Assembly: GCF_003171515.1 (NCBI RefSeq)
Contig: NC_089391.1
Span: 3,596,001 to 3,660,000 of the forward strand
DNA from: Pyrenophora tritici-repentis
Lineage: Eukaryota; Ascomycota; Dothideomycetes; Pleosporales; Pleosporaceae
Length of the DNA: 64,000 nucleotides
Reading direction: 5' to 3'
The stretch's first letter is position 1. Each line of letters starts with the position of its first letter. The position numbers were made by a program, and so were the translations under genes. The notes beneath the pieces are model-generated. The model was not told the DNA's origin and searched no databases. It saw only the letters and a list, made by a program, of their open reading frames with translations. Positions 1-64,000 of this stretch are shown here, piece by piece.

Positions 1-185
1 TATTTTCTGTGTCGAGGGTTAGCTAGGTAAAAGAGGCATTTGTTAGAGTTGGTTCGCTGTTTGGCACGACCGTCATGTTGTTCGCGGCTACACGTATCTA
101 GGTAGCCAGCTTTTTGGGCAGTGTGATTGCTCTATGATTATTTTGAGCTGACCGTGTGCAATCAGAATTTTAGATTTTCGTCTCG

Positions 186-1343
186 ATGGCTCCGCAGGCC
201 TATGCTGCGATACAGCCTCCGAGTGAGGAGGGGGAGAAGCCGGTGACGGTGCTTGTTACGGGGTTTGGGGTACGTATGTTTCTTTATCTTTCCCTCGACT
301 TTTCGCCTTCGAATATCTGCAAGAGCCTGGGATTTACAAAAGTACTGTTTCTTATCCTGAGTTGCTCAGCTGTTCTGCATCGTTCATTCCAAGTCCGTTC
401 TCGGGTACGGGAACCGGGAGCGGGGATACATGTGATCTATGCACCCGATCGAAGAGCGTGGGATATGATTTCAAAGGATGATCATTGTCTATCATTTTCC
501 TAAGCCTTTCTCCTAAATGCGCAGTCGCATTTCAACCCCATCCAAAAAAAAACTGACTAACCCACCACAGCCCTTCCTCTCAAAATACCCCCAAAACTCC
601 TCCTGGACGATCGCCTCCACGCTCCCCGCCCTCATTCCAGCTTCCCCCCCAAAACCCCACGCCCATCCATATCCACACCCATCACACGCCCATCCGCGTC
701 TCCTACAACACCGTCCTGGATCTAATCCCCACGCTACTTCCCCCAGGCAACCCAATGTACCCAGCTCCCGACATAATCCTGCATATCGGCCTAGCAGCAG
801 GCCGCTCTTACTACGCCATCGAGTCCACGGCAAGGGGGCCGCGGTTACGGCCAGATTGCTGATGTGGATGGGAAACGGTTCACGGATGGGAAGGCCGATG
901 AGAGGTTTCCGGGGAGTAGATATCCGCCGACGTTGGAGACGGGGTTTGGGATAGGTGATGTGCTGGGGAAGTGGAAGGGCTTTTTGGATGGTGCTAAGAA
1001 GGACGAAAAAGAGAAGAAGGAGGCTAGTCCAGATGTGAGAATTAGCCATGACGCAGGGAACTTCCTGTGCGGGTTTATTTATTACAATAGTCTGGCGCAT
1101 TATCTTGAGAAGGGGAAGGAAGGGGAGAAACCGGTTATCTTTTTGCATGTGCCGGATTTGAGTGGGAGTGAGGAGAGGATGAGGGAAGGGTGGGGAGTTA
1201 CTGTTGCGTTGATTAAGGCGTTGGTGGAGAGTAGAAGGGTAGCTGGCGAGAAAGTTGGTGGTGTACAGGGAGCTGTGAATGGGAATAGGGACGGGAAGGA
1301 GGGAGTGGGTGCAGGTAACGAGACTGACAACAATTTTGCGTGA
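186..1343 (+). CDS. Pyroglutamyl-peptidase I-like cysteine peptidase (family C15), with two apparent frameshifts
   Basis: Predicted to remove N-terminal pyroglutamate from peptides in the cytosol. Exon 1 is 186-269 and ends in the family motif VTGFG. A GT-AG intron (270-570, branch-like ctgactaac near 554) is followed by exon 2 starting PFLSKYP, which completes the GFGPF signature. The catalytic triad of the family is visible: Glu at 821-823 (IES), Cys at 1068-1070 (GNFLCG) and His at 1146-1148 (FLHVP). Exon 2 is readable only in three successive frames. Removing one C from the C7 run at 644-650 and one G from the G5 run at 834-838 gives a continuous 284-residue protein with conserved sequence across both joints. 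Either the gene is recently broken or the two runs are over-counted in the sequence. It converges on the helicase gene, with 79 bp between stops. Confidence 0.8.
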
Positions 1344-1422
1344 GAAGCACGGAAAACAACATCCATCGTATCTAGCACAGAGGAAAACCATCCTCTCTAC
1401 CCAGGGCGTATATTACTCAGAC

Positions 1423-3867
1423 CTACACAATCCCCTCAACAACCTCCTCCACCCACCCCAACTGCACAACACTAACGCCCCTAGCCCACGCCCTCCCAGT
1501 AAACACAAACTCTGTAAAAACCACCGCCTCAACCTTTTTACCAAACAACACCGAACTCGGATGAATCGCCACCGTCTGATTCCCCATGAGCGTCTTATAA
1601 CTCGCGTCCGGCATCAAGCGCGCGGTATTACCTATAAAGCCCCTCAGCAAACACTTGAGGATAGTCTCGCACCTCGCCTCATCCGGCGCGCCCTCCGAAG
1701 CCGTAGCATCAGCCGCCAGCAACTTCTGCTGTCTACACTGCTCGATGAGTTGGGTACGAATTTTCATCACATTATCCATAGCGCGGTGCGAGACAAAATG
1801 TTTCTCGCACCAAGCTTTCCGCAACGATTTCTCCTCTACGGCGAAGCGCTGGACGGTAACGAGGAGTGTTATATGATCACCTTCGCGACGGAAAAGGTCT
1901 CGCCGCGCCTCCTCAGCCTCTTCCTTGCGCTCTTCAGACACGAGGTTCAGGAAGACGTTTTCCACGCTGAGCGCGGCGATGACGTCGATGATGTCGAGGA
2001 GGCAGTCGCGTTCTGGTTTGGCAGCTTCGACGAGGACGCGGCCGAGGGTGGGTGTGAGGGGGAATTTTGCAATGGCCAGACCGGTGGGGCTAATGGCACC
2101 GGTTTCCGTGAGGGCTTGCAGGTGGAGGAGTTGGAGGAGCGCTTTTTCGAGCGCTTCGCGGGGGGGTCGGTCCAGGAAGGGGAAGTCGAGGACGTCGTGG
2201 ATGCCGCGGGCTTTCATGGTTAGGATGGCTTGGCTGAGGTCGCAGCGGAGGATCTCGGGGATTGTGCGGTCTTCCATGGAGTTGTAGCCTTCTTCCGTGT
2301 AGAGGCGGTAGCATTGACCTGGGGCTTCTCGACCGGCGCGGCCTTTGCGTTGAATGGCTGCGGATTTTGAGATTGGTTTTACAAGGAGTGATTCGAGACC
2401 CAGGCGGTTGCGGAATTGCTTGATTTTGGATTTTCCGCAGTCGATCACGAAGCGGACACCGGGGACGGTGACGGACGTTTCTGCGATGTTTGTCGCGAGG
2501 ATGACTCGTCGCGTTCGGAAGGGTGTTGGGTGAAAGATGCGCTGTTGTGCTTGCTGTGGGAGGGCTGCGAAAAGTGGAAGAGCGATGAGTTTGGGAACCT
2601 CCTCGTCCATGCCTTCAGCATAGTCATTGATGAGCTTCTCAAGACCCTCAATGGTATCCTGACCTGTGAGAAACACGAGGATGTCTCCAGGTAGCGGCTC
2701 TTTGTAGTGTATCTGGAACACGAGCTTCAAGGCTGATTCGACCCAGTCTTGTGTTGGTTGTGGCAGATATATCGTCTTGACTGGATATTGTCGTCCCTCA
2801 ACATAGCAAGTTGACACTTTTCCTGTATCCGACCTGCTCGCATCTTTTTTACTTGGCTTCTCAATTGCTTGCTCCGGATTTGGTGTCGTCTGGCTATCTC
2901 CAAAGAACTTGACAAGGCTCTCGACATCGGCCGTAGCACTCATCACCACAACCTTGAGCGGATGCTTTCTCGTCTTGAGACTTTCTCTATCGGCCAACAA
3001 ATTTCGCAAAAATCCAAGAATCAAATCGACGTTCACACTGCGTTCGTGAACCTCGTCCACAACCACCGCACTGTACTGCGACATGTTGGGGTCTCTAAGC
3101 ATCTCCTGGAGCAGCATACCCTCCGTCAAAAACTTGACTTTGGTATGCTTCCCAGCTGCATTATCGAAACGGACGCTGTAACCAACTCTGGCCGCGGGTC
3201 CTTTATCGCCGATCAAGCTGCCCATTTCATCCGCAACACGCCGTGCTAGGGAAATCGCTGCTACTCTTCGAGGTTGGGTGATGGCTATGCACCCAGTACA
3301 CCAGGACTCATTTACCAAGAACTGGGGCACTTGTGTCGATTTTCCGGAACCAGTTTCTCCGGTGAGAACGAGTACATTGTTTCTTTGCAGCGCTGCTCTG
3401 ATGGCGTCCGCCTGTGGCCAAATCGGAAGTGTTTTGCGGACTAGTCGCAACTCATCCCGCTTCTTGAGTAGATGAGGTGGTACCATGACATTTTGCTGAG
3501 AGTTTCGAGGTTTCTCAGACTGCTTGCTCCTCGGTTTAGCCTTTTGGTCGGACTTCGTGTTGGGTTTTGCAGATTCTGGTGCTACTTCTGGTTTCTTGCG
3601 CTTAGATGACTTTTCCGGCCGTTCAGCTGAGGGTTCAGAGACATTTTCCGGTTCCTTTGGCAGTTCACTCTGCGTTTCTCGTTCTGGAACAGGCTTGGGA
3701 GTCTCATCATCAGAGTTGTCGAACTTGGTCAGCTGCCCGGCTCCCTTCTTACCGCTCCAGCCATCATTTGCCGGCTGAGCTCTTTTCCTCTTTTTGCCTT
3801 TTTTCAACTCTAAGTTTTGCCCATCCATCTGTCCCACTTTCGGTACGCTGCTCTTTTCTTTTGACAT
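1423..3867 (-). CDS. DHR2: DEAH-type RNA helicase, DHR2/DHX33-like
   Basis: A single-exon gene for an ATP-dependent RNA helicase, probably nucleolar and acting in rRNA processing, as known for yeast Dhr2. The N-terminus (about 130 residues) is basic and acidic with KKGKKRKR and other Lys/Arg runs, typical of nucleolar proteins. The helicase core follows: motif I GETGSGKST, motif Ia TQPRRVAA, motif II DEVHERS (Val in place of the usual Ala), motif III SAT, motif V TNIAETSVT and motif VI QRKGRAGR, then the HA2/OB-fold C-terminus. I chose the ATG at 3867 (MSKEK), which gives 814 residues. The frame is open further upstream to an ATG at 4065, but that extension does not look like helicase sequence. 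The family assignment to Dhr2 over other DEAH proteins rests on length and C-terminal similarity and is likely, not proven. Confidence 0.8.
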   Translation of the reverse strand: MSKEKSSVPKVGQMDGQNLELKKGKKRKRAQPANDGWSGKKGAGQLTKFDNSDDETPKPVPERETQSELPKEPENVSEPSAERPEKSSKRKKPEVAPESAKPNTKSDQKAKPRSKQSEKPRNSQQNVMVPPHLLKKRDELRLVRKTLPIWPQADAIRAALQRNNVLVLTGETGSGKSTQVPQFLVNESWCTGCIAITQPRRVAAISLARRVADEMGSLIGDKGPAARVGYSVRFDNAAGKHTKVKFLTEGMLLQEMLRDPNMSQYSAVVVDEVHERSVNVDLILGFLRNLLADRESLKTRKHPLKVVVMSATADVESLVKFFGDSQTTPNPEQAIEKPSKKDASRSDTGKVSTCYVEGRQYPVKTIYLPQPTQDWVESALKLVFQIHYKEPLPGDILVFLTGQDTIEGLEKLINDYAEGMDEEVPKLIALPLFAALPQQAQQRIFHPTPFRTRRVILATNIAETSVTVPGVRFVIDCGKSKIKQFRNRLGLESLLVKPISKSAAIQRKGRAGREAPGQCYRLYTEEGYNSMEDRTIPEILRCDLSQAILTMKARGIHDVLDFPFLDRPPREALEKALLQLLHLQALTETGAISPTGLAIAKFPLTPTLGRVLVEAAKPERDCLLDIIDVIAALSVENVFLNLVSEERKEEAEEARRDLFRREGDHITLLVTVQRFAVEEKSLRKAWCEKHFVSHRAMDNVMKIRTQLIEQCRQQKLLAADATASEGAPDEARCETILKCLLRGFIGNTARLMPDASYKTLMGNQTVAIHPSSVLFGKKVEAVVFTEFVFTGRAWARGVSVVQLGWVEEVVEGIV

Positions 3868-4228
3868 ATTGATTGTTGTATCTGGATGGGGCGCGTTCTT
3901 CCCAAAAGTTTTGCGATCTTCCAAAATCTTTATCGATAGGCGCGACATCCCAAACGGGTTAGCGTCCTTTACCGCGCAACTCCAGCCCGTCTCCACGTCC
4001 CCACACAGGAACTCATGAGCGTTGCACATAATATCTGTCTCCACAAAGACTCCCTTTGGTTGCATTGTTCTGAACACAAGTCCATGTTTAAATTCTCAAT
4101 CGATTGCCGAACACTTTTGTATACTTCTCTTATTCATGACTACATTATACATGTGTGCGTAACAAACGGATCTGTAAGCAATGCTTGCTTCTATGGATAC
4201 AAGGCTTTCCAACAACGCAACACCACCA

Positions 4229-6610
4229 CTACCTACCTACCTCTTTGATACCCCATTTACCGACTTCTTGCATTGCCTCTTCTCCACCTTGTGCAAGCTT
4301 CTCGTCTTTCAGAACGCCAGCCAGACATTGCCAGCCATCCCTTCCTCCACCCCATTTGAGCACCTCGTTCTTGTACAGCTCGCCGTTTTCTCTATCCAGA
4401 CTGCCCTGTTGACCGTTGTGCTGGAAGACGTCTTTCCAGATCTTGGCTGCCAGCGCACGATCAAAAAGGTAGGAATAGTAGGTAGCACCATATCCAAACA
4501 AGTGACCGAAGAAACCTTGCCATGCTGTACCTGCGGGCTCAGGGACAGATGCGTACTTGCTGTATACATCATGATAGACCTTTGTCGAGTTGAAGTTTGG
4601 GTCCGCGGCAATGGGGGAGTGGTAGACCTGGTCTAACATGCAGAGAAGGATCTGGCTCTCAAGCTCAGCGTACTGGTTCCTGTTGTCGATTGCGAGTCGT
4701 GATTCAAGAGCAGCAGTCGGAACTGGCGCATCGGTTTCCCAGTGGCGTGCATACAAGCCTAGAACATGTGGACAGAATGCAAAGTGCTCCATGAGTACTG
4801 ATGGGAGCTCGGCGATATCAGTTGCACAGCGTGTACCAGACACATTTTGTAGGGCTGTACGGCCAAGTATAGAATGCAGCGCATGTCCCATCTCGTGGAA
4901 AAGGGTGCGCACATCGTGAATGTTGAGTAACGTTGGCCGCGGTGAATGCGCTTTGCTAAAGTCACAAATCAGCGCTATAGTAGGCAATTGGAAGTAGCTG
5001 TTTCGCTCTGCATTCCATGCCACTGGCATTCCATCGGTTGCAGCCTCAATGGGCGAAGAGAAATTATGTTGCATGTGTGCCATCTCCTCGACTTCCGAGG
5101 GCAAGATCTCGCGACTACACCGGAGGGTAAAGTGTGCGGGATTAGGAGTCTTCCCTGGCCGCGAGTACAAGTCGCAGTATAACACCGCAATATGACCTTC
5201 AGTATCAGAGATGACATCAAGTCTGCGCACGCCACCGTCCCATACCTCACCAGGCTGTGTTTCTTTTGGTACGAATCGGACACCGTAGAGACGATCGAAT
5301 AATCGCGATATGCCTTGCAGGACAGTGCCGACGGAGAAGTAGGCAGATAGCGAATCCGGTGTGCGTTGCTTGTAATGACCCTCCATGGTTGCAAGCATCT
5401 TCTGTGTATAATAAAATTTATCCCAGGCGTTGATGCGGTCCGGGAAGTTTGATTGATGAGCATCCCCTTTTTTCAGTTCCATCAACTCGTTTAAATCGGC
5501 AAGAACAGCGGGTCGACTATCTTCGTATAGCGCTTTCAGAAACGTGTTGACGGCTTCTGGAGTTCTAGCCATTTTGTTCTCGAGCGTCATGTGTGCGAAT
5601 GTCTCGTAACCTGATGTTTGGGCTAGCTCTGCGCGTAGCTTCAGCATCTTCTCCAGTCGCGCGATGCTTGGTTTACTAGCTGTTCGGACAGCTTGATATG
5701 TCTCTCTCCGTACTTCTGGGTTTTCCACAAACCGCAGCACGGCCTGCGACTCGTGATGCATGGTCGAGATGGTAGTCTCCCCCCATCTCGTCAGCGCCTT
5801 TGCTAATTTGGGATCCAAGCCTTTCAACTTTGTGGATTTGAACTTGAGCTCCAGTATTTCTGGCGCCATGCCTTCAACAAACTGGTTGCCAACTTCTGCA
5901 ATCTCGCCGCTCAAGTCGACCAGCCGTTGTCGCGTCTTGTCGTCTAGACCTATGCCAAATCGTGAAAAGTCTTCTATCAATATTCTCGCAACGATGCGCT
6001 CCTCCTCGCTCCAGGCCTCGTATACTTCCGGTGTCTCTGATGCCTTTTTGAGTTGGTCGTGTAGCACAGGAGTAGTGTTCAACTCATTCATGTACTGGAA
6101 TACGGTATGGTAGGCCTTGACTGCCATGATCTGGAACTTGCGATCTGGATGCGTGCCTCTTACGAAATCGGCCAGGTCTATTACGCGACAAAGTAAATCG
6201 CTAAGCTTGTCCAGGTCCTTGACCATGTTTTTGAAGTCGTCTATCGACTGCGCTGCCGACACCTTTTGCACCACGGCATTGCATCGCTTTATCGTTACTG
6301 TGACGAAATCGACGAAGCCCTCCGGATGAGTAAGGTGTTTGTTCCCTATAATCCCCGCGGGCCGTCCCTTTTGCGATGCGCGCTTGAAGTCGTCCCAAAA
6401 GGAGGCATTGTCAAAAACTTTGCGGAGGGCGTCGTCATCTGTCTTCCCGCTGGTTGACAGGCCGTACAGGGCATTATTCGGTAGCACAGTGTCGCGTGCT
6501 GTGGCAGTGGCAGCAAAAGTGCTGTTGAAGCGTCGTGGACGCTGGGATTGCTGCAGACATCGTTGGCAGATCCAGGATGATTGCCTCGTGCGCGCAAGTC
6601 GCTTGAGCAT
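4229..6610 (-). CDS. OCT1: Mitochondrial intermediate peptidase (M3 metallopeptidase)
   Basis: This protease removes an octapeptide from a subset of matrix and inner-membrane precursors after MPP cleavage. The 793-residue protein has the zinc motif HEMGH at about residue 570, followed by ALHS as in M3 peptidases, and the downstream family signature with GTRCATDIAELPSVLMEHF-type sequence containing the third zinc ligand. The N-terminus from the chosen ATG (6610, MLKRLART) is rich in Arg, Ser and Gln with no acidic residues, as expected for a mitochondrial presequence. The frame stays open upstream to 6730, but that stretch contains acidic residues and would spoil the presequence. Yeast Oct1 has a similar length. 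The start lies about 160 bp from the divergent MICOS-type gene. Confidence 0.93.
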   Translation of the reverse strand: MLKRLARTRQSSWICQRCLQQSQRPRRFNSTFAATATARDTVLPNNALYGLSTSGKTDDDALRKVFDNASFWDDFKRASQKGRPAGIIGNKHLTHPEGFVDFVTVTIKRCNAVVQKVSAAQSIDDFKNMVKDLDKLSDLLCRVIDLADFVRGTHPDRKFQIMAVKAYHTVFQYMNELNTTPVLHDQLKKASETPEVYEAWSEEERIVARILIEDFSRFGIGLDDKTRQRLVDLSGEIAEVGNQFVEGMAPEILELKFKSTKLKGLDPKLAKALTRWGETTISTMHHESQAVLRFVENPEVRRETYQAVRTASKPSIARLEKMLKLRAELAQTSGYETFAHMTLENKMARTPEAVNTFLKALYEDSRPAVLADLNELMELKKGDAHQSNFPDRINAWDKFYYTQKMLATMEGHYKQRTPDSLSAYFSVGTVLQGISRLFDRLYGVRFVPKETQPGEVWDGGVRRLDVISDTEGHIAVLYCDLYSRPGKTPNPAHFTLRCSREILPSEVEEMAHMQHNFSSPIEAATDGMPVAWNAERNSYFQLPTIALICDFSKAHSPRPTLLNIHDVRTLFHEMGHALHSILGRTALQNVSGTRCATDIAELPSVLMEHFAFCPHVLGLYARHWETDAPVPTAALESRLAIDNRNQYAELESQILLCMLDQVYHSPIAADPNFNSTKVYHDVYSKYASVPEPAGTAWQGFFGHLFGYGATYYSYLFDRALAAKIWKDVFQHNGQQGSLDRENGELYKNEVLKWGGGRDGWQCLAGVLKDEKLAQGGEEAMQEVGKWGIKEVGR

Positions 6611-6771
6611 ATTGCGTTGCACGAGTGAGGCCTGGCTGCAAGACAGGACAAACGATGTCATAGTGGCTAAGCCGAGGGCGGCCTCGCACGGCCGTTCCGC
6701 ATCTTCTGAACTCAACATCAGAAGGCTCAACAGCGTCAGTCCCCATCCATTGCGCCTGCCCCACGCTCGAC
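6611..6771. promoter_or_regulatory. Short divergent promoter shared by two mitochondrial genes
   Basis: This 161-bp stretch separates the chosen ATG of OCT1 (minus strand) from the chosen ATG of the MIC26/27-type gene (plus strand). Both products are mitochondrial. I see no clear TATA box in it. The shared control is inference from the spacing. Confidence 0.5.
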
Positions 6772-7649
6772 ATGGCCTTCAGACCGCTGCTACGGCAGGC
6801 GAGTACAGTCGCGAAGATGATGAGGATATTCAGCTAATGGCATACAGCGCGCTATCGCCCCTACCATGGCCGTCCTCTCCGCCCTAGCAGTCTCGGCACC
6901 ACGCACTGTAGACGCAGAAGAGCGACCAGATGACCGCTGGGTATGTCATATCGAGAAAACGCCCCTGGAACTCATTCTGGGCGCCCCCAATATACCGAGG
7001 AGTCGATATACTAACTTCTCCAAAGAACCGCAAACCCATCTACGATGAAATGCCAATTGATACCACTGCTCCTACCTCTCCATCCCTTACCGAACCGTCA
7101 AAATCGCCCGCCATACCAGAGACGACCTACCGACCAACTCCCACCGATCGTCTCGCTGTCCAGATTGGCCGTGCGCGCATGGCCCTCTACAATCAAGCTG
7201 TGCGCGGCGAGAAGGCGGTTGATAACGCCCTTACTGAGACCCTCCGCCTTGAGCACTCCTTCACAAGCACTATTCGCTCATTAGCCCCACCTAGGGAGTC
7301 TGGCGAGAAGATCCTCCCGGGCGCTCTCTACGTGCTCGTCTCCGCCATGGCTGGCTCCATCGTTACGCGCAACCGCAACATTTTCCTCCGCGCATCCGTG
7401 CCTGTTGCTGTAGGTATTACCGCTGCAAACATTGTTCTGCCAATTACCAGCAAAAATGTCGGAGACCTCATCTGGACTTACGAGGAGCGGTACCCTGTGG
7501 TTGCCGATACTCACCTGCGGATGAAGAACAGGATCTCGCAATTCATCGAGACTGGAAAGGCACACGCACAAGGTACTGTCGGCATGGTCGAGGGCAAGCT
7601 TGCCGACACCAGGGAAAACTTAGAGGGCTGGGTCAAGAAGGGTCGGTAA
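6772..7649 (+). CDS. MICOS subunit, MIC26/MIC27 (apolipoprotein O) family
   Basis: Probably an inner-membrane subunit of the MICOS complex that shapes crista junctions. Proposed exons are 6772-6807, 6848-6940 and 7026-7649, giving 250 residues. The second intron (6941-7025) has a clean GTATGT donor and a ctaac branch site, and joins DDRW to NRKPIYDE, a conserved start of the mature domain. The first intron (6808-6847, 40 bp) is tentative; without it translation could start at 6866 (MAVLSALAV). The body has two hydrophobic segments (LPGALYVLVSAMAGSIV and FLRASVPVAVGITAANIVLP), the second with the Gly/Ala pattern of the family, and an amphipathic C-terminus ending GWVKKGR. The N-terminus MAFRPLLRQAST looks like a mitochondrial presequence. 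It cannot be told apart here as Mic26 or Mic27. Confidence 0.72.
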
Positions 7650-8080
7650 ATCATGCTATCAAAAGCTTCTTTGGTACGAGTACCTGTATATTAGCAGCGG
7701 GGCACAGGTGGGACGACCGTCTTGGCCAATGTGAAATTACATTTTCTTTCTTCTACCAAGTCTTCGTACGTCTTGCATTTCTTACTGACTGACTCGAAGA
7801 CACTTAGTCTCGAGACTGGTGACTTGAATACTAATGATGCTCGCCGAAGTAAAAGCAGTGAAATCACCAAAACGTTATTCTGAAGTGCAGGCCCCTCTCA
7901 GCAGCGAAAGGAAGGCAGGTGAAAGTGCAAGTCACTTACTTTTGCTGGTTGGAACCCTCTTGGGCACTGTGTTCCTCCACTAGCGTATGACCCCTAGTAT
8001 ATAACCTTGGAAGGAGCCCTCCCACTCCATCGTTAGTCCATGAACAACCACTTTCCACTGCCACGACACGAGCAACCGCC
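7650..8080. other. Intergenic region with promoter of the F-box-like gene
   Basis: There is no coding sequence that I can support. It contains the 3' flank of the MICOS-type gene and, at its right end, a TATA-like box at 7998-8004. Confidence 0.6.
7998..8004 (+). promoter_or_regulatory. TATA-like box
   Basis: TATATAA lies 77 bp upstream of the ATG at 8081, a fitting distance for a fungal promoter. This is seen in sequence only. Confidence 0.45.
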
Positions 8081-9157
8081 ATGGCTACACCAGCTAGTAT
8101 CCTTCACCTACCCGACGAAGTCTTACTCCAAGTAACGCAACACATAACTGGCAAAGACACCAGTGAAGAACTTCGCAATCTAGCGCTCGCCCACCAGCAA
8201 TTCCGTGGTGTTGTACGCGAGGCGCTAGTGAAGAATGCGGTCATCGCCCAGCACGGCATGTCCACATACATTCAGTTGCTTTCGCAAAAGCCCGCATTGG
8301 CTAGTTCGATAACAAGCGTCACATGGGACCCAAGTTGTGAAGTTATTGAGACTCAGTTACCCGCCACTCGCTCTGCATATCGCAAGTTAGTCAACACTTT
8401 CTGGACTGGGGCAAAGGCCCACGAACTACTGGAGGTTTTCGACAATGATATCAAATCGTCAGCTCCGATATCGCCTACGACAGTGCTTGCATGCCTTCCT
8501 CATGTAAAACACATGTTCATTAAGCATTCTATCGGCTCCTGTGATGCCATTCAGCGATGGCTATGCGACGAGACCACGGCGCATTCCACCCTGGATCGTC
8601 CCAGCATGATGTTCCATGACAGGCTGGAGACGCTTAGTGGGATTCTAGATGGAACGAGACTGAGTCCTTGTGCCTGGAGCATCTTCTATGAAAAACTCGG
8701 TAATCTTAAGGTCTTGGAACTCCCTTGCCAGTATCTTCCAGCAATTTGTGTTGGTGCCGCCAGGCATGTACCCCCCAATTTGGAAGTATTACGGATATGG
8801 TCAGATGAACAGAGTGGCCCCTGGGCGTTCATGTTCAGCCTGTATTACATTCTACGACACAAAACTCCACTTCTAAGACACGTGCAACTTTTCTTCGATC
8901 TCCCGCTTGAAGATTTGGTGAGCGCTATCTGCGATTACCAGCAAGAGCCCGTGGGTTCTTATGTCTTCGAAATCGACCCAGTCATCCTTTTGCAACTTTG
9001 GGATACACGCACCCAGGTGTTGGTTGAGACCCTGTTTCCCAACCCAGATGCTCCAAGTCCTTCTCAGTTCATACCAACATCGTACAAACCGAGTTCTCTG
9101 GGGCACAAGACCCAAACTGAAAACGACAGGCGTGCGGAAGCCATGTGGTTTAAGTAA
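8081..9157 (+). CDS. F-box-like hypothetical protein
   Basis: A single-exon gene for 358 residues. The first 50 residues read as a degenerate F-box: ILHLPDEVLLQVTQHI, then a Leu/Ala-rich helix with LALAHQQFRGVVREAL. The rest has leucine-spaced segments (LETLSGIL, LKVLELP, LEVLRIW) like the loose LRR-type C-termini of fungal orphan F-box proteins. If so it would present substrates to an SCF ubiquitin ligase. I do not recognise an ortholog with known function. The ATG at 8081 has a good context (cgccATGG) and a TATA-like box upstream. There is no intron. Confidence 0.6.
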   Translation: MATPASILHLPDEVLLQVTQHITGKDTSEELRNLALAHQQFRGVVREALVKNAVIAQHGMSTYIQLLSQKPALASSITSVTWDPSCEVIETQLPATRSAYRKLVNTFWTGAKAHELLEVFDNDIKSSAPISPTTVLACLPHVKHMFIKHSIGSCDAIQRWLCDETTAHSTLDRPSMMFHDRLETLSGILDGTRLSPCAWSIFYEKLGNLKVLELPCQYLPAICVGAARHVPPNLEVLRIWSDEQSGPWAFMFSLYYILRHKTPLLRHVQLFFDLPLEDLVSAICDYQQEPVGSYVFEIDPVILLQLWDTRTQVLVETLFPNPDAPSPSQFIPTSYKPSSLGHKTQTENDRRAEAMWFK

Positions 9158-10264
9158 GGCCAAATTGTACTTGTTATGGGGATTGCCGCCAAGAGCATGA
9201 CGATATGGGAAATCGCGTTAGTTCCTTTGCTGGGCCTGGACTTTGGAGATCGGAAGAGTTTCTGCAAGAATGGTAGCTTTTCGGCAGCAAGGATGTATAC
9301 AGGCTAAGTGTAGACCCGGCCTTGATGTTCCGGAGAGATGGTGGGAGGTAGCCGATGTAATACGGCTTGCCCAGCACATGCGATGAGTACTCTTCAGTGC
9401 ACCCGACTGTGGATGCTTGACAAATCAAATGCTATGTCATTTCAATTTTCTCCGTCCTCTGATCAAAACCCAGCGTGAAATGTGACTCTATCAGCTCTCC
9501 TTGAAAGCGAACCCGCCAGGACGGTCGGAATGAGATGAGAATCCGGTACAGTGGTCAATACGCCCGACGGAAGCTATCCTTCGGATTTGCCATGTAGTCC
9601 ACGCAGCCAAGTCACCGAAGGCGCCGCAACGCTGCACACCTACGCCGTGATTACGATGACAAAAATCAAGTTAATGTAAGGGGCTACTGCACAAGCTGGC
9701 TTCCAGTGGCCTAGAAGCGCCACACTGAATATTCTTCCTGCAGCGCTAGATGTGCCCGGCTGTGCCTCAAAGCGACATGAATGCAAATCATGCTCCCTCC
9801 CGCAAGCCTGGTCGGAAATCCAAGACCGGTATACTGGAGTGGTACAGAGAGCTAGTCAGTGATTATCTCGTCTTGGTACATGGAAGGCGTGTCGAGAGAG
9901 TGGCATCCGGGGCGGCGGTTGGCTGTCTATCCAGACTCTCGGAGAGGGCGACGGGTGTCAAAGCCAGCTCGTTGGTAATGGTGACACAAGGCGCAATATG
10001 TCTTGTTCTATTCGATACACATGTCCGCCATGTCGTGGTTGTGGGTCTTATCCTCCAGCTGGCGGACAGGCGGTGTCGGTGCAGGGGATTGCGGGGTTCG
10101 CTGGCCCACGCTTAGCGCAGGCTGATCCCGTCCCCGTTTCGCTCGTCGGCGTGACGGCCCCCAAGACCCTGGCCCTGGGAACGACATGCCATTCCGCTGG
10201 GTTTCGCCTCCTCCTCGACACGACTCGGAGAGAGTCTGATAGCGCGCTCTGTATCAAAGACAGC
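9158..10264. other. Intergenic region without recognised genes
   Basis: About 1.1 kb between the F-box-like gene and the methyltransferase. Short open frames exist (for example 9750-10115), but their translations show no domain and they overlap the likely promoter and 5' leader of the methyltransferase. Confidence 0.55.
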
Positions 10265-11795
10265 ATGACTGCCTCTGCATCGGACCGTGTGCGCAAGGAC
10301 AAGCTGCGACCGCTGTCCAGTGCCACTGACCTCACTGATATTACCCATTCCACCATCGAAGCTGATGTAGGCCGCAATCCCTTCCCCGCCTCGGCCCCAA
10401 TTGGCATACCAAACTAATTCACTCTGTAGTCGGACCCTCACTCGGACGACTATCTGGAAGACTCGTAAGCTATCCCTTATCCCTTGTTGTAATCACCCTG
10501 CGCTCACACGTCCCAGCGAGATTCAAAGCCTCACGCCAAGTATTTTCGACTATGTAAAGAAGTATGGCAGGACATACCATGGCTACCAGGCCGGCGGTAA
10601 GCAATTACCCTTATCTCTCCACACGACCACAGCTGATCCATATTAGCCTACCCTTTCCCAAACGACGCGGTAAGCATTTCTTTGCTATTCTTTGCCATTT
10701 AATCGGACCGCCACTGACTCGCATACCAGCCCGAGATAGAACGGTTGGACATGCAGCATGTAATTCTTACTGCACTATTTCACCAGAGGAACTACTTGGC
10801 GCCGCTCAAGCAGAAACGGCCAAAGAGAATGCTGGACATTGGCTGCGGCACCGGCAAGTGGTGCTTCGAGATGGGTACGTCTAGCGAGCATGTACAAGAA
10901 AAACACGGGCTGACAATTGCTAGCAAACGAGTTTCCAAAATGCAGGGTGCGACTACCAAACCTCTCTTTCCATCACTCATCTAACCATAGAATAGGTTGA
11001 AGGCATAGATCTATCTCCCATCCAACCGAAAATGTAACGCGCGCATTCCACACCACACCCTTCAAGAACCCATACTAAAACACCCCAGCTCCTGCGACAA
11101 TGTCGACTTCTTCATGGACGACATCACCCGTCCCGAATGGTGGCGCTGCACGCAGCCCTATGACTACATCCATACACGCATGTCCCTCGGCATCTTCAAC
11201 GACTTCCGCGAAATCATACAAAAGAGCTACAACAACCTAAACCCAGGCGGGTGGATGGAATCGCAGGAAATCTACTCAAAAGTCTACTGCGATGACGGCA
11301 CTATGCCCCCAGACTACCCGCTGCTCGAATGGACCGAAAACGAAGACGCAGCCGCCATGCGCCTCGGCCGCCCACTACGCATCGCAAACAAACTGAAGAG
11401 ATGGTACGAACAGGCCGGCTTCGTAGACGTACACGAGGAGATCTTTGCTATACCCGTCAATTCGTGGCCTAGAGACGAGCGCATGAAGGTGCTGGGCAAA
11501 TGGTTCTATTGGAACATGTGCGCTGGCGTGCACGCTTGGACTATCGAGTACTTTGTCACCGCGCTCGGTTGGTCGCCCGCTGAAGTCGAGGTTTACCTCG
11601 CACATCTACGCACTGCTATCGGGGATAAGAGCGTACATGCGTATTACAAGGTGTAAGTTTGCTCAGCTCCAACATATGACCAGAATTAACCATGTCCACA
11701 GATACGTCGTCTGGGGTCGTCGTCCCCGCGCCGATGAACCACAGAGTACAACGCCGAAACCCGCGAATTGGCCGCAACCGCCCGAGGACTTTTAA
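10265..11795 (+). CDS. LaeA-like TAM-domain SAM-dependent methyltransferase, nine exons
   Basis: Proposed exons: 10265-10366, 10430-10464, 10517-10596, 10647-10669, 10730-10874, 10924-10946, 10996-11033, 11089-11652, 11702-11795; together 367 residues in frame. Every intron has GT-AG ends. The joined protein reads through the standard fold: a polar N-terminus, FDYVKKYGRTYHGYQAG, then AYPFPNDA, motif I MLDIGCGTGKWCFEM, VEGIDLSPIQP, VDFFMDDI, YDYIHTRM and NLNPGGWMESQE, ending in YVVWGRRP. This is the large fungal family that includes LaeA and many orphan methyltransferases; the substrate is unknown. Two exons are only 23 bp and two others 35 and 38 bp, so automatic gene finders may miss them. 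The start could lie further upstream because the frame is open, but the ATG at 10265 begins a typical low-complexity N-terminus. Confidence 0.85.
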
Positions 11796-12817
11796 ACCTC
11801 GATCCATACAACGCATACAGCACACGGAAATCTAGCACCGCACGTCATACTACAGCACAACAGCAACATGATTCATCTGGCGTTATTTTTTTTCGTGGAG
11901 GTTCTAGGCGTCATCTACGTATATGGAGCGAGGCCTAGGCCCGTCCTAATGACCTTTCTTTTTCCCATTCCTTCGGGACTTGTGGCGTCATCCACATTAT
12001 TTCTTGTTCCTTCGCTTTTCTGGGTGGTGGGTGGTAATCTGATGTTTTCTATATTTTATTTTCGGACTAGCATGAATGGGATGGTTGCGTCGGTGGAGTG
12101 GCTTTTGTGTTGATTGAGAAAAAGCCTTTTCTTTCTTCCTTCTCTCCGCTCTGGTGGTTTAGGTGGGGAAATCTGGGGACTACGTTGTTATATCTGTTTG
12201 AGCGAGAAAGAGAGAGGAAATGGTGCAGATTGCTGATGGTTATGAATGATGTATGAATTTAGGTAAGTAGTGTAGGGGGAGACGGATTTGGCGTAATAGA
12301 TGCTGTTTTCGGTGGAATAGTATTCGTGTTTGATCCATGGGTTGTTCGTGCAGTGTGTGTTGTCTAGATAGGTGACGTTCATGCTAACGTATAGCAGATG
12401 TGATGTAATACATCGTACATCACCCTAATATACATAAGACTACCAGAATATACCTAATTATCTAGTAGAAATTTGTCATTATTCACATGAAGCGTAAGTG
12501 TGCCAAGTCGTGACTGGGTGGCTGAGTGTGCAAACTCGAATTATGTCGTCGCTATAGTCAATTCACATATTTTGAAACGGGAAATGTTGGTGCTTTTGGC
12601 TGTGAGCTTGTGTATATCCTAGAGAGAAAATCATGGCCCCATTATTCTTGCTTTACAAATCTCGCCATCCAGATGTTTGGGGCATGATGATTGAACTGGG
12701 CAGCACAAAGGGTGCTCGACGTCTCTGAGCGCGCAATGCTTCGATCATCGTCGGCGTTCCATGACTTCAAGCCACCCACACCATATCTGTCAAGACTGGT
12801 AGTCTTTATCCTAGCTA
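11796..12817. other. Intergenic region between convergent genes
   Basis: About 1 kb between the stop of the methyltransferase and the stop of the BTB gene. It is AT-rich with no supported gene. A hydrophobic 81-codon frame at 11868-12113 most likely lies in the 3' untranslated region. Confidence 0.55.
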
Positions 12818-13548
12818 TCAGACCTCCAGATATTCCTTTATGCTTGAGGTGAGGGCGACGTTTTTCTTCACTGACGGATGTTGTTTATGAAATGTACGAA
12901 TTAGATCGACGAAGAAATCCTTGCAAATGCCCTCCGACTCGTTCAGAATGTCCGTTCTGGCATCGCACCAAAGATCCGCCATGAGACGCCGTCCGCAGCT
13001 GCCTTCCAAAGAGTTTTCGTACATCAACTGAACAGCGACAGCATTCGGAAGGAATCCCTTGACATCCTTGTCCACCGCAAAGACCGGCGAATGCTTCGTG
13101 ATGCAGTGCAGAAGAGTTTCGATCGTCTTGTTCTTGGCTTCTTTATCCTGCACCTTCTCTGCGAAGACGTAGAGCTTGACGAGAGAAAAGATGCGGTATT
13201 GGTGATTGGGGTAATCCTGATCGAATGCCGAGCCGATGATGATCTCATTTGTGCAAACAATGTTGACGTAGAGGGCGAAGATTTTTTGGTCGTCTTCGGG
13301 TAGCTTGACGAGCCGTTGCGCCTTTTCTGCCCAGTCTCCATTCATGGCACGGCGAAAGAATTTGGAGCTAGCGCAGACCATGGCTTCGTGCAGAAGGAAC
13401 TCTTGGGGATTCTCTATGCCGACGCGGACAGTCAGGAAGGACGAAGGCGAGTAGCTTTTGTCTCTCAGTCAGCATATGCGCAACATGTTGGTACGGTGCA
13501 AATGACGCACCTCATGACGGCAACTTTCTTGGGCGTGTTGGTCGCCAT
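12818..13548 (-). CDS. BTB/POZ domain protein
   Basis: Two exons, 13548-13511 and 13454-12818, give 224 residues; the intron at 13455-13510 has GT-AG ends. The joined protein has the usual fungal BTB pattern: a beta-strand with FLTVRVG, then FLLHEAMVCASSKFFRRAM, a Trp in GDWAEKAQ, LPEDDQKIFALYVNIV, and YVFAEKVQDKEAKNKTIETLL as the helical end of the domain. Such proteins can be adaptors for Cullin-3 ligases or scaffolds; nothing here decides. The short first exon (13 codons) is supported by frame continuity, not by similarity. Confidence 0.75.
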
Positions 13549-14855
13549 AACTATTGTGGGTGCTGTAAAGCAAAGGATGCTGGGAGATGTCGAGAACTGA
13601 GAGGACGAGAATGATAATGAGAAGAATCGTTGCTGCGCAGGTTGCCGTGCCATCCTCTCACCACAACAAGGTACGTCGTGAGCACGTAGTTTACCACAGG
13701 CGTTGTTATTTCTCTTACCTCGATCGGACGGGTTGTTCGTGTAATTGCCTAGCTGCACGGATACGGTCAACGCCCGCAATGTGCAAGTGTGGTAGATAGG
13801 CGGGCAATAACAAACACTGGGCAATCTAAACTATTCACTCACCGTGCCACAGTTACAGCTGCAATTCAAGTGTGCAAATACCTCAAAAGGCAGGAGCGGC
13901 CAAACAACAAGATTTGCATCTCACCAACTTCACCTAATGAAATCATGCATCTTACCTTACCATCCCACTCTTGACTGCTCAGATGACCCCATGCTGCATC
14001 ATACCATCTCCAATGCTGTGAACTTGACCACTATCTTGCAATCCATTATACAATCCTGTATCTGCAGATCCATCTCTTCCTTAGCATCTCAGTGAAAGAG
14101 CGCATATGCCCACGCACGGCCCATACTATGCGCCGCCTTCACCACTTGTTTGCGCACCCCGCACTCACGCCTCTCACCTCGCAATCTAGTTCCCACCCAC
14201 TCGCAAATATTAGCAGTATATAAGCATGTTGAGCCGATTGTCTTCCATCAACAAACAACCATCTTACCGTAATCGGGTGGGCTCTGACTTTCTCGCCGGC
14301 ACATCGGAAAAGGGTTTCGCAAGGAGAAAAAACATCTTCAGAAAGATCCAAAAGGACACTAGAGTAGATAGCAAACTGCGATAATAAAACAAAAGAGCAA
14401 GGGTGTAGGTGTCATATGGGCTGTTGTCAGAGGACGCGTCGGTTCGAAAACAGGAACGAGCGTTGGTCAGCTACGGTAGAAATCTTTTTTGCTGGGGGGT
14501 TCGGATGAAGTTCAGACAAAAAAGTGTAGAGAGAGAAAAGAATAGACGGCGAAGAGGTAGGCCTTTACATACTACTGCCGCCTTCGTCCGCTTACTAACC
14601 TACCTTCTTCTACCTACCTTCTTCTACTTCTCTCTTACGTAAATATTGTGGTATATAGGTAGAACAAGAGAAGAGTGATAAAATAGATAAGGACGTCTTA
14701 CATTCACAAGGACACGAGAGAAGACTAGACAAAGATATGTAGGTGGAGACGAGTGATAAGATGGATGAGGATATTGTACGTTCATAAGGACACGAGAGAA
14801 GCCTGGAGAGAGACAGAGAGACAGAGAGAGAACAATAGAGGTGGAAATAAATATT
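13549..14855. other. Intergenic region, upstream of the BTB gene and downstream of GPI1
   Basis: About 1.3 kb without a supported gene. It holds a TATA-like tatataa at 14216-14222 with only a short frame after it (ATG 14226, 52 codons), and a GA-rich tandem repeat at 14651-14835. Confidence 0.5.
14651..14835. repeat. Imperfect 78-bp tandem duplication followed by a GA-rich microsatellite
   Basis: Two related units can be aligned at a 78-bp offset: gagtgata occurs at 14673 and 14751, and ggacacgagagaag at 14710 and 14788. They run into a GAGA/CAGA tract at about 14805-14835. The repeat sits just past the stop of GPI1. Confidence 0.7.
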
Positions 14856-17088
14856 TTATGTGACTTTTCTACTTTTACCGTTCAGGATACCTCTCCTGAC
14901 CGGCATTGTGGCATACCCATTTGGTACATGCCATGGCCTCTCGTTCCGCTCAGTCAGCTTGTTCCATAGTTCACCTATGCTTGCTCGCTTTGCTGGCAGC
15001 ATGCTGTATTGAAGGCTGTACAGATTGCGACGGTGTATGGGTGGAACAAATTGACCCGAAACCAGACACAGCAAAACACTTGGCGAGAAGTAGTGTTTGC
15101 GTATGCGGTCTCCGAGGTCGAAATATGGTTGAAACATTGCGCGGAGAGACAATGGAACGGACTGCAATGTGTGAGCTTAGAACTATTGTAGTCTGCACAA
15201 GAAATCTTACCTTGAGCAGCACATAGGCTGTTGGCGTGGAAGCTGGCACGCCTGACTTGTCGGACGGGAGGCCAGTCGTATCCTGTATCTCGAAATAGAT
15301 GCCTCCAGGCAATCGCCCCGGATCCTTAAGCCGTAGCATGACTGCGAATAATGGGAAGTGGTTGAGACATGCAAGTCCCATCTCTAATGCCGCCTTGAGC
15401 CCAATAACAGCGATACGCGCACTCGCAAATGTCAAGTAGAAGACAAACACGGTCGGTAATAGGAAGAACTGCAGAGTAAAGAGAATCGTGCCGAGTAGTA
15501 GCTGATCCAAGTCGTAGTCGCATGAGTCGATTCGGTTGCGGAGAACGTTGCGCTTTTTGCCGCGAAATAGGTGGAATAGGGAGATGATAATCTCGAGTTG
15601 CCAATGGAAAATCCGCGCCGAGGCAACGTAGAATGAGTAGATGTGCAGCGTGAGTATCGAAACAAGGTCCGAGAATATCGAGATTGGCATAGTGGCCCCA
15701 GCAAAAGCTGAATAGCCGATGACCTGGATGAGGGCGGGCAGATGTGGTCGCAGGAGGGATATGCAGTCTACGTGATCGAGTTAGCAACATTCGGCACAAT
15801 TCGACAAGATAAGCGTACTAGCCCAGTAATCAATGACCCAGAGAAACAAGTCGCCTAAGAAGGCAGCCAGCTCCGTATTGAGCTTCAAGCCTCCTGGCCA
15901 TCCCATAAGCCATGATATCATGCGCCTTAGTCCTTCCACAGACCACGCGCTGAATATGGTGTCAACTTGTGCCGCAACGAACGAGGCGTTTTCGATGATG
16001 AATGTCCCCACAGCGATACCCATTATCACATCGTTCGCAACTAGCCAGAGACTATTATAAAACCGTATATACTCAGGGTGGCTGTTGGTGATACTCTCCC
16101 AATTAGCTTTCCTCCTACGCAAGGTGAGGTACTGAATGGGCCAATAGCACGACTGTTGTAGTCTAATATCGATCTGCTGGGCTGTCGCGGAGATGTCCTT
16201 GAGAGCCGGGGAACCGGCTGAGCCCGGTCGCCAGTGCAACACTAGTATCACAGCCTCTCCCACTATTCGATGCGTCACAAGCCCGAGAATGAATAACTGT
16301 GCAGCTACCGGCCATATCCAGACCCTGAAAGCGTAATGAAGTACGATCCACGTGTAGTCCCAAAGATCGTTGGCCGACTCGACTACCCGCTCACTGACAC
16401 TCAGAGCCCGCTTCATGCGCCTCCCAATCAGACCAATATTTTTCTGCAGGAGCGCATTCAGTTCATGTGAACAGTTGACCTGCTCGATGAGCATTGGTAG
16501 TGCCAGCTCCTTTTGCGTGGGTGGATGCGCCACAACTTTGTGAAGCTTTAACTTTTCTACCAGTTGTGCCTTCCTCTTGCGTTCCCTTTCTTCCGCCTGC
16601 TCCAACGCTTCGAAAGCTACATCCCACTCGGCGACTCTTGTCTTATCTCCTAATGCGAGCGTTATGGGTTTAAGCGAAAGGTATTGCATGCGGGTCGGGT
16701 GCGGCCGGTCGTATACGATGACTTGCATAGTCATGAGCGCATTGTTGGGGCAATGCAAGCGCGGGAAGCGGGACGAAGGTTCGGTGTAGACGATGAGAGG
16801 CTCTGCGCCGGACAGATCGAGCGGGTTCTTGGGATTTACGCACCCCAGAGCGCACACGGAAGAGTGCCCGCATCGTTGCAGCAACTCCTGGATGTCGTGC
16901 GGACTATGCCGTAGTAGCGTTCCTACGAGCAGTGCATTTTCGACTTGTCGCAGCTCCACCTCTTGTAGTATAGCCACAACGAAGACGTCGGAATGGGAGT
17001 TTCTGAATCCGACCAAAACACCGGGCACAGAATCTCTTGGAGCATCTGACGGCCAGAATACGCGCATCAACCCATTGTGTGTGACCAT
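14856..17088 (-). CDS. GPI1: GPI1/PIG-Q subunit of the GPI-GlcNAc transferase
   Basis: A subunit of the ER complex that transfers GlcNAc to phosphatidylinositol, the first step of GPI-anchor synthesis. Exons 17088-15819, 15767-15211 and 15161-14856 give 710 residues. Both introns (51 and 49 bp) have GT-AG ends and keep the frame. The N-terminus MRVFWP is typical of fungal Gpi1. The family core is clear in exon 2: LHIYSFYVASARIFHWQ, then LFRGKKRNVLRNRIDSCDYDLDQLLLGTILF and LPTVFVFYLTF, followed by PGGIYFE. Several membrane segments are visible. The middle part has a charged coiled stretch (EQAEERERKRKAQ). The start at 17088 lies just 20 bp after the stop of a small membrane-protein gene on the same strand. 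Confidence 0.9.
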
Positions 17089-17108
17089 GTCCTCATCCTG
17101 CTACCCCG

Positions 17109-17439
17109 CTAAAACGAACCGCGACGTTTGAGCTGCTCGCGCGCAGAGATGCCTGTACCTGCGAGCCTTGGATGCTGCAAAACTCAGTCAATTGGATCAA
17201 CTAGTACCCACGTCAAGCTTACTAACCAGATCCGTTTCCTGTGTCGCGAGGCGCACAATCGGCAGTATGAAGAGGAAGAACAGCAGCGACAAGAAGGCGA
17301 ACCCCTTTGCAGTTCTCGTCACAACACCGTGGTCCCAGGCGAATATCGCTAGCTCGTAGACGCGAGTGACAAGGTCCCAACGAGCAGTCGAATACCCAGC
17401 GACGAAGATAGCAATGGTAAGAATGGAGAAAGCGTGCAT
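17109..17439 (-). CDS. Small membrane protein (92 residues) immediately upstream of GPI1
   Basis: Exons 17439-17227 and 17174-17109, with a GT-AG intron of 52 bp (17175-17226), give 92 residues. Two hydrophobic segments are visible: FSILTIAIFVAGY near the N-terminus and GFAFLSLLFFLFILPIV at about residues 45-62. A basic tail follows, ending in ISAREQLKRRGSF. The splice keeps the frame and replaces an unlikely read-through end with this tail, which looks like a genuine protein C-terminus. I do not recognise the family. Its stop is 20 bp from the GPI1 start, so the two may share a transcript. A role as a small partner of the GPI-GlcNAc transferase (several of that complex's subunits are tiny two-segment proteins) is only a hypothesis. 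Confidence 0.6.
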
Positions 17440-18251
17440 TTACACCGGCATGCCAAGCGAGGGTTCAGAACAAACTAGATGGACGCCGCAGGTGCTGTAC
17501 TAGCAAGGAGGCAGGGCTGGACGTCGAGAATGATTCCCGTTCTTCAATATATCATGTGAGGGCAGCACGGGATTGTCTTGGATGCACATGGCGCAAGATT
17601 TATCACCGAGCGATGCGTAGCAGACAATAGGTGTTCGCGTACGTGGAAGGTCCGAATGTTTGCAGGCTGCGCTAGTTCCGCATCTGGGCTAGTGAGTAGC
17701 GCTCTTTCCCCAGTGCCTGACGACGTCGACACAGCGGTAAGCGTCGACATCACCTCAAAAGATACCATAATCGTCGACGAGCGACTATAATACCACGTAT
17801 AGTCACTTCAGGTAGGTCATCATCTCCTCTTTCTGCCCGGTTCGTGTCTTGCGCTTTCATATCATCTGCATTGATCGATTAGCGCGCCTTGTCCACTGGC
17901 ATTCAATATGCGCCACTCGAAATAGGCTGAGCAGGGCACAAGGCTGCGAGCTTCGACCGGGAACTCCAGTGGGCAGAAGTAACGTACAAATAATGCGATT
18001 TACACTCACTGCTGTCTGCGGCACAACCAAGTCACGACGCTCTGCTCGCGTTGATTGGCTAGCGCGTCGCGTCGGCATCCAAGAAAGTCGCCGTTCACTC
18101 CAGCCTCGGTTTCGACCCTGGCGCATTGACTTTCATTCATCCATCTATACTACTTTTTCAATATCATTTCTCTTGGCCTGACTAAAACACTACAGTTCAT
18201 TTAAAGTTACAATCCTTGACTCAGGAGTAGACTATCGATCATCGGGTCAAC
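17440..18251. other. Divergent intergenic region
   Basis: About 0.8 kb between the small membrane-protein gene and the nucleoporin gene, serving both promoters. I see no supported gene or repeat. Confidence 0.55.
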
Positions 18252-20324
18252 ATGGGAGTCTGCACCTTCTATCAGCGCGGTGCTTGCAAGTTTGGTGGTA
18301 AGCTACCACCCGTCACACAGACATACATAATTCTCACCTTAAACAGACAACTGCAAGAATGAGCATCCTGGAAGTGCGCGAGATCGCGGAGGCGGTTTTG
18401 GTGGAGGGAACAACCGCTTCAATGCCTTCAACGGTGATCGCTATCGCCCAGGTCAAGACAGCGGGTCCAACGCATTTGGAGGTACGTCGGTACTCATCAC
18501 GGTGAATTTTCTTCTAAAAAAAAGCTCTCGATATAGTATCGCTTTCATTGATATTTACTCTCCTAATGCAGGCAATCGTGACTCGAAGACACCGGCTTTC
18601 CATTTGGACAGAGACGACATCAAGAATGATCTTACCACGCAGCGTCCGATCTATCCTCTTTCATGTTATGGCCCTGGGCGAGATGCTCCGCGTCAACTGA
18701 TTGAGGGACCCGTTGAGATTAGTCCGGAAGAGCTCCGCTTTAAGTACTACACGCTACGGGCGACAGGCAATGAAGCCGGCGCAGTAGGTTTTGGCGACCG
18801 ATCAGTCATCTCATCACTAATGAGTTTTAGCAACAAGAAGAGAGTGCACTCAATGAAAAGATGCAGTCACAGGTGAAGATGATCTTAGACAAGATATCTG
18901 ACGCAATCCAATATATTGAAGAAGGTGCCAACATCCACCCCAATCGCATTGATATTGCCAAAGGCAATGTCCCTCCCACTGGATCCACCAATACCGCAAC
19001 CGGGTTCTCCGGTTCAACCGCAAATGCCTTTGGGCAAGCATCGGCGAGTCCATTTTCGACAGGGGCATCCGCACAGCCATCAGCATTCGGACAGGCTTCA
19101 ACACCAGGGTTTGGTAGGCCGGCGTTCGGACAACCTGCTAATCCGGCACAAACCACCTCCGCTTTCGGTCAGCCTTCAAACCCTGGACAAACCACATCAG
19201 CTTTTGGCCGGCCGTCAAACCCAGGACAGACGACATCAGCTTTTGGACAGCCTTCTAACCCCGGACAGACGACATCAGCTTTTGGACAGCCTTCTAACCC
19301 CGCACAAACCACTTCAGCGTTTGGCCAACCTTCGAATCCTGGACAGACCACTTCTGCCTTTGGCGCGGCGTCGGCACTCGGTCAAAAGCCACCACCCTTT
19401 GGTCAGCCTTCAGCGCTGGGAGGTACGGGGAGTGCATTTGGTAAGCCTGCTTTTGGCGCCAGTGGCTTTGGTCAACCATCCATGCCGGGTACAGGAAGTG
19501 CATTCGGGCAAACGAGCAGCATAGGTCAAGGCTCAGCGTTTGGACAGCCATCAGCACCAGGAGCAGCATCCGGATTTGGTCAGGCAAATGCTCTGGGACA
19601 GAAGCTGAATCCTTTCAGCAAGCCCGGTTTTGGTCAGAGTGGCTTCGGCCAGACAGCGCAACCTGGTGCCAGCGCTTCTCCATTTGCTCAACAAGCACAA
19701 TCCGGCGCATCTCCTTTCAGCCAACAGTCTAGTCAGCCCTCGCCGTTTGCTCAAACAGCCCAGCAACCGGCTCAGCCCTCGCCATTCGCTCAGCAGGCGT
19801 CACAAGCACCGAAGCCGAACCTATTCGGCCAGCCTCAGGCATCCACTCAAGCCAGCCCCTTTAGCACTGCCGCAGCTTCCTCAACACCAGCCTTTGGCCA
19901 ACCAAGCCAACCCTCAGCCTTTGGCGCAGCGGCTGCACAGCCTACCACCACACAACCACAAGCTGCCAACCCCTTCAAAGCCGCAGCTTCGGCAGCCACA
20001 CCATCACCCTTTGCTACCCAGGCGCAGCAGGCTCAACCCCAGACTCAAAACACGACCCCTGCCTTTTCCCAGCAACAACAACAAACTTCAGCGCAAGCCA
20101 CCTCATCAGCACGTCCCCATGTCCCTGGCGTAACGCCTGATGGCAGACCCATCGACCCCAAGGACCGCTACAAAGAGGGCAAGCCAGAAGAGTACGAGGG
20201 CGAGCAAGGCAGGATCTTGGAGGAAATCTACAGGCGTGTAGCGCAGCTTAAAATGTTCAATGACGGCGAGGATATCCCTCTTACACCGCCGAAGTGCGAG
20301 TGGATTGTACCGCTTCAGTTGTAA
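18252..20324 (+). CDS. NUP42: CCCH zinc-finger FG-repeat nucleoporin, NUP42/Rip1 type
   Basis: Exons 18252-18297, 18347-18481, 18572-18783 and 18831-20324 give 628 residues. The N-terminus is a single CCCH zinc finger: CTFYQRGACKFGDNCKNEH, split by the first intron after FG. A Gly/Asn-rich linker, a globular helical segment (DIKNDLTTQRPIYPLSCYGPG) and a coiled stretch (NEKMQSQVKMILDKISDAI) follow. About 300 residues of FG repeats come next (AFGQPS, PFAQQ, SAFG). A conserved C-terminal block, GEQGRILEEIYRRVAQLKMFNDGEDIPLTPP, fits the Gle1-binding end expected in this family. Such proteins sit on the cytoplasmic face of the nuclear pore and help mRNA export with Gle1. All introns have GT-AG ends and keep the frame. 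Confidence 0.72.
19140..19365 (+). repeat. 39-bp coding tandem repeat (FG repeats)
   Basis: About six tandem units encode TTSAFGQPSNPGQ with small changes (R for Q, A for G). The nucleotide units are close to identical, unlike the rest of the FG region, so the array looks recently expanded. Confidence 0.8.
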
Positions 20325-20704
20325 GAAACGGTTAGCGATGGAATAGTGTTCAAGGGTGGTTATTGCTCATGGGTGGCAATTGCAAAAAGGGATGATGAGA
20401 AAGTGTCGATAGCGGCCTTTTCATATATGTAGGATTTTCTTTATCTTTTTTTTTTCATTCGTCTCTTTGATTGATATGAATGAGCACGTAATCGGTTCGG
20501 GGGCAAAAACTAATGGTGGGCGGCCATTTTACGAGGCAACATAGACACGGAAGAGCATAAAATACACATTGCAAATCCATGGTTTAGTTCGTACCATCAT
20601 TCTTACGTTATCCGGTGAAGAAATTTATCAAAACGAAATGCTCATCCTCCCACTGCCCAACCTGGGTCACTACCATCCCTCACAAAACCCCCTCCTTCAT
20701 TTCT
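20325..20704. other. Intergenic region between convergent genes
   Basis: 380 bp between the stops of the nucleoporin and APC1. It is AT-rich near 20430-20450 (T-rich run) with no gene. Confidence 0.6.
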
Positions 20705-23700
20705 TCAAACAATCACAATACTTCTAACCCCCACCCCACCCATCGCCCTCCCCCTCTCCAAAACCCCCGCCCTAATCCTCTCCACAACCTCCCTCCCCAA
20801 CCATCTCAACCGACCATCCCCCCTGGACGCCCCATCCGCCCACTCAAACACACCCCTCAATTCCCTCAACTCACCCGCCTTCCAGCTCTTCGCCAGCCTC
20901 CCCAGGACCAACCTCGACTCCACAACCGTAGCCCCAGGATCAAGCCAAGACCTCGACTGTGCATCCAGCGGCAAAATCAACCCAGCATCACTCGCCGAAA
21001 CAAACATGCGCAGCGCAGGTAGTGTGAAGACCCAATGGAACAGTAGCTGCGATGTTCGACTTGACTGCGCCTCGTTGAGGGCGACGAGCGTGGCGCTGAA
21101 AGCGGTGGCGTAGGTGTCGTGAGCGGAGCGGCGGCGAACGTTTAGTGTTTGATGGTTTGCGTGGAAGAAGCGGAGGTGGAGGGGGTTGTTTACGAAATCT
21201 AGGGTCGTGGGCCAGTATGTTTGGTCTGCTGTTTCTAGTTTGCTGATGAGGTGAAGTTCCGGGAGGAGACAGGGTGCTGTTAGAGTTTTCTTTGTTGACT
21301 CTGCTGCACCGTCACCGTTATCGATACGAGTGGTGGGAGTAGGTTTCAAGGTAACAGTAATGGGCATTGAGATTGCTTTTCCTGTATCTACGTCCCGCAC
21401 GACGAGGCATCGCGGTTCGGCGGCTAGAACCCAGAAGTGGCGGAAGGCTTGGAGATGAGCTTTTGAGTCTTGGACGTCAGAGGGGAAGATGGGGTAGAAG
21501 GCGCAAATTAAACTGGCAATGGCTTTGTTGCTGCGGCTGAAGGTTTGTGTGCCGCCGGCGATGAAGAGGGTGCCGAAGGCCATATGGGCGGCGAGATGGG
21601 AGCCGTAGGGTATGTCTTGACCAATTCTTCCGTGGAGGCCACGTAGACGGCGGAATACATCTAGGTCGCCTGTTCCTGCCATGACGGTCGCGGCGGCGAG
21701 TGCGATGAGGTCTTGACAGTTTCGCACTGTGTTCTTTGATAGCTTGGAATCGTAACGTACGGCGGCCAGTTTGTTGATGCGGATCAATTGGTCCAAGTAC
21801 CGGATTAGGAAATCTCGGACTTGGATATCTCCAGTGCCAGCGTGTTTCAGACTTACGCTCCATAGAAGACCAGCGAGGATGTTGTAGAAAGGCATCTGCT
21901 CGCTGCGTAGTCGGGTGATGCCTTTGAGATCCCAGGCTTCGCGATACTCGACGGGAAGGTTCTTGATTATCCAGGCGTCATTTGCCTCAATGTTGTCCCA
22001 CATGATGAGGTGCTTGGCGAGAGTTCGAAGAAGAAAGATGTCGGGGCGAACGTAGTCGAACTGCGGGAGCGTGTCTGGGATGTCTATCTTGCGGGCAACT
22101 GTTTTATCGTGCGTTTTCATGAAGATAAGGGCAACGGCTATAACCGCTCCGGCGGTTGCTTGGTCGAGGATGTGAACAACATTAACTGGCTTGGGCGCAA
22201 CAGCGACTGTCATGAGGCGTTCCACAATGCGCATGTCATGAAGACCACGTAGATCTTTTCCCTTTCCTAGGTTGATAAAGCCTAGTGCAAAACCAGCAGC
22301 CAGTCTGTAAGCTTCATCACGAAGGGTATCTGGTGGCTCAGATGGGTCTGGAATCTCCACATGCTCAATTTCGGAGAGCATTACCTCACTCATACGACGA
22401 TGCTGAGTGTTGTAGTAGAGTAGCCCGATGCCCATGAGGCCAGTCGTCTGTGTGTACGGCGACAAGTTCAACTCTGCTGCTCCTGCTGGTAGCATCCTAG
22501 TAACATGGACTGACAGCAGTCGAGTGACGAGCGTATCCATGGTGCCCATAAACGAAGCAGCGAGCCCTAGGAGTAGGCCCACCGACGTCATCGTATGCTT
22601 TGGTGTAAGATACTTGAATGACAACCACTTGGCAATCTCCCTCAAGTGCCCATTCAATCCCAGCCCAAGTAGAAGACCTGCATGCTTGTTGGTTAGCTCT
22701 GCAGGTTTGTTGTACATGATCCATGAAGTGTCAATGCCCTGCGCATCCCGCGAGATGCTCAGACCAGCAGCAGCACCTGCGTTGAAGAAAGGCCAGAAGT
22801 ACTTCTCCTCCGTGTAGTTCTGGCGTTCAGCAGTGACAACGTTCCCCATTGGCTTCATAAGACATGACGTAGAGAAGCCATACAGTGGGTATCTCTCCGT
22901 TAACAGTGGCTTCTTGCTACTGAACTTGATCATGGAGCTGCCGACTGGAAGGGAAAACGTTCGGATCATGACCCACTGCATGAGTGCCTTTTGCCCTTCG
23001 AGCATTGCGGCGTCATCCTGCCTACTGTCGGCTTTGTACTCGGCAATAGTCTGCCGCAAAGGTTCAAGTAGTGTGTAGGCCTCCATGAACCGTCTGTCTT
23101 CACGGAAGATCAAACGTGTGATGTAGTGACGATCCACTTCAGCTGTTGATTGAATTGGCTCCAAGCGGTCAGCGCCCTGACATAAGGTATGGACGTCACG
23201 CGTAGTTCCAATGGCATGAAGTGCACCTCCAGAGGAATTGAGGTGGCTATCATGCGCAAAGTCTCTAGTCGGCGTAAGACTAAGATCCAAGTCCTCTCGT
23301 TGCACAAGTTTCAGCAGTGAGCTTGACCACGTCGTAGGCGGGTTCGCTTGGCATCTTGTAATCGCTTCCATAAGTGGAGCTTTTGCAGCTTCTGGGAGCG
23401 TTGCCAACATCTCAGGACTGATATCGCAGCTTTGGATCAGTTCTACCACTCTCCTCGGGCTTGAAGCAGGGTCAATATCCCGGAAAAATTTATGTAAAGC
23501 GACGGTCCTGGGCGTGACGCCTGCTATGATCTCGTCGATGTTGATGGAAGAGTGTGGAGAGGCTTTCGACTTTCGAATAAGCATCGCTAGAGTAGGAAAT
23601 GGAGCATAGTGCTGAGAACCTGTTACAGAGCCCAGCCACTCCAATATGGAAGGTGGTGCATCCCAAGGCTGTGAATGCACCCGCACCTTGCTGGTTAGCG

Positions 23701-26700
23701 TGGACTCTTCATATGTCCAGTCCAGACTGGACCCGCCATCAAGGTCAAAGAAATTACCCTGTCTCCAGTCCCACGCATCCCAATGTAGCCAGTGGCCGAT
23801 CTGCGCCAACACAGGTGCGAGATTGCCAGGCTGAGTACCAGTAAAGTCCTGGCACACTGCATTCAACTTACGCTCTTCGCGGAAGAGATGTAGCGAGACA
23901 ACAATCTCTGAAAGAGACGAAATGCGAAGGTCCTGCTTTTCAGATGGAGACAATCGCCTCCAATGATCATTCGTAGCTTTTCCTATAGGTGATTGAACGT
24001 ATTGGCGAGCAAGATCAAGACAAGTAGGGATTGTAATATCCTTAACACTGATTTGCTGCACAATTGTTGGCGGTTGGTATTGCGGTGCCCCACGTTTCGC
24101 GGACGGACTCATTGTAGTCGATTTCGGGCTTGAGTGTAAAGCCCAGGCCCATGGTGATGTTTCCCAGCTCTTCGCATGTGCTTTCGAGGTCTGACGACGA
24201 CACATCAACCGCCATGCAGAGTCGTCATCATCAATAAGCTCATCTGGCTTAGCTTGACTTGAAGGGCGTCCTGAACTTCTTCGCTGTACAGGCTTTGCCC
24301 GAGTGTTTGGTTTTGTCTTCTTCTCGTCGACAAACGGAACAGCGAGAGTGAATAATGTCGCTACGAATGCTATCCAGTCTGCGGTCGTTTGTTCGTCAAA
24401 CTCATCTGCAAATGATTTGCGTATGTTCCACCATATTTCCAAGAGAAAGTCCCCTGCATAGTTTGGCAGGACGGTTGACAGTACTCGAAATAGTTCTGCT
24501 ACATAACCATCTGAAGGCGATAGGCGTAGCTGGATGCGATGCCGACGCAGATCACCATCAATTACCTCAAGCTTTCCATTCGGCCCAAGGGAAAACACCC
24601 GCTTCAGTGGCGTACTGGCTTTGATGTTCCGTTTTGATCCCGCAGTTGTTCGTGTCTGTTCATGCTGAAGTATGGCATACGGGTCGTGTAACTTCATTGT
24701 ACCCAAGCTATGCTTTATTGGTAGGTGACTACCCCATCCAGCTGTCAATGATAAGCAAGGTTCCTGGGGGTTTGTTGAGATGAGCTGAACGACGCGCTCG
24801 ACGTGGCCGTCGCTGATCTTTGCTAAGTCTAGTGTGTCGTTTAGCAATCGGCTGTCGACAAACTTTGGAACACAAGCATAGCGTGGAGCAGCGCTATTCG
24901 ATTGAGACTGGGCTGCTGATGCTGACGGAGATAGCCTTTTTCGTGTAACCACAAGCTCACATTCAAGCGGAAGTTGCAGTGATGGATGCGATATGTACAG
25001 GTACAGCTTTCTCTCGTGAAGCGTCGCCGAGTTGAACGGAGCATTGAGTGCAAGCACCTTGGGCTGGGTATCATGCTGCGAACCCGAAGAATTACTCAGG
25101 GTAAACAGCCCATTCTTTAGGTACTGTGTGACAGGTACCTCTGCAACTACGCTAACAACCAACTCTTTGTGAAGCCCCTCGCCCGGCCGAGGCCCACCTT
25201 TTGCATCAGGCGGGGCGTACAAATCGTCAAGCTCGTCGTAGTCCTCTATAGTGTCGAAAGTGTCCTCATCCATGAGATCGTCTAGCGTATCGTCGATTGA
25301 TACCGCGCCTAAGCTCATTCGAGAAGTTACACTACCAGGTGTGGATGCTCGGTTACGTGATTGCGAGAGACCACCAAAACTAGTCCGGTCGTGGCCTAAC
25401 GAGTGTCGGCTTCGTTGACTTGCGTTGAAGCTTTGTGAAAAGCTTCCGCCTAGACTATTGCGTGACGTTGCCATATCTTGGAATGCGCTCCTGTCAAAGC
25501 TAGTTGACAGGTCAGCGCGAGAAAGTAATGAGCTCACGCGTCTCGATCCTTTGGGTTGACGGTTCAGCTCGGAGTCAGGGTTCAGTTGTGAAGCAAGAGC
25601 GTCATCCACTGCCTGGTCAGACAGACGTTCTTTGCCTGTGATCTTGAATGACGGAGGCTGATTTTTCCTGCGTGGACCTCCACCGAGGCTTTCTCTCAGT
25701 CTGTCAACCCCACGCATTGCTGGTGTAGTTGCGCCTGTCCCTGGAGCAGTGGAGCCGTAGGAACTGCGCCTTCTAGGTTTTGATACTGGTATGGAGACGT
25801 GTGTTTTGCGAGAACTTGATATTGATTTTGGCTCAAGGTATGCCGCAGACCAGATGGTAAATACATTCGTCTCGTGGTTCGCTGTGACTACTAAAAGGAG
25901 GGGCTTATCATTCCCACTTCGATCAAAGAGAAGCTCATTCCGCGGAGACACATAAATGATGTCTTCGGCTTTGTCGATAGCTTCCAGTCGCCGGTGACTA
26001 GTCGTGTGCGTGCTCAGTAGACTGCTGCGCTCACCAACCGAGACGACATTGACTACTAATCCAAGTTCCGATAGCGGATCAGTGAATGAATATAGCCTAG
26101 GTATCGCTTCCGGATTCAAGGGCGCAGACGGGTTGATAAAGTCATCCAGGAACGTGGCTGTGCCTGACAGACGGGACTTGCCATGTCGCGTTCCACTGAG
26201 TGATGAGCCATGCCGACGGTGGGATTGCGAGAAGCTCTGAGAGAGGGAAAACTGGTGGGAAATAAACGATTGATTGTTCGTAGCGAATGAACTGACTGGG
26301 GCCGAAGGTAGCTGCGGACTGGTAGGCGCAGGCTGTGTAGGTGCAAGTTTCCTTTGCACAACGACACCGCGAGCTGCAGGAAAAGCCTTGTCCACCTCGA
26401 AGGGAAGGTTGACGATATGTGTTGTGCCCGAGAGAAAGAAGACATGTGCTTGCGACTTGAGGAAGACGACCAGAGCACGCGATGGGACCTCGACTGTCGG
26501 CGGCGCAGTCTCGACCGGCGCAAGTGGGTTCGTGGCAGGCTGTGTGCCTTGGGTCAGGAAGCTTTTGAACTGATTGATCCCGTTATGTCCAACCCCACTT
26601 TCTGCTGTTTCAGTGGCACCATGTGAGGTCTCATCGACCAGGAACCATGTCAAGAGAGCCTGTTTGACCTTCTCTTTCTCCACGCTGAAATTGAAGATCT

Positions 26701-26899
26701 TGCGCACCACTCCGCCCCGGGTCCAGATAACGTGATATTCGGTTGTAACAAGTTCGTCGGTAGGGCCATCGGGGCCTTCGTCGGCGTACGTGTCCCAGAT
26801 ATAGTCGCGGTCGGTACTATCTTCGGTGAGGATGCCTTCTTGCACCAGATACTGCAGCGCTGCGGGTTTGTGAACCCCAATTGAGCGAAGAGAAGCCAT
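20705..26899 (-). CDS. APC1: Anaphase-promoting complex subunit 1 (BimE)
   Basis: An intact single-exon gene of 2064 residues for the largest scaffold subunit of the APC/C ubiquitin ligase. The N-terminal half has the beta-propeller region: TTEYHVIWTRGGVVRKIFNFSVEKEKV, and later NHETNVFTIWSAAYLEP. It is interrupted by a long Ser/Arg-rich, probably phosphorylated loop (about residues 350-560). The C-terminal half shows the proteasome/cyclosome repeats: KHAGLLLGLGLNGHLREI, followed by SVGLLLGLAASFMGTMD, then GLLYYNTQHRRMSEVMLSEIE and the RLAAGFALGFINLGKG segment. These are diagnostic of APC1. It starts 277 bp from the divergent beta-propeller gene. The length and domain order match the fungal family, and nothing suggests a frameshift. 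Confidence 0.92.
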   Translation of the reverse strand: MASLRSIGVHKPAALQYLVQEGILTEDSTDRDYIWDTYADEGPDGPTDELVTTEYHVIWTRGGVVRKIFNFSVEKEKVKQALLTWFLVDETSHGATETAESGVGHNGINQFKSFLTQGTQPATNPLAPVETAPPTVEVPSRALVVFLKSQAHVFFLSGTTHIVNLPFEVDKAFPAARGVVVQRKLAPTQPAPTSPQLPSAPVSSFATNNQSFISHQFSLSQSFSQSHRRHGSSLSGTRHGKSRLSGTATFLDDFINPSAPLNPEAIPRLYSFTDPLSELGLVVNVVSVGERSSLLSTHTTSHRRLEAIDKAEDIIYVSPRNELLFDRSGNDKPLLLVVTANHETNVFTIWSAAYLEPKSISSSRKTHVSIPVSKPRRRSSYGSTAPGTGATTPAMRGVDRLRESLGGGPRRKNQPPSFKITGKERLSDQAVDDALASQLNPDSELNRQPKGSRRVSSLLSRADLSTSFDRSAFQDMATSRNSLGGSFSQSFNASQRSRHSLGHDRTSFGGLSQSRNRASTPGSVTSRMSLGAVSIDDTLDDLMDEDTFDTIEDYDELDDLYAPPDAKGGPRPGEGLHKELVVSVVAEVPVTQYLKNGLFTLSNSSGSQHDTQPKVLALNAPFNSATLHERKLYLYISHPSLQLPLECELVVTRKRLSPSASAAQSQSNSAAPRYACVPKFVDSRLLNDTLDLAKISDGHVERVVQLISTNPQEPCLSLTAGWGSHLPIKHSLGTMKLHDPYAILQHEQTRTTAGSKRNIKASTPLKRVFSLGPNGKLEVIDGDLRRHRIQLRLSPSDGYVAELFRVLSTVLPNYAGDFLLEIWWNIRKSFADEFDEQTTADWIAFVATLFTLAVPFVDEKKTKPNTRAKPVQRRSSGRPSSQAKPDELIDDDDSAWRLMCRRQTSKAHAKSWETSPWAWALHSSPKSTTMSPSAKRGAPQYQPPTIVQQISVKDITIPTCLDLARQYVQSPIGKATNDHWRRLSPSEKQDLRISSLSEIVVSLHLFREERKLNAVCQDFTGTQPGNLAPVLAQIGHWLHWDAWDWRQGNFFDLDGGSSLDWTYEESTLTSKVRVHSQPWDAPPSILEWLGSVTGSQHYAPFPTLAMLIRKSKASPHSSINIDEIIAGVTPRTVALHKFFRDIDPASSPRRVVELIQSCDISPEMLATLPEAAKAPLMEAITRCQANPPTTWSSSLLKLVQREDLDLSLTPTRDFAHDSHLNSSGGALHAIGTTRDVHTLCQGADRLEPIQSTAEVDRHYITRLIFREDRRFMEAYTLLEPLRQTIAEYKADSRQDDAAMLEGQKALMQWVMIRTFSLPVGSSMIKFSSKKPLLTERYPLYGFSTSCLMKPMGNVVTAERQNYTEEKYFWPFFNAGAAAGLSISRDAQGIDTSWIMYNKPAELTNKHAGLLLGLGLNGHLREIAKWLSFKYLTPKHTMTSVGLLLGLAASFMGTMDTLVTRLLSVHVTRMLPAGAAELNLSPYTQTTGLMGIGLLYYNTQHRRMSEVMLSEIEHVEIPDPSEPPDTLRDEAYRLAAGFALGFINLGKGKDLRGLHDMRIVERLMTVAVAPKPVNVVHILDQATAGAVIAVALIFMKTHDKTVARKIDIPDTLPQFDYVRPDIFLLRTLAKHLIMWDNIEANDAWIIKNLPVEYREAWDLKGITRLRSEQMPFYNILAGLLWSVSLKHAGTGDIQVRDFLIRYLDQLIRINKLAAVRYDSKLSKNTVRNCQDLIALAAATVMAGTGDLDVFRRLRGLHGRIGQDIPYGSHLAAHMAFGTLFIAGGTQTFSRSNKAIASLICAFYPIFPSDVQDSKAHLQAFRHFWVLAAEPRCLVVRDVDTGKAISMPITVTLKPTPTTRIDNGDGAAESTKKTLTAPCLLPELHLISKLETADQTYWPTTLDFVNNPLHLRFFHANHQTLNVRRRSAHDTYATAFSATLVALNEAQSSRTSQLLFHWVFTLPALRMFVSASDAGLILPLDAQSRSWLDPGATVVESRLVLGRLAKSWKAGELRELRGVFEWADGASRGDGRLRWLGREVVERIRAGVLERGRAMGGVGVRSIVIV

Positions 26900-27176
26900 G
26901 CGGAGGCTCGTTACGCAACATGAGGCAGGTTCTAGTATACAGACTATGGCGTTAGGGCGTTTGCTCTAGTTTGGGTATTGCTTGGGCGATTGATTGATCT
27001 GTTTACGTGGGGCGCGCTTGAGGTGACGCGCCGTTCGCGACTTCCCCAACTAACTCCGCAGTTTCCTTTGCTCTGTTACCTCCAACAGCGCAACGTCAAT
27101 ATTTCCTCGTCACCCACCTTTCCCCACAGCCTATATAAAGCTTTCGTCAGCTGCGCATGCGCTTTGTATAGCGAGT
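26900..27176. promoter_or_regulatory. Divergent promoter between APC1 and the beta-propeller gene
   Basis: 277 bp between the two start codons. On the plus strand TATATAAAG at 27132-27140 lies 37 bp before the ATG at 27177, so it is a candidate TATA box for the plus-strand gene. Confidence 0.5.
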
Positions 27177-29219
27177 ATGGAGCCAATCTTTGCGACAAAG
27201 GGAAAACTCACACAGTTGAGGTACCTTCCCTTACTCTACCTTCATCGTACCTGCTGACATGCTACGGCTAGGTACGAGCTTCCACATCGCATTCATAACT
27301 CGACGGTATATCCAATCAAGGCGCCCAATGGCTCGACAGTCGTACTATATGGACACGAGACGGGCGTGGGCATCTTGTGGAGAGGTGGGCGACAGCTGAA
27401 GAAGACTGCGCCGCCGCGGAAACAACCAGCAAAGCCTGCCAAGGTGAACGGAACACACGATGATACTATCATGATCATCGATTCGGACGACGATGAACCT
27501 GCGAAAGCTGCCGCCCAACCGCCGCCCCAAGCCGAGTTCGAAGACGAGGAAGAGGAGCTCGACCCAGACCAGCCATACGCGTCCGTCGTCCAGCACGTCA
27601 CTCTGCCTCTTGGTACCCAAGTCCTGCACATCGCCGTGCCCCAAATACCCGTTCCCTCCACGCTGCGGCCTGCAGATACAATACCCCCCGTATTCAGCAA
27701 GAGCATTGTTATCACCGTCGCAGGCGTAGACTCAACAGTACGCGTTATCACATTGCCTCTCAGTCCTCCTCCGCATGCTGCCAAGGAGAAGCCACTCAGC
27801 GCAAAGTCTCAGTTTGGCGAAGAGATTGTCAAGATCCAAGGCCATCAAAGCATACCCAGAGGTGTCACCATGACTTGGACTGCCAAGGGGGAAACTGCCA
27901 CAAACGATGCGTCGGAAGAGGACATGGACGTTGATGACGACGATGCGACACCCGGTCGACCAAATCGCAGGCAACTAAACCGTTCGCGCTCACAGGCACA
28001 GAGCAGTGAAGGCTTCGATCTACTAGTTGCGTCCCACTCCGCCGAGCTGGGTGGTCTGCTAAAGATCTTTCGCTTCGAGCTGTCCGAGACTGGACTGAAA
28101 GTGTCCCTCCCAGTTACGCCCTACAAGATGCTTACTTTGCGCAAACCCGCCTCTCGTATCGCCTTCAACCCTGCCCAATACCCCAAGCGCAGACACTCCC
28201 AGCTACTTGTCACAGATTCGGTGGGCACAGCACGAATTTACGATCCATTTGCCTCACCAAGTCGCAAGCGGCCAACGAGCGGTCGCGCCAATGAAACCGG
28301 TGCCTTTATCCGTACCTTCAGGGCATCGTTCGAGGGTGTCAAGAACGTCAATCTCATGCCACCTGTTCTCGCCTCGCGGAAATCCATCATCGATGCAGCT
28401 TGGGCGTCTGATGGCAAATACATTGTGGCTCTACTAGCCGATGGTGAATGGGGTGTCTGGGACGTCGATCGCTCGGGCCCAAGTCCGCCTGTGGATCCCT
28501 CAGCATTTTCTCTAAGGGGATACGTAGGAACATCGGAGAAGGAAGGAAGCAGTAGCAGCGGCGGGCCGTCCAGTCCGAAGCGTAACAGTCGCAATTCTTT
28601 AGCCCCAATGACGCCCAACACACGTCGGAGAAAAGAAGAGGCATTGTTTCAGGGAAACCCAGCAAGTTCGGCAGCTGCCACACGCGGTGGTGTTTCGGTC
28701 GCTACGCTTTTGTCTGCCAACGGAGCTACGTCAGAAGATTCGGTCATTATCTGGTACGGGTCAGATGTGTATAGGATAGCAGATCTGACCAAGTTCTGGG
28801 GCCGCACTGCGTCTGCTAGTAACGGAGGCTCATTACCGGGTCCTGGCCTCCAAGTTCAAGACGTGGCATTATACGGAGAAGTCATTACCTCTATTTCACA
28901 GTTCGACACAACAACACAGGCGTCACGCATGGCAGTTGCAAGAGATGTGCTCATCTCTGCGGAGCACCGCATCATCATCACCGCCAACACTAGCCAGCCC
29001 TTGGGACGTGATCTGAGCGCCATGTTCACACGCGAGCGGAATGAGGAAGAGGCCACGAGCAGAGTAGATCAAGCTCTACTAACTCGTGGCGAACTCGACC
29101 TAGGCGGTATGGATAGGATGCTAGAAAGCATGGATAGTAGTGGAACCAGCGGAGCCGTTTCAAAGGGCCTAACTATGGGCGGACCCCGAAAAGTCCTCTT
29201 CGCTTCATCTGCAGCTTAG
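27177..29219 (+). CDS. Beta-propeller (WD40-like) protein, probable NUP37-type nucleoporin
   Basis: Exons 27177-27220 and 27272-29219 (51-bp GT-AG intron) give 663 residues. The splice joins LTQL to RYELPHRIHNSTVYPI, a conserved-looking N-terminus, followed by VVLYGHETGVGILWRGG, a first propeller blade. An acidic and proline-rich linker interrupts the early blades (IIDSDDDEP and EDEEEELDPDQ). Later blades are seen as LLVASHSAELGGLLKIFRF, then SQLLVTDSVGTARIYDP and ASDGKYIVALLADGEWGVWDVD. A WD protein that sits next to APC1 is sure from these blades; the NUP37 assignment rests on the N-terminal pattern and length and is uncertain. It could be another WD40 scaffold. Confidence 0.55.
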
Positions 29220-30045
29220 ACACGGCCTTGTGTCTCGACTTAGCAGAACTAACAATATGCATATCGGCAGAATCACACGAGATACCTATCTGAACAATAC
29301 GACGGCGCTTTTTGCCCGGTAAGACTATTTAATCATTGACAGCGCTACTCGTGAGATATACCCTTCAAGACAATTTTCCTCTGCGGTCATAACCCGCCTC
29401 CTCTCTCTTTTTTTCTCACTCTCTTTCGTCTCCACGTCCATCTCCGCACTCGTCCTCCACTCTCATTTCCCCCACCCCCCCACAACCACAATCCCACATT
29501 CGCGGCCTAAGGTGGAGCTCAGCGACCAGACCCATTCCTGCTGCTCAGTATAGCCTAGCGATACATCAAAAACGCGTTTCCCACCTTCCCAGTCGCCGAT
29601 GACCCTCGTGTTATCTGGATAGCTGGCGTTGGCAGGTTACGTGCACGATCTTTTTTTCTAAACCCCTTCTGCTTTGGCTTCTGAGCTTTGCTTCTTTTTT
29701 CTTGATCCTGAGTATCTAGCCGGTTGGCCTCGCAAGGGGCTGGCGTCGGGTGAGGACGGTACGGGGTGAGAGGGATGAGGGGTGCGGTGATGGGGCGCGC
29801 GGTGCATGATGGTTCTCCTGGTAAAGGAGGCTGGTATGATTGTGCTGTGTTGGATGCGGGGGTGTTTCGTGCAACATCTTTTTCTTGGTAGTGCCGGTTT
29901 AATGTATGTGTTCGTGGAATCAAGTGTGTGCGTTGAATATGTACCTCTGTAGTGTTATTAAGTGGACATGCGTGATGAGAACCTCGAGCATCCATTGAAT
30001 ACAATCAATAATGAGAAAAATGAACACCCAACACAACAACATCCC
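29220..30045. other. Intergenic region between convergent genes
   Basis: 826 bp with pyrimidine-rich low-complexity DNA (about 29395-29490). The longest frame (29555-30004, minus) has a scrambled composition and no domain, so I call no gene. Confidence 0.55.
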
Positions 30046-32774
30046 TTACAAACCATCCTCAACCAACCTTCCCACAAACCCTTCCAACCCAGCCATACCC
30101 TTAGCCCCTCTCTCCCCACTCCCAAACAATCCAGGCCCTCCACCACCAGGCATAATCAACACCCTAGCTCCCTCTTCAACAAACTCACGCGACGCAATAA
30201 ACTGAAACGTCACAATAACAGCAGGCGGTGCATTCGAACCACTCATATCCATCTCATCGGCCTCATCCTCGAAGCCGAAACCAAACGCATCATCGTCATC
30301 TTGCGATGTCCGCGGAGGCAAGGGAGCGTTTACGGTTTCAAGAGCCACGGAAACGACTTTCGAAGAAGCGCGTACACTGGCAATGTAGACGACGACAGCG
30401 GTGCCTACGCTGAGACCTTTGATGCCTTGAGCTTGTTTGTCCTGGAAGCGAACGGTGATGGTTTTGTGAGCTTTGGCTTCGCTTGCACACAGTACCATGC
30501 CTTTGCGTATTCTGTTGATGGAGGGACTGGAAAGGGGTGGTGTGTCGACGGGTATGATTCCCATGGTACCCACCTGGCCTACATGTAATGTACGGACGGG
30601 GAGTCGTAGGTTGCGGAGTGATGTGATGCGGACGCGTCGCCACTCGCTGTGTCGGTCACGCAAGAGCGTGTTTTTGGATTTTGTGTTGAGTGCGCCGGGG
30701 AAAGAGCGTGATTGTGATATTGTAAGTTTTCGGGTTGGTTGAGTGCCGCTGCCGCTGTCACTATCGTCGGAGCTGATGTCGACCGAGTATGGCCCAAGGA
30801 GTAGCTCGTCTCCGATCGTTAGGGAGCCGTAGCGGAGGTGTCCTCCGATGATGGTGGAGCTGTTAGCAGAGGTACTAGTACGCACGCTGTAGACATCTTC
30901 GATATAGAACAGAGTTGAAGGCGTTCCAGATGGTGGGTTTGTCTCCTCCGTTGGCATAGGAAGTCTTCTCAGGAAAGCATGCAGTTTCTGAATGCCGATC
31001 CCTTTGATCGCGCTAGTGAGTACAACAGGGACTGCCGCGAGTGGTGACTCTTTCAGAAGTTCAATGGTCTTGTCCGTCTCATTTAGATCCGATGCCTCGA
31101 CGGTGTGTAGGTCGGCTTCTAGAACAGATGTGGACGGATCAGTGATGAGAAAAGGCTTACGACCGTGCTCTCTTAGCGCCGTGAACAGCTTCACTATGGT
31201 GCTTCTCAAGCCGTTCTTGGTAGCCAAATCGTACTTGGTGATGGCGATGACAAGTGGTAGTTCCAAGGCGAGACAGAGCTGCAGATGAGCGTGTGAGAGA
31301 TCAAATCCTGCAGCAGCGGGTCCTAGTAATTCCTCGGACGTAGGCGACGCTCCCAGCTTGCCCGAAGAATCTTCAGAGTTGTCAGATGGTACACACAACA
31401 GTGTCCAATGCGGTTGCCTGATAAGTAGGTTAGCAAACCTCGGACTTTAGCAGGAGAAGCGGTACGACACTTCTAGGGAGATGAAACTTGCCATCCAACA
31501 ATACCACGAACAGTGGTGCGCCTGAAGCGAGGATGTCCTGCGGAATCTGAAAGAAACACGAGCCTGCCATTACCAGCAGCCTCCACTGCAGCGTGTATGT
31601 CAATCCAGGATGAAACATCCCCAGAGCCATAGCTGATCACCTGCGTATGTTCCTTGTCGTCGCGATACCCTATAAGCTCCTGAGTTACTGAACTGGTCAT
31701 GCCTGATGCAATCTCATGCCTGTGCTTCAGCAAGCTCAGCCGACTCTTTCCACGACCGTTGTCTAACGTGGCGGTAGAAAGCGTGCCGAGGAGAGTAGAT
31801 TTGCCCGACATGGTGGCTCCGGTGACTGACACTCGCATCTGCTCAGTGGTGGTTTGAGGTGTGCTCGGTAGGTCTATGCTGCTGCCAGAAGCATTCAGTG
31901 ACATGTTGCCAAGATCCTGCTGGATCTTCCTTGTATGATCAATTAGATGCTGCTCTGGACGAACCAAGGCTTCAGCGACTAGTAGCTGAGACTTGAGAAC
32001 TCTTTGCTGTGGTGTGCCGGCATCTTCAACCCATTCGCACTCACCCACGGGGACTCTGCGCAAGACTTCAATGCCACAGCCTAGACTTGCAGCCATAGCG
32101 CGCAAATTGTTCAGACTCTCTTCCATCTCATCTTCTGCCAAGCCAACGATGGTTCCATCGTCTGCGACACCGATCTCGTACAGTGCACCTTTGCTCTCCT
32201 CCAAGCCAGGGAGAAGCCGCTGGGGCATTTCAGGCGCAGAGAGACGCGCATCATCGGGAAGATGGGGTAGTACAGGGGCTGTTGATGAAGAGATATGATA
32301 GGGACATGACTGCTGTAGGCGCCAGAGCAGTTGAGTGGTGAGTTGCTCAAGACGATGTTGCTTTGACTGCGTAGAGGCAAGTGGCGGAGGTGTGTTGGAT
32401 AGAGGAACTGCTTCAGCTACACTACGACCCACAGGTACTGGGATGGAAGCTTCATTCCGTCGCATAGACCCTGACATGTAACGTCCATTGCTAGCCCGTG
32501 TGAAGGACCGCCGTCGCCTTAAAAGCAGATGTAGCTTGTATTCTGTAGGACCATCCTGAGGCTCTGCCTCCAGCCTTTTGATGCTCGTATATTCGACGTC
32601 ACCTGTCGGAACCTCCTTGTCGGACACTGTGCAGTCGCCCTTGCCGACCTGCGAAGGAAGGAGCTTAGACGTTTGGTTCGGAGCGGGCGGCTGGGTGGCG
32701 TCGCCGATAGGTGTTGTTGCCCATGGGGATGACACCCGCGGAGGATCAGGATCGAAGGTAAATATAGACGCCAT
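30046..32774 (-). CDS. GTPBP1/GTPBP2-type translational GTPase
   Basis: Exons 32774-31492 and 31417-30046 give 884 residues. The G-domain motifs are in order: P-loop GATMSGKST at about residue 318, switch-2-like DSAGHPRF at about 409 (DxAGH form), and TKYD at about 492. Elongation-factor-like domains II and III follow (FYIEDVYSV, then HLRYGSLTIGDELLLGP and GMVLCASEAK). The N-terminal 300 residues are poorly conserved and Ser/Pro-rich. This family is related to EF-1A/eRF3 and is linked to mRNA surveillance and ribosome rescue in animals; the role in fungi is unclear. The single intron begins with GC (GCAAGT) and ends with AG; only this splice keeps the reading frame across VGW-QPHWT. A GT four bases further into the intron would break it. 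Confidence 0.8.
31418..31491 (-). other. GC-AG intron
   Basis: The 74-bp intron of the GTPase gene. The donor on the minus strand is TG|GCAAGT, the classic non-canonical GC donor, and the acceptor is ATCAG. Using the nearby GT as donor shifts the frame. Confidence 0.7.
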
Positions 32775-35700
32775 GGCAGCGGACTAGCGAAGGAATGTGT
32801 CCGGATCTGCGTGTCAAACCGACCGAGTGATGTAGATCTTCTAGGCTTCTCAACTTCTATGTCACCGCGTTACTGCGGAAAGTATTCTTTGTAATGATCG
32901 CGAGTTCGTGTGTGAGAAATGAATACGGAATTTTCGCGATAATAAAGGAAGCATTTTGAAGGGTGTAAAGCGCAAATGATGAGTGAGACTGCGTCAAGCG
33001 AAGGCTGATGACAACTCGTAGGCGAGTTGCGTGAAGGTGCCAATTAGGCGTTCACAGATGAATGGAAGACATTAGTGTAAATGAGCTTATATGTGATGTT
33101 ATGGATGATGGCGAAGGTGCTTGCGATGTCAGTCGGCCGTACGTGTATAGAACATGTCGTGGTGGTTAGGTGTTGGCCCGAGCTCCCTCCTGCCTGCGGG
33201 GAGTCACCGTTCAGCGGGGCGAGCCATCATCCATCGCTCTCAGCCTCAATTGTGAATCATCGCGACCCTGAGCGCCCTTCTATCGCCCTTTTTCGATCTA
33301 CCACAATGACTCAAAAGATCCTAGTACCCACGGGACTTTGTCTTACATAATAGACATATCAAAATCTTGTCCTCTTCTTCGTATCTTGCCAGTACCTCTT
33401 GGCTTATTATCAGGTGAACGAATAATTGCGGCACAGTCGATCGAACAACTTTGCAAAATCTGAATATACGTCACACTGTTTGCCCCATCGGTCATGCCGA
33501 GAGCTTGTATCATCGTGTTCGTGACATGACTGTACAGCCAGCTGTTCCCCTCTACACTAACAGTCCTCATCCACTTGTATGGAGCGACATGTCTCAGATG
33601 TGGTCCATTGATGATGCAGTTTTCTTGGCACTACGGTAGTTAGGGGACAACGGTATCGTTTTCGTATTCAAGAGCCGGGTCCACTTCGGATCCCAGTGAC
33701 TAACGCTGAGTGATAGCAACACCTAGCCACAAGGATAGCGAAGCAAATGACGAAGCAGAGAAGAGCGATGTGGACGGCAGCATACAACCAGACGTGCCCG
33801 CTTTTTAATTCTTATTGCGGCACGGGTGACACAGATGCTTCGCATGCACCCACGATGCCTAAAGAGTAATGGAAGGCCGCAAGCAGTGACGCTTCGGGAG
33901 CATGCTGACTACAAGACGAAGCGACGAAACCGGGGCAACTCCAGGACTCAGCCGGCGGTTGAGGCTGAAAGCCAGCGACAAGCATACCCCATCTGACCAT
34001 GGAACTCATTACGTCGAATTTATGGGGCTCAAGACCTCCTGTTATACCCCGTGCTTCCTGTTTATCACCCTGGCAGTTACGTGCAGCTGAACTATCCCCA
34101 CGCGCGCGCCGCCTGGTTAGGTTAGAAGCGCCACACTGTCTGCCGTTTAGCAGCAAGCGGCGACATTAGCCGGCCCTCCTTGAGGCGTCAAAGTGGTACT
34201 GCAATCCAGGTTTGGTCTCCCACAGCAGTAGTGGTGCCAGCGACAGGCAAATGCTACGAGTCAAACCATGGCCCTGGGGTTCCATGTAACTAAAACCATG
34301 CACATCAGCCCTGCACGCGAGACGATGCATGGTTCGGAATGGTGGCTGCTGCTACTGCAGAAAACCTACCACACAACAAGTGGATTGTTGAAGTTTGTGT
34401 GCGGCCATGTGCCATAGATTTTTGCTGTCCGCACCATGTCGCCTTGCATGATGGCGGGCACGGGTTGCTCACATTGTACATCTAGGCATCCCACCCTAGT
34501 GTATATCAATTGCGGCGTGGTGCTTTAGAGACGCGCATTTGTGTTAGAATCGGCGACGTTGCCGGCGCCTTTGCGCTTCTCGGTCACGTCGCTGAAGCGG
34601 TTAAAACCACCATTTGACGCCCCCACCGAAGATCTCGCCATGGCATGCGCTTTCCGACGCGCACACGTGTGAATCTGTCGGAATCGCATGATGTATGCGT
34701 AGCGACATGTCCATCACTCCTTGGCCATATCGAATCCGGGAAACAGGACTCGTGTCGAGGAACCCAGAAGATTGTTATGGTGTGGGGCGGTCTTAAGGCC
34801 GCCAGACGATACCATACGATGCAGACGTTTTGAGACGAGCCAAGTGGATGGAGGCCTGACGCCCGTTACTGTGCCGCCGGCGATGATGTCCTGAGTTGGC
34901 CAGCATTCCGGCATCGAAGTGAATGTTGCACCATTTGTACTTCCGTGGGCTGAGCTGCCTCCGGGCCGAAAAATCGATCGCGGCAGTTCGATGTGATGCA
35001 AAACGATGAATCCAGTTGTGAAAACTGCAAGAATCAGTGTTGCGCAGTCTGGTGGGTTACCCACTTTTGCTTACTCATGGCTGTTCGCTGGCCGAAGACA
35101 AATTGAAATATCCGACCTGCGAAGACTACATATCACGTGAGCACACATTTGCGACTGGGTGTCATGTCTCAACCGTCTTTGACCAGCACTCGATTGAGGG
35201 ATCAAGTGACTGCCATCCTTCCCGCCTATCCGCGCCCCGCCCACGTACCCTTGTGATATGTATTTCACGCCTCAGGCTCGACCCACACGGCAGCCTCGGC
35301 CTCGTCGGCTGAGCTCATTGCTGTGGGGCGAAACAGGTTCAACGGCAAAGACCCTTTCACACAAGCGCCATCAATTGTTACACTGGCAGGCCTCGGCCGA
35401 GAGCTGACCTGCGATGTCTCGTGCAATCACAATATGAAGCGGTCAAGAGACAATAAATTGCCTAGGGGGTAGTTCCAGAACTTCGGTACCGGGTGCCCAG
35501 ATAGCGATGACCTAGACCTGCATGAAATACTTATGTAGTCTATCAGCTCAGATAGTGGCCACCATAGAATCGTACGAACTGGGGAGTTACTGCAAGAAGT
35601 GAAGACAGATACCTGCCGTCTGCCACTGTGGTCCGGCAATAATTCCTTGTTCCGCGACCAATCACCGGCACACGAGTATGAATATCCGGTCCCGGGTCCT

Positions 35701-37016
35701 GCTAAGGAGGTTAGTCGCTAGACACGATGTCCAGCTGCAGTGCTGGTCTTGGCGACATGCACGCTGAAGCTTCAATCACCTTCTAAACACAAGTCGAGTC
35801 CAGCGCCGAGCCGTAATCAGCAAGCCACAGAACGTGTGCTTGATTGCAGTCAAGGCCAGAAATATACACGTCACCCGAGCACTCTCCACATTCCCATATA
35901 CGCCAGATGCGGCGTCGAGAAGCGCAGATGTTCCATGACCAGCATACGATTGAAGGTATCCCGAGACACGGAGAAATAAACCCGACAGCATACTGTTCCG
36001 TAGACGGTCAACTATAGCGAGAGAAGACCAAGAAGAAGACCAGTAACGGCGCAGCAGCTGCCAATGTCCAGATGGCATGGTTGACTTGCGCATACGAGCC
36101 CTGGTCCACAATTGCTAAGTATCACAAATCGTTACGAACGTGATCAGATACGGTACTGCGCGTCAGTGGTGGGCGCTCGGCAGCTCGGTTCTGGGTTCTG
36201 GGTTCTGGGTTTCTGGCTGGATTTTGTCCAGGACGGTGGGTGCTTTCTGTACGAGGCTTTCCCGCCAAGTCGTGGCGACAACGGCCCGCTAGTCTGATCG
36301 TTACTTGAATGCGGTCGGCAGCCTCGCTCGCCTTTTCTTGGCACATGCATTGCGAACAGGGCTCACCATACTTGGTGCGCGTAGCGTGAGTAATTACGTA
36401 GGAGAGCGAACCGACGATATTTGCTGGCACCAGCGATCGTGGTGGATCATCTGTGATGGCGTCCATGGCAAGTCGAGATCGAAATTGCGACTTCTCGAGT
36501 TTTGTCGGGAAGGCCTGGTCAGCTGTTATCACACAACATGGAATGAATCGTACATGGTGCTCGGTAGATTTCCCCCTTCGGACTGGGCTGGCTTTTTCGC
36601 TCGCCAACGCTCTGGCGCGGCAGTGCCGAATAATGCCGTGCGGGTTTAGCGTCAGCCATGACTTTGCGTAAACTCGTTTACGGACCCTGAGAGACGAGCG
36701 TGGTAGGTTCTGATGCATTCTTCGCGAACCATAGAACCGGGACAATAGCAGGGAACAAGCGCAAGGGCATCCTCAAGGAGCAGGTGTTCCGTGTTCCTGC
36801 TTTTCTCGTTCCTCCCAATCCTCCCGCAATCCCTCGCCGGCATGCGGCCAACGCCCCCGTCTGTACACCAACCTCCACGCTATGCACAGATAGCTACGCA
36901 CCTTTCTTACATGGGGGTTTTGACATGTAACTATGACGAATAATGGGACCGCAACAAGCGACTTGGTGTGGGTAGACGCTGCATGCTCTCGCTCTGGCGC
37001 CTTTGCCCCATGCTTG
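32775..37016. other. Gene-poor region without recognised genes
   Basis: 4.2 kb in which no frame longer than about 200 codons shows a known domain. A 7-bp microsatellite (ggttctg, about three units) lies at 36187-36215. The first few hundred bases are the promoter of the GTPase gene. I find no transposase or reverse-transcriptase remains. Confidence 0.55.
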
Positions 37017-37592
37017 ACCGTGCCATCATATGTATGTATGTATGTAATCCATTAGCGTCCTTTATCAGTCAGAGACTATGTAGGACGGTGGCAGATGCCA
37101 TTCTAGCTATTTTTATCTCTCCTTTGATGTTCGTTGGTTATGTTTGACTAATGTAGTTTAGGCATGTCCTAGCTATTACAGGGGAGGAGAGAAAGTAAAA
37201 CCCTATTATAGCTGCCTGTTTTTCCTTCTCTTCAACCTATCTCTTTTTGCAACGCTTTCCTCGTGTTCCTAAGTCTGAAAAAACCTCAAAGGGGAAAAAG
37301 CCATGGGATCTTGAACGAGGCGTAGGGTTGTAACAAGCTTAGCGTAGTGTTTGTAGTCGTAGCAGTGCGTGGCTCGGGTGTACTGCGGCTATAACCTGTC
37401 GCTTAGGTTTGCAGGGGTAGGTGAAAATTTGCGAGTTGGAGTAAGCCGTTCGATATTTTTTGGTAAAGCCACAAGTGGCGGTGAGAGGAGAAGGATTCGA
37501 ACCTTCGACCTCTACTACACTGCAAATTTGGAGTGCGGTAAAGGAATACCAGGCGCTTTACCACTGCGCCATCCCCCCACCGTGCCATCATA
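37017..37592 (-). mobile_element. tRNA-derived SINE-like element, copy 1 (with target-site duplication)
   Basis: The element body is 37031-37578, flanked by a perfect 14-bp duplication accgtgccatcata at 37017-37030 and 37579-37592. On the minus strand it begins with a tRNA-like head (37578 down to about 37480). The head starts GGGGGGA, followed by an A-box-like TGGCGCAGTGG and a B-box-like GGTTCGAATCC with a GAAGG/CCTTC T-stem, and the acceptor stem can pair with G-U wobbles. A tRNA-unrelated body of about 430 bp follows and ends in GGATTACATACATACATACA, a short-repeat tail. There is no open reading frame. The body is clearly related to the element at 40771-41324, with shared blocks near the tail (cagtcagagactatgtagg) and the head (agccgttcgat). 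Confidence 0.85.
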
Positions 37593-38029
37593 GCCGCGAC
37601 TCAAAATTGACAAGATAGACCGAATTCGTTGAATAAGAAATGAATTATGCGCTAACGCTTGATGAAACGCCTAGGAAGATGCCTCCAGTATCAAAAAAAC
37701 TCCCAGTGGACTCCAGGACGAAAATGTCTAAGGGTATATGCCGAACTGCACCATGTCTCGCCACGAACTTGTGTGTCCTCTCGAGCCTAGCTCACATCCT
37801 CAATAGCTCCTCTGCGTATAAGTGGAGCTTGATAGCATGACCACACATAGACATGCCTCAAATTGTGCGTGTTGATGTCGTCGTCCTTGGATAGAAGCGC
37901 TGTACCCGATAGTCCACGCTACGGCAATTTGCCATTGGCCAAGTCAATCCGGGTCCGTTCGCGCTTCGCGGCTATTCCCTACTGACTGGAAAGTCCTGGA
38001 CAGATTGAACGGTACAATGCAAACGTAAT
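37593..38029. other. Intergenic region downstream of the C2H2 gene
   Basis: 437 bp between SINE-like copy 1 and the stop of the C2H2 gene. No feature is recognised. Confidence 0.5.
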
Positions 38030-39629
38030 CTACCCGCCTGCTTCAGATGCTCGCCGGGGCTTGCATTTGTCATGTGCCATATGCCCATTCCTTGCAGTAG
38101 TGCGTGTGAATTCAGCACCGCATCGAGGACATGAGCTCTTTGATGCGGTTCCCGATTTTTCTCGTTGATGCCGTAAAAGGTTGCTGAAAGTAGAGAACTG
38201 GCGGCCGTTGCACCCGTGTTCCCAACATTGAGGCTTTGGTCGCGAGTTCAACACTCGCGGCATTACTGAATTGCCTTGCGTACTTGGTGATGATGAAAGT
38301 GCTGGAACAGGGCCATTAGGCGGCGGGGCACTCTGTTGGGTGTCATAAGATGCATAAGCGGAAGGCGTCGTAGCTGTTGGCGGGTACATTGTAGGCAAAG
38401 GGTGATAGTCGTTGACACCATAAGTAGTCGGAGGATAAAGCTGTGGTCTAGGTTGTGTTAGTGACCAAAGCTGCAGGTATTCTCAACGGACTCACGGCGG
38501 ATAGTTGTTGTTTCCTAATGGCTGATTTGGAAAGCTGTTGTTCTGTGGTGCTGAATACGTGTATGAATGGGAGGCGGAAGCCATAGGAGCGTTGTTTGCT
38601 CGAATAGAATCTGCGGACTGTTGTTGCTGGTACGGACTCCGTGGAAGCGATGGGTGTTGAGGCTGGTATGGTGGTAATGCAGCGTGCTGCTCGGGCCTGC
38701 TTTGCTGACTCTCATTTGGTGCCGGACTTGAAGAGTAGGATGAGCCGTAAGGACCTGAAGTTGATGATCTTGGCTCAGCGTAAGATTGCTGGGGCGGGTA
38801 GCCATTTGAATAAGAAGACTGTGGGTTGCCGTAATGGCTCATGCCGTACTGCGAGGGAGCCATCATGAATCCCAAGGTGCTGTTTGAGTCAGAAACAGCT
38901 CGTACAAGATCTCGGGAGACTTTACCTCATGTCTTGTAAGGCAAAGAAAGAGCCGTGTGGCTGTCCAGAATCGGCCGACAATTGGACGTCAAATTCGTGG
39001 CTACCAGATGCGGAAGTTAAGGGAGACGCAAGAAGTCCCAGACTTTCAATGTGCTGACTTTGCTGAGTGTGCGACGGGTAATGTCCAGTAATAGCACCGA
39101 GTCCCGTGTCTGAGCCTTGGGGGGAGTCGTGGGACAAGAAGTCTAGTGTTTGCACAGGAAGGAGACTGTGAGATGGGTCCTGTTCGACACTTATCGCAAG
39201 AGAGTTGTTGCAAGGTGGGTTGCTGTCAAGAGTGTGTGAAGTATTCCAGGCTAGCGAAGGTGGGCGCGAATTGGGCGACTGATAATCAATGGGATTTAGA
39301 CTCCGCAACAATCAATTCAATCCGGTCACTCTCCTAGACCCACTTACCTATCTAGGTAGGGCTTAAACTCCTATAGGTAACTACTAGGCTTAAAGCGGTA
39401 ATCAATCAATCCAATCTGAACCTTCTAGGACCCACTTAATTGATTGTTGCGGACTGTGAATGGGATTGTGGCGGGGCGTTGGCAAGGTTGCGGCACGGCG
39501 CGGGCGAGCACTTCTTATTTGTGGAATTTCTGATGGCTGAATAGAGAGGTGCTGGTCGGCAGAGTCCCTGGGTCTTCGTGAGATGGCAGTCGTCTTGGGA
39601 TGATGGGGTTGCGTAGACCGAAGGGTCAT
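38030..39629 (-). CDS. C2H2 zinc-finger protein, exon 1 interrupted by a MITE
   Basis: Exons 38879-38496 and 38447-38030 follow an N-terminal exon ending at 38926; introns 38880-38925 and 38448-38495 have GT-AG ends. The C-terminus holds two zinc fingers: CWEHGCNGRQFSTFSNLLRH and CPRCGAEFTRTTARNGHMAH. The middle is rich in Gln, Ser, Tyr and Pro, as in fungal transcription factors. The N-terminal frame begins at ATG 39629 (MTLRSTQP) and is split by a 162-bp MITE at 39297-39458. The MITE's 9-bp duplication encodes Asn-Pro-Ile in the same frame on both sides. If a MITE-internal intron (39301-39435) is spliced, all exons join in frame to 456 residues; otherwise the protein is cut short. It is a likely DNA-binding regulator; the target is unknown. 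Confidence 0.65.
39288..39467. mobile_element. 162-bp MITE with 9-bp target-site duplication
   Basis: The element is 39297-39458, flanked by aatgggatt at 39288-39296 and 39459-39467. Its ends carry a perfect 16-bp inverted repeat, tccgcaacaatcaatt (39302-39317) against aattgattgttgcgga (39437-39452); the outer 5 bases match only in part. An internal direct repeat (cctagacccactt near 39333 and ctaggacccactt near 39425) is also present. A 9-bp duplication fits Mutator-like elements. It has no coding capacity. Confidence 0.8.
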
Positions 39630-40755
39630 GATCAACAACGGAAAGGCAGCATTTGATGCAGACAGTACCAATGGGGAGACGTACGTTTCTGTTCCTGATT
39701 AAGGCCCACCGGGTGGGATTATGCCAGCCTTAAAGAAAGTTGACTATGAGACAGTACTGCTTTTCTAAGCTTGACGTTTGGTAGTGCCCCAGTGGTCTGC
39801 GCCTTACATGGGGGACACCAGGCTTTACAGAAACAAGAGCATTTGAGTTTCATGATCCAACAGCAGCAGAGCGCTTTTCCCGGCTTTGCGGCTGGGGACT
39901 GGTTGAAGCCTCGAAGGATTCACATCCTGGTATTGGACCGTTGACTAGCCACAGAACGTGCACCCACGATGGGTGCCTGGACCGGGGGCACCCGCGCATC
40001 ACGAATTGCGCGATTCTCTTTTGCTGGATGAGAACTAGCATGTTCGTTGCACTACTGTACATACAATCGCATGGTGGGGCTCGATGCGTGCGCGAACGTT
40101 GACCGTCTTCCTCTCTGCGGTGGGTTTCATCAGGCTACATGCGAGCGCTAGCTGGTGATTGATCCCATGTCCGGATAGGGTAGTGACGAAGCCACATGGC
40201 CGCACGAGAGTTGATGAGTGCCCGAATGCTATTGTCCCCCAAGGACAAGGTTGGTGGCGCTTGCGGTATCGCGCCTGGGACCGAGAAGCTATCCCACGTT
40301 GAGTTTGGCGTTTTGAGGCGGCCTGTCAGACTTTCGCTGCGAATACCCCGGCGGGCCGTAACTTTACATGATACAGTAGAGAGGATAAGGCCGTCTTTGC
40401 GTAAGACGCAGTCGGAAAAGGTTTGGCGTGTACCCAGCCAACATCATCTAGAAGCCTTGCTGTCCGGCCCTGGGCTCACGGGCACCGCCACGAGATCGCT
40501 TGAGACTGTCACGTTCATGACCCCCAATTCGCGTGTCGTGCTCTGCCGATGCACAGTTCGCCCCGTGGTTCTATATTTGTCCTCGCTACAGTATCGTCCG
40601 AGCACCTATATGCGAATGCGGCCCGTTCTCTTTCGGAAACGCTTCTGACTCCCGCACTGTCGATGTTGTGAATACGGCGCGCCTTCGAGGATAAACCTTC
40701 TTGACCCGGAGAAAACCAGCACAATGACATTCGGCTCCGGGCATGGTTGTATGCT
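39630..40755. other. Intergenic region
   Basis: About 1.1 kb upstream of the C2H2 gene. No supported gene; frames such as 40196-40648 show no domain. Confidence 0.5.
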
Positions 40756-41339
40756 GACTGTATGCAGTAGTAGTAGTAGTAGTAGTATCCATTAACGTCC
40801 TTTTTCAGTCAGAGACTATGTAGGACGGTGGCCTAGGGCCGTTTGACTAGTTTTTTCCCTCTATACCCGTAGGATTTCGTTTCTTTGGTCGAGTTTGACT
40901 ATGGGGGTTTGGGTTTTTTGCTTCTATACAGGAAAGAGAGAGAGACCTTGTAATAGACACCCGTTTATCTCCACCTTTGTGACCAATCCCTTTGCTATAA
41001 TAACCCCGTGCTCCTAAGACTGAAAAAAACCTCGTAGGGGAAAAAGTCATGGGACCTTGAACGTTTGTTGTATATAGCGGCAGTTGCGGCATATTTTCGT
41101 CTCGGCGGTACTTTGTGGCTCGGTTGTACGGCGGCGGCTAGCGTTAAGCGTGCGGGGTATTGGTGAAAAACTTTCCAGGTTTCGAAAGGAGCCGTTCGAT
41201 GTTTTTTGGTAAAGCTAGAATAATAGAATTATTATAGCGGTGAGGGGAGAAGGATTCGAACCTTCAACCTCTGCGAGCAAGCTAGCAGAAGCAACCAGGC
41301 GCACTACCACTGCGCCATCCCCCCGACTGTATGCAGTAG
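40756..41339 (-). mobile_element. tRNA-derived SINE-like element, copy 2 (with target-site duplication)
   Basis: The body is 40771-41324, flanked by a perfect 15-bp duplication gactgtatgcagtag at 40756-40770 and 41325-41339. On the minus strand the tRNA-like head runs from 41324 to about 41239: GGGGGGA, A-box TGGCGCAGTGG, then GAAGG-TTCGAAT-CCTTC as T-arm and B-box. The central anticodon region is about 13 bases shorter than in copy 1 and unrelated to it. The body matches copy 1 in order and spacing, including a run of seven T at 41029-41023 (six in copy 1). The tail is (TAC)n, and on the plus strand it continues the TAG that ends the target duplication. No coding capacity. Confidence 0.87.
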
Positions 41340-42661
41340 AGACCGTGCGAACTGGAAGGAATGGATGTGAACACGTGTCGGAGAAGAATGCCGCACTTTC
41401 ACCATGGAGACATCCGCCCCACTCCGAGATAGGTCTGACCTTGCAAACCCCGTAGATACCGAAGTTCGGGTCCGTAAGATTAATTTCGTCGCGGCCTTGG
41501 TGCAAAGACATTCGCAGCGATGCTCAGGCTTCTGGATGTCTAGTAGGTGCAGGTGCGATGAAGGCCTGAACGCCAAGAACACTCAACCACTGGCGCACGT
41601 CCGACTCGCAACTTCACTCATGAAAACGCTCACCACATCTGCCAAACACCGACGCTAACAGTAGCCATCGCGAACCTCACATAAGCCGGAAATTGCAACG
41701 AGTCAGTTTTGCTTGGATCAACACGACCGAGTCAACTTATGCCGACCGCTCACGTCCACATCACGAGGTCACTATGTGAAACCATCTAAGCTTACAAGCT
41801 GCGGCGTTGTATCGCCGTGACAGTCGACGATCATGCCGACTTCGCCGCTTAGTAGAGACTATCACCGGCATCGGGACAGTCGCCTCGGCATGAATCTGGC
41901 TTCAACGTATTACAACGGCCACCCAAGGCATAAGGCCTAAGGCCTCCAGATACCAAGGCGCAGCCTAGCAGACGGCAACTTTTCATGTAAAACTTCTAAT
42001 CGCTGGTACGCCTAGAATCCTACAAGAGACTAGACGTTGGTAGCATGGTATACCCCTCTATCTTAGGCGACCCAGATAGCCACGTGCGACGGAACATGTA
42101 GAGATACATCTACCTAGGGAGGAAAAGGTGAAGTGCAGCGATCAATACACTCACATAACCTACAAGGACGTCTAGATATTCCAGTCCGGGCTCTACAAAA
42201 TGTAAAAATGGTAGCGGACAATAAGCCTCATTTGTGGAAAGACTATGCGCCAAGCGAGGTACTATCTGCCGTCGTTACACCAAAAGATGCCTGCAAGGCG
42301 GGGCGGGTACAAAGCCCCATGCGGAGTTCGAGGATAATTCGTGCATTGCAGCACATTAGGGTCGAACTACGTCTCCTCTTACCGCCTACCCGCGATCTTG
42401 CTGCAGATGTTACTTTCGGCACGGGATTGTATTGTGAAAATCTGCCGCTGCGGCATTGACGTCACTTCTGTTAACTTCCATCGCAGATGTACGAGGGAAT
42501 CTGTGGATTACTGATCTACCGTTTGTACCTTCCTCCTATATCACTAGTCTGTTCTTTCTCCGCTAACTAGCATATCTTTCGGTGGGGTTTCGCCTTGGCA
42601 TGGAGGGATACCCACAACGCCATAGTCTTTGATTCTCTTGGAAATCAAATCACACTCAAAG
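41340..42661. other. Intergenic region
   Basis: About 1.3 kb with no supported gene, between SINE-like copy 2 and the esterase pseudogene. A short aaggcctaaggcct palindromic stretch lies near 41930-41945. Confidence 0.5.
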
Positions 42662-44367
42662 ATGCGTAGTCTAATACCCCTTTCTCTCTTTGGGCTTGCG
42701 TCATTGGCATTGGACGTACCAGATTTCGAAACCGTCGATACAAACAATGGCAAGATATCAGGTCATCGTTCACCAAGGGCCAATGAGGTCTGGGAGTACT
42801 TGGGTATTCCATACGCGCAACCGCCGCTAGGAGAATTGCGATTTTGCACCAAAGGAGCATACGGGCAAAGAGGCATACATTGCCGCCGAATTTGTGAGCT
42901 ACACATGCGCATCCAGACGTTGTCGCTCCTCCACACATGGACTGACTTGACTGGCCATATAGGGATAGTATGTCTTTTCGCTAGAAAAATCCACTAGATA
43001 CTTTGAATGATAATCATGACAGTGACTGCCCTCAACAAGCTGCCATACAGTCCAACTTCCCAGGCTTTACTACTCAAGCGAGGACTATACTCAATCTCTC
43101 TACTGTGAGTGCCGGAACGCAGCGAAGTGATGATTGCCTCATCTTGAACATATGGTCTAAGCCGAGTAATAAGTCGGCTGAGAATAAGAAGCCTGTTTTC
43201 GTCTTATTCCATGGCGGCCGTGAGTTATTCTACATACTTCTGATTACTGATACACTACCTAAACTACGTTCAACCAGGTTTTGCAGGCGACAATACAAAT
43301 ACTCTCTTTGCCAACGGCCAATACCTTGTAAATAACACCGACATCATCGTCGTCTCAGTAAACTACCGCCTCAACATCTTCGGCTTTCCCGGCGGCCCAA
43401 ACACAGACACCAACCTCGGACTCCGTGACCAACGTCTCGCCGTCCAATGGCTTTAAAAGAACATACACGCATTCAGTGGGGACTCAAAGAAAATTGTCAT
43501 CGCAGGCCAATCATCCGGCGGAGCAGCAGTAGACTGGTGGTCCTACGCCTACGCTCAAGACCCCATCGTCCACGGGCTCATCCCCACCTCCGGAAACGCC
43601 TTCTCTTTCCCCCAAAACTGCGCGGCCAAACAAGCCGAAAATTAGTCTCTCGTCTCCTCCCTCGTCGGCTGCAACACGACCAACACTACCACAACCCTCT
43701 CCTGTATGCGCACCATCGCCTGATCTGCCCTTTCCTTCGCTGCTTCGAAAATCCCCCCCACACCAGGTGGCAGTCCCGTTCGCTCAACACCCCCCTTCTA
43801 CCCCGTCATAGACAACGAAACAGTCCTCAGCCCCAGCGCATATCTCTCCCTCGCTTCGACGGGGAAATTCGCACCTCTCCCGTATTTTCGCGGCCACAAC
43901 GATAACGAACAGGGATACTACGCCATTCCAGCTTTCGCCCAAGGCCGCAACGTCACGGCCGAGCAAGCGCGAAAGTTTCTGCTGGAATCATTCGTTTGTC
44001 CTGTTTCCTACGTAGCGCGAGCGAGGGTTGCGGCGGGTGTCAAGACGTGGTTGTTTAGGTACTTTGGGGACTGGGAGGATACGAGACTTTATCCTGGATC
44101 TGGGGCGTATCATGGGTCCGAGTTACATATGGTGCTGGGTGGAGCCGAGGATGCAAGTGGGCTGGGTATGGAGAAGGCACAAAGGGACATGGTGGGGGTC
44201 GTGCAGAGGGCTTGACGGGGTTGGGGTGGCCGGTCTTTGAACCCGAGACGGAAAGCTGGGGTGTGGTTGCGAGGGGAAATAGAGCGGAAGTAGGGTTCGT
44301 GAAGCCCGGGGTATTTGATGGGAGTTGTGGAAGTGTTGTTGTGGGGGCTTTGCAGGGGGAGTCTTGA
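42662..44367 (+). pseudogene. Type-B carboxylesterase/lipase pseudogene
   Basis: A degraded secreted esterase. It begins with a signal peptide (MRSLIPLSLFGLASLAL) and the family start GKISGHRS...WEYLGIPYAQPPLGELRF. A one-base excess in the T4 run at 42842-42845 then shifts the frame. Later parts are DDCLILNIW, VFVLFHGG, VVSVNYRLNIFGF and the nucleophile elbow IAGQSSGGAA. In-frame stops occur at 43454-43456 (in QWL*KNIHAFSGD, expected Gln), 43643-43645 and 43721-43723. A further shift follows near 44213, after which WPVFEPETESWG is readable to 44367. The first two stops are explained by C-to-T changes in CpA context, as made by RIP, but one copy is not proof. The gene is not functional as sequenced. 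Confidence 0.87.
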
Positions 44368-44527
44368 GTTGGTACTGTTGAGGAAGCAGTGACATATGAT
44401 AGTTGAGTATGCTGCCGTAGGGACTTCTTCACCAGGCATTCATGATCGAAATGCTCACATGAATTTCAGCTAAACCCAAGCAGATCGAGAAATGTGTAGA
44501 TGTCATAATATTGATCATACACCCATC

Positions 44528-45289
44528 TCACACAGGTGCATCGGTCAACGGCACATACCGCACACCATACAGCTTATTCCTCACCAAACTCCCATCCTCC
44601 TTCTTGTCAATCACAAAGATATATTGCAGTCCACCTTCCTGAACAGGCACAAACAGCCTCCCGGGCGCCTTCAACTGATCCGTCAAGGTCTGATGATGCT
44701 CTGCCGCAGCCGCCCCAACATGAATAGCATCATACGGCGCGCCCTCGGCCCACCCTTTCCTCCCATCCCCCAACACAAACCTAACCTGCCCCCGAGTCCA
44801 GCATGCGCCTTCCCTCCTCCGACTTCTGCATATTCTGTTTTCCCATGTCGACCAGCGGCTGTATGTGATCAATGCCGATGACGGAGCCGTTCGGAGCAAC
44901 GAGGTTGGCGAGCACGGCAGTCAGATAGCCAGACCCGGAACCTATATCGAGGACTTTAGAGCCAGGTTGCAGGTAGTCGAGGAGGGATTCGCAGGCTGAG
45001 GCGTGCATGTGTGGAGCGGAGATTGTGGCGCGGTGGCCGATGGGTTGGGGACAGTCTTCGTAGGGGGAGGCGGGGGCGTAATGTGCGCGGTCGACCTGAT
45101 GTACATGCAGTTTAGTTTGGTGGTTCAGGGTCCTTGCATGTGCTGCATGCAGTCGGGGGTTTTGGGTCGGGTATCATCATCTCGTACCTTTAACATGGCA
45201 TCTTTGACGCGGTCCGACTTGATGAGATTGTTTTTGGCAAGGTTCTGAACCAGAGTTTCGTTACTGGTGCCATGGCTTCGCCAGGCCAT
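44528..45289 (-). CDS. Protein-L-isoaspartate O-methyltransferase, with one apparent frameshift
   Basis: Repairs damaged Asp/Asn residues in proteins using SAM. Exon 1 is 45289-45188 (MAWRSHGTSNETLVQNLAKN, the standard start). A GT-AG intron of 92 bp follows, then exon 2 from 45095 to 44528. Family motifs: VDRAHYAP and PIGHRATISAPHMHA, then motif I VLDIGSGSGYLTAVLA at about residue 82, followed by RKGWAEGAPYDAIHVGAA. The reading frame slips by one base at the G5 run 44789-44793 (minus-strand TCGGGGGCAG). With one G fewer the protein is 222 residues and runs straight from RRMLDSG into QVRFVLGDG, as in the family. So this is either a recent break or a base over-count. It is divergent from UTP22. 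Confidence 0.88.
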
Positions 45290-45696
45290 GCTGAATGCTT
45301 TGCTGGCGTGTTTAGTAGGGGAGTGTGTGGTCAAGAGAGAAGAACCGCAACGGCGGCTGAGCTTTGTTAGGAACCGCACCGTGAATATGTTTGTAGGTAA
45401 GAGAGACACGTGAATGCAGAGGGGAATGAAGATGGTATTGTTAGGATGGAAAAAGCAATCGCGTGTTAACCTGTATGGTAATTCCAGAATCGCATAGACT
45501 ATTATAGGCGCGTCCAGACTACCGTTGTTCCCCCGCAAGCTGGGTGTGGAGGACGCGCATGAGGGATGATGTAAGGGTGAGCTCGGCGTGGGTCGACAAG
45601 GGCCGTGACCCCTGCAATCGATAAGACTCCCGCGGCAAAACTGCCAGAGAAATTTCGCGTCGCATTGCCAGTAGCCTCCCATCAACTAAGGAAAGA
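45290..45696. promoter_or_regulatory. Divergent promoter region between the isoaspartate methyltransferase and UTP22
   Basis: 407 bp between the two start codons. I see no clear TATA box; nothing else is recognised. Confidence 0.4.
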
Positions 45697-48600
45697 ATGG
45701 CGCCGCCCGCAACGAAACGGAGAAAGCTCGAGCATAGCGACTCCGAGGCAGAGAGTGAAGGGAGCTTTGCTGATTTTGACGAGACGAATGCAGTGGAATT
45801 GGACGGGAGCGACGCCCAAGATGAAGACGAGAGCGATGTTGAGATGAATGGACAGGAAGAGGATGTAGAAGACGACGAGGATGAGGACATGAGCGATGAG
45901 GGAGAAGAAGAATTCGAAGAAGAAGAGGATGTGCATGAGAGCAGGAAGCAGACAGCAGCCGGAAAAGCGACGAGCGTATCTAAGCCGCATAAGAAACCTG
46001 CGCCGAGCCTGCAAGACGGTGTCTACACAGCTGAATCCTTCAAGTCAAACATGTTCAAGTTCCAGGTCGATGAGCTGTTGGATCAGGTCAAATTGAAGTA
46101 TAGCAAAAAGGAAGCCCCTGCCGAGAATGCAATGCGCACGCTCAAGACCATCATTGAACAGATACCGAGTCGCGAAGCTCTGCTGGTATGTTCTATACAC
46201 CGAGAAATTATTAGCGCATTCTAACGAAATAGATTCCTGAAGCAGAGAAATCCCTCAAGTCAGCCGGTGTTGCGATCCCCTTTCCGAGTCCCCGCCCATC
46301 CAAGGACACCTTGTATAAGCTGCAATACGAACGACCTGCCAGTATAAACGCGACTGGTAGCTATCCGCTCAAGACCGCAACTCGCAACGACGATGGAATA
46401 GCCATCGATCTCGTGGTTACTATGCCCAAGAGTCTGTTCACGGAAAAAGACTACTTGAACCACCGATACTTCTATAAACGATCATACTATTTGGCATCAT
46501 TGGCTGCAGGAATCAAAGCTTCCAATGATCACAAGTTTGAGCTGTCATTTGAGAGTTTAAATGGCAACCAACTTCAGCCGATCCTCGTTGTGCGACCGAG
46601 CGGTAATGGCGATGCGGATGACTTCTCGAGCTCCAAGTGCCAAATCAACATCTTGGTGTCGCTGCCTGAGAATACCTTCGCACCACACAAGCTCCTACCA
46701 AACTCCAACTGTGTCCGACCCAAAGGTAACGACGATGAAGTGTCTAGCAAAGCACTCACACCTACACCCTTCTATAACAACACCATGCAATCTGATGCCA
46801 ACGTTACGGCTTACCTCAAGCTCCTCCACGGTACCGCTTCGAGAGCTGAAGCCTTCAAGGATGCATGCATACTTGGACGTATCTGGTTGAAGCAGCGTGG
46901 GTTTGGCGGTGAAATGCGCAAAGGAGGATTCGGCAATTTTGAATTCGCCGCCATCATGGCACTCCTATTGCAGCCAAATGCCGGAACTGGTGCTCAGTCG
47001 GTTTCTTCCGGCTTCAGCAGCTACCAGCTGTTCAAGTCGACACTTCAATTCTTATCGCGAGGCGATCTGACGAAGAAACCTTTCATCTTCCAGGCACAAA
47101 ACATCACCGTCCCGAAGACTGAGACTGCACCTGTTGTCTTTGATGGACCGCGAGGCCAGAATATCTTGTTCAAAATGACACCATGGTCATACTCGCGTCT
47201 TCGATCCGAGGCAAAAGCTACTGTGGATATGCTCAGCGACTCGGTGTTGGACAACTTTGACGCTGCCTTTATCCTCAAGACAGAGCTGCTGAAGTACCGA
47301 TATGACGCTACTCTCGAGATACCTCTTGCATCTCTTGGCATTTCAAACGCGGGCGAGGACTACAGCCAGCGACTGAGCGAGACGTGCCAAAAGATACATA
47401 GCACCTTGACACGTGCGCTTACTAACCGCATCACCACGCTGTCTTTCACGATGCCCGAGGAAGAATCTTGGTCGATATCCTCAAGGCGCCCAGTAGAGAA
47501 GCAAAGTAAGAGCATACTCGTCAACTTTGCTACTGAGCCCGCCAATGCCACTCGTACTGTCGATCACGGTCCCTCAGCAGAGAACAAGCAAGAAGCTGCC
47601 TCGTTCCGCAAGTTCTGGGGCGAAAAGGCTGAGCTCAGGCGTTTCAAAGATGGCAGTATCCTTGAGAGTGTTGTGTGGTCAGTCAAAGATGCAGCTTCTG
47701 TCATGGAACAGATTGTTGTGTACACCTTGGGCAAGCATGTAGGTGTCCAAGTGGCAGAACAGTCCAAGTTCACTAGCGATGCATTCGGCCACCTTATCAC
47801 AGCTGGTCGCATGCAGGGACAGTCTGGAACAGCGCCTTTCTTGCCCATCATGAATGCCTTCAGCGCCATGGAGAAGGACATTCGCGATCTAGAGGAGCTT
47901 CCACTCCGACTTCGCCATCTCAGAGCTGCAGACCCGCAATTGCGGTACTCGTCCGTTGAAGTTCCTTCCGCAGGTCACGTTCCTGCATCCGTCGTGTTGC
48001 AGTTCGAAGGCTCTGGACGCTGGCCAGACGATCTATGCGCTATTCAGCGTACCAAAATTGCCTTTCTTCTCCGCCTTGCCGAGCTCTTGGACAACTTGGG
48101 GCGTGGTTATACTGCTCGCGTCGGCATGGAGAACCCATCACAACCAGCACAAAATCAGGCGTTCTTGGATGTAACAGTATCCACAGGCTACACGTTCCGG
48201 ATCCGCATCTACCATGACCGGGAGCCGACACTGTTCGAACGCCAGATCAAAGATAAGTCGTTGGATGCACCATCAAGGGAATCTGCTGCTTCGTCTCTGG
48301 CACTGTACAAACGCGAGTTCATACAATCGCCACTACACTCCCAAGTGCTACAGACGCTATGCACACGATTTCTAGCTCTTTCACCGGCCATACGATTGAT
48401 GAAGAAATGGTTCGCATCACATCTTCTCGCGCCGCACTTCTCGTCTGAGCTTATCGAACTTCTCGTCATTCGAACATTCCTACAGCCACATCCTTGGCCC
48501 GTACCTTCTACCGCAACCACCGGTTTCCTCCGAACACTATCTTGGATTAGTCGTTGGGACTGGCGACACGCCCCACTCATCGTAGACTTCTCGACGACCT

Positions 48601-49346
48601 TTTCAGCAAACCCCGCGGATCTGGAAGACACTACCTCCAAGGGTATGAAGTCGGAAGATCTAGACCGGTTACAGACGCGATTTGAAGCATGGCGACGTAT
48701 TGATCCTGCCATGAACCGCGTTGTGCTTTTCGCAGCGACAAACCTCGATGAAGAAGGCACAACCTGGACTGACAAAGCCAAACCGGAGAAGGTGGTTGCT
48801 GCGCGTTTGACTGCGTTGGCCAAAGCTGCTACCCAGGCTGTCCGTGCAGAGGAGGATCGCTTACTCCGCCATATCAACAGCAACAAGGATACCGCTCAAG
48901 CCCAGAACGCTCTGAGCCCAGAATCCCTCTTTATGACCAGCATCTCCGACTTTGATATCGTCATAACTATCTCTTCGAAATACTCTCTCAAGTCCAGCAA
49001 GTCACGCAAGTCTGCTCCGCAGTTCAAGAACCTGGACCTTCAGAGATCAGCAACTTCAAACCCCTCTGCTCAGACACCCTTGACTCAGCTCTTTGCTCAA
49101 GACTTGCTGGAAGTTTACGGCGATGCCGTGCTGTGGTTTTGGGATCCTGAGACCTTAGATAAAATTGTGGGGCTATGGAATCCAGTTGTCACGGCGCAGA
49201 GGAGTTGGAAGGTCAAGGCCGGGTGGAATAGCGTGCCAGTTGGGAAAAAGGACGCTGTTGAGATCAAGGCGAATAAGGATGCGATTGTGCATGAGTTCAG
49301 GAGGTTGGGTGGTGAACTTGTTAAGAGTATTGATGTTAAGAGTTAG
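45697..49346 (+). CDS. UTP22: U3 snoRNP-associated protein UTP22 (Nrap family)
   Basis: A nucleolar component of the small-subunit processome (UTP-C), required for 18S rRNA maturation. Exons 45697-46185 and 46233-49346, with a 47-bp GT-AG intron, give 1200 residues, close to yeast Utp22. The N-terminus has KRRKLEHSDSE and then a long Asp/Glu tract. The Nrap core follows: YTAESFKSNMFKFQVDELL, then IDLVVTMPKSLFTEKDYLNHRYFYKRSYYLA and LGRIWLKQRGFG. FRKFWGEKAELRRFKDGSILESVVW is diagnostic of the nucleotidyltransferase-like fold, and the WFWDPETLDKIVGLWNP end matches too. The gene is intact. Confidence 0.93.
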
Positions 49347-49883
49347 ATAGTCGGGCTCGTCATATCAAAGATGCCGATTTAATGGACATGCGATGTCTCA
49401 AAATTACAAGATGCTTTTCCACATCAGCAATGGTTAATTGAGCTATTGACGCTCTCTCGCATGCTTTTGCCGATCGGATGGATCGCGCCGGGTTTGTAAA
49501 GATGAACGCATTCCCGTTTATGTTCCGGTGTGGTATTTTAGATGGGGGCGTGGAGAAGACCGTGTCAGATGACCCCACATACACCCTGACCGGTAGTTGA
49601 TAGAGGGGAGTTTACCCCGCACAGACCGTGTGGGGGATGAAAGCGCTTGGTCAGAGCCTCCGACGTGCCTGCGACACGACGACGACATCTGCAAGAGCAT
49701 CCGAAATTAGAAAAAGTAAACACGTGTGCAAAAGTACCGCGATGGCATTCACCATTTACCTATTCCGTGACGTGAACAAAAACTCCCCTCACCCTTAATC
49801 CACACCCTCACTGTCTCTGTCTCTGTCTCACTTGATCTAAGCACACGCATACCGAGTTTCCTAACACTTGCACACAAGCCAGC
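49347..49883. other. Intergenic region upstream of the short-chain dehydrogenase
   Basis: 537 bp with no gene. A (TGTCTC)3 microsatellite lies at about 49811-49829, some 60 bp before the ATG. Confidence 0.5.
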
Positions 49884-50851
49884 ATGTCTAAACCCGTAGC
49901 CATTGTAACAGGCGCCGGTTCCGGTATCGGCGAAGCAGTAGCTACACACCTAATTTCCGTTGGCTACAAAGTCGTCATCGCCGACCTAAACGTCGACTCC
50001 GGCACTCGCGTAGCTACTGCCCTCGGTCCCGACGCCATATTCCATCAAACCGATGTTTCCTCCTACGAGTCACAAGCGCGGCTCTTCAAGCGGGCGTACG
50101 AATGGGGCGGCAATCGTCTTGATTTCTGCCACGCGAACGCGGGGGATTGACGATCGTCAGAATATCTTTGCGGGGAGGGAGGAGGAAGAAGTAGATGAGG
50201 AGGGTTTGGTGAAGAAGCTGAGTACGAAGACTTTGGAGGTTAATCTTGAGGCTGTGTTGCAGGGGTTATGGTTGTTCAAGTATTATGTTAGGAGGAGTGA
50301 GGGGGAAGGAGCGGGAAGGGGGGAAGTTTGTCGCTACGAGCAGTATGGCGGGGTTGTAGTGAGTGCTTCTTTTCTTTGCTATCTGTATTTTGTTAGTATA
50401 GGATGATGAGAAGGAGGAAAAAGGGGAAGATTCAACATGAAAAACAGTGCTAACACCACCGAACAGCTACATGCCACAATGTCCCCAGTACACCGCCAGC
50501 AAATACGCCATCATCGGCCTTGTCCGCGCCTCGGCCCCCGCTTTCCTCAAAGAATCAATCACCGTAAACGCAATCTGCCCCGCCTTCATCCCCACAAACC
50601 TCTGTCCGCCAGAGATACTCGCCCGCTGGCCAAAAGAACACATTACCCCACTGACGACGGTGATCAAGGCGATTGACGCTTTCCTAGGGGACGACCAGCT
50701 CACGGGCCAGGCGGTGGAGCTGTCGCAAGACAATATTTATTTTAGGAAGCAGGTCGAGTATGCGAATGAGAGTCAGAGGTGGATGGGCGAAGAGAGCGGT
50801 AAGATTTGGGATATGGGATATGAGGCACCGCCCAAGAGGACGGGGTATTAG
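49884..50851 (+). CDS. Short-chain dehydrogenase/reductase (15-PGDH-like), with two apparent frameshifts
   Basis: An NAD(P)-dependent oxidoreductase of the classical SDR type. The cofactor motif TGAGSGIG is at residues 9-16 and the adenine-pocket Asp in IADLN. HANAG follows, then STKTLEVNLEAVLQGLWLFKYYV, the active-site ATSSMAGL and YTASKYAIIGLVRAS with the Tyr and Lys. The C-terminus reads ITVNAICPAF. A GT-AG intron lies at 50359-50466. The exon 1 frame breaks twice: at the G5 run 50141-50145 and at the G6 run 50318-50323. Taking one G from each gives 285 residues with normal family sequence at both joints (NAGIDDRQ and GKFVATSSM). So the gene is either freshly broken or the runs are over-counted. 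The substrate is unknown. Confidence 0.83.
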
Positions 50852-51208
50852 AGATGGGGTGGGTGAGAGTGGATTATATTTTAAGTGAGTAGATGTAGTT
50901 GGAGCTACCTTACTTGAGAGGCAATGTCATTAGACCTACCCAAATACGTCATTACGCGGCTTTTCTGTCATACATTTCTATCAACTCACTACGGTAGAGG
51001 AGATAATTGCAGCTCATAGCCCTCATGCTCACTGTTGGAGAAAGTGCTTCGCTCCAAGTACGGGATACATTAGCGCCCGGGGTATTTGTTCAATTAGGTA
51101 GCAAGTTTGGTAGAGTCGTTCAACGTTACATCATGGTAGAGTTGTAGCTGTAATCTTTTGTGTTTTTCGTTCAAAAGCGAAAGTTCGGGTCGCCTAGTGG
51201 TGGGGACC
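50852..51208. other. Intergenic region
   Basis: 357 bp between the dehydrogenase and the F-box-like gene. Nothing recognised. Confidence 0.5.
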
Positions 51209-52690
51209 ATGGTACTTGAGGACACAATGAGATTGAGTAAGTCATCGGACAGTATATCTTCGACTGAAGACAGCTGCCGCTGCTACATCCACGACATTCG
51301 AAACTTCGAATGGAAACTGAAACGAAATCCAACAACACCAACTGTCATGGATAACATGAATAGCATCTTCCCGTTAGCCTTCGGGACGGATACAATCAAC
51401 GAGGACGTTTACGCAACACGCTATGGCGAAACCTACATTCCCTTTTCCGCACACATCCGGCCGGCCCCGACTCCCCAGACAGGCTCGGAATTCCACCCGT
51501 TTCTCAGGCTCCCATCAGAGCTACAACTATATACCCTCAGCTTCTGCGATAACGCAATTCTCTTCAAACTCATGCAAGTATGTTCCATGCTTCGCGAGGA
51601 AGCGGGGAAGCTCTTCTGGAAACAGCCAGATGTGTGGCATCTTATCGACGGCGCCTGGCTACTCCACGGAGGGGGCCTGAATGGCGACACAGACGACAAT
51701 GTCGATGTACTACGTTTTATGCAGCGAGTAGAAGTAAACGTCGGTAGAATGGAGCCGTTCTACGAGGTGGAAGGTGAGGATGATGGTGCTTTCAGGCGCG
51801 ATTGCATCCCACCCACCCACACACCGTATACAGCGCAGGATAGGATGCGACATATACAAGACTTCTGGAAACTGCTATAACGCCACCTTCCTCGCGCAAC
51901 TCATGTCATCATCAGCGAGGCCTTCGTAACACCTACAGGCGCACCGTTTCCATCCGGGATCAGGAGAATAGCTGAGGAATGTCCGCCAGGCATATCAGTG
52001 TACGTGTCTTGGCTTCAATCAGACCTAGAATGTTTCAAGGGGGCAAAACGGAGTCTGTGGCGACCCATCCGTGATTATGGCAGCATAAAATGGGAGATGT
52101 TCCAGCGAACATGGACACGCCAGACTGTCAAACCTCCACCAAAGCCATTTCGTGGACCTGTTGGAGCCTACCACTACGTTAAACACCGTATGAACAACTC
52201 ATCCCATAAAAGATTCGTTCGCCCCCTACTTGTCCTCCACGCCGTTGAAAGATATTACACAGAACAACATTTTGCATTATTTACCTGTCCAGCCAGGGAA
52301 TGCCAATTACAATTCGAGCATCCACGCGAATGGACCACCCACGCCGTTAAAGCCTGTCATAATCTTGATATAGTCTTGCCAACTGAGCAACTCCAGACCC
52401 TATTTAATCAGTACGATGCTAGGTATTTTCGTATGTGGCAAGAAGACGAAAGCGCGCTTGTGAGTATGCAGGCAGCATGGGGAGAGGAAGATAGCCAGCA
52501 GCGTAGAGAGATTGCGATGGCTTTCCAGTACCAGCTGCAACATGACCCTTTGTACAGACTAGATGTGCCTATTTCGGAAAACTGGATATGGGAGCAATAT
52601 GTGATGGAAATGGAAGACAAGTTTTTTGATGTAACCAGGTTCATAAACTACGAGCTACTGGTAGCTATGCAACCCACTACTTTTACATAG
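51209..52690 (+). pseudogene. F-box-like orphan protein interrupted by one stop codon
   Basis: The reading frame from ATG 51209 runs to a TAA at 51878-51880 and then stays open in the same frame to 52690. The upstream part has a weak F-box-like block (FLRLPSELQLYTLSFCDNAILFKLMQVCSMLREEAGKLFW). The downstream part is a continuous domain with VYVSWLQSDLE, WRPIRDYGS and a possible single C2H2-like finger, CPARECQLQFEHPREWTTHAVKACH. TAA for CAA (Gln) is a C-to-T change in CpA context. Two readings are possible: a pseudogene with one nonsense change, or a shorter functional protein with relict sequence. The downstream half keeps coding-like sequence, so the break is recent. Confidence 0.6.
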
Positions 52691-52733
52691 CATATATTTG
52701 AATCAAGTTCGGACCACACAAACCCACAACTTT

Positions 52734-54508
52734 TCAATGTCTCAACCCTTCCCTCTCAGCTCTCTCTCCTTCCTCCCTCATAACCCTTGCATGCGCTTCA
52801 CTCCTCGGTCTAATATCCGCCTCGAACGGTTCTGGCACACTGAAGAAGCCTGGCATCATCTTATCCGAAACTGGGACCTCTTTGCCATCTTTACCAATCT
52901 TCTTGCGTATGGAAAAGCCCCAGAGGACGCGTGCCATGTTGATAAACATGGAACGTTCAGCGACGTGGACACCCGGGCAGGCGCGGCGGCCGGCACCGAA
53001 GGAGAAGTGGTCGCGGGCAGAGGGGTCGGCGGAGGTCATGTACTGAGCGGAGGAGAGAGGTGAATTGAGGTATCGAGAGGGGGAGAATATAGTGGGGGAT
53101 GGATGGAGGGAGGGGTCCATATGAATAGCCCTGTGAGATGTGTTAGTACGTCCATCTGAAAGAGCCGAGAAACTAAGAAGCAGATGCAGAAGAAAATAAA
53201 GGAGAGGTAAGAACATACCACCAATTCAGCATAACCACACTTCCCTTTGGAATAAACCACCCCCGATACCAATCCTCCTCACTACTAGCATGCATCATGC
53301 CGGCCTTATTAACCGGCCTCCACCTCAGAACCTCCTTCATCATCGCCCTCAGATACGGCAAATGTTCCTCATCTTCCCACTCGGGTAACCTCCCCGGTCC
53401 CACAACTCTATCCAACTCCTCCTGCGCCACTCTCTGCGTCTCAGGAAACAACACCATAGCCAACAAAAAATTATTTAACACCGTCCCCGTCGTCTCAGAC
53501 CCAGCCTCGATAAGCCCACCACACGTATACGCCGCGGATAAATCATCGATGCCCGCGCTCGCCGGATCATCCAGGTAAAACTTCTTCGTAAAGCAATCTT
53601 TTGCCGTCCCCGCATCCGTCGCGCGCTTCAACTCTGTCCACAAATCCATGTAAACCGCCTTATCCAGTACGTGAATCCGCTCACCATGCGCCCTCCAGTT
53701 CCCAAGTAACCCTTGCGGCAACGACGCGAGGAAAGGAAACGACTCAATCGCCCACGCCCCCGGCGCCGTCATCTCGGTGAAACGCTCCAAAACGTCGTAG
53801 ATGCGCTTGATCAGCGGGGCATCCCAGTCTGCGATGCGCTGCCCGTAGGTTACCTGCATGATGACGCTAGCGGCATACCGCCGGTTTATCGAAGCGAAGG
53901 AATCTGGGTCTTGCAACAACTGGGTAAGCAGGATCTTGGACTCGTAGTCTTGGACTGGTTGGTATTTTATGCTACTTCCTAGGTTGAGCAGCGCGTGGCT
54001 GTGCTTGCGGATACTGCGCCAGCGGGGCCCGTACGGCATGAACAGTTGACGGCGACCAGCGGAGGCGACGTCTTGGGCGAGGGGTGAGGGTGGGCGTGAG
54101 GAGTAAATGCTGGAGCGCTTGTCCATGAGGTCTTTTACTGCCTGGGGAGATGAGAGCCATATGTAGTCTGTGGCACCGATTTTCGTGTGGAATACATCGC
54201 CGTACTTGCGGTGCCAGGCTTGTACTTTGTGTCGGACGAGTTCGGTGTCTGAGAGCTCGAGGAGAGAGCCGATGAAGGGGAGGCCGAGGGGGCCCGGAGG
54301 GAGGTGCCGGCGGCGTGGGTCCTGGAGAAAACGATTAGTTGGGAGTTAGGGGGTTTGAGAGTATGGGAGGGAGATTTACTTTGAGGATATTCGGGACGAC
54401 GATTATGTAGGTTATTGTGAGGAGGAAGAATGGTATGGCTAGTACTGCAGCAACTTTTGCTGTGAAACTCGAGACCAAAAGGCTCGGAAGAGTATCAAGG
54501 ACAGTCAT
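52734..54508 (-). CDS. Cytochrome P450 monooxygenase
   Basis: A membrane-anchored heme enzyme. Exons 54508-54380, 54321-53219 and 53130-52734 give 542 residues in frame, with GT-AG introns of 58 and 88 bp. The N-terminal anchor is hydrophobic (AAVLAIPFFLLTITYIIVV), followed by the proline hinge LPPGPLGLPFIGSLLEL. Landmarks: C-helix WRSIRKH, I-helix AGSETTGT at about residue 318, ExxR in KEVLRWRP at about 378, and the heme loop FSFGAGRRACPG with the Cys ligand near residue 462. It resembles the fungal P450s of the O-methylsterigmatocystin-oxidoreductase-like type, a large group with mixed substrates, so no substrate is claimed. It is divergent from an alpha/beta hydrolase, 461 bp apart; there are no further pathway genes nearby. 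Confidence 0.94.
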
Positions 54509-54969
54509 TTCGAAGTATCAACTAGTGTAATCTGTTGATGTAGTCTACATATCGAGTTTTGCGATTACTTCAGTCTAGACTAGACACTGGTGTAGTGGTA
54601 GTGACCAGTTGGAGAAGGATCGAAGATATACATACAATACCCCAACACTTCCAAGACCATACAAGCATTCCATCTCCCCTCTACTTCAAACTTCGGGTAT
54701 AACCCTAGACCCATGTCAAACCATACGCTCAAAATCCCAGAAACTGGGGTAAAAAAGACCAACATCCCGACTGCGACCATGCTTCCCCGCATGCCCCACA
54801 AACCACCTTGACCTCGTACTACCACAACCACATATCGCCGGCACCACCCGCGCCCCCACGTAACATGCCAGAAAAGGAGATAAAAAAATAACAGCATCAC
54901 AGTATGAAAACAGAATTTCCAAGATGAAACAATCACCCATCCAAAAGGTTTTGACTACACACTACCACC
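54509..54969. promoter_or_regulatory. Divergent promoter region between P450 and alpha/beta hydrolase
   Basis: 461 bp between start codons. No clear TATA box; possible co-regulation is inference. Confidence 0.4.
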
Positions 54970-55893
54970 ATGACCTTGACAACCGACTCTGCCGGTCGAA
55001 CATACCTCCACCACGCAAACGGCCAACTTACCCACTACATCCTCACGCCCTGCACCTCGCCATCCTCTCAAAACCACACCCCATCAACAATCCTAATCCA
55101 ACACGGCTTCGCCCGCCACTCCGCCTTCTGGTCGCACTGGATCCCTATCCTCCGCCCTCACTACAGCATCCTGCAGCGCGACCTCCGCGGGCATGGCTAC
55201 TCCTCCTACCCATCCCCATCCCCATCTTCTCCCCATTACCAAAACTATACCTACACTACAACGACCATAATTTCCGAAATCATCGACTTGCTAGACGCAC
55301 TTGGTTTACAAAGCGTGCACCTTTTAGGTGAATCCACAGGCGGTATGCTGTGTGAGATACTAGCGTCCGCATACCCGGACCGCGTGAGTAGTTTGACGAT
55401 TTGTGCATCGCCGACGCATTTGCCGAGAGCGGCGGTTGAGCTTTTTACTTTTGGGCGTGTGAGTTGGGGGGCTGCGGTTAGGGAGTTGGGGTCTAGAGGG
55501 TGGGCGGAGGAGTTGGTGAGGGTACCTGGGACGGTGCCTGTGCCCTCGTATTCAGATGAAAATGCTGATGGGGAAGCGGCGATGGAAAACTACCTAGACA
55601 TGATAAATGTGAGTGATGGCGAGGGGTTAGCGCAGTATGCGGAGTTTCTGGAGGCGTTGGATGCGAGACCGTACTTGGGTGCGATTACGTGTCCGATGTT
55701 AATTTTGGCGCCGACGGGGAGTGTGGCAGTCAAAGTAGAGGAGATGCAGGAGGTCAAGGAGAAGATCGGGGAGAGGTGTAAAGTTGTGAGTGTTGAGGGA
55801 GGTGGACATGAGATCTACGTTACTAGGGCTGGGGTGTGTCAGGAGGCTTTTTTGCAGTTTCTGGAGAAGACTGATGGAAGGGGAGAAGCGTAG
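54970..55893 (+). CDS. Alpha/beta hydrolase
   Basis: A single-exon gene of 307 residues. Fold landmarks: ILIQHGFARHSAFW (oxyanion strand), LQRDLRGHGYSS, the nucleophile elbow GESTGG with Ser122, and the catalytic His280 in GGGHEIY. The usual acid after strand beta-7 is not obvious: the segment reads ILAPTGSVA where related enzymes often have an Asp, so activity or the acid position is uncertain. There is a low-complexity Pro/Ser insert (YPSPSPSSP, from ccatccccatcccc repeats) after the second strand. No signal peptide. Substrate unknown; possibly works with the divergent P450, but only the arrangement suggests this. Confidence 0.85.
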   Translation: MTLTTDSAGRTYLHHANGQLTHYILTPCTSPSSQNHTPSTILIQHGFARHSAFWSHWIPILRPHYSILQRDLRGHGYSSYPSPSPSSPHYQNYTYTTTTIISEIIDLLDALGLQSVHLLGESTGGMLCEILASAYPDRVSSLTICASPTHLPRAAVELFTFGRVSWGAAVRELGSRGWAEELVRVPGTVPVPSYSDENADGEAAMENYLDMINVSDGEGLAQYAEFLEALDARPYLGAITCPMLILAPTGSVAVKVEEMQEVKEKIGERCKVVSVEGGGHEIYVTRAGVCQEAFLQFLEKTDGRGEA

Positions 55894-56144
55894 AAAGTAA
55901 TAATGTATAATCATTTGCATGCGAGAGGGCATGTTGCTGCCCCCTGATGTCGCAGTATATCTAACTCTTCAAATTATGGGATGGACAAGAACCACCCGCC
56001 TGACTTTTTGCACCGAGACGCCGCTGATGCTACCGTGAGTGTGGGATGACCGCCGTAGTCCCTAATGCGCCGCTATGCAAAAATCATACAAAGTACGTGA
56101 GTCCTCCTGTAGTGTTGGTATCATACATTCTCCGTCATCATTGT

Positions 56145-57528
56145 TCATGTCGAATGTCGTTCGCGTTCACGTCGTTCGTTCATGTCCAGAGCCATCTTCT
56201 TGCTGAACTCATAGCAACTGATCATAATGGCGCATGCTGGTGCGATCTTCAGACATCTTGCTGCCCAGCCCTTGAAAAGTCCAGGCATGCCCTGTTCACG
56301 GTAGATATGCATCAAAAAGTGGGGCATTGACTGGTCTTCGGGGCGAGTGGACTTAGCAATGTCCTTGGCAGTCTCGCCCATGTGTCTTGCTACTTGTTGA
56401 CGGGTCTTTCCGACATCGAATGGCGTTGTGACGAAAGCAGCGACTGCTCCAGATGTGGCACCAGCGATAAAGCTGTCGACAAGTGTATCTCTGTGGTTCT
56501 CCTGGCTCCTAGATCGGCTTCTCCTTCGTACCTTTTCTTCGCCTCGGCCCATACGGAACTCGAAGCCATCGTTTCTTGCTTCTCTTCTACCTCTTTGATC
56601 GGTCAAGACATTCCTCGTCTCTTCGTAGCCCCACCAGTAGATGGCGGAAAAGGGCACATCGCGCCAAAGGGTCAGGGTAAGACCTCGCCATAGACTGAAA
56701 ACACCCTGGTTTGCGACCATGTCTCGTAGACCGTCCATAGTCTCGCGGAAGTGGCCAGCTGCCGTGGCCGTGTGATTCGCAGCCTGCATGCGTGTCCGGA
56801 ACATTTCGATTGGGCTTACGGCTATTGCAGCAAGTACGCGGGCCGTCGCTCCCGCTACCAATGGTAAATATGTATCCGATACGTTTTGTCGTAGAGGTGA
56901 TGTTTGTGCTGTCCGTAACCAGTCGTATCCGGCAAAGTAGATTACGTTTGCTGGCACTGCCATGACCAGCGTGGGTGATAGCCCTCTCCATAGCGTTTTC
57001 GGGCCTTCATTTTGTGCGATTTTTCGTAGTCCGTCCCATGTGCTGTTGATAGTCTTCCTTTCCACCTCTTCCACTGCGCAGCTAATATCTGCCGGGTTTA
57101 TCGGTGCCATGGTGGGTCCGGCTACGCAGAACGGCGCTTTGTTGTTCATCCAAAAGACTTCTCTGCAACACGATGATATGCCGAGATTTGGAGGGAGATC
57201 GCGAAATTGTGTTAATGCGGCGCCGTTAAATCCACGTGGGCGTGATGATGAGGTATTAGGGGAGGTTTCTTGTGATTGTAACCGTACGCGCACGACATCG
57301 AGGGGCGTCACTGTGAGAGTCAGTATGAGGTTTGCGGACTACACTTTTGCGCAAGTGCGGCAGATTGACTCTCTTCACCGCACTCGAGGAATACAATGGC
57401 AAAATATGCGACATACCTAGTAACGATGTGAGGACACTGCCCGAGACGGCAGACATCATCTTCTGGCCGAGCGTCACTTCGCCCACGACGCTATCCGCTT
57501 CCTCGGCTCGCTGGGTGGCGGTCGCCAT
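56145..57528 (-). CDS. MTM1: Mitochondrial carrier, MTM1/SLC25A39 type
   Basis: An inner-membrane carrier. Exons 57528-57417 and 57310-56145 give 425 residues; the 106-bp intron joins TSLL to VTPLDVVRVRLQSQ. All three carrier signatures are present: TPLDVVRVR, SPIEMFRTR and TPFDVGKTR, each starting a repeat of two membrane helices. The first repeat has the long matrix loop characteristic of Mtm1, including a pair of Cys (SCCREVFW). A second insert, rich in Arg/Ser (RRRSRSRSQ), lies before the third repeat. Family knowledge links this carrier to glutathione import and to Mn/Fe handling for Sod2. Converges on the hydrolase, with 251 bp between stops. Confidence 0.85.
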
Positions 57529-58063
57529 CTTGTTTTTCTACGTTTGCTATGAACGATCGCGCGTGTCACCTCGAAGCGGCGCGAGGGGTGAATTGAAAGT
57601 TGCGGAGTGGTGAGTCAGGTGTGGCAGGCATCGTCTCCAGCAGTGATGGGCATGGAGAAGTGGTGACGAAGGCAACGGGAAGCTTTGACGCAACCACACA
57701 ATTATCGGGGTAGACAAACTTTGGCGCGTCATTCCCGCAAACGCCCACGCCGGCTGATTGGTCCGAACTCCGATGAACCGGGGAACTTGAGGGCGTTTCT
57801 TATCTGATCATGCATAGACTGAGGCTAGAACATGCTACATGCATCGGCTTGCGCCCTTCAATCGCCGTTACTTCACGTTCCTGCGCCTTCAGCGTTTGCG
57901 AGTACCGGCGTCTGCTTTTTGCATTAGATTTCTATTAGACATATATTCTTCCTAGACGCCGACTAGACACTGCACTAGACCCTGATTACCTTGATAACCT
58001 GCGACCGACTTCGGACATACCGCGTATAGCCGAAAGACAACACCAACCCCGGTCACCTCTACT
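57529..58063. other. Divergent intergenic region
   Basis: 535 bp between MTM1 and the F-box gene, containing both promoters. No gene recognised. Confidence 0.5.
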
Positions 58064-59766
58064 ATGGATCCCAAAGACGTGCCCACCAACACCGAGGCCG
58101 AGCTCGAATCTTTTCGCCAGAAATGGAGGGAAGAGGTCACGGCCCGATCCAAGGGCAAAGCACCTGCCTCTGCAAAGGCCACCGCCACTTCCTCATCGAG
58201 CAAACAAGCCACCAAAAGCAATGCGCCGGATGTGCAATCGCACGCCGACGCCCGTAGACTGAGCTTAGAGGGCGGCGATGAGGTCGGTTCCTATACGTAC
58301 CATGGTTTGGGTGAGAAACAGCATGGTCGGAGGTTGGATGAAAACAGTGCCCAAACCGCTGCTGCGCTCGCACCAAGTCCAGAACCGCAGTCTGCATTGG
58401 AGCACTACGAGCAAGCTGTGGAAAAGGAGAGCCAAGGTAGCTTAGGAGATAGCGTCGATCTCTACCGGAAGGCATTCAAGGTTAGTAGCCTCTATTCAAT
58501 TACAGGGTTGCCTCGTCCTGACGTGTGTAGCTCGATTCAAAAGTCCAAGAGACATACAAAGCAAAGCACTTCCCACCCTCTTACTTCAAGAAGCTCAAGG
58601 CTTCACAATCTTCGAATGCCGCCGCTTCTTCATCGACCGCTCCCGCTCCAGCTCCACCAGCCAAGCCCCAGGACCCCAATTCCTCGAATGCCTCTGCAAC
58701 AGTACCGAATACCGCCCACCACTCCCTACAAGGTCTCTCCAAAACTCTCCAAGAGCTCATTGACTCTTACTCCGGCACCACGATCCATGGGGAACCCCCG
58801 CCAACAGATCTCAGTCCTGCGCCACCATGTCCCATCGCCAACGTACCCGAGGAGATCGTTGTCGAGATCCTGGAGCAGCTTGCCATACGAGACATAGCAT
58901 CTTTCGTCCGCCTAGCTCAAGTCTCCAAACGGCTAGCATATCTGGTCCTTACTGAAGATCGCGTTTGGAAACGTCTCGCTCTAGGCCCAGAATATGGAGT
59001 TGCAGCCATGCATTACACCTGGGCGTGCCAAATCGACGGGAAACCCCTCGACGATAACGACTCAGATGGTATCGTCCTCGGCACCGCCAATTTAGACATT
59101 TCAGACGACACTGACGCCGAAACGCCCATTGATTCGCCAGCCGCCACATCTACGCCCGTATCTCTCACACAGCTCCTAGTCCCCGCCATCTACCCCACCT
59201 ACCGCACCCTATTCCAGCGCCGTCCTCGTATCCGCTTCAACGGCTGCTACATCAGCACCGTAAACTATGCGCGTCCCGGCCAAGCTCTCCCCACAACCTC
59301 GTCTTGGAACTCACCCATCCATATAGTAACCTACTTCCGCTACCTCCGTTTCCTACGCGACGGTACATGTATCTCGCTGCTCACGACTACGGAACCAGCT
59401 GACGTGGTACCATATCTATATACCGAACACGTACATAAAAACCACCATAATCTGCCTACGGCAGCCATGAAGGATGCTGTAATGGGCCGCTGGCGTATGA
59501 GCGGTCCTGAACCCGCGGAACAGGAGGGTACAATGCATATCGAGACACCGGGAGCTACGCCAAAGTACCTGTATAAGATGGCGCTGAGTTTTGGTAATGC
59601 GGGCAAAGGAGCAAAGAATAACAAACTTGTCTGGCAAGGATACTGGAGTTACAACCGCTTGACAGATGACTGGGGTGAATTCGGATTGAAAAACGACCGC
59701 GCATTCTACTTTAGCAGGGTGAAGAGTTATGGGATGAGTTGGAGTGAACGAGGTATTAAGGAATAG
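58064..59766 (+). CDS. F-box protein, FBXO9/Hrt3/Pof7 type
   Basis: Exons 58064-58480 and 58531-59766 (50-bp GT-AG intron) give 550 residues. The N-terminus has LESFRQKWREEV, then a TPR-like helical pair, SALEHYEQAVEKESQGSLGDSVDLYRKAFK, which continues across the intron as LDSKVQETYKAKHFP. The F-box follows: IANVPEEIVVEILEQLAIRDIASFVRLAQVSKRL, then WKRLA. The C-terminal beta-rich domain carries FNGCYISTVNYARPG and FRYLRFLRDGTCISLLTTTEP, the conserved part of the FBXO9/Hrt3 family. It would be a substrate receptor for an SCF ubiquitin ligase. The order TPR-like region, F-box, C-terminal domain matches the family. Confidence 0.8.
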
Positions 59767-60906
59767 TCATGCGAGCGGGCTACGTATCTACCTTTTTTTC
59801 AACAATCAGAACTGAACAATCGGCTATGCAGATCAAATTCAACTAGCGTTATGGCTCAGTATATGCTTCTAAATTCTCCGTAATCTGGGCGTGGATCTAA
59901 GGGTAGATCTCAAACTCCTTCTCTTGCCAATTTATCGCTATTTCTCAATCAGTCCATAAGTACCCGGTGATCCCGAAGCCGGGCGACTTTTCCCTCTCTA
60001 ATCTTCTGAGAAGCATCAACAAAGTAGATTTTGGATAACTAACTGTCGCCATATATCCGTACGTGTGAAGCGACTTCTGCCCAATTCCGATACCAAAGTT
60101 GTGTCCTTTCTTTGGTACGAATTGCCATCTTTCCTTCGTCACGCAATCAGCTATAATGTCGCTATCATCTGGAGTAGAATCAGGGGAATGCGTTACCTTA
60201 GTTGATACTCCAAGCTTCTACACTGTCATCGCCTTGGCCCTGATTCTCAACTTGCCCGAGTCGTCCATCGATTCAGTCAATACACCTTTTAGCCACCACC
60301 AAGTGTTTTAAAAGTCGTTCTCAAGCATCAACCCCACTTCCTTGCTATCTTTTGGCGGGTCTATCATAGCTCGGCCCTCAACGCTGGTGTATGGCATGAC
60401 GTAACAGCCATGTCTTCAACTTCCTACAACCCGCTCCATATCGCCACCACCACCGCCATCAGCCTATCCAAGAACGCCCATGCAACACCCGCTTAGAAAC
60501 TTTCAGCTGAACACGCGAAGCCATTGTGGTCACACAGGCCTAGCCATATACACTTCTATCATACGAGGAGCTGAACATCTACGCAAGATTTGGGGCTTTT
60601 AGCCGCAAGCCAGAGCTGAGACACACATGTATAGCTGTCACGAGCAAGAACACGTTCAAGTCAAGACACTAGCGGGATCTTAGAACTCGATTGGATACAT
60701 GGAAAGGCAGTTGTGACACCCCGTGTTGTGGAAGACTAAGATTAATATCTCATGGAAAGCAGATACCAATATTCACGCCGAGGATGCCACAATCTTGCGA
60801 GCGAGTAGTCTTTTTCGCATTACTTCATAGACGGCCGTTCTTCGTGTATAGCGAATCTCTATCATGGTATGGTATACGCCCTCCCCTTGATGATCCCGAC
60901 GACACT
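59767..60906. other. Intergenic region between convergent genes
   Basis: 1.1 kb between the F-box gene and CCT7. No gene or repeat recognised. Confidence 0.5.
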
Positions 60907-62745
60907 TTACCGCCTGGGCATACCCCTTCCGCGACCTCGGCCACCCAGTGCCCTTTGTGCGGCGCCCGGTGGTAGCGGCCTGTTTGGTGCCTGTGGCTGC
61001 TGCGACTCCTGGTTCTCTGTGTCATTAGTTAGCGCTTGTTCCATGTGTGAAATGGGGTAGTGAGTGAGGTCATACTTATCGTCTCGTCAACGCTCAGAAT
61101 CAGGCAGGCAGCCTCCGTCGCCGCCTGTAGAGCGTTGATCTTGACCAGACTAGGCTCCCACACAAACTTCTCCATGTTGTCTGCTATGCTCTCGGTTGCG
61201 AAGTCGACACCTGCCCAAATGTTGCCCTTCTTGTGCTCTACTCGCAGGCGGTTGAGAATATCGGTCGCGTCGACACCGGCATTGTCACACAGTTGCCTAG
61301 GGATAACCTCGAGGGCCTTGGCGAATGCCTTGATGATGGGTTGTTGCTTGTGAGGAATGTTCTTGTCGGCGTAGTTGTGTAGGTATGACGAGATCTCCAT
61401 TTCGATGGCGCCACCTCCAGCGACGATATTCCTGTTCTTGATGGCGCGCTTGACAATCATAATGGCATCGTGTAAGCTTCGCTCGACCTCTGCGATGAAC
61501 TGCTCTGCGCCACCACGGAGCACTAGAGTGCATGTCTTGGCCTCTGGGCAACCCTGGAAGAAGTTGAAGCGTTCGCCACCAATCTGTCGCTCGTCAAAGG
61601 ACTCGCAAGTACCGAGATGCTTCTCTTGAATGTCGGAGCAGGTAGACTGGAGGCTTGCGCCTGTTGCTCGGCATACACGGTCTAGATCGTCGGTGGCGAC
61701 ACGTCCAGCACAGAAGATGTCGCGATCTGCAAAGTACTGTGTTGCCAAATCACCGATGGGAAGCTTGCTGAGCACGACCTTGGCACCCGTCTTGTATAGC
61801 GCTTCCATCTTGTTGTAGATGATCTGCCACTCCGCGTCGACAATCGCCTGGTATTCCGAGACCTGCTCCACCCGTACTTCGGCGTTGTCCTTTTCGCTCT
61901 TCAGCTCGAGTTCAACGTTCAGGCACACAATTTTCGGCTGCTTGAACGTCTTTGGTTGTTGCTCGAAACCAGCGTATGAGAATGTCTTCTTGAAAGCGAC
62001 GCCGTTGACGAAGAGTGAGTCTTGGAGCGCACCACCAGTGATCTTCTTGACACCAATGAGCTTCTCGTTCAATTCGTCTTGGTCAAGCGAAAGGACGGCG
62101 TCGACGACCATCTTTGTGAAGAAGTCGGCGTTCCTGTGGATTAGCTTGCTGCTCATGGCGGTCGCGGCAAGCTTCTGGAGTGTGTCGCGTTGGTTGCCCT
62201 CGGCGGTGTCTACGGCGATTTCCATAATCTTGTTGACGGCGAGATGTGAGGCTCTTCGCAGACCCTTCATGATGGTCTGGCTGCTGACTCCCTGCTCAAC
62301 AAAGTCCTTGATCTCCTTTAGTATCTCTCCCGCCAGTACGACGACTGAGGTGGTACCATCGCCCACTTCGGCATCTTGCGATCGTGCAATATCGGTGAGG
62401 ACGCGGGCGGCAGGGTGAACAATGTCGAGGAGCTGCATACAATTAGAATTGGCTCCGCTGCTTTAGTGTATATGGCGTCATCTACCTTCATGACCGTGGC
62501 GCCATCGTTGGTGATTGTCTGCCTGCCATTCTCATCGACCATGAGCAGGTCACCGCCATAAGGCCCTAATGTTCCTTTGATCGTGGCTTGTACCGCAAGA
62601 CAAGCGTTGATGTTTGATATGACTTGGCCTCGACCCTGTGACTGGTCGGTACCTGAGACCGTTAGTTCTATAATCAGTAGGAGAAATTGAGGCACCTACC
62701 CTCCCGCAACACCACAATGGTCGGTGTTTGACCGCCGAACGACAT
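60907..62745 (-). CDS. CCT7: Chaperonin TRiC/CCT subunit eta
   Basis: A subunit of the cytosolic group II chaperonin that folds actin, tubulin and others. Four exons: 62745-62700, 62652-62486, 62432-61076 and 61016-60907, giving 559 residues in frame, all with GT-AG introns (47, 53 and 59 bp). The protein starts [23 protein letters not shown]. Family landmarks: [17 protein letters not shown] (nucleotide binding), [29 protein letters not shown] (catalytic loop, about residue 95), [10 protein letters not shown] and [12 protein letters not shown]. The C-terminal tail is Gly/Arg-rich ([12 protein letters not shown]). Eta is the best fit from the N-terminus and [15 protein letters not shown] region; another CCT subunit is unlikely. 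Confidence 0.9.
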
Positions 62746-63210
62746 GCTAGCTGGAAGTGCAAATACAAAAAGTAAAAGTTAGTCCCTCGGGGCTTGGAAA
62801 TTGCAACAAAGCTCGCAGTGCGTCGTGAGGGGTATTGTCGAGCTATGCGCAGCTGTATGTTGTCCCCGCAGACGCGTCCATGAATTTTCCAGGGCACGTC
62901 TCTTTTCACGTGACCCCTCGGAGGTCGGCCTTTCTTCTCCGCCCGCAACCTTCTGTCGACCTTCTACCGCCCTTCTATGCATTGTACCACATCTCCGCCG
63001 TCCTCCAGTCTCGCAACCCTGATTCGGTTGTCATCACATCGTACACGCGTCAATTTGTCTGCTCTTGTGTGATATCGTCGAGCGCACATATGATCCCGTG
63101 ACCGCTCCGCCTATCGTTCCTACCTCGGACACAACCTGCACTCGCATCCTAACCTGTTGCTGCTTTAACTACGTCTGCATCTGTCCCTTGTAATAGTCCA
63201 TATTGCAAAC
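62746..63210. other. Divergent intergenic region
   Basis: 465 bp between CCT7 and the last gene; both promoters lie here. No gene recognised. Confidence 0.5.
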
Positions 63211-64000
63211 ATGCCGGCCAAGACATCTGCCAAGAAGGTCAGGACGCCCATACACATGGTCCCGGGTGGTGTTGACAGGTGTTTAGATGGTGCCAAGCCC
63301 GAAAACAACAGATGAAATCCGCCTACGTCGTCTAGATCGCCGTTCGAAAGAGTCGGTAGAAAAGCAAATCTCCATTCCAGAGACAATCTCACCTTTGGAT
63401 ACCTACCCTCCGTTACTCCGCATTCCATCTGAGATCAGGAGGGAAATCTTCAGATACGTCTTACCCTCATCAAACAAACGCTTTATCCTCTACACCGACT
63501 GCGATTCGCGTTCCATCAGCAGAACATGGAACCGAAACTGTCGCCCGCATCCAGACCGGCATCTAACACTCGATGTTCTACGGACAAACCGTCTGATCTA
63601 TCACGAGTGTCTTTCAGTCATGTATTCCGAAAACCAGTTTCACTTCTATGCGTTCAACTATCTACCTGTCCTGGATTTTATACGCCATCTGAGTCCCGAG
63701 GCCAAGAACCAAGTACGCAATGTTCGCCTCACGCCTTTGACGGATAAGCAGGACGACCCACCAGCGTCACATGATATCTTCTGCACTATCATACATGACT
63801 CCTTGCCTGGACTCAATCAGCTGCAGGCAGATCCAGTGGTCTTCTTCTAGTAAGGCAACCAGTCATTTTCCGTTTTTGTCACGATTTCTATTCTTTCCAA
63901 TGCAGTATATAGACGGCGAGATTACACTATATGAGTTACATGACACACCCACGAGCGAATTATCGAATCTGACTATTACTTGGCGACTATCTCCATTTCA
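63211..64000 (+). CDS. 2EXR/F-box-like hypothetical protein, partial at the right edge
   Basis: Proposed exons 63211-63237 (MPAKTSAKK), 63287-63849 and 63906 to beyond the window. The first intron (63238-63286, GT-AG) and the second (63850-63905, donor GTAAGG, acceptor TGCAG) both keep the frame. Without the second splice the frame would stop at once at 63848-63850. The second exon has the fungal block LLRIPSEIRREIFRYVLP, then LDVLRTNRLIYHECLSVMYSENQFHFYAFNYL, typical of the 2EXR/F-box-like orphan families. After the second splice the frame continues YIDGEITLYEL to the end of the window. The first mini-exon is tentative; translation could instead start at 63287. Function unknown. Confidence 0.6.

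Follow-up and report, generated by a model that had tools for sequence, protein, structure and literature searches.

SINE-LINE pairs are already known from fungi. Mg-SINE of Magnaporthe, with its partner MGL/MGR583, is a tRNA-derived SINE of 472 bp whose 3' end mimics that of a resident LINE, as described in the sections of PMC2104539, PMC5063351 and PMC3747384 used here. The Aspergillus element AfuSINE2-1a, associated with I-1_AF / I-4_AO, combines a tRNA head with a LINE-like 3' end of the Tad/I type; as tabulated in PMC5063351 (used in excerpt), it is 370 bp long, exists in 4 copies, has a 14-base terminal repeat in its tabulated letters and ends in an (ACT)n tail. In Blumeria, the tRNA-SINE SINE2-1_BG is paired with the Tad1 LINE Tad1-24_BG, according to the description in the part of PMC3747384 used. 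On the LINE side, the superfamily-I LINEs of Cochliobolus heterostrophus have endonuclease, reverse transcriptase (RT) and RNase H domains and AAT tail repeats; in the main text of that paper, "SINEs" occurs twice, in definitions alone, and "SINE" does not occur (PMC4112212, in excerpt).

We analysed a stretch of 64,000 nucleotides of Pyrenophora tritici-repentis (the window) that contains two elements, here called A and B, with the same general design. We hold with high confidence that A and B are tRNA-headed SINE families that insert in the manner of a LINE. They have multiplied recently in this fungus, and we judge them to be a new family of an already known kind. By description, they resemble Mg-SINE in size, tRNA origin and 3' end, and the Blumeria element in being a fungal tRNA-SINE with a LINE partner; the difference from Mg-SINE is that P. 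tritici-repentis has two diverged families, which have in common a central block and a tail of a single LINE type. AfuSINE2-1a differs in its shorter length and low copy number, and its tail repeat is like that of family A. Homology between AfuSINE2-1a and A or B was considered and rejected: apart from the ACT repeat, BLAST finds only short stretches (10-20 bases), of which two lie in the head. The word SINE is absent from the main texts of the P. tritici-repentis genome papers that we examined.

Anatomy of the two window copies

Both elements are full length and on one strand, as the original prediction had described them; the strand is the minus strand. The copy of family B has 548 bp and runs from its head at 37578 to the end of its tail at 37031 (37031..37578); that of family A has 554 bp and runs from 41324 (head) to 40771 (tail end; 40771..41324). 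The earlier view that about 550 bp is long for a SINE does not apply to fungi, where SINEs of 472-900 bp are on record, the Aspergillus ones of the same paper being shorter (PMC5063351, in the parts used). The tRNA-like heads score well above the Rfam gathering score of 29 for tRNA (RF00005): 40.4 bits for B (37482..37578, minus) and 46.1 bits for A (41241..41324, minus; 41239-41324 in ARAGORN). The A box TGGCGCAGTGG and the B box GGTTCGAATCC are found in the heads of both. ARAGORN types the head of A as Arg(TCT) and that of B as Gly(ACC) with an intron, and we therefore claim no parent tRNA. Of the exact heads in the genome, at least 19 of 22 A-type ones, versus none of the 22 B-type ones, are among the tRNA matches listed for it. 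Apart from tRNA, an Rfam search of 36900-41500 gave nothing near the gathering score, and we reject the idea that the SINE body comes from a known structured RNA.

The elements end in simple repeats: (TAC)n in A, and in B (TACA)n that includes some CA and occupies 16 bp (37031..37046, minus). The window contains two instances of a 13-base segment of the tail (up to one mismatch allowed), where 0.04 would be expected, so chance is not the explanation. Each copy is bordered by its own perfect target-site duplication (TSD), again as predicted: 14 bp for B (ACCGTGCCATCATA; 37017..37030 on the tail side and 37579..37592 on the head side) and 15 bp for A (GACTGTATGCAGTAG; 40756..40770 and 41325..41339, respectively). 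The original prediction had called the body unrelated, which does not hold for A and B: they are 63.5% identical over 529 ungapped columns, and some blocks common to both, a central block among them, are much better conserved than the remainder. It is inferred that the two families come from one common ancestor.

Copies in the genome and their insertion sites

We searched the fungus's own genome with a pattern from the central block, allowing up to three mismatches and using the reversed pattern as a control. The pattern is exact at 48 places on nine contigs, 24 A-type and 24 B-type. One extra place has three mismatches; we count it as chance because the reversed control gave two. Separate searches found 44 exact heads (22 of each type) and 50 SINE-type tails, so most copies seem to be full length. 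Family A has 14 full-length 554-bp matches at 100% identity (window copy counted) and seven more at 99-100%. For family B there are, among the matches listed, at least nine full-length 548-bp matches at 100% (window copy counted) and two at 99%, and a subgroup, B', is 95-96% identical to the window copy. Over 538 bp, 15 of 21 A copies show no difference from one another, and over 532 bp the same is true of 11 of 20 B/B' copies, a sign of recent activity. Little RIP has been reported for the P. tritici-repentis genome (PMC5913888). The bacterial and archaeal sequence collection yielded no SINE relatives, which is no surprise for an element from a fungus.

Of the 42 full-headed copies examined, 40 lie between exact TSDs, 12-17 bp long with a mode of 14. 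When flanks were paired at random, 0 of 1000 pairings gave one, and this bears out the claim that the insertions were independent. Two copies (L001 and L020) lack an exact TSD. The length had been expected to be variable; it varies little, with 27 of 40 TSDs at 14 or 15 bp. In 35 of the 40 copies the TSD directly abuts the tRNA-like 5' end.

Could the two elements instead reflect a segmental duplication, or could the 550-bp stretch be a piece of a larger autonomous transposon? Several copies are located within other repeats, and the copies cluster (three neighbour pairs less than 4 kb apart vs 0.22 expected), both of which would fit such an origin. However, nearly all copies have TSDs of their own, and shared flanks, which had been named beforehand as a sign of a different history, are not seen: no two of 41 copies resemble each other in the 300 bp of 5' flank or the 240 bp of 3' flank (cut-off E<=1e-5). 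Clean insertion is seen at two clear paralogous empty sites (L004 vs L048; L047 vs L066), the longest stop-to-stop frame in the SINEs has just 96 codons, and the exact central pattern always comes with A-type or B-type letters. The TSDs, flanks, empty sites and central-block pattern lead us to reject both origins, which we consider extremely improbable.

A LINE with a similar 3' end

A LINE whose 3' end matches that of the SINEs had been proposed as a target of search, and one was found, although its tail repeat is a different one. Only the SINE 3' end matches this LINE significantly. The match covers element positions 468-551 in A (40774..40857, minus; two predicted RNA hairpins and the start of the tail), with 81.4% identity over 86 columns (E 5.6e-17), and element positions 471-534 in B (37045..37108, minus; two predicted RNA hairpins), with 84.6% over 65 columns (E 8e-15). 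Derivation of the SINE body from the LINE is rejected, since the significant match is limited to the 3' end; this limit also speaks against a body that belongs to a longer transposon.

With up to three mismatches allowed, a 21-mer from the tail is found at 281 places in the genome, and its reversed control at none. At least 100 of the 281 places, in LINEs and SINEs alike, carry it without a mismatch. Among the best 100 of the 281 places, all 60 that are not SINEs are LINE 3' ends or fragments, as judged by eye. When these 100 places are compared with 13 LINE-type RT matches, the tail lies downstream on the same strand in at least seven, and C10 adds one. The ORF2 product of the candidate partner (P0001) has PF14529, PF00078 and PF00075 above their cut-offs, corresponding to an APE-type endonuclease, RT and RNase H as in superfamily I / Tad-like LINEs, and an uninterrupted ORF2 frame of 1311 codons is present at four LINE RT matches. 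Besides P. tritici-repentis itself, the nearest protein matches to ORF2 from named fungi are in Bipolaris maydis and Alternaria alternata. Five proteins of B. maydis, which we take to be the same fungus as Cochliobolus heterostrophus, are 64-67% identical over 61-97% of ORF2, and others are lower.

The two-hairpin predicted fold is alike in LINE T1, LINE T2, A and B (z from -2.44 to -2.92; -2.52 for A and -2.60 for B). In the hairpin alignment, 99.2% of cells are paired and one pair alone is changed on both sides. This sole covarying pair is A-U in the LINEs and C-G in the SINEs; shuffled alignments reach as high a score in 11 of 500 cases and as high a number of pairs in 419 of 500. We set aside covariation in the first hairpin as support: the 4-bp stem of B is shifted by one pair, and there is no clean compensatory change.

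Judged from these sequences, the partner of the SINEs is likely an endonuclease-RT-RNase H LINE of the T1/T2 family. An alternative is that a different LINE moves the same SINEs, the common 3' end being ancestral and its function lost. It would account for the TAC (A) and TACA (B) repeats of the SINE tails as against ATA/AAT in the LINE copies read, and for the 15-19% of aligned columns at which SINE and LINE 3' ends differ; moreover, with 100 of 281 tail places inspected, a TAC-tailed LINE may have been missed. Yet the predicted hairpins are retained, the 21-mer is exact in both kinds of element, and the tail is absent from the two other RT families sampled (L149, L150). Clear TSDs were found in two of the six LINE copies tested, both of 13 bp and thus close to the SINE mode; of the other four, L062 is ambiguous, L147 has a distant 10-base match, and L145 and L148 have none. 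On balance we find this alternative improbable.

By mimicking the RNA tail of the T1/T2 LINE, the SINEs appear to make use of its copying machinery. In the mechanism we propose, the two-hairpin 3' tail would be recognised by the LINE ORF2 protein, whose endonuclease would make cuts staggered by about 14 bp. The microsatellite tail may then anneal to the nicked target, a step suggested by the TSDs, which often start with CTA or TA and so resemble the SINE tail. Target-primed reverse transcription would finally place a copy of the SINE RNA in the target.

The central block and the source of the SINE RNA

We are less sure of the transcription step, which is modelled from sequence features. An RNA begun at the tRNA-like promoter would have to extend to the 3' end of the SINE, and the central block contains T runs on the way. 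In A (41005..41067, minus; element positions 258-320) these are T5 and T7, and in B (37262..37321, minus) T5 and T6, at the same element offsets, 280 and 296. The two reference copies both have T5 at position 280, and T6 is exact at 48 of 48 central-block places, the run itself being part of the search pattern, in which up to three mismatches were allowed. Of 21 native tRNA loci of this genome, 15 have a terminator of at least five Ts. Because the central T5 and T6-7 runs match these terminators in length, ordinary Pol III should stop near position 300.

It is conceivable, if unlikely, that the tRNA head survives as a relic or serves as a processing signal, the template being read-through RNA or a product of Pol II, an idea compatible with the best explanation of A and B as LINE-mobilised SINEs. 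The conserved T runs, as long as native terminators, speak for it. Set against them, both families retain an intact A box and B box in spite of differences at 36.5% of ungapped columns overall, and the great majority of copies start exactly at the tRNA-like 5' end, directly after the TSD. AfuSINE2-1a, listed as active in the part of PMC5063351 used, likewise has an internal T6 run.

Central domains comparable to such a block are found in animal SINEs, namely the CORE, V and Deu domains. We offer as a doubtful speculation that A and B represent a fungal SINE superfamily with a conserved central domain, in which T5-N11-T6/7 is functional. It might stop or regulate Pol III, with the template then being anti-terminated or Pol II-made RNA, or it might act as an RNA element that mobility requires.

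The elements described here form an unusually clean fungal SINE-LINE pair, with near-identical copies, precise TSDs and paralogous empty sites; its candidate donor LINE has open ORF2 frames. Such a pair would permit tests of how a fungal LINE recognises its tail, and the SINE copies could serve as insertion markers across isolates. The conserved internal T runs, in turn, invite tests of how SINE RNA is made in fungi.

Two SINE families and their copies in the genome

Two related SINE families of the wheat pathogen Pyrenophora tritici-repentis, A and B, each have one full-length copy in the window, and both lie in the sequence where the original prediction placed them. The B copy (548 bp, minus strand) runs from its head at 37578 to its tail end at 37031, ends in (TACA)n and is flanked on both sides by a 14-bp duplication, ACCGTGCCATCATA. 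The A copy (554 bp, minus strand) runs from 41324 to 40771, ends in (TAC)n and is flanked by a 15-bp duplication, GACTGTATGCAGTAG. Their heads have Rfam tRNA scores of 40.4 bits (B) and 46.1 bits (A). The window also holds a MITE-like element at 39297-39459, with terminal inverted repeats of about CTCCGCAACAATCAATT; it recurs as 157-169 bp at 97.6-100% in or beside loci L001, L043, L061 and L145.

We searched the 40.9-Mb assembly, taken to be that of isolate M4 (41 contigs, the window being on contig C2); its LINE protein matches proteins labelled PtrM4 at 100% identity over 99% of its length. Contig C41 (approximately 180 kb or more), which has many tRNA matches in a partly mirrored order, is probably the mitochondrial genome; an mtDNA of 183 kb is reported (PMC5913888). 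With A as query, BLAST returned at least 21 full-length or near-full-length copies at 99-100% and recovered B as a 67% relative; with B as query, it returned at least 11 copies at 99-100% and a subgroup, B', at 95-96%. Copy counts were taken from pattern searches, BLAST with A or B scoring the best 40 candidates each. A pattern for the conserved central block occurs at 48 exact places and one with three mismatches (reversed control: two places), and its letters split the places into 24 A-type and 24 B-type. The exact head pattern occurs at 44 places (22 A-type, 22 B-type). Among 112 tail places counted, 50 are of SINE type (48 exact, two with one mismatch); of the 62 others, all 50 of those listed are of LINE type. 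SINE copies are clustered, with three neighbor pairs less than 4 kb apart against 0.22 expected (p-value 0.0016; n = 48), which partly accounts for two SINEs in one window.

Fifteen of the 21 full A copies are identical over 538 bp, five have one inserted base and L021 has four differing positions. Among 20 B and B' copies, 11 are mutually identical over 532 bp; the eight B' copies differ from these at 20-21 positions and L052 at 24. (L046, with one changed tail base, was outside this comparison and was counted in the analysis of target-site duplications, TSDs.) By their sequences, three lineages seem to have expanded recently. Substitutions are almost absent from the near-identical copies, which hence show no signature of RIP; for M4, RIP is reported to be low (PMC5913888), in agreement with this. 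The tail repeat unit differs among copies L040, L041, L047, L050, L021 and L026; some B and B' copies have CA-rich tails, and the A copy L021 and fragment L026 have AAC repeats. This variation hints that tails may be made anew when a copy inserts.

Insertion was examined at 48 loci (L001-L025 and L031-L053; the short fragments L026 and L054-L056 were left out), of which six without a full head were excluded from the TSD count. Forty of 42 full-headed copies have an exact TSD, 10 bp or longer and no more than 8 nt from the head; the exceptions are L001 and L020. TSD lengths are 12 bp (three copies), 13 bp (six), 14 bp (17), 15 bp (ten), 16 bp (three) and 17 bp (one). The TSD directly abuts the head in 35 copies, and 1, 5 or 7 extra bases intervene in five. 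When the left flank of one copy was combined with the right flank of another, no TSD was found in 1000 trials, and no pair among 41 copies shares flanks (5' 300 bp or 3' 240 bp, E-value ≤ 1e-5). In two empty-site comparisons (L004 with L048, L047 with L066) the SINE lies inside a repeat that is present elsewhere without it, where the target is uninterrupted and the duplicated bases occur once; for a third (L043 with L102) the same can be seen to the right and, in part, to the left. The TSD starts with CTA in 12 of 19 A copies and with TA in 11 of 21 B copies. These starts match the SINE tails, which makes the boundary between tail and TSD ambiguous and suggests that tail repeats may anneal to the target site at insertion.

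The probable partner LINE and the shared 3' end

The genome has 281 places that match a 21-mer from the 3' end of the SINEs with at most three mismatches (reversed control: 0). Of the 100 places listed, all exact, 40 have a SINE match no more than 700 bp away and the remaining 60 do not. These 60 (in L061-L120) were judged by eye to be LINE 3' ends or fragments, with two main subfamilies, T1 with GGCCAAAGTCC and T2 with GGCCCAGTCC. Nearly all 60 have an (ATA)n tail; L079 and L119 are broken off ahead of it, and L093, L098 and L104 are almost tailless. TIR-like sequences starting with about TTGTTGG or TTGTTGAGAAG adjoin the LINE tails in L066, L077, L079, L080, L104 and L119, as if a DNA transposon often inserted in or beside the LINE AAT tail.

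We chose 13 RVT_1 matches of approximately 750 bp span among the 150 listed. At least seven of the 13 are followed on the same strand by the 3' motif at a distance of no more than 4 kb, using 100 of the 281 motif places; an eighth reverse transcriptase (RT) match with the motif, C10:39075, comes from a separate set of tail places. The ORF2 frame of 1311 codons has endonuclease, RT and RNase H domains and is open in four of the RVT_1 matches listed. The LINE is approximately 6.1 kb long as a composite (start from L146, end from L062). In L062 (C6:29700-36700, minus strand), an upstream reading frame is split over two frames of 266 and 239 codons, neither with a Pfam match. TSDs were sought in six LINE copies. 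A 13-bp TSD is present in L061, a 5'-shortened copy, and in L146, a longer one; L062 has a 22-bp flank match within a repetitive stretch, ambiguous as a TSD, and L147 a single distant 10-base match. L145 and L148 have none in the stretches read, which perhaps miss the true 5' start. Two other RT families (L149, L150) lack the SINE/LINE tail in the 3.5-3.7 kb read.

By BLAST, the SINEs resemble the LINE at the 3' end only, A with 81.4% identity at positions 468-551 and B with 84.6% at 471-534; beyond these, the best match has an E-value of 0.025. In sequence, A and B are each nearer to T1 than to T2, B by 48/56 identities against 45/55, and A by a single base (50/56 against 49/56). In all four, the predicted structure of the 3' 64-68 nt comprises a small hairpin, GGCC or GGC, together with a larger one in two parts (z: T1 -2.92, T2 -2.44, A -2.52, B -2.60). 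In an alignment of eight sequences of our choosing, 99.2% of cells are paired, against 13.6-44.4% in slid controls. One pair differs at both bases, being A-U in the LINEs and C-G in the SINEs. Of 500 shuffles, 11 score as high for covariation and 419 have at least one such pair; covariation is weak because it is a single event, and the main fact is extreme conservation. The ORF2 of zebrafish LINEs has been shown to recognize a stem-loop (PMC4176376), and we infer that ORF2 of this LINE recognizes the SINE stem-loop.

Relation to known fungal SINEs

The two families with T1 and T2 resemble published cases of fungal SINEs that mimic a LINE 3' end: Mg-SINE/MGL (PMC2104539), AfuSINE2-1a/I-1_AF (PMC5063351) and SINE2-1_BG/Tad1-24_BG (PMC3747384). 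Fungal SINEs of 472-900 bp have also been published (PMC5063351). The whole word "SINE" is absent from the main texts of three P. tritici-repentis papers (PMC9594970, PMC5913888, PMC7507622), and, among the publications listed for P. tritici-repentis or Pyrenophora, no title deals with SINEs of this kind. A and B may sit unnamed in Repbase or in the M4 paper's set of 540 de novo repeat families (PMC5913888). The families are real and well explained, and within the searches made they are new as families; the kind itself is ordinary.

The central block and its T runs

A and B align at 63.5% identity over 529 ungapped columns. The identical columns are strongly clustered: of the 25-column windows, 96 are at 88% or more, whereas 5000 permutations gave 2.8 such windows on average and at most 50. 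The conserved blocks, by eye, are the head, the T arm, 108-130, approximately 188-207, a central block at 258-320 (37262-37321 in B, 41005-41067 in A) and the tail. The central block has T5 at 280 and, at 296, T7 in A and T6 in B. For comparison we used 21 native tRNA loci, three of 24 candidates having been set aside for want of an ARAGORN gene. Of these 21, 15 have at least T5 within the final 22 nt fetched, one has T4 and five have none, so the central T runs match native Pol III terminators in length. By this standard Pol III should stop mid-element, ahead of the tail needed by the LINE. Full-length RNA would then come either from rare read-through, or from another polymerase, or from prevented termination. 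AfuSINE2-1a, listed as active, has an internal T6 too (PMC5063351), and mid-element T runs may thus not be unique to A and B. The interesting part of these families is their conserved central block with terminator-like T runs.
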